Notes under the pieces: generated by a model | What the model saw: the letters and a program-made list of their open reading frames with translations, nothing else | The model's database searches: none | Told to the model about the DNA's origin: nothing | Program-made: the position numbers and the translations under genes | DNA from: Halichondria panicea | Taxonomy: Eukaryota; Porifera; Demospongiae; Suberitida; Halichondriidae | Assembly: GCF_963675165.1 (NCBI RefSeq) | Contig: NC_087385.1 | Span: 1,674,501-1,738,500, forward strand | DNA: 64,000 nt | Direction of reading: 5' to 3' | In this document: one piece after another, positions 1 to 64,000 of the stretch | Numbering within the stretch: the first letter of the stretch is position 1 | Layout of the letters: each line of letters starts with the position of its first letter

Positions 1-103
1 TGATATGAAAACTACATATGCACCGTACGCATTTGCACTCCTCAAAATGGTAGATGGCACATGTAAAGTGCATCCAAAGAGAAGAATATATGTACAAACT
101 TAC

Positions 104-34923
<34,820 letters not shown>

Positions 34924-35340
34924 GTTTATCTTCAGTTCTGCACGATGATGGAAAGAATTAAGTACATCCACATGCACGCTGTGAACAATTCTTGGGACTA
35001 AAAATTGAAGTATGCAGTGGAAAGTATTATAATTTTATTTATAATCTACATAATAAAATACATTCGCAATGCGTATTCCTCCATTTTCCCCACCAAGCAT
35101 TTCTATATATAAAGCAGACAGGCTAAATTTCAACACAAAAAGAAGCACTCATTTGATCCTCACGTTTTTTTAACCTCCCCGTGGAGGGCTCGATCTCCCA
35201 CCCTCCACAAAATCATGCTTATTTTTGACTTCCTAGTGGAATCTTTCACCGAAAAACGCTTTCCAGCACTGAATTCAAGCGTGTATCAGTGTGTACTGGT
35301 AAAAGACAAACTCTAACACTAATGCATTGACTCGACTCAC

Positions 35341-35420
35341 CTCACAATGGAGGATTTGCATGAAGGGGCTATTCAGTACGTTCACACGGCTCCCAAAATC
35401 ACGAGGCCATCTTGATTTTT
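35341..35420 (-). other. Possible 5' untranslated first exon of the CHD gene
   Basis: On the minus strand a short exon-like segment ends in TGTGAG followed by GTGAGT at 35340-35335, and the next acceptor (CACAG) is at 34981-34979. The segment contains an ATG followed at once by a stop (ATG GCC TCG TGA), and another ATG whose frame stops soon after the join, so it is read as 5' leader with short upstream ORFs. The 5' limit is not visible. The call rests only on the strong donor and the position upstream of the coding exons. Confidence 0.4.
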
Positions 35421-35673
35421 CTATTGACAGTATCACGTGCTACCCCAATACCGGAGAGTCATTCTCTCCGTTTATTTGCTCATGCGAGTACCATGTCCCT
35501 AGGCCTGTGTTACTGTGTACGTGTACGTGTACAGACAAACAGAAATATCTTTTCCACCATCATGATATGTAGCACATGTACAACAACTGAACAGTGCTGT
35601 TTAAATGCAAGGAGCGTGATATTACCAAACAACACATAAGTATTCTGTAATAAAAGCTATCAGTTGTACATTT

Positions 35674-37810
<2,137 letters not shown>

Positions 37811-38022
37811 TGCTGTAGCTCTGGAAATTAAACAGTACTGCACTAATATATATACTATACTATTAGCTTAACTTGACAGCTTCACTTCCAATTCCAAATT
37901 TGTCACGTGATAAACTGCACCACCCACGTCCACCAGCATTTATTTTTAACATTTACAGTTAACTGTCCTTACCATGTACCAATAATCATTTATCTATGGG
38001 ATCATGAGTACTGAACTGAACC
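37811..38022. promoter_or_regulatory. Shared divergent promoter region (RAB2 / sulfotransferase-like gene)
   Basis: Only 212 bp separate the two start codons, so both promoters must lie here or within the transcripts. The stretch has a CACGTGA site near 37902-37908 and no clear TATA box. Inference from spacing only. Confidence 0.5.
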
Positions 38023-38871
38023 ATGGCACAGCTACCCTCTCCCCCATCTCCAATGAAGCCTCAAACCCGTGTTATTCTCTGGACAGCAATGAGGTGTTGT
38101 TCAAGTGTCTTTGAAAGATCAATACGAGAGCTTCAAGGAGTTAGATCCCTCTTTGAGCCGCATCAAACACCTTTCTACTTTGGTCCAGAGAGACAACAAC
38201 AAATACCTTCTGATAAAGATCTTCATCTTTTAGCTAGTTGCAACTCACAAATGTATACGTACGACTATGCTGATCAATTGATGCTTGCTGATTTTGTAGA
38301 ATGTAGTGCTGTTTTTGTTAGGGATATGGCAGCCTATATTCCAAAAGAGCGGTTCTCTAGATACATTGAAGGTGATTTTTCCGATTTCAAACACTCGTTT
38401 CTGATAAGAGATCCTCGGAAGGCAATTCCGTCACAATGGAAAGCGTGTATGAGAAGCGGCTTTGATTTTGCGATCGATGAAGGCACTGGTATGAAAGGCT
38501 TTGCTAAACTGTACGAGTTATTTGAATTTATTCGTAGCACAGGGAGAGAAGTTTCCGTTATTGATGCAGCTGATCTCTTGAAAAACCCTGAGTACATCAT
38601 GGAGCTGTATTGCCGACAGACAGGGTTGCCGTACGACAAGAAAATGCTGACATGGACACCAGGAGAAGTGAAAGATTGGACCAGTTCCAAATACTACAAA
38701 GAATGGCACTGGAATGCAATGTACAGCTCTGGATTTGGCACACTCACCCCCCCTCATGATATTCCTCAGTTTCCTTCTGTTCCAGAAAATATTCCAGCCA
38801 TTGTAGAAGAAGAAATTGAAAAGTCGATTCCATTCTATGAAGTAATGCACAATTATTGTGTTCAACTTTAG
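38023..38871 (+). CDS. Sulfotransferase-family (P-loop) protein
   Basis: A 282-residue single-exon protein resembling the sulfotransferase-like family found in fungi, plants and invertebrates, whose members are often labelled as aminotransferase-like by database error. The PAPS 5'-phosphosulfate loop is represented by WTAMRCCSSVFERSI (residues about 20-34, family pattern PRxxSTxLERS). The 3'-phosphate site is HSFLIRDPRKAIPSQW (about 126-141). The C-terminal half (WTPGEVKDWTSSKYYKEWHW) fits the family substrate lid. No signal peptide or membrane segment, so probably cytosolic; substrate unknown. The start ATG follows upstream stops. Confidence 0.75.
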   Translation: MAQLPSPPSPMKPQTRVILWTAMRCCSSVFERSIRELQGVRSLFEPHQTPFYFGPERQQQIPSDKDLHLLASCNSQMYTYDYADQLMLADFVECSAVFVRDMAAYIPKERFSRYIEGDFSDFKHSFLIRDPRKAIPSQWKACMRSGFDFAIDEGTGMKGFAKLYELFEFIRSTGREVSVIDAADLLKNPEYIMELYCRQTGLPYDKKMLTWTPGEVKDWTSSKYYKEWHWNAMYSSGFGTLTPPHDIPQFPSVPENIPAIVEEEIEKSIPFYEVMHNYCVQL

Positions 38872-38930
38872 TATATGCATTATCATCAGGAAATTATTTT
38901 TGTTGCCATGATGTTTTATATGGGAGGTGA

Positions 38931-39430
38931 TTACCGAAATAGCAGAGACTCTTTTTGCAATTTTTACACCAACTATTTTGTTGGTGCCGTTTTAGAGAGG
39001 TACATTTTGATAGGTGTTGCTGTTTTTTGCATTTTGAAAGTGGCGCAATGAGGTGCACAGAGGTGCATTTTGTATTATTATAGTGGTGCATTTTCAGAAA
39101 GGTGCGTTTTGTAGAGGTGAATTTTTCAGAGAGTGTAGATCTACTTACTCTGTCCAGCGCTTGTTGTGACCATGAACTCATACTACATGCACTCGTTTGA
39201 AAGGACAGCCAGAGACAGCTTTGTAAAATCATGTGTCATGTGACCAAATGTGGAGTTGGATGAAAAACGCTCTCTGAAAGACGCACCTCTCTACAAAATG
39301 CACCTTCCCACAAAAACAAAATGCTCCCTGTACAAAAACTCTCCAGTAATTGCAGCACATATTTTTTCATGTATAAAACGACATGGCGCAGCACCTATTT
39401 TTCAAAACCTAGGGCGGTAATCACCTCCCA
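38931..39430. mobile_element. MITE-like element with GGGAGGTGATTACC inverted ends
   Basis: GGGAGGTGATTACCG at 38931 is mirrored by CGGTAATCACCTCCC ending at 39430. The interior has repeated AGAGGTGCATTTTG / CAAAATGCACCT motifs in opposite orientations, consistent with a 500-bp foldback-type element. A minus-strand 112-codon ORF inside has no recognisable domain. Confidence 0.7.
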
Positions 39431-39581
39431 AGGCTCCCCAAGGCTCCCATAGATGTTTACATAATGCATATCGCGTAACTGTGAATATCCAAAAGCATGC
39501 ATCTTTTTTCACATAATTCTACTACACTAATTTAATTATAGGATACCTGTCTATTAAAGTTTTAAGCTATTAAGGAAAGTT

Positions 39582-40261
39582 TCAAGCTATTAAGGAAAGT
39601 TTCTTCACGTAACTTATAACTGCCTTGTGGGGCTCTTCCACATCTTTGAAGAGAAGTGATTTTGTTCCACTGTCAACATAAGTTGCGTAGCACAATTCTT
39701 TCACCTTCTCAAATTCTAGCTTCTCGAAAAGTCGTTGGGCGTAAGCACTAGTGCAAATCACTCCAGCAAAGGAAAATCCACATTTCACACCATGATCTAA
39801 TGTTCGCTTCACGAGCTCGGTAGCGATACCTAGTTTTTGATGATCAGGATGGACACAAAGTGCAAACAACTCTAACATCTTGCTTTCTTGGTAGGTTGTC
39901 AAGGTCTTTTTGACATCCATTGCAGAATTCAAAAGAACCCAGATTGCAGACCATTCTTTTGACCAACCATGTTGAAGATACTTGTCAAATGTTGGCATGG
40001 TGTCCGGTAGTTCGGTTATCTTTTCGGAACCAGTTATTCTTACACCAACTATTTTACCAGTTCTTTCATCAATTACACACCACGACAAGCCTTGTTTCAG
40101 ACACTTGAGAATTTCCTGATCCGATGAATCAGTTGTGTAGTGCATCCAACAGCTCTTTGTACTGGGTTTAAGGGAAGAAAGAAGTCATTGAAAAGGTCAA
40201 GGGCTTCCTTGTACTGTTCAGGTGTAACAAGCTGGTACATGTATACCGCCATCATATCAAC
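39582..40261 (-). CDS. GNAT acetyltransferase, arylalkylamine N-acetyltransferase-like, apparent 2-bp frameshift
   Basis: Acetyl-CoA-dependent acyltransferase of the insect/nematode AANAT type. The main frame (40145-39582) holds VGVRITGSEK, then LFALCVHPDHQKLGIATELV (acetyl-CoA loop Q-x-x-G-I-A) and LFEKLEFEKVKELCYATYVD. The expected N-terminal helix (LVTPEQYKEALDLFNDFFLP) lies just upstream in another frame from ATG 40261, and RAVGCTT joins to DSSDQE only if CA is ignored within ACTACACAACTG (about 40131-40142). The decayed copy at 26812 shows these parts were once continuous. Either this is a young pseudogene, or there is a sequencing indel, or translation starts at 40145 with a truncated N-terminus. 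Single exon. Confidence 0.7.
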
Positions 40262-40295
40262 AGCACAGCATGTAAAATACACACCATGCCACAAG

Positions 40296-40480
40296 GGGTC
40301 GGTCCACAACGTACGAGATTCTGTAAAGATTCCAACGAGATTCCGAGATTCCATTCAAGATTCCAAGATTCCTGAGATTCCATTCAAGATTGCAAGATTT
40401 CTAGAAGATTTCAAGATTCCATTCAAGATTTCTAGAAGATTCCAAGATTCCAGAAAGATTCCAAGACTTTTGGCTAGTCC
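40296..40480. repeat. Degenerate GATTCCA array (left)
   Basis: Many imperfect copies of AAGATTCCA / GAGATTCC follow GGGGTCGGTCCACAACGTAC. A matching array at 43738-43880 is followed by the inverted form GTACGAGATTCCTGGCCGTT then GCGGACCCC. The two may be subterminal repeats of one 3.6 kb composite element. Confidence 0.6.
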
Positions 40481-40595
40481 TGGGCGTGGCCTTTCAGAAG
40501 GTTGTGGGCCACGCCCTGATCTAGTCGATCGACGCCGCCCTCCTTCGGGGCAACAGTAGAGGGCGGCGGTAATTATAGCTATATAGATCATGTAA

Positions 40596-41840
40596 CCTTA
40601 CGCCGGGGTAAGGACCTTATCCCGGGGTAAGCACACCCCGGGGCGAAGGATAAGTTTAGGGGTGAATCCACCCCGGGGTAGATTCTCGTGTTTTTGCGCA
40701 TGCTCAGTGTGCTAGTATCAAGCAGCCCCACCCCTCTATAGGCCTTTAGAGAAATGACCCTACAACTCCAGAGAACCTCTGCTACAATCCTACACTGTCA
40801 GACACACATTGTGTCAGACACATGACTACAGCCTGAGTGCAGAGAGCTGCTAGCTTGCTCCAGTATAAGTTGGCTTGGTAGCTTCAACGTATGGTTTCGA
40901 GCTGCCACCATGCAGAACCTTTGTCCATTCAGCTTATAGACCTCGGTATAATGTCCAGCAACTGCCCACCCATGCACTCACCACACAGGTAATCCTTCAT
41001 CGATCGTTTTACTAGACTATTTGTTGGTAGGACGAGTGCATGGCAGTGTGCCAGAGGTGGTAGAGTAGGGCCTGAGAATGATTGTAGCACCAGAAGGCTG
41101 AGCTAGGTTACTTATCTACGTCCTCTAATATCCTTCGACATTTCCTTCCTGCATAGATATTGTTGGAGTATGAATTTTACACTATCACCTCTCATGTAAT
41201 GTATGTCATGTCTGTTCTACTTACGTTTGTCATGTGCTCTATTATGTATCAGTGGAATGTTCTAAACTCTCCAGTGTTGGTCTCTGCACCACATAGTTGA
41301 ATCTTTATGAGTCTGATCTATGTGCCTATAAGCTTGTATCTATACTAACTTATAGGCACTAGGTTACATTAACTGCCTAGGCTACTGGCTAGCTAGAACT
41401 GTCTATCTGAGAGAAAGAACTCAACAGTTGAAGCTCTGTAACCAAGCCTCAGGCTGTAGTCATGTGTCTGACAGTGTAGGGGTTGTATCAGAGGTTCTCT
41501 GGGTATTTCTCTGTAGTCATGTGTCTGACATGTATATACAGTGTAGGGTTGTAGCAGGGTTCTCTGGGGTTGTAGGATCTTTCTCTGCAACATGGTATAG
41601 AGGGGTGGGGCTGCTTAGTACTTAATAGCACACTGAGCATGCGCAAAAACACGAGAATCTACCCCGGGGTGGATTTACCCCTACGTAAACTTATCATTCA
41701 CCCCGGGGTATGCTTATAAGACATAATTATTAACATTACAATTATTTTTCTTAAAAAAAAACAAAAAAAAAAGAAAAAAAAAAAAAAAAAGGGGGTATGC
41801 TTATCCCGGGATAAGGTCGTTACCCCGGCGTAAGGTGATC
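40596..41840. mobile_element. Foldback element with long inverted arms (about 1.25 kb)
   Basis: The left arm begins CCTTACGCCGGGGTAAGGAC, followed by TTATCCCGGGGTAAGCAC and CACCCCGGGGTAGATTCTCG then TGTTTTTGCGCATGCTCAGT. The right arm mirrors it, ending in TTACCCCGGCGTAAGG. Further in, CAGAGAACCTCTGCTACAAT and GTCAGACACATGACTACAGC also have inverted counterparts (41440-41580), so the arms are each over 200 bp. The right arm has an A-rich insertion (41703-41798). Each arm contains many CCCCGGGG palindromes. No transposase gene seen. Confidence 0.82.
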
Positions 41841-41979
41841 GTCACCCCGGGGTAACGGTTTGGTAATTTCGTTACATTGGCTTGCCATACGCAGGCAGGC
41901 TAGACTATAGACATCTAGTATGAGCACTTATTATTATAAAGTATATGAATTGATGAACATAAATTAACTAGGGTGACGC

Positions 41980-42480
41980 AAGCGCCATGGGGCAAGCGAC
42001 GCATCCAACTCTGCTGAAAGATATTGTGCAAATGACACCACATCTTGTGGCAGGTTAATGACATGGTCTGCGTATTCATACTGTCCAAGTGGTAATCGAT
42101 AGATGGACATTATTGGCATGACTGCAGATTATAGATATAAACAGCAGAGTGTTCGAATAGAGGCATATCGGGATTCACTCTGTATGCCTCTGCCTGCATG
42201 TGTTGCTTCAAGCGTACCTGTGTGGCCTCTGGAGTCTCTGTAAGTGTAATGAACATTTAATAATGTTTGGCCACTTTCTGCTGGCTTGTGCACTTTCTAC
42301 ACAACATTTAATAGGCAAACACCTGCAGAACCGTTTCAGTTAGTTACCTTCACTTCCTGCTGCTCCTGTGTGCCCTGTATCTTTCTCTGGGTCTAGCAAG
42401 TCTCCTTTCCCTCTTTTTAGCTGTTTCTGAGGATCTTGCCTGTCGCTCCCGCTCCCTCCTTATCGCTAGCTTTGTCGCTA
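41980..42480 (-). pseudogene. Helitron relic (STPR-like and DUF6570-like segments)
   Basis: Minus-strand segment 42480-42355 reads IRRERERQARSSETAKKRER then RLARPRERYRAHR, the arginine-rich repeat found near the N-terminus of Helitron-type proteins. Segment 42120-41980 reads VMPIMSIYRLPLGQYEYADH then VINLPQDVVSFAQYL, matching a motif I associate with the DUF6570 region of animal Helitrons (family recollection, not a search). The order agrees with a single decayed element read on the minus strand. Stops and gaps lie between; the Rep and helicase domains are absent. Confidence 0.72.
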
Positions 42481-42844
42481 TTCATATCTTTATTGAGCTA
42501 AAGTTATTGACTCACGTAGAAATTGGTAAAGGATCACGAGTCACAAAAGCAAATATCGTATGCCGGTCCATGCCGACCTGCTGGTCCACGACATACATAC
42601 ATACATACACCACCCGGACCACGTGCATGACTAACTAAGGGACTCGCTTCGCTCGCCCCAATTATAAAGACTATACTTGTTGACTATAAAGTCATTGATT
42701 CTAACTACTTTATCGACACTTGGTGCAATATCATAATCCCTTTTTTACTTTGGCGGTGTTGATGCATCTACCAATCTTCACACCTGTCACAGCCTACCAT
42801 TCCTTGTGGCCATCATCTGCACATCGACAGTAGCAATAGACAGG

Positions 42845-43065
42845 GATTTTCAAAGTGCGTGCAGGTCCTGGTCTTTTTGTTCAGAAGACAGTAAAGAGAT
42901 CCATTGTTTTTGTAGTGAAACACTTGTACAAGTGGTCCCTCATTTGCTGCTGGTCGTAAATGAGGGAACATGGATCTAGTCCATGTGCAATGCTGGTACA
43001 ATATGCAGCTGCAAACAGTGCACAGTCATTTGGTTTGGGAGAGCTTTGTCCCTCGCTTTGTCCAT
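42845..43065 (-). pseudogene. Ulp1/C48-type protease C-terminal fragment (transposon-derived)
   Basis: The minus-strand reading NDCALFAAAYCTSIAHGLDP then CSLIYDQQQMRDHLYKCF resembles the C-terminal part of Ulp-type proteases carried by transposons (NDCGLFAIAxA..G.DP....Q..MR.HL..C), including the catalytic-Cys position in NDC. It is followed by a stop. Only about 65 residues remain. It may belong to the Helitron relic or to another element. Confidence 0.6.
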
Positions 43066-43520
43066 CCTGTGATGCATAATTACAATTTTTTCATGTACAC
43101 TGGTACACTGGTATACTGCAGGTCAGACTCATCGGCACCATAAGCTCACTACCATTAAGATGAGAAGGGGAGCCTTGTCCCTCGCTTCGTCCATTCTGTG
43201 ATGCATATACAAACTTTCATGACAACAATTATTACGCTGGTACTGCATACCACCATAAGCTCACCTCATTAAGAGTGGACAGTTTGAACTTGGTCCCTCG
43301 CTTCGTCCGTCCTGTGATGCATAGATCTATATATAATTATGCAACTTTCAACTATAAATTATTACGCTGGTACTGCATCAGACTCACTCAACCATAAGCT
43401 CACTCTCGGCATTAAGAGTGGGCAGTTTGGAGCTGATTTTGGGAGAGGTTTGTCATCACTTTGCTGTTCAGCCTGCATGTATACAAATTTTCATGACTTA
43501 TTATTATGCTGGTTAAACTA
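43015..43520. repeat. Irregular tandem repeat, about 120-140 bp unit
   Basis: Three to four decayed copies share TTGTCCCTCGCTTCGTCC, TGTGATGCATA, ATTATTACGCTGGTACTGCAT, ACCATAAGCTCAC and CATTAAGAGTGG.CAGTTTG. The first copy overlaps the end of the Ulp-type fragment. Confidence 0.75.
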
Positions 43521-43737
43521 GCTCACCTTAATCTCTTTAGAATCGTCTATAATCTGCACACAGTACAGAGCTGCTATGAGGAGAATTCTCATCAGAGAGA
43601 GATGTAAATAGCAGCTGAGCCTGCAACCGCAACTGCAACCGTAGCCTCGATAATCGGCCTGGTCTCGAGGCTCAATAATAATCTACGGCGAAGTATAGAT
43701 TATTTATATACATTTACGGGTTAACATTATAACATTC

Positions 43738-43905
43738 CACAAGATTCCAGAGATTTCAAGAGATTCCAAGAGATTTCAGAGATTCCAAGGGATTCCAGAG
43801 ATTCCACAAGATTTCAAGATTCCAAGTGAGATTTCAAGATTTCAGTTGAGATTCTAAAAATTTTGTACGAGATTCCTGGCCGTTGCGGACCCCTCGGTTC
43901 AAAGC
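43738..43905. repeat. Degenerate GATTCCA array (right)
   Basis: About 15 imperfect copies of AGATTCCA / AGATTTCA, ending in GTACGAGATTCCTGGCCGTT then GCGGACCCC, the inverted partner of the motif beside the left array at 40296. Confidence 0.65.
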
Positions 43906-44096
43906 CTTCCTCCTATATAGGTCGAATTTTTCCCAGTTTAACAAAATTAAATAGGCTTTATTGGAGAAAAATTGGTTAGGAATGAGCCAAAATTCAATCT
44001 TGTTATGTAATGGTTCACGTGACAGGCACTTCCGCTCTAGACATCGAGTTGCAAGAACTCTGCAAAGGTCTGTACCCTCTACATGTATACGGTACC

Positions 44097-44430
44097 TCGC
44101 TTGCGCATGCGCACCGAGGCATAATTAATTGGCTGCCGTCTGCAGAGCCTTGCAGCTCTCTTCTCACTCTTGCAGCTACCAATAGCTAGCGTTCTAGTGC
44201 AGAGCTAACTACTAAGTAGAGTAGCAACATTCAGTAAACAAGTTTGGCTACGTGCTCTTCTGAAAAGGCTGCAATGCCAATGGCATTCCAAGTAAGCAAA
44301 ACTAGGCATAACTCGAGAACGAAGCATTATTTTGCAAATCCACGAATTAAAATCCAAGTAAACATGACTAGAAGACACACACACACACACTACCGTATAC
44401 CTCGCTTGCGCATGCGCACCGAGGCATAAC
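44097..44430. mobile_element. Dispersed repeat family C, copy 2
   Basis: Bounded on both sides by CGCTTGCGCATGCGCACCGA followed by GGCATAA in direct orientation (44099 and 44402). The interior matches 18500-18802 closely and contains a short (CA) run. Confidence 0.75.
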
Positions 44431-44579
44431 TATTGAGAACAAGGCTAATCATTATCTACAGCACACAATGCCATGATATTATGGAGGGACCTGGGTGAAA
44501 AGGCCTATACAGACCGTCTGCCGGCCATGGCCATGATACAAACGTTTGAATTAGTCTAGTCTATGCATGCGAGTGTTGA

Positions 44580-44800
44580 TACGGTATTATTAAAATGTTT
44601 TGCCAGCATCAAACATTTGCGAACTTTGTGAGGGTTGATCAATTCGCAACGATTAAATCCGCAAAAAACCTAAATTATTACTAGTAAATACACATGATCC
44701 TTTCCAGAACGCAATAGTTGATCACAAAGGGTAAACTTTTCTGCTCATTTGGCTCATTCGCAAAGGTTTTTCACCCACAAAATATTATAGTAATACGATA
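44580..44800. mobile_element. TA-type MITE family A, copy 3
   Basis: ATACGGTATTATTAAAATGT to AATATTATAGTAATACGATA, with all family A landmarks (ATCAAACATTTGCGAACTTT, CACATGATCCTTTCCAGAAC, GGCTCATTCGCAAAGGTTTT). Confidence 0.9.
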
Positions 44801-45007
44801 GCTATAATTATAACGGCATATAGGTAGAGCATCACAATATTGCACAGTGACACTATTAAGAGAATTGTATACACATACCGTATCTAGCAGGTTATTTTTG
44901 TATGGTGGAAATTTTCACATTGTAGAATCATACGAAAATTAAAACTGGCTACGAAATCGTTCAACCGCAATAGGTTCAAAGTCACTATATATCCTGAGCT
45001 GTATGTA

Positions 45008-45386
45008 CAGTAGACTCTCGCTATTCCGGCTCTCTGAAGTACGACCACCTCGATATACCGGCCACTTGAATTGGTTTGGCACAGATTGCTAGGTAGATGT
45101 ATACTGCACAAAACTCGCCTGAAATGCGGCCCACACTCGCTATTCCGTACACTGGCCAGTTAATTTTAATACGTTCTAGATATGACAGCAAACGCTTTGG
45201 GTTCTGGTTTGGCAGATAAAATTGAAATGGAGAGCATAATGATTCATTATTCTCGAAACAGAACCACAAAATTGGTCATTGATGCAGGGTCGTTTTTTAG
45301 CCACGGCTATTTTCTGAAATGCAGCCACCTCGCTATTCCTGCCAAGCTGCACTCCCAAGGGTGGCCGGATTAACAAGAGTTTACTG
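45008..45386. mobile_element. pogo/Tigger-like non-autonomous element
   Basis: The left end CAGTAGACTCTCGCTATTCC then GGC, and the right end GGCCGGATTAACAAGAGTTT then ACTG, are inverted repeats of the CAGTA..CTCG.TAT.CGG type typical of pogo/Tigger elements. Inner motifs CTCGCTATTCC and CTCGATATACCGGCC recur. About 380 bp, no transposase. Confidence 0.7.
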
Positions 45387-45579
45387 CAAATATTTAATTG
45401 GGAAGTTCACTGATACGAATTAATATTGCACCAATGAAATTTACCTGCTATATATACAGTAGTATACTCTATTGATGATAATCGATTAATTATTAGCTTC
45501 TTGAATTGAAGTTGACGATAAGTTTCCACAAAACAAAAACAAAATATAAGCCAGCTATAGTCAATGTATAGGTACACAG

Positions 45580-47610
45580 CTAAGCTTCGGCACTATCTTT
45601 GCATTTGAATGTTCCGTACCAGTCATGTGACTTAGACAACAGTCTGTCGTGATCAAATCCCGTCCCTCCAGCACAAGACACATGTGCAGAGATCACGCTG
45701 TCTTCTTCACTCTCCCGAAATCTAACATTCTTCTGAGCAGCAAACGTATTTACATTATCACCACTCCTTCTCTCAATGCTTCCAGGAACAATCTCAGGAC
45801 TGTCCAGGACACTATTGTCGTCAGTGTCAACGTGCTGCAACCTTCGCTCGTAAATCTCCTCAATAACGGCCTGAGGGAATGGTTCCTCATCTCTCATTCG
45901 ATACTTGTACCGTCTTCTGATGCATGCAAACATAGCTAGCCCTACTAATGAAACAAACAATGTGGTGAAGAAGTAACTAAATCCACAGCTAAGATATGGG
46001 TAAGGAGAGGCTTCCCAGTATTTCAGAGAGAATGGAATTAGTGAAATGGCAGCCAAAAAACTGTAGCTACCTTTGATAGCAAGGAACGCACCAAACATCA
46101 AACCTTTCATTGCCTGTGGGGTCTGGGCAGAAATAAACTCGAAAGTGGTCACAATAACAATACTTTCGGATAGCGTGCTCAAAAGATTGGGGACAATTAA
46201 GACATACCATGGAAGATTCAGTGTGTAGTAATGCTTGTTATCCTCTCGATTGAGGTTATAGCTCTCAAGAAACATACAGTGTGTACCTGTACTGTTAGTA
46301 GAATCGCTCGTAAGATTATGACCAATTATATCGATGATGAGCATACTGGATACTCCAAGGATTGAAAAAATCATTCCTATCTCGAGTCTAGTGAAAATTT
46401 TAGGTACTCTGTTCCGTAAAACACAATATATAACCCAGGTAAGCGTTGGCAAACACACAAGACCAACGAGGTAGCTCAAGGTTCCACTTTTGACAAATAT
46501 CCATTCATAAGTGCATTTTTCCTCGTTTCTACCGGACACGTGGAAGGAAAACAGTGGGAAGAGAAAGTATGAAGTCGGTACAGAGAGAAAAAAAACTGGT
46601 CCAATAGTTATCAGTACAATTACCACTCGACAAAGAGTTTTGACATCTTCTACTTGACCGGAAGTAAATGGGCCACCATAGCAATTTTTGGCAAAGTCGA
46701 ATCGTGATGGTTTCTCTCCATTTGTCCAGTGTAGTGCACTATGGTGAGTGGGATGCTTGTGAGTTCGCACATATCGTAGAACGTTAAAAACCATTTTGTA
46801 CGGATTGTAATACACATCAGTTGCAATGAACCAACGTTTAGTACAACAACTGATTGCTAACAATATTGATAACAGTGTGAAAAATACACCAGAAAGGGAG
46901 TAACCGACAATCTTAATAGAGTCACCAAAACCAAGTGTAGAACAAACTGTTGTAACAAACACTATATGACTAATAGTCTTTCCCAGTAGATCTACCCACA
47001 CAGCCCAATGTAGAAATATCCCAAGTGTTCGACTGGGTGCATCCTGGAGCTGATCAAGACCAAGTTGTATCATATTGGAATAGAACCCAGAGAGTCCAGG
47101 AATTGATACCAGAAAAGCACCAATTACAAGCACGCCTATGAATACATTCAATTGGTGTGGAGCATGGGGGGTGCTTAGCTTTATGATGACTGCGATCACT
47201 AGCATTATTACAGTAGCCCATAAAAATCCCATGCTGGCAGTGACCATTCTGTACCTGCCACAGTATACATCAGCTATAAATCCACTCACCGGGTAGCAAG
47301 TAGTAATCACAGCCATGAATGCATAAAAACAAGTGAAATATATGAAGGATAGTTTTGCAGGATTGTAACCATGATCAGCAGCTGGTAGAGCCAGTGCTAC
47401 TCCATATTGAACACACACAAAGAGACTAGCCACTACAAAAACCCACACCAGGAGGACAATCACTGGCTTGGAGGTGAGGCACATGGCACGTGGTGAGCAG
47501 TGAAGTTTGTGAAGGAGGATACGAGGGAATGAATTATCTTGAAACTCTGAGCCATTTTCTTGAGCCATTTGTGAAGCCGTAGACCCTATATAGCTAGCAC
47601 TAAACTGCAC
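45580..47610 (-). CDS. POT/PTR-family (SLC15-like) transporter, intronless
   Basis: A 676-residue multi-pass transporter of the major facilitator superfamily, proton-dependent oligopeptide transporter branch. About 12 membrane helices; a large extracellular loop sits in the second half (around residues 365-470) with sequons NSTG and NLTS. The PTR signature appears as GFIADVYCGRYRMV (about residues 107-120), and AQTPQAMKGLMFGAFLAIKG near 515 matches the second POT motif. The helix 1 ExxER proton-coupling motif is missing: the position reads FVVASLFVCVQYGVALALP. The N-terminus is cytosolic (about 45 residues) and the C-tail is long and acidic (about residues 575-676). Substrate unknown; peptide, nitrate-like or other anions are all possible for divergent members. 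Confidence 0.82.
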   Translation of the reverse strand: MQFSASYIGSTASQMAQENGSEFQDNSFPRILLHKLHCSPRAMCLTSKPVIVLLVWVFVVASLFVCVQYGVALALPAADHGYNPAKLSFIYFTCFYAFMAVITTCYPVSGFIADVYCGRYRMVTASMGFLWATVIMLVIAVIIKLSTPHAPHQLNVFIGVLVIGAFLVSIPGLSGFYSNMIQLGLDQLQDAPSRTLGIFLHWAVWVDLLGKTISHIVFVTTVCSTLGFGDSIKIVGYSLSGVFFTLLSILLAISCCTKRWFIATDVYYNPYKMVFNVLRYVRTHKHPTHHSALHWTNGEKPSRFDFAKNCYGGPFTSGQVEDVKTLCRVVIVLITIGPVFFLSVPTSYFLFPLFSFHVSGRNEEKCTYEWIFVKSGTLSYLVGLVCLPTLTWVIYCVLRNRVPKIFTRLEIGMIFSILGVSSMLIIDIIGHNLTSDSTNSTGTHCMFLESYNLNREDNKHYYTLNLPWYVLIVPNLLSTLSESIVIVTTFEFISAQTPQAMKGLMFGAFLAIKGSYSFLAAISLIPFSLKYWEASPYPYLSCGFSYFFTTLFVSLVGLAMFACIRRRYKYRMRDEEPFPQAVIEEIYERRLQHVDTDDNSVLDSPEIVPGSIERRSGDNVNTFAAQKNVRFRESEEDSVISAHVSCAGGTGFDHDRLLSKSHDWYGTFKCKDSAEA

Positions 47611-48476
47611 AAACTAATGTATAGTTACACAAAACGACTACTACATAAACCACTGAAACGAAGTTGATACTTTGGAGATAGAGGTTTTAAAGCATAGTAA
47701 ACAGTAAACAGTTTCCCAGCAGGGTATTTAATAACACTGAAATTGAAAGAATAACACAGATTTACTTTTCAATCCAATGTAAACCACTGATAATATACAG
47801 TAGATAAAAGTATAAAATTAATATACTGATACACCTGCCATTTTCTTACGTTGTTTCTGATGACAGGTGGGACGGTGCACTGCAAAGTTTCAATGCATTT
47901 TGCGATTTATTGAATTGTTGGTCACGATTTTAGTTCTGCGACTTCACAATCTGTAAGCAGATTTTTGGACTTATTGCACAAGTAGTTCAGTGCAAGCTCA
48001 CCTCAGGCTCTGGCTCTTAGCTTGACTGCCATGTTAACTAGTGTTCAAGCTGGCGCTGTGCTAATGCCTCTCGCCATGTTTTTGCTTTCGCTCAAAAGTA
48101 TTAGAGTGTTATCTATAATGAATTTTATATTAAAGCTAGCTTATCTTTATAAAGTTACTGAGAAGAAAAGACTTATTTACATGCATCTATTGTTGTTATT
48201 TATTGTATTATGTGGCTTACCAGGACCTCAAGAAAGAAGAAAATTGATTCTTCCAGGATCTGTAGTTCAGTGTATATAATATCTAAGACCTGTGTACATG
48301 CATATTGTTATATGGTAGTGTTTTGTGGCATACCAGGCCCTCAAGACAAAGATGATTCTGCCAGGAGGATCTGGATCTTGGATATTATTTTCTCACAACA
48401 TGGGGAATGAGCGCGCATGCGCATTACATCCACAGGAATAATTAAAGGGTGTGTCAAATTTCACAAATGGCTACTG
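47611..48476. other. Intergenic stretch between the POT gene and OSGEP
   Basis: Probably holds the promoter of the minus-strand transporter near 47620-47750. Two imperfect copies of TTACCAGGACCTCAAGAAAG / ATACCAGGCCCTCAAGACAA followed by CCAGGATCTG lie near 48215-48375. An 85-codon plus-strand ORF (48022-48279) has no domain and is not called. Confidence 0.5.
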
Positions 48477-48840
48477 CTAGCTAGCTGTTTTAATTAACAG
48501 CTATTTTCTGAGTATTGTAGCTAACAAAAAGCTAGCGCTTTAGTGCAAGGCTAACTCATATGTTGAATAGAAAGTTTGTGCGGACAGATGATGCTATGAA
48601 AGATTCTGAAGAGACTGCAACAGCCTTCAATGTGAGTCAAACTAGCCATAACTCGAGCTTTAGTTTGCTAATCCACGAATCAAAATCCAAGAGAACGTGG
48701 CTAGAAGCCTATAGAAGCTGTTAGCTTTTGTCGCATTGCAACCGTTGAGCAGTTACAGCTGGAACAGCTAAGACACACAGACACACACACAGTCAGCTTT
48801 ACCGCATCCCTGGTGCGGCTATGCCTCGAGGCATAATTAA
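48477..48840. mobile_element. Dispersed repeat family C, copy 3 (diverged)
   Basis: Matches copies 1 and 2 at AGCTAGCGCTTTAGTGCAAG, GATTCTGAAGAGACTGCAAC, CATAACTCGAG and AATCCACGAATCAAAATCCA. It ends GGCTATGCCTCGAGGCATAA about 100 bp before the OSGEP start. Confidence 0.65.
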
Positions 48841-48942
48841 TATGAAAGGTCTTCATTTCTTTGAAAACATCATTACCAAAATTAATTGTTGTATTTACTC
48901 CCACGTGGTTCTCAAGTTTTTTTCTCAACCTAGTACCTAGCC

Positions 48943-49953
48943 ATGGTGATTGCAATAGGATTTGAAGGGAGTGCAAACAAGCTGGGTATTGGCATAATCA
49001 AAGATGGTGCTGTGCTCTCGAATGTAAGGCATACCTATATTTCCCCACCAGGAGAAGGCTTCATGCCTCGACCCACTGCAAAACACCACCAAGAACACAT
49101 TCTCGACATACTCAAGAAAGCCCTGGAGCAAGCAAATATTAAACCTGAAGAGATCGACTGTGTGTGCTACACCAAAGGCCCTGGGATGGGTGCTCCGTTG
49201 GTATCCGTTGCCGTAGTAGCCAGGACAGTAGCTCAATTGTGGAAGAAGCCGCTGGTTGGAGTGAATCACTGTATTGCTCATATCGAGATGGGACGACTTG
49301 TAACAGGTGCACAAAATCCAACAGTGTTATATGTCAGTGGTGGCAACACCCAGGTTATTGCATACTCGCAGAGACGATATCGTATTTTCGGGGAGACGAT
49401 TGACATTGCTGTCGGAAACTGCCTAGACCGTTTTGCTCGAGTTCTCAAACTCTCAAACGATCCTTCGCCTGGATACAACATTGAACAGTTAGCCAAGAAA
49501 GGCGAACAGTACATTGAGCTCCCATATGTGGTAAAAGGAATGGACGTTTCATTTTCTGGTATCCTCTCTTATATTGAAACCATTGCCAAGGCAAAGCACG
49601 ACAAAGGAGAATGTACAGCAGCTGATCTGTGCTACTCTCTACAAGAAACGGTGTTTGCAATGCTTGTGGAGACAACTGAAAGAGCAATGGCTCATTGCGG
49701 TTCTGATGAGGTGCTTATTGTGGGTGGTGTGGGGTGCAATCTTCGTCTGCAAGAAATGATGAGAATAATGGTTGAGGAGAGAGGAGGTAAAGTGTATGGA
49801 ATGGACGATAGGTATTGTATCGATAACGGAGCCATGATAGCTCAGGCTGGATGGGAGATGTTTAAAAGTGGACAATTGACGAAAATGGAAGACAGTTGGA
49901 TTACTCAGAGATACAGAACTGATGAAGTGGAGGTCACTTGGAGAAATGACTGA
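48943..49953 (+). CDS. OSGEP: tRNA N6-adenosine threonylcarbamoyltransferase (KEOPS catalytic subunit)
   Basis: Kae1/OSGEP transfers the threonylcarbamoyl group to A37 of ANN-decoding tRNAs within the KEOPS complex. The protein has 336 residues (human about 335) and aligns end to end. Visible motifs: [12 protein letters not shown] (ASKHA fold start), the metal-binding [12 protein letters not shown] (both His), [27 protein letters not shown], and the C-terminal [15 protein letters not shown] and [20 protein letters not shown]. No mitochondrial presequence, so this is the cytosolic/nuclear enzyme and not OSGEPL1. Intronless. The next gene (Atg8) starts 310 bp downstream on the same strand. Confidence 0.98.
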
Positions 49954-50262
49954 ATTTAAACATGATTGGTCAGATATAAGTCTTTTGTCATGTTGGTCAG
50001 ATTTTGCAGCTGAGCTGAGAGTGTTTAAGTATTAAAGTGTTTGTGTAGCTAGCTATAGCTGTAATTACACCACACCATGGAACACGCCCAAAAGTTATTG
50101 GGGGATTCCCTTTGGTGCATGTGATCATTTGGCAACAATTATTTGCTCCGTCATCAACATTGATATTTAATCATCAGAGACCTTTGAAGCAGATCAGAAA
50201 CTCAAGACAGGAGATTGAGACTGAAGTAATAGCTAGACCAAAAAAATCTTGTCATCACAACA

Positions 50263-52537
50263 ATGAAGTGGGAATTCAAAGAAAACCATCCATTTGGTAA
50301 GGATTTTAATTTAATAAGGTGTAGAGCCTTTGGAGAATTCCTTAAGTCTAAACTAAAGGTCAGGAATTCTCTATAGTGAGAAGTGGTGAGTACAGTTACT
50401 ACTGTGAAGATTAAAGTTGTGAAACTATGATCCTTGACCTATTATTAGTCTCATGAATCAGCCGCGTCCCAAAAGAAAGACGGCTGATTCATGAGACCTG
50501 ACCAATATGGCCAGTTCAGTTCCCCGGCCTCCTCTTGCATTCCAAGCTATGGTTAAGGTTGTAGAGACATAAACTAATGAGCCATAAATAGAATCTCGTA
50601 TACTGGCACAAATAACATCATATACAAGTTCGAAGGCAGTTTGTCATTTTGTTTCTTTCTTCCCAGAGGTCAGATGTGCTGAAGCATCCAAAATAAGAAC
50701 GAAGTACCAGGACAGAATTCCAGTAAGTCCTACAGTGCTCGTCGCAGAGATAGATACCACTCTTAGTAAATGTTGTATATGTAACAACACATGCACCCAT
50801 ACACACCAAACTTACAAATACATGCACCCCACACATTGTCTCTATTGTGACTTTATTGTTTGTCGTTCAGGTAATTGTGGAGAAGGTACCAAAGTCATCG
50901 ATTCAAGACATTGACAAGAAAAAGTTCCTTGTACCAGCAGATCTCAGTGGTAAGTGAACTTATATGTTTGCCATTGACGTGGTAGTTCCTGTTTGGGAAT
51001 TTATTCATTAGTGACATCATAGTGTCTGTTTGTACCTAAAGTATAGTAATTATAGCTTTGTACACGTAGTTATTCAAGTTTGGGGCAAATAGTACAAAAA
51101 ACTAACGTGAGATATTGGAACAGCTTTGATAAGACCTTTCACAAATGATAGATTGGTGCATAATAATGATCATGCTTTGCTTTGTCACTTATCTTTTTGC
51201 ATTTACACTAACATACTATACTGGAATGTTTTGCGAGCATCAGCGAACTATGCGAGCATTGATTCTGATAAGTTATAAAAGAGAATGGATTTATGAGGTT
51301 GGTAGATACAATGTAGCTGATGAGTAGCCGTTTGTAACTGACTATTGTCCCTCCAGTTGCTCAGTTCATGTACATCATTCGGAGGAGAATCAATCTTCCC
51401 AGTGACAAGGCCATGTTCCTATTCGTCAACAAAGTACTCCCAACAACAAGGTGAGCCACAATATAAATACATGCACAAATTTATTGAAGGGGTCAACACA
51501 TGTACATGTATAATCAACCCTGTAATTTTTTGGGGTGTCCTCAAAGTTCTTTATAAAATGACAATAATATTATACATCAGTGAATAAGTGATTGATCGTT
51601 TGTTAAAGAAGACTTACATAAAGCTATTGTCTTGCTAGAATACTGTGAGCCATATCTGTTTTAATTGTGTATACCGTATTACGAGAATATTTTGCGGGTG
51701 AAAAACCTTTGCGAATGAGCCAAATCAGTAGAAAATTTGACCCTTTGCGATCTAACTATTGTGTTCTGGCAAGGATCGTGTGTATTTACTAAGTAATAAT
51801 TATTTAGGTTTTGCGGATTTTATTGTTGCAAATTGATCAACCATCGCAAATTTCGCAAATGTTTGATGCTCGCAAAACATTCTAGTAATACGGTATAAAC
51901 ATTCTACTGTGTTTAACTATGGTTGTACAGATTGTGGTATATAGCGAAGGCGTCATATCCGGCGCGAGGATATTATGTCATATTTTGGCAGTACCGGGTC
52001 TAAGCGTAGGTCACGTGCCCCACATCTCTGTTGCGCTAGAGGTTGGAGGTCACGTGACTGCGGTTAGGTTTTTGGGGGAGTACTGAGAGAGGGGCCCCGC
52101 GATTAGCCTTAAGCCCTTAAGTGTTGGGAGCCCTCCTCATTCAGCCCCCCAAACCGATAAATCAACATCGTCGGATGGAAAAGGTGGTTATATAGGGCTA
52201 GCTCTAACGGATGTGAATGGGAGGGTGGGAGGCAAAGAGTTAGATGAGTCTTTTCGAACACTCTGGCTACTGACACGTGTGTGGCAGATACTGCGCATGC
52301 GCGATAAGGCCAGAGGGCCAAGCCTTTGTTATCATAGCGTGTACCCGAGGTAACACCGCGGTTAGGGTATTTCCCCTTTTAACTACACATTTTATAGTTT
52401 ATATCAGTGGATTACTATCTTTAATCCTCCCCCCATACACACACAGTGCTTCAATGGGCAGTATATATGCCGAGCACAAGGACGAAGATGGATTTCTTTA
52501 CGTTGCGTACAGTGGGGAGAACACATTTGGACACTAA
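50263..52537 (+). CDS. GABARAP: Atg8-family autophagy modifier, GABARAP type
   Basis: Ubiquitin-like protein conjugated to phosphatidylethanolamine on autophagosomes. Five exons: 50263-50296, 50667-50722, 50871-50949, 51357-51450 and 52447-52537; all phases agree, 117 residues. [51 protein letters not shown] and [16 protein letters not shown] match GABARAP-type proteins more than LC3. The C-terminus is [10 protein letters not shown], so Atg4 would cleave after Gly116, leaving one residue. The N-terminal region [12 protein letters not shown] deviates from the usual RRSEGEKIRKKY, so this may be a divergent paralogue. The last intron carries MITE A (51673-51893). Confidence 0.95.
51673..51893. 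mobile_element. TA-type MITE family A, copy 4
   Basis: Flanked by TA on each side (GTGTATA-CCGTATTACGAG and CTAGTAATACGG-TATAAAC). It lies in the last intron of the Atg8 gene, in the opposite orientation to copy 2. Downstream to 52440 the intron has GC-rich sequence with two GGTCACGTG sites and no recognised gene. Confidence 0.9.
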
Positions 52538-52907
52538 CAACTATACACTCTCACTGTATTTTATTAGTGCACACTTGTATAATTTCCCCATGCCTTATTG
52601 CGAAATTTTTGAACACAGCAGTGGTATGTATAATGTTATGTGCTCAGTATGATTGTGTCTGTATAATAGCTTAACTTCCAACAATGCTCTCAAATTTTAA
52701 CAGTGTGTTGTGCAAAACTATTTAATTTATGTCTGTGTGCAGAATAAAGTAGATGTTATTGTTGTGTGTGAAACCATAAATTATTCAAAAGCTACCCGCG
52801 GTGTTAATGTGAGGTAAGCAAGATTGGAGACCACACCTTTATACCTTCCAGGTAGAAAGGCGTGGTCTCCAGACTAAAGATCGGGCTATAGCTAGCTAGC
52901 TAGCTGC

Positions 52908-53809
52908 ATGATGCCTGGAAGAGAGAGAGTTCCACTGTTGGCTAGAGTTGCTGGAAGCAGGGTCATAGGCCCTCGGCCTGGGAAAGCAATTGTCAGCTTC
53001 TGGCAGGGGATTATAGAGATCATTCTCAGAGCAATAGCAACAGTGAGCCATAAATGAATGCTGTGCAATGAGCTCTTTCCCTGCATGCCTGTAGGTGCTG
53101 TTGCTGATTGTGCTGATTCCTGCTGGTTTTGCGATGGAAAGTATGCGAAGCTACCCTTTCCGAGTCATTAACCTCGATCTCTCCCAGGCTGGTTGTGTGC
53201 TGGTGATAGTGGTAGGGGTGGCCGGAGCAGCAGTGCAAGCGGCTCAGATTATACTGCGCTTTGTCAATGTAGGTGCTATCAACATGACCTTCAGGACCTA
53301 TGGGATCGTGGTCAGTTTGGATGTTTCTCAATCATTTTCAGACTGTATATGACCTTTGCTTTTTCTCTCCAGGATATTGTTGTTGCTAGTATATTTTGCT
53401 TTCTACTGCTCGTGGGAGCCATCATTACTGGATACTCTGCTAATCTCAATTCCTCTAACTCCGTCATATCAACACGTCTGGGAGCTACTGCTGTAAGTTA
53501 TTACTATCATAATTGTTACCCTATAATTATATATTAATTTTATAATCACCTTAATTGCTAATAAGCATCTTATGTGTGTACTGATGTTAGTGACCTTTAA
53601 AGGTGTATTCTATTTAGCAGCCCCACATGCTTTGTACCTGTACCCACAATTAACCCCTCTCCTATACACATACACGTTAATGACAGGGTGTGTGCTTCCC
53701 CCCGATGATAGCACTCGTCGTACAAGGTGTTTGGATGCTTGTGTTTGTCATCTTCAAATGGAACAAGCATGTAGTAACGTACACTATAAAAAAAGCGGTG
53801 TTTGGCTAG
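52908..53809 (+). CDS. Four-transmembrane protein of unknown family
   Basis: Four exons: 52908-53042, 53095-53310, 53373-53492 and 53687-53809; phase 0 throughout, 197 residues. Membrane segments: IIEIILRAIATVLLLIVLIP (about 36-55), AGCVLVIVVGVAGAAVQAAQ (about 77-96), DIVVASIFCFLLLVGAIITG (about 118-137) and MIALVVQGVWMLVFVIF (about 164-180). Each exon carries one helix, reminiscent of MARVEL/claudin-like or TMEM four-helix proteins, but no signature was identified. The second donor is the rare GTCAGT. One sequon (NMTF) follows helix 2. Either ATG 52908 or 52911 can start. Convergent with the phosphoesterase gene. Confidence 0.75.
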
Positions 53810-54016
53810 ACAACTGAATCATATTTTTTTCTTTTTTATTCTTAAAACACTATCCATTTATTCAACAATTCAGTGAACATGTTATTTCAGAGAGAATATT
53901 AGAGACCAAGGCACACACAGCATGAGCACATAAGGTACTATATAGTGGATGGAGATAAAAAATTGAATTGTGAGCTCGAGAATGCTACATGCACTAAGGA
54001 TAATAATAGTTAACTG

Positions 54017-57000
54017 TTAATGAATGACTTTAATTCTTCCTTCCACTTGAGGTGCAATTCTTCTGTCCCCATTCTCTGTAAGATATCTGTGTAGGAGAAA
54101 GTAATAATTATGATAGTCGTAGCATGTATACTATGTACTAGGCCTTACATATGTACAACACATGCAAAATACACGTACATTGTACATTGTACATTGTAAT
54201 AACAATGTGTATAATTTAAGGTCACACATGTAGCTAGCTTGCATTTAACAAGCACAAGGAGCACTTACATTGAGCTTGTGTTGGTGTCCACACAATCTTC
54301 TCCGCCAGCACATGCCTGGAAATAATTCTGAACGATCACACTTAGTATCGGGCCCTCCTCCTCACTCACAAGCACCTTGCACTCTTTGAACACATCGTAA
54401 CCATCTCGACCCTGGGCTATGTATCCCTTAGCAGCCAACTTGTAACTTTTGTTCAATTGCAATTGTTCACCACGGACTAGTACACTGTCAGGGACCACTC
54501 GAGACCCACTAGGTTGTGATTCATCAAACGAAAATTGAATTCCAGACACTTGTGGAAATCGTCCTTCCTTTTTGGGATATTGCGAGACTCCATTTTCAAG
54601 TGCTTGTATTAGCTGCGAACCCTTTACCTCGAGTACTGAGACAGCATCCACCATGGGGAGAATACTCATCAGATCCTATATTATAGTGATAATTTAATGT
54701 GCAATTGAACAACACACTCTGAACAGTCATGAAGCACATCATGTGATGTGTATACGTTTTCATTAAGAAGCAGGAGTTTTATGAACATTGCCTGCCTCAA
54801 ACTAGGTACTTTCATGAAGCAAATAATGCATTTATTAACTCACTCCTCTTCTGAATACTCCAGCATCATGGACAGTGTCCGACCTCAATGTACCAGAGTT
54901 CAAAAGTGCCACATCAGCACGTGTGACTTTCCTCATAATGTCCGTAACCAGGTTACCAAGGTTGCACTCTTGCGTCCTAAGACAGTCAAAGCGCCCCTCT
55001 AGATCGCAGTGTATATAGCCAATCTCTTCTTCCCGTCCTGCCTTTAGTCTTCCCTGAAAGTGGTCCACAATTTTCAAAACATCTTCATCAGGGGCTATTA
55101 CACTGGTTATATCGTGACGTTTTACAGAAACTTTAGGACGAGAAGTGGGCGTGTCAGGGAAAGAGACAGTGAGTTCTGAAAATTCTCTGAAATCAGAGCC
55201 ACTCTTGAGCATCAAAACATCTCCCTCCTGTGTAAATTTAAGATGTGGAAATATTGTGGATAATAATAGAGTGTTAATTGTCTGGTGATGTCAATTGGGG
55301 CTATACAGAATCTAACAAGCCACCTAGCACCTAGCCTCGAGACCAGGCCGGCCTGGTCTCGAGGCTACCTAGCACCCAACTATTCTAGCACACCAAAAGT
55401 TGAATTTCATTGTTCATTCCTACATATGCACATGTACACGTAAAAAGAGATAGGAGAGATACAAGACTTAAACTTAAAATATTTATTTTAGATTATGTGT
55501 AAAAGCATCAAGCTACAGAAAATATGTTACACGTACATGCGTTGCACGCAAGTGCCTTCACGTGCAGCTTCCTGCTCAATGCATACTTGACTTGCGTATA
55601 CACCATTTTGAACTCAAAAGTTTGCTAGGTGGCAATACACATAACACCTAGTCGTACGTGTACTCACCCACTGCTTGAGATAGTGGTGGTCGTGTCCTCC
55701 CAAGATGAGATGGATTTGGGGCACCTCTCTGGCTAGACGAAGGTCATTGGGGTCACGCATATGAGTCAGGGCAATTATCAGATCACATCCCTGAAAATAT
55801 CATAATGTACAGTATAATTATAAACTACATGCATTGTCATTATTGAGTGTCAATCAGCACTTTTACATGTATTCGTAGAAATATTCCTACACAGACACAC
55901 TGATAAAGAACCTATGAATACAACTGATAAAGAACCTATGAATACAAATGTACGAATATTAAGGGAGGTATCTCAATTTCTTGTGAACAAATTCACACAG
56001 TCAAGAAATGCGACTACATCTGGTGCATGTGTGAATACTGTGGGGTACCCAAACATGTCAACACACAGTAATACCTGAAACAAACACTGACCTCTTGTTG
56101 TAGCTCAGGCACAAGTTTCTTGGCTGTTTCCACAAAGTCAGTGTAGTCAACATCTTGTGGCTCCAGTGTAGCCAGAGTCTCAATCCACTCCCATTCTATC
56201 AGACCCAGTAAACCAATCTGAGCAAGGGAACATTGTATATGTTATGGTCTCACAACATAGAGTGGGTATCAAGTGGTTTTTTAATCCGACTTCAAAGGGA
56301 GGGCACATGACTAAAACAAGGTTTCACATTATTATTTCCAGGAAGTCTTTACTGCTAGGTACGCACATTAAGGTATGCATAGTGAGTCAGCAGTTATTAC
56401 TTGCAAAATAATACATTGTGTCACTATGAGATACATGTACGATGGGAGAAATTATACTCATGCAACTAGCACAAACAAGCTACCTTTCTTCCTCTCCAGG
56501 GGATAACGAGTTTCTCCAGACCATCAGCTAGTCTCTTCCCTGTAGAGTGCAGTCTAGCATTACTCATGAGCCAAGGGAACTCCATCTCTTTAGCCAGCGT
56601 TGCCAAGTGTTCCACACCAAAATCTGTGAACACGAAGCAGAAGGATAAAGCAACATGTACACATGCACTTGGATCATGAAATTGTACAGTTAATGAAGAT
56701 GGTCAGAAATTAGGCTACACCAAAGGGATACCGGTAGCATCTATATAATACTGTATTACAAACATGTAAGTATGTTTGTGTTTCAGTGTTACCGAAATCA
56801 TGATTTCCATACACAGCAGCGTGTACTCCAATAGCCTTGAGGATCGGTACCATTTGACGGCCTTCGGTGACGATACTGACTGCAGGGAAAAAAGACAATG
56901 TTAAAAAGAGGGAGGGTATACCAAGGGTTAGGCAAAAAATGGAAGGGGTGAGCACTAGGTGGGGATTAATGTGGGTAATCTTATATCCAGATTTCACAGG

Positions 57001-57423
57001 ATTTATTCTTATATCATTATGAATATGGTCACACACAGAAAGCATACACAATATAAATAAAAAACAGATACGCATACACCAATATAAAATGCTAAACTGA
57101 CTATTTGAAGGATTCAAAGCATCTCCACTAAACAGTATCAAAGGTTCCAAGTGTCTCAGACTGTCTATCTGTGACTTGAACCTCGCAGCACCACCAATAG
57201 GCTCCTTCCCATTAGATCTCTCTTCAATATTGTAGACATCATTGAAGTGAATTAAGGTGATACTGTCAGCTACACTAGCACTGCTACTAGAGGAAGCTTT
57301 CTCAGCATCAGGAGACCAGTTTGTGAGGCTTACAGAGGAGCCACTTCGAGCGCCCTCTCGTCTCTCAGAGTCTATGTCCCCTACTTGGTTTGGTCCAGCT
57401 GTCTTTGACACGTTACAGCCCAT
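54017..57423 (-). CDS. 5'-nucleotidase/UshA-family metallophosphoesterase, N-myristoylated type
   Basis: Binuclear-metal phosphoesterase with a 5'-nucleotidase C-terminal domain. Eight exons: 57423-57102, 56879-56793, 56623-56484, 56217-56092, 55790-55668, 55227-54844, 54675-54269 and 54086-54017; all joins in phase, 552 residues. Catalytic domain motifs: LIHFNDVYNI (residues about 54-63), LILFSGDALNPS, YGNHDFG, IALTHMRDPND and LGGHDHHYLKQW. The C-terminal domain has NLVTDIMRKVTRADVALLNS, GTLRSD and AAKGYIAQGRDGYDVF (substrate-stacking region). Unlike CD73 there is no signal peptide: the protein starts MGCNVSK, a myristoylation and palmitoylation signal, so it should sit on the inner face of membranes. 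Similar cytosolic forms occur in protists and invertebrates. Two of seven donors are GTCAGT. Confidence 0.88.
55333..55366. repeat. Perfect 34-bp palindrome
   Basis: AGCCTCGAGACCAGGCC followed directly by its exact reverse complement, in an intron of the phosphoesterase gene. It is the tightest member of a dispersed family (27174, 43651, 63785-63860 and partial 17133, 59090). Confidence 0.95.
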
Positions 57424-57684
57424 TCTTGATCTTATCTCCCAGCCAACAGCTTATTTAGTCCGATCTCCACGGTCACACAAGTCTTGTTTATGTGGCTACG
57501 TCATGTGATAGATCTAGTAGCCGCAGGTTATATCTACGTGCCCCTCCCCTTTCTTGCAGCATTTTAAAGGGGCCTACCTGCTTGCATGACTGCTGGCTAG
57601 ACTGGCTAGACACAACAGCCACTCCTCTTGCAAGCAAACAAACAACTGGCTTTGTAAAGTGAAGGACTGGACATAACTCAAGAG
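57424..57684. promoter_or_regulatory. Shared divergent promoter region (phosphoesterase / SH2-WH1 gene)
   Basis: Start codons of two genes diverge from this 261-bp stretch. No TATA box is evident; CACGTGCC-like and GC-richer sequence lies near 57535-57545. Promoter role inferred from spacing. Confidence 0.45.
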
Positions 57685-60600
57685 ATGGCTTATTACCATG
57701 GATTAATCTCAAGCAGGAGAGCAAATTCATTGCTCACTTCAAAGCCTGATGGCACTTTCTTGATCAGAGACAGCCAGAGTCAGCCTGGAAGCTTTGTCCT
57801 CTCAGCCAAGTAAGTACCAGCAATCTGCAAAATTGTTTTAGCTAGCTAACAGTACTCGTGCTGTACTGCATAAGTCTACTGCTAATATTGTCATCATAGT
57901 GTTTCTTAAGTTATTCAAGCACCTCATAAATTCTCTCATAGAAATGGTCCAAGAATGCACCATGTGCTTGTCTTCCAGAAAGAGGGCAAGTTTCATCTCG
58001 ACAGCGCTGGGGAGCAAAGTGAAGATCCCATCATTTTCGAGACAATGGATGAAATGGTGTCCTTTCTCATTGGTCATGACCTGAAGGTCAATGGGGAAGA
58101 GATACATCTGCAAGAGATGCTACCTTGTATTGATGAGCTGAAGTACAGGGTCCGACTATCAAGCAATGGTAAGATTACTATTTCCTGCTACATTTAATAT
58201 AACATTTTCACAGCTGCAACAAGAGGTGCAGAGACCGAGGACAGTGACCAGTTGACAAATCTTTTTGCTACGTTGTTCGGAACCCACTGTGTGGTAAGAT
58301 TTACTATTTCTTTTTCTCATCACTGGATTGTCTATGTGTGTTTCAGGTTATATGTACAGCACACAGCAAGCTGAGCTTTGATGGGAAACCACTGGCCAAA
58401 GATGGAAAGGAATATATGGCTGTTATTGCAAAAGATGGGAAGCAAAAAGGTTTCTTCTTAAGACTTGTCGACAAAGAAGTGAGCTCTTATAATTTTTATC
58501 TATGAGGTAATCATTCAATTACTCAGGAGAAATGTGTAATTGGCGAGAAAAAAGTTGGGAAAGTGTTTCAGTACGACTTGCCAGGAGACTTAGTCATGAC
58601 ATACTTATCTGAGGTAAATTGCAGCATTCCATCATAGCTTGTATATAGTCTATACATTTACTGCATGTATTGTGGTAAATTTGTGGCAGGAGAATTGTCC
58701 TTGCATGACTGTGGTATATAGTCAGGAGTGTCTCTTCTCTGATATAATACTCTGCATGGTTGCAATTATGAGATACATGTACATGCAGACAGAGTTTGTT
58801 TATGTTGTCATAAGTGAGTGCCTAATTTGCAACTTTGCTAGCAACTCTGTCTGCAAACACCACACTCTTGGCCATGGTTAGTTTTGTCTGGTAAAAGGAT
58901 GGTGACAATGTTTAGTGATTGATTGTGTACGTTAGAGGAACAGTAAAAGCAAAACAAAAATCAGTCCCACTCTACATGCTAGACTATATAATTAAACAAT
59001 ACGGTAACCATATATATAGTGGGTAATTTTCGTATGAACTATAGAGCACTGAAGTGCAAACCCTCGACAAATTTGGTCTACAGCCTCGAGTCAAAGCCGC
59101 GTGTACATCTATATATGGCTATGTGCAGGTTCGAGCTTTAGCTTTTGCTTACTTTTATTCGACAACAAAGCTTTAACATCAAAATCTGCCAAATTTAAAA
59201 CTATACTAACCTGTTGTGTTGAGGCTATCCATGGTACAAACGCAGTACTATCGCATCCAGGTGAGTAGACTCAGATTACATAGAATGACGGGCAGACAGA
59301 CTGACCGACTACTATAACGTTATTTAAATATTCGTATGGCTCAGGATAGAACCTGTTGCGGCAGAATGATTTTTTTTTCGTATGATACTCTACAATACGA
59401 AATATACGAAAAATTCAACCATACACGCGAAAATAACCCGCTATACGGTATGACACTCTGTATGATATGCTCCATGCATGCTTTATCTTGTAGCATGGGA
59501 TAACGTGTATTGGTTTCCGTGACACTCGTGAAAAGGACCGGTTTCTGCACCAGATTGACAGAATTGTCAAGCTGCATCAAGATCGTGCCGTCAAACTGAG
59601 AGGGAGATCAGAGTCCGACGCTAGACCACCACCCTCAAACCCAACCGAGTAAGTTGTGTATTAATTATCTTAAGATTGATGTCAGATGCATTTTCCTCCC
59701 TCACATTTCAGAGTGGTGCACAAAATGAAAGCCACAGATTTTGATGTAAGCTGAATCATTCATGCATGATTATACTGATATATTGATGTGTTTCGATCAC
59801 CTCCATGCACACAGATCTATGACATCAGTCCTGAGTGGCAGTACTTGTTCGACCAGGCAGGCATTACCCAGGAGATGCTAGAGAACACAAAGACACTACA
59901 GTTCATCTTGGACACAGTGTATAAAATTGGAGGAGAACCAGAGAAAATTGACAGTGTACTAGAAGGTGGGTGACGTATAGAAGAAAATACAGTCTTAATC
60001 TGCCTAATATCTACAGCAAATGGCCACTCTAACGGGGACAGTGGAGACCAAACAAAGGAGAGAATAGAAGCTCTAACACTAGATGCCAATCTTAAACGAG
60101 AATCAATGCGAGCATCGTTACTATCAGAAGAGCTCATGAAAAGCTCTCTTACAAAGTACCTCCACAAATCAACCTCACATGTGTGCTCGTATCTTATTCT
60201 GTGTGAGAGGTTCAAGGATCATCTGGTTGTAAAGCACTCGCTGATTTCACTGAGCCCAGAAAATGCTGTATGTTTCTGTGAGAAGTGTGCCGCTGGGAAG
60301 CCAATGGTTCAGATTGCTGGCAATCCTCCTCAGCAATACTCCCTTCCGCTGGGTTGGTGTCAATTCATTCACCAGTAAGCAAACTAGAACGCTTAATTTA
60401 TGTAATTAATACCTATACAACTGCACATGATAATGTACACATGCATGCTAAGACTTGTATTATACAATAATTATTTGCCCTTTCTAGATGGATGTATGTA
60501 TTATAGAGTAAATTGACATTTTACCTTTTACACTGAATGTTCTTGTAGCGGAAATTCTGTTCTGTTTTCAGTTCCATTAAGTATACGTAGCTAATAACTA

Positions 60601-62354
60601 TATTAAATGGTACCCTAATGCATTCTTCACATTCACACACATGCAGATCTCAAACTCACAAGTTCTCTCAGCGCTTTGCCTCCCATTGGCATGTGGGTTA
60701 CTGCTGCGTTCCAGCGTCCAGAGTTGGCGGAGTCTTTAGGACGGGGCAGTTGCTCCATGCCCACTCGACGGGCAAGGTTCTCCTCAGTCCAGACGTCAAC
60801 TGTGCCTGCAGGGTTTCTTCCATTGCACCAGAAACGTAAGCTTACACGTGTACGTACACACCTCTATACCCCTAGAAAACAACAGCTATATAGATCAATC
60901 TAGTTAGCTAGAGCCCGGCCGTCTGCCCGTTATATAGGGGACTGAAGAAGTATTATTAGTATCATTTTACTGTACATAATTATAATCTTTAGCCTGCATG
61001 TATAGTTAACCGGTACATGTAAATGTATAATACTCTACCAGTTAGACAAATCCCCTCGATCTGCAAAGGATATGCATGTCCCTGGAATTAACATTAAAAC
61101 TATACAATTGGCATAAAGGTTGCATATAATTATCCTTAAGGTGACATATTTCGTAGGTATTATTATGAATTTGTACTATCACCGTCCGTATTACAAGAAT
61201 TTTGCTGGTGAAAAACATTTGCGAATGAGCCAAATCAGCAGAAAAATTGACCTTTTGCGATCTAACTATTGCGTTCTGGCAAGGATCGTGTGTATTTACC
61301 AGTACTAATTTAGGGTTTACGATTTTATTATTGCGAATTGATCAACCTTCGCTAATTAAGTTAGCATAATTATGTTTGATACTCGCAAAACATTCTAGTT
61401 TATAGGGTTAATTGGGAATCTCATTAGAACCACTTAATTGCAAGTAAGTATGAAAACTCATATAACTTGAGCAGATCGAATTGAATACCAGCTAAACAGC
61501 ACGCATGAATCGTAGACAAATCTACCTGTGAAAATATAAGGCCATTCCAAGTGATACTCTGGTTTCTGGTCCACCGCCTGCACCAGATTTTATTCTTGGA
61601 TTTCTACCTCATTATTGGATTTCTATCTCATTATTTCGACTATACGTATACACATGTGCGGAATGGTCCAAAATAAGTGTGATAATGATATTATATACAA
61701 ATAATGAGTTCATAAGGTGAAACCAATAATGACATAATGAAAAAAGCCACCCGCCCGCATACAATTAGAGAAACTTCAGGACCAGAAACCAGATTATCAC
61801 TTGGAGTGGCCTAAAGGCACGTCAGATATGCATAAAAAAAATTCATGCATGTTATAAAAAAAAATTATATATCACATGCATGCATGCATGTATATAGTTT
61901 CGTTTCGGTGCATCTCTAGCTATCAAAAGTAGATAATTAGACAGTGATGTCGATGACGCATGCATGTCAAGGCAATAATGCGGTTCTACGATTACTATAC
62001 AGCAGTTCAACACTCTTATAGCTATATAAAGGCAACTTCGTTCTATTAAAGAAAAATCGAACCAAGACTATATTTAATTAATTTTATAGTTGTGAGTTTT
62101 CTATATACAATACATGTACATCACTAACATACTTTACCACCATGCATGACTGTAGGTATCACGACCAAGCTATGGACCAACATTTCAAGGTGCACACAGT
62201 GTTTCAAGTGTTCATTCAGCCGGGGACCTACAATGTGCAGGTGGCTACAGAGCCAAGCTCCTCCACCCTCAGCACACAGCTAGAGTGGCACGTCTCAGAG
62301 AGAACTTACATCATCCACTCACTACTCGTCTTATTGGTGCCCTCAGCTAATTAG
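57685..62354 (+). CDS. SH2-WH1-GBD protein (WASP-like sensor half) with Neuralized-like C-terminal region
   Basis: Eleven exons: 57685-57809, 57942-58168, 58214-58293, 58347-58478, 58527-58613, 59494-59648, 59712-59745, 59815-59965, 60017-60374, 60647-60835 and 62156-62354; every phase agrees, 578 residues. SH2 (about 3-110): YYHGLISSRRANSLL, then GTFLIRDSQSQPGSFVLS with the phosphotyrosine Arg at 28, then HHVLVFQKEGKFHL. WH1/EVH1 (about 128-255): LTNLFATLFGTHCV, then GFFLRLVDKE and VFQYDLPGDL, in the order of the WASP WH1. GTPase-binding domain (about 277-330): DFDIYDISPEWQYLFDQAGI, then IGGEPEKIDSVLE, like the WASP GBD autoinhibitory helices; the CRIB core upstream is weak. From about 340: CEKCAAGKPM, YSLPLGWCQF, SHWHVGYCCVPASRVGGVFR and VFQVFIQPGTYNVQVAT, resembling the C-terminus of NEURL4-type proteins (less sure). 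No proline-rich or VCA segment. Probably couples phosphotyrosine and Rho-GTPase signals. Confidence 0.85.
59004..59452. mobile_element. MITE (ACCATATA..GGGTAATTTTCG ends) carrying repeat family D copy 3
   Basis: The left end GGTAACCATATATATAGTGG then GTAATTTTCGTATG and the right end CGAAAATAACCCGCTATACG then GTA are inverted. Between them 59045-59272 is a family D copy (GAGCACTGAAGTGCAAACCC to TCCAGGTGAGTAGACTCAGA). It lies in the 880-bp intron between exons 5 and 6 of the SH2-WH1 gene. Confidence 0.72.
61186..61403. mobile_element. TA-type MITE family A, copy 5
   Basis: CCGTATTACAAGAATTTTGC to CTCGCAAAACATTCTAGTTT. The right terminal repeat is decayed. In the 1.3 kb last intron of the SH2-WH1 gene; the rest of that intron (60836-61185, 61813-62155) is AT-rich with no gene. 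Confidence 0.88.
61539..61812. mobile_element. MITE family B, copy 2
   Basis: AGGCCATTCCAAGTGATACT then CTGGTTTCTGGTCC at the left; GGACCAGAAACCAG then ATTATCACTTGGAGTGGCCT at the right. Inverted relative to the copy at 12358-12613. Confidence 0.9.
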
Positions 62355-62643
62355 GGATAATTACTGACTGACAGCAAACCAAACTATAATTATAGTAAAC
62401 AACACGATATAGCTATACTCACTTTATATGGAACTTTAATTATTATTGCACGACAATATTAAATTGTACAGTCATGCAATTTTACGTCAATGTAATTATG
62501 TCCCTAATCAGATGTTGTCGAAGTTATAGACTACTATATATAATTATACTATAATAATAATTATACTTAAGAACAATTGTTCTGTAAACATCCAAATCAA
62601 TAGAAAATTCTTAATTAGTGCAGCTCATTATAGGAAAGTTTGC

Positions 62644-63519
62644 TTATAGTTCACTACTAGCAAAAGTTTTAAACTTGCTCATAATCTTGAATCTGTCCAC
62701 CACAACTATTCCAATCTCCTTCAACACATTCTTCATCAGTCCCTGTTCTGTATCCATCATCATATCGCCATCAATCTCATTTTTCTCGAAAAGCTCAACA
62801 TACTTTTCAAATTTATTTTCTTTTAAGAACCTCAGTACTTCGGAGACAGGGAGGCGTGGCTCAGTGTCCTGTAGTCGCCGTGGAAATAGAGTCATGATAC
62901 GAACACAATCAAGAAGAGAGTTGACTCCGAGTTCATTCAGGAATTCGCAATCAGCATCCAACAAGACGTCCCCTCCAACCTCAGCTTCAACAAACGCTTG
63001 TCGGTACTTGTCTAGCTTAATGCTTGTAAGGAAGTCTCCAACATCTTCAGGTGTGTAGGTCCTGGCCTTGGGGGCTAACTCTTCGTTATCTGAATAGACA
63101 CAACGCCAAATCAATGGAATTCAACAGTCAGTCATATGCATACATGTAACTTTGATATAAGCACACAATATGAATGTACACGATAGCGCCAATGGCATAT
63201 AAAAGAAGAGAGGGCATGCAATACAGCAAAAGAGCAAGACTATTTTTAGCACTTCATGCAAATTCCCACATTCCTCCGCCCACATTTGACTTCTGCTAGC
63301 TACGTGTACTAGTTAGTGAGCTGCATGCACTCTCTTCTTTTATACGCCTTTGATAACGCTCTGTATAATTATGTACATATTTATATAGTGCTCAACAATA
63401 TTAAATTATTTGTACGCACTTATAAGTTTATGCATACACACCTTTCTTCATGATGATGCTCTGTGCCATGGACATTATCTTCTTCTGGAAGTCAGGGTCT
63501 TCTTGGAATCTTGATTTCA
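62644..63519 (-). CDS. Tandem SAM-domain protein, C-terminal end (5' part outside window)
   Basis: Two exons visible, 63519-63442 and 63089-62644, joined in phase; the upstream acceptor at 63520 shows more exons beyond the right edge. The first reads SRFQEDPDFQKKIMSMAQSI. The second has two SAM domains: YTPEDVGDFLTSIKLDKYRQ..ELGVNSLLDCVRIM, then LPVSEVLRFLKENKFEKYVE..LKEIGIVVVDRFKIM, ending FKTFASSEL and stop. SAM domains mediate oligomerisation in scaffold or signalling proteins; the full architecture cannot be told. Convergent with the SH2-WH1 gene (289 bp between stops, AT-rich, no feature). Confidence 0.85.
63194..63348. mobile_element. MITE family E, copy 2 (uninterrupted)
   Basis: GGCATATAAAAGAAGAGAGG then GCATGCAA at the left and GCATGCACTCTCTTCTTTTA then TACGCC at the right; about 155 bp. 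It provides the empty-site sequence for the nested copy at 31357-31996. In an intron of the tandem-SAM gene. Confidence 0.9.
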
Positions 63520-63600
63520 CTGAAAAAGCGGTGTGGTGTAGTCAATTATGAGAGGTGAATAGTGCCAAAATGATGCAAGCTAGTGTGAGACAAAACTTTG

Positions 63601-63966
63601 TTGGGGGCGGCGGCTTAGCCTCAAATATGTTACTGTGGCCGTGAATAAGATGAGGTTGAAACCATTTTGACCTTAGCTAATTAAGGTCACTAATTGCATT
63701 TCTCCAAAAATTACTTCTATAGCCTAGTTTTTAGAGTTTTAGGGTGTGGTCAAATTTATACAAATTGGTGCTGTTGTGTTACCTTCGAGACCAGGCAATT
63801 GCTCTAGGCTCTAGTGCTAACTTCAATATCAGGCCGCTCATGGTCTCGAGGCTAGCACATGCAGGAACACTATTAGCTAAGGTCATGTAGTTCCAACCTC
63901 ATCTTATTCATGGCCCCCTTAACACATTTAAGGCTAAGCCGTTGCCACCAACTAAACACCTGCCGC
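63601..63966. mobile_element. Foldback element with long inverted ends
   Basis: The left arm GGGGGCGGCGGCTTAGCCTC, AAATATGTTA and GAATAAGATGAGGTTG is mirrored by CAACCTCATCTTATTCATGG, TTAAGGCTAAGCCG and CTGCCGCC; TGACCTTAGCTAATTA also pairs with TTAGCTAAGGTCA. The centre contains an AGCCTCGAGACCA-type palindrome (63785-63862). About 365 bp, no ORF. Confidence 0.82.
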
Positions 63967-64000
63967 CTCCTAGTACAGATCATGCAGCCACATTTTGGCA

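Follow-up and report, generated by a model that had tools for sequence, protein, structure and literature searches.

In the demosponge Halichondria panicea an SH2 domain, the sensor half of a WASP-type protein and a NEURL4-type end appear to be joined in a single gene model that is devoid of the actin-activating tail. The gene lies in a window of 64,000 nucleotides (contig NC_087385.1 of assembly GCF_963675165.1, positions 1,674,501 to 1,738,500; all coordinates below are those of the window), where eleven plus-strand exons between 57685 and 62354, with GT-AG borders throughout, yield one open frame of 578 residues, i.e. 579 codons including the stop, which ends at 62354. The preliminary description had called these exons phase-consistent, and their AG/GT joins indeed leave the frame unbroken, with no stop or frameshift in any exon. 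Its domain order of SH2, WH1, GBD and a Neuralized-type C-terminus was likewise recovered from the spliced translation by profile and pairwise comparison. Judged by codon usage, in a rough test for which four sequences from the same genome served as the training set, the model frame scored best in ten of the eleven exons, the exception being exon 10. A genome search with the whole protein at E 0.001 returned ten matches, namely seven of its own exons and three weak matches elsewhere to the SH2 part; no second copy was seen among the best candidates scored, and the gene is thus single copy at the sensitivity of that search. On this evidence the architecture is real as a genomic gene model, and we infer that SH2 and WH1 are carried by the same mRNA.

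The SH2 domain is the most readily recognized of the parts (Pfam 2.3e-13, above the cut-off). Its N-terminal half is encoded together with the start codon by exon 1 (57685..57809), which ends in the phase 2 donor AA/GTAAGT, and its C-terminal half by exon 2 (57942..58168). The invariant arginine for phosphotyrosine binding is present in the translation as Arg28 of the motif FLIRDS (codon 57766-57768), just as first described. The top-ranked PDB sequence matches of this part are PTPN11 chains, in keeping with a likeness to SHP-2 type and other SH2 proteins, but unlike SHP-2 type proteins no phosphatase or kinase domain was found here with Pfam. We also inspected by eye 11 other SH2 matches contained in ten loci fetched from those behind 74 SH2 matches, a sample biased by the fact that most loci were picked because the match broke off near the position of the exon 1 intron: eight of the 11 (L036b and L038-L044) are ended by a stop codon where a GT would cut the codon in phase 2, like the exon 1 donor, L045 also stops at that point, and L036a and L037 read through.

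The following six exons correspond to the WH1 and GBD regions of WASP. The WH1 domain starts in exon 3 (58214..58293), continues through exon 4 (58347..58478) and the 87-base exon 5 (58527..58613) and ends in exon 6 (59494..59648), which also encodes a basic linker; a degenerate CRIB region occupies exon 7 (59712..59745), and exon 8 (59815..59965) encodes the half of the GBD that binds VCA. Pfam matches to this stretch are below threshold: WH1 is matched at 0.0011 (19.3 bits) with the whole protein and 2.5e-4 (21.4 bits) with a trimmed piece, against a cut-off of 22.4 bits, and PBD at 0.11 (13.3 bits, cut-off 21.3) with a trimmed piece, over profile positions 20-55 of 59 only. The gene is also absent from the genome-wide, exon-by-exon Pfam searches for WH1 and PBD at E 1. 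Those WH1 and PBD searches recovered two adjacent WASP genes, here termed WASP-A and WASP-B, on a separate contig (C7), and a phmmer search of PDB sequences with residues 115-361 returned N-WASP first (6uhc_H, E 8.4e-10), with the WH1 and GBD stretches in order. Local alignment of the WH1-GBD stretch gave a score of 123 with WASP-A (shuffle mean 32, Z 19.2) and of 100 with WASP-B (shuffle mean 31, Z 15.1), neither of which was reached by any of 1000 shuffles. For the WH1-like domain first proposed, descent from WASP is supported by the N-WASP match and by introns common with WASP-A (see below), and the profile match falls short of the Pfam cut-off.

Taken exon by exon, the WASP signal is uneven. 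It is strongest in exon 8, which scores 87 with WASP-A against 25 +/- 4 (0/1000 shuffles); the score of exon 4 is reached by 5/1000 shuffles and that of exon 5, whose length equals that of the corresponding WASP-A and WASP-B exon, by 20/1000, and exons 3 (688/1000) and 6 (119/1000) are not significant on their own. There is no signal in exon 7 (885/1000), and the CRIB segment does not rise above shuffles (282/1000). Where N-WASP has F206, H208 and HVG the alignment shows P, E and HKM, respectively, and the CRIB core is therefore not conserved. In N-WASP the region binding VCA was mapped to 210-274 and that binding Cdc42 to 194-253 (PMC5217673). The GBD assignment of the preliminary description thus stands for the VCA-binding half in exon 8 and fails for the CRIB core. 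A tryptophan of the WH1 domain that aligns across WASP-A, WASP-B and N-WASP, which we take to be a member of the ligand-binding aromatic set, is replaced by alanine beside a three-residue gap, in a stretch without any tryptophan.

The absence of an Arp2/3-activating tail is confirmed to the extent that the whole protein gave no WH2 match with Pfam at E 1 and neither a long polyproline nor an acidic tail was seen by eye, with one PPP in the linker. In the ORF just downstream of the joined WASP-A parts there is a WH2 match (1.2e-9), with an acidic stretch seen by eye further downstream; just downstream of the joined WASP-B parts there is a WH2-like match of 1.4e-4 (21.9 bits, just under the cut-off of 23.1). 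Since the introns indicate descent from WASP and both WASP genes have such matches downstream, the earlier statement that the tail was lost, or never had, can be refined: it was left behind or lost.

The remaining three exons encode the part first described as Neuralized-like. Exon 9 (60017..60374) begins with a charged linker, followed from about 60151 by the start of a NEURL4-type domain with LPLGWCQF and, at 60271-60288, CFCEKC; exon 10 (60647..60835) contains the region of the ART-like motifs I and II (WHVGYCCV and VLLSPD); and exon 11 (62156..62354) encodes the end of the domain, with QLE at 62277-62285, and the stop codon. This C-terminus has no Pfam match, its single row against PDB sequences (E 1.2) is a chance match, and no Neuralized repeat (NHR) was matched in the protein by Pfam at E 1. 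In support of the earlier assignment, it aligns with the C-terminal domain encoded by a C3 gene of the same genome, at a score of 111 against 31 +/- 5 (Z 16.6, 0/1000 shuffles). The exon 9 part (73 against 27 +/- 4) and exon 11 (67 against 26 +/- 4) each exceed all 1000 shuffles separately, and exon 10 alone is not significant (262/1000). As controls, the 261 other ORFs of the window (276 less the 15 overlapping the gene) reached at best 42-46 across the tests, and 46 in that of the C-terminus, and the C-terminus compared with WASP-A was not significant (464/1000 shuffles). The two domains have CxCxxC, GWxxF and xLEW in common and two introns of the same phase within 1-2 columns, and differ in one loop that is about 20 residues shorter here. 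The C3 gene was recognized with a composite of the NEURL4 C-terminal domain, which as a genome query matched one segment of it at E 7.2e-9 and another at 0.041, as well as exon 9 of the present gene (0.0066) and, on C9, a UBL-containing ORF (0.218). An NHR match upstream in the C3 gene reaches 22.1 bits, below the cut-off of 23.3, and we therefore call it NEURL4-type rather than a proven NEURL4.

Other searches for relatives of this domain gave little. The C-terminus as a genome query found only itself, and with the NEURL4-type protein as query the gene was not matched in the fast first pass, despite the clear pairwise score. A degenerate DNA pattern for what we assumed to be NEURL4-type motifs had one match against one in the control, which by eye was no relative; of further such patterns, one recovered only the gene itself and another had two matches against two in the control. 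No NEURL4-type C-terminal domain was found in the ORFs at five of the seven NHR loci (L021, L023 and L025-L027, leaving out L022 and L024). For the UBL ORF, a UBL-plus-YHGT frame at locus L035, the alignment with the entire C-terminus is not significant (327/1000 shuffles), and that with the C3 gene is weak (5/1000).

NEURL4 is already known as an ART-like, PARP-related protein, and the H-L-E triad of the human protein, from which we take the names of the ART motifs, is given as HGS/LLS/ELE (PMC7955679, Table 1). LLS, as in the ART-like domain of human NEURL4, and QLE occur in the C-terminus; HGS or HGT does not, and there is no 'HG' after residue 440. When the C-terminus and the UBL ORF are aligned without gaps, the best match, whose score is reached by 22/1000 shuffles, places a cysteine at the histidine of the triad, and no clear diagonal runs through the His motif between the C3 gene and the C-terminus. 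A cysteine at the ART His position is the likeliest reading, albeit under one of several possible alignments; those retaining a histidine in motif I (WHVG or IHQS) were judged less likely. The NEURL4-type end is thus probably catalytically weak or dead.

The introns bear on the provenance of the WASP and NEURL4-type parts. In the WH1-GBD stretch, four of six introns lie at column distance 0 from introns of WASP-A and in the same phase; these include the end of exon 3, equivalent to WASP-A intron 1, and the 880-base phase 0 intron 5 (58614..59493), equivalent to WASP-A intron 3. The two without a WASP-A match are the linker intron and that at the joint to the C-terminus. Both introns within the C-terminal domain are in phase 2, like introns 1 and 3 of the C3 gene, from which they are two and one columns off, beside gaps; the latter is the 1320-base intron 10 (60836..62155), in the column adjacent to the third C3-gene intron. 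The second C3-gene intron has no counterpart here. This agreement supports both WASP and NEURL4-type parentage, the introns common with WASP-A indicating that the WH1-GBD part descends from a WASP gene, and it places the two junctions doubted at first, 58613/59494 and 60835/62156, inside inherited parts and not between them. The joints between the parts are instead at 58168/58214 and 59965/60017, both short phase 1 introns; the former is the 45-base intron 2 (58169..58213), which separates the SH2 part from the WASP-derived part. It is possible, if rather doubtful, that a copy of a WASP gene was trimmed and, by shuffling, came to lie behind an SH2 domain and ahead of an inactive ART-like domain, with a phase 1 intron at each joint, giving rise to a phosphotyrosine-aimed, Cdc42-deaf brake on WASP.

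As to what such a protein might do, the best explanation we can offer, tentatively and at somewhat less than an even chance, is that of a three-part assembly acting as an SH2-aimed brake on WASP in trans. Three older parts would have been combined: an SH2 domain; from a WASP gene, the half encoding WH1 and GBD; and, from a NEURL4-type gene, the C-terminal domain with its CxCxxC and ART-like portions. The SH2 domain would dock the protein on phosphotyrosine sites, and the GBD remnant would bind the C-helix of WASP-A or WASP-B once this is freed, dampening Arp2/3 activation at WASP without responding to Cdc42; the NEURL4-type end, being catalytically weak or dead, would serve as an interaction module. 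Possible targets are present in the genome, as judged from the WH2 matches beside WASP-A and WASP-B. We infer that such a brake fits the kept and lost features best, and among the options raised in the preliminary description the sequence favours the dominant-negative-like regulator. Against it counts the affinity of 28.8 uM with which the GBD of N-WASP bound a VCA peptide in vitro (PMC5217673), which is weak for inhibition in trans.

The protein might conversely be a positive adaptor, an SH2-recruited scaffold gathering WASP, WIP-like partners or ubiquitin-system proteins, whose GBD unlocks or localises WASP. Domains of such kinds often serve as scaffolding modules, and the WH1 relationship is still visible in the sequence; however, the loss of the WH1 tryptophan weakens the WIP-binding scaffold first suggested, and the retained VCA-binding half of the GBD would compete with that role, so that we consider this reading unlikely. 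Two overlapping or adjacent products, one with SH2 alone that terminates within intron 2 and another with WH1, GBD and the ART-like end, are a good deal less probable: the exon 2 frame does continue into the intron as far as a stop at 58195, but exons 2 and 3 are just 45 bases apart, the frame of exon 3 lacks an ATG between the preceding stop and the exon, and the minus-strand genes that flank the gene on both sides would allow space for roughly one transcript on the plus strand. Slightly more improbable still is an adaptor from tyrosine kinases to Cdc42/Rac. A GBD remnant is present, and WASP-B, whose own CRIB is weak (PBD 16.9 bits, below the cut-off), keeps its WH1, GBD and WH2-like match, such that degenerate CRIBs may still work; but the CRIB core is not conserved, with a glutamate at the position of H208, and since the H208D mutant of N-WASP fails to bind Cdc42 (PMC5217673) this earlier proposal is not supported. 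A decaying gene, with domain divergence signifying lost function, is equally improbable, since despite the degenerate WH1 and CRIB and the unrecognizable ART motif I all eleven exons are free of stops and frameshifts with GT-AG borders, ten of them favour the model frame, and the SH2 domain and the VCA-binding half are well kept.

Compared with N-WASP and WASP (WASL, WAS), the gene retains WH1 followed by GBD and four intron positions common with WASP-A, but it has the SH2 and NEURL4-type ends in addition and no WH2 match, and its CRIB core and WH1 tryptophan are not conserved; unlike NEURL4 it has neither a Neuralized repeat nor HGS/HGT. No protein of this architecture is named in the titles or abstract openings of the open-PMC papers surveyed, which for two of the queries were 15 of 158 and 10 of 27 matches; this does not imply its absence from print. 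The gene documents a case of domain shuffling in which parts from WASP and from a NEURL4-type gene have retained introns. If it is expressed as one protein, tyrosine-kinase input would be placed directly on a WASP-derived module and not via Nck-like adaptors, and the two jobs of the GBD, binding Cdc42 and binding VCA, would be naturally split.

The SH2-WH1-GBD-NEURL4-type gene is flanked in the window by a divergent upstream neighbour (56710-57450, minus strand), with some 260 bases between its first Met and the ATG of the gene, and by a downstream neighbour (62644-63120, minus strand) with two SAM domain stretches. By eye the upstream neighbour looks like a 5'-nucleotidase; a Pfam search of its first 110 residues returned no match. 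Elsewhere in the window, three consecutive ORFs (870-4886) have the appearance of seven-transmembrane receptors by eye, and repetitive ORFs at 8755-10334, with several frames open, show on inspection a pattern as from tandem repeats.

In the same genome (G000), two adjoining WASP genes, relatives of the WH1-GBD part of the gene, were found on contig C7 (locus L020, G000:C7:1789000-1798900), the second of which has a weak CRIB, with PBD scoring 16.9 bits, below the cut-off (positions 14-52 of 59 in the Pfam profile). An exon-wise search of the whole genome at E 1 yielded 58 Neuralized-repeat matches; a cluster with numerous such matches lies on contig C3 at about 447-628 kb (loci L021 and L023), where two long ORFs appear by eye to combine NHR, coiled-coil-like and protein-kinase-like parts. 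On contig C9, a 320-residue ORF (L035:1036-1998) comprises a part that is ubiquitin-like by eye and an ART-like part containing YHGT.

Short stretches similar by eye, CCCGCTATACG, occur within intron 5 of the SH2-WH1-GBD-NEURL4-type gene, at window positions 58900-59470, as well as inside one intron of the NEURL4-type gene from C3 (locus L034), and perhaps represent a repeat common to both introns.
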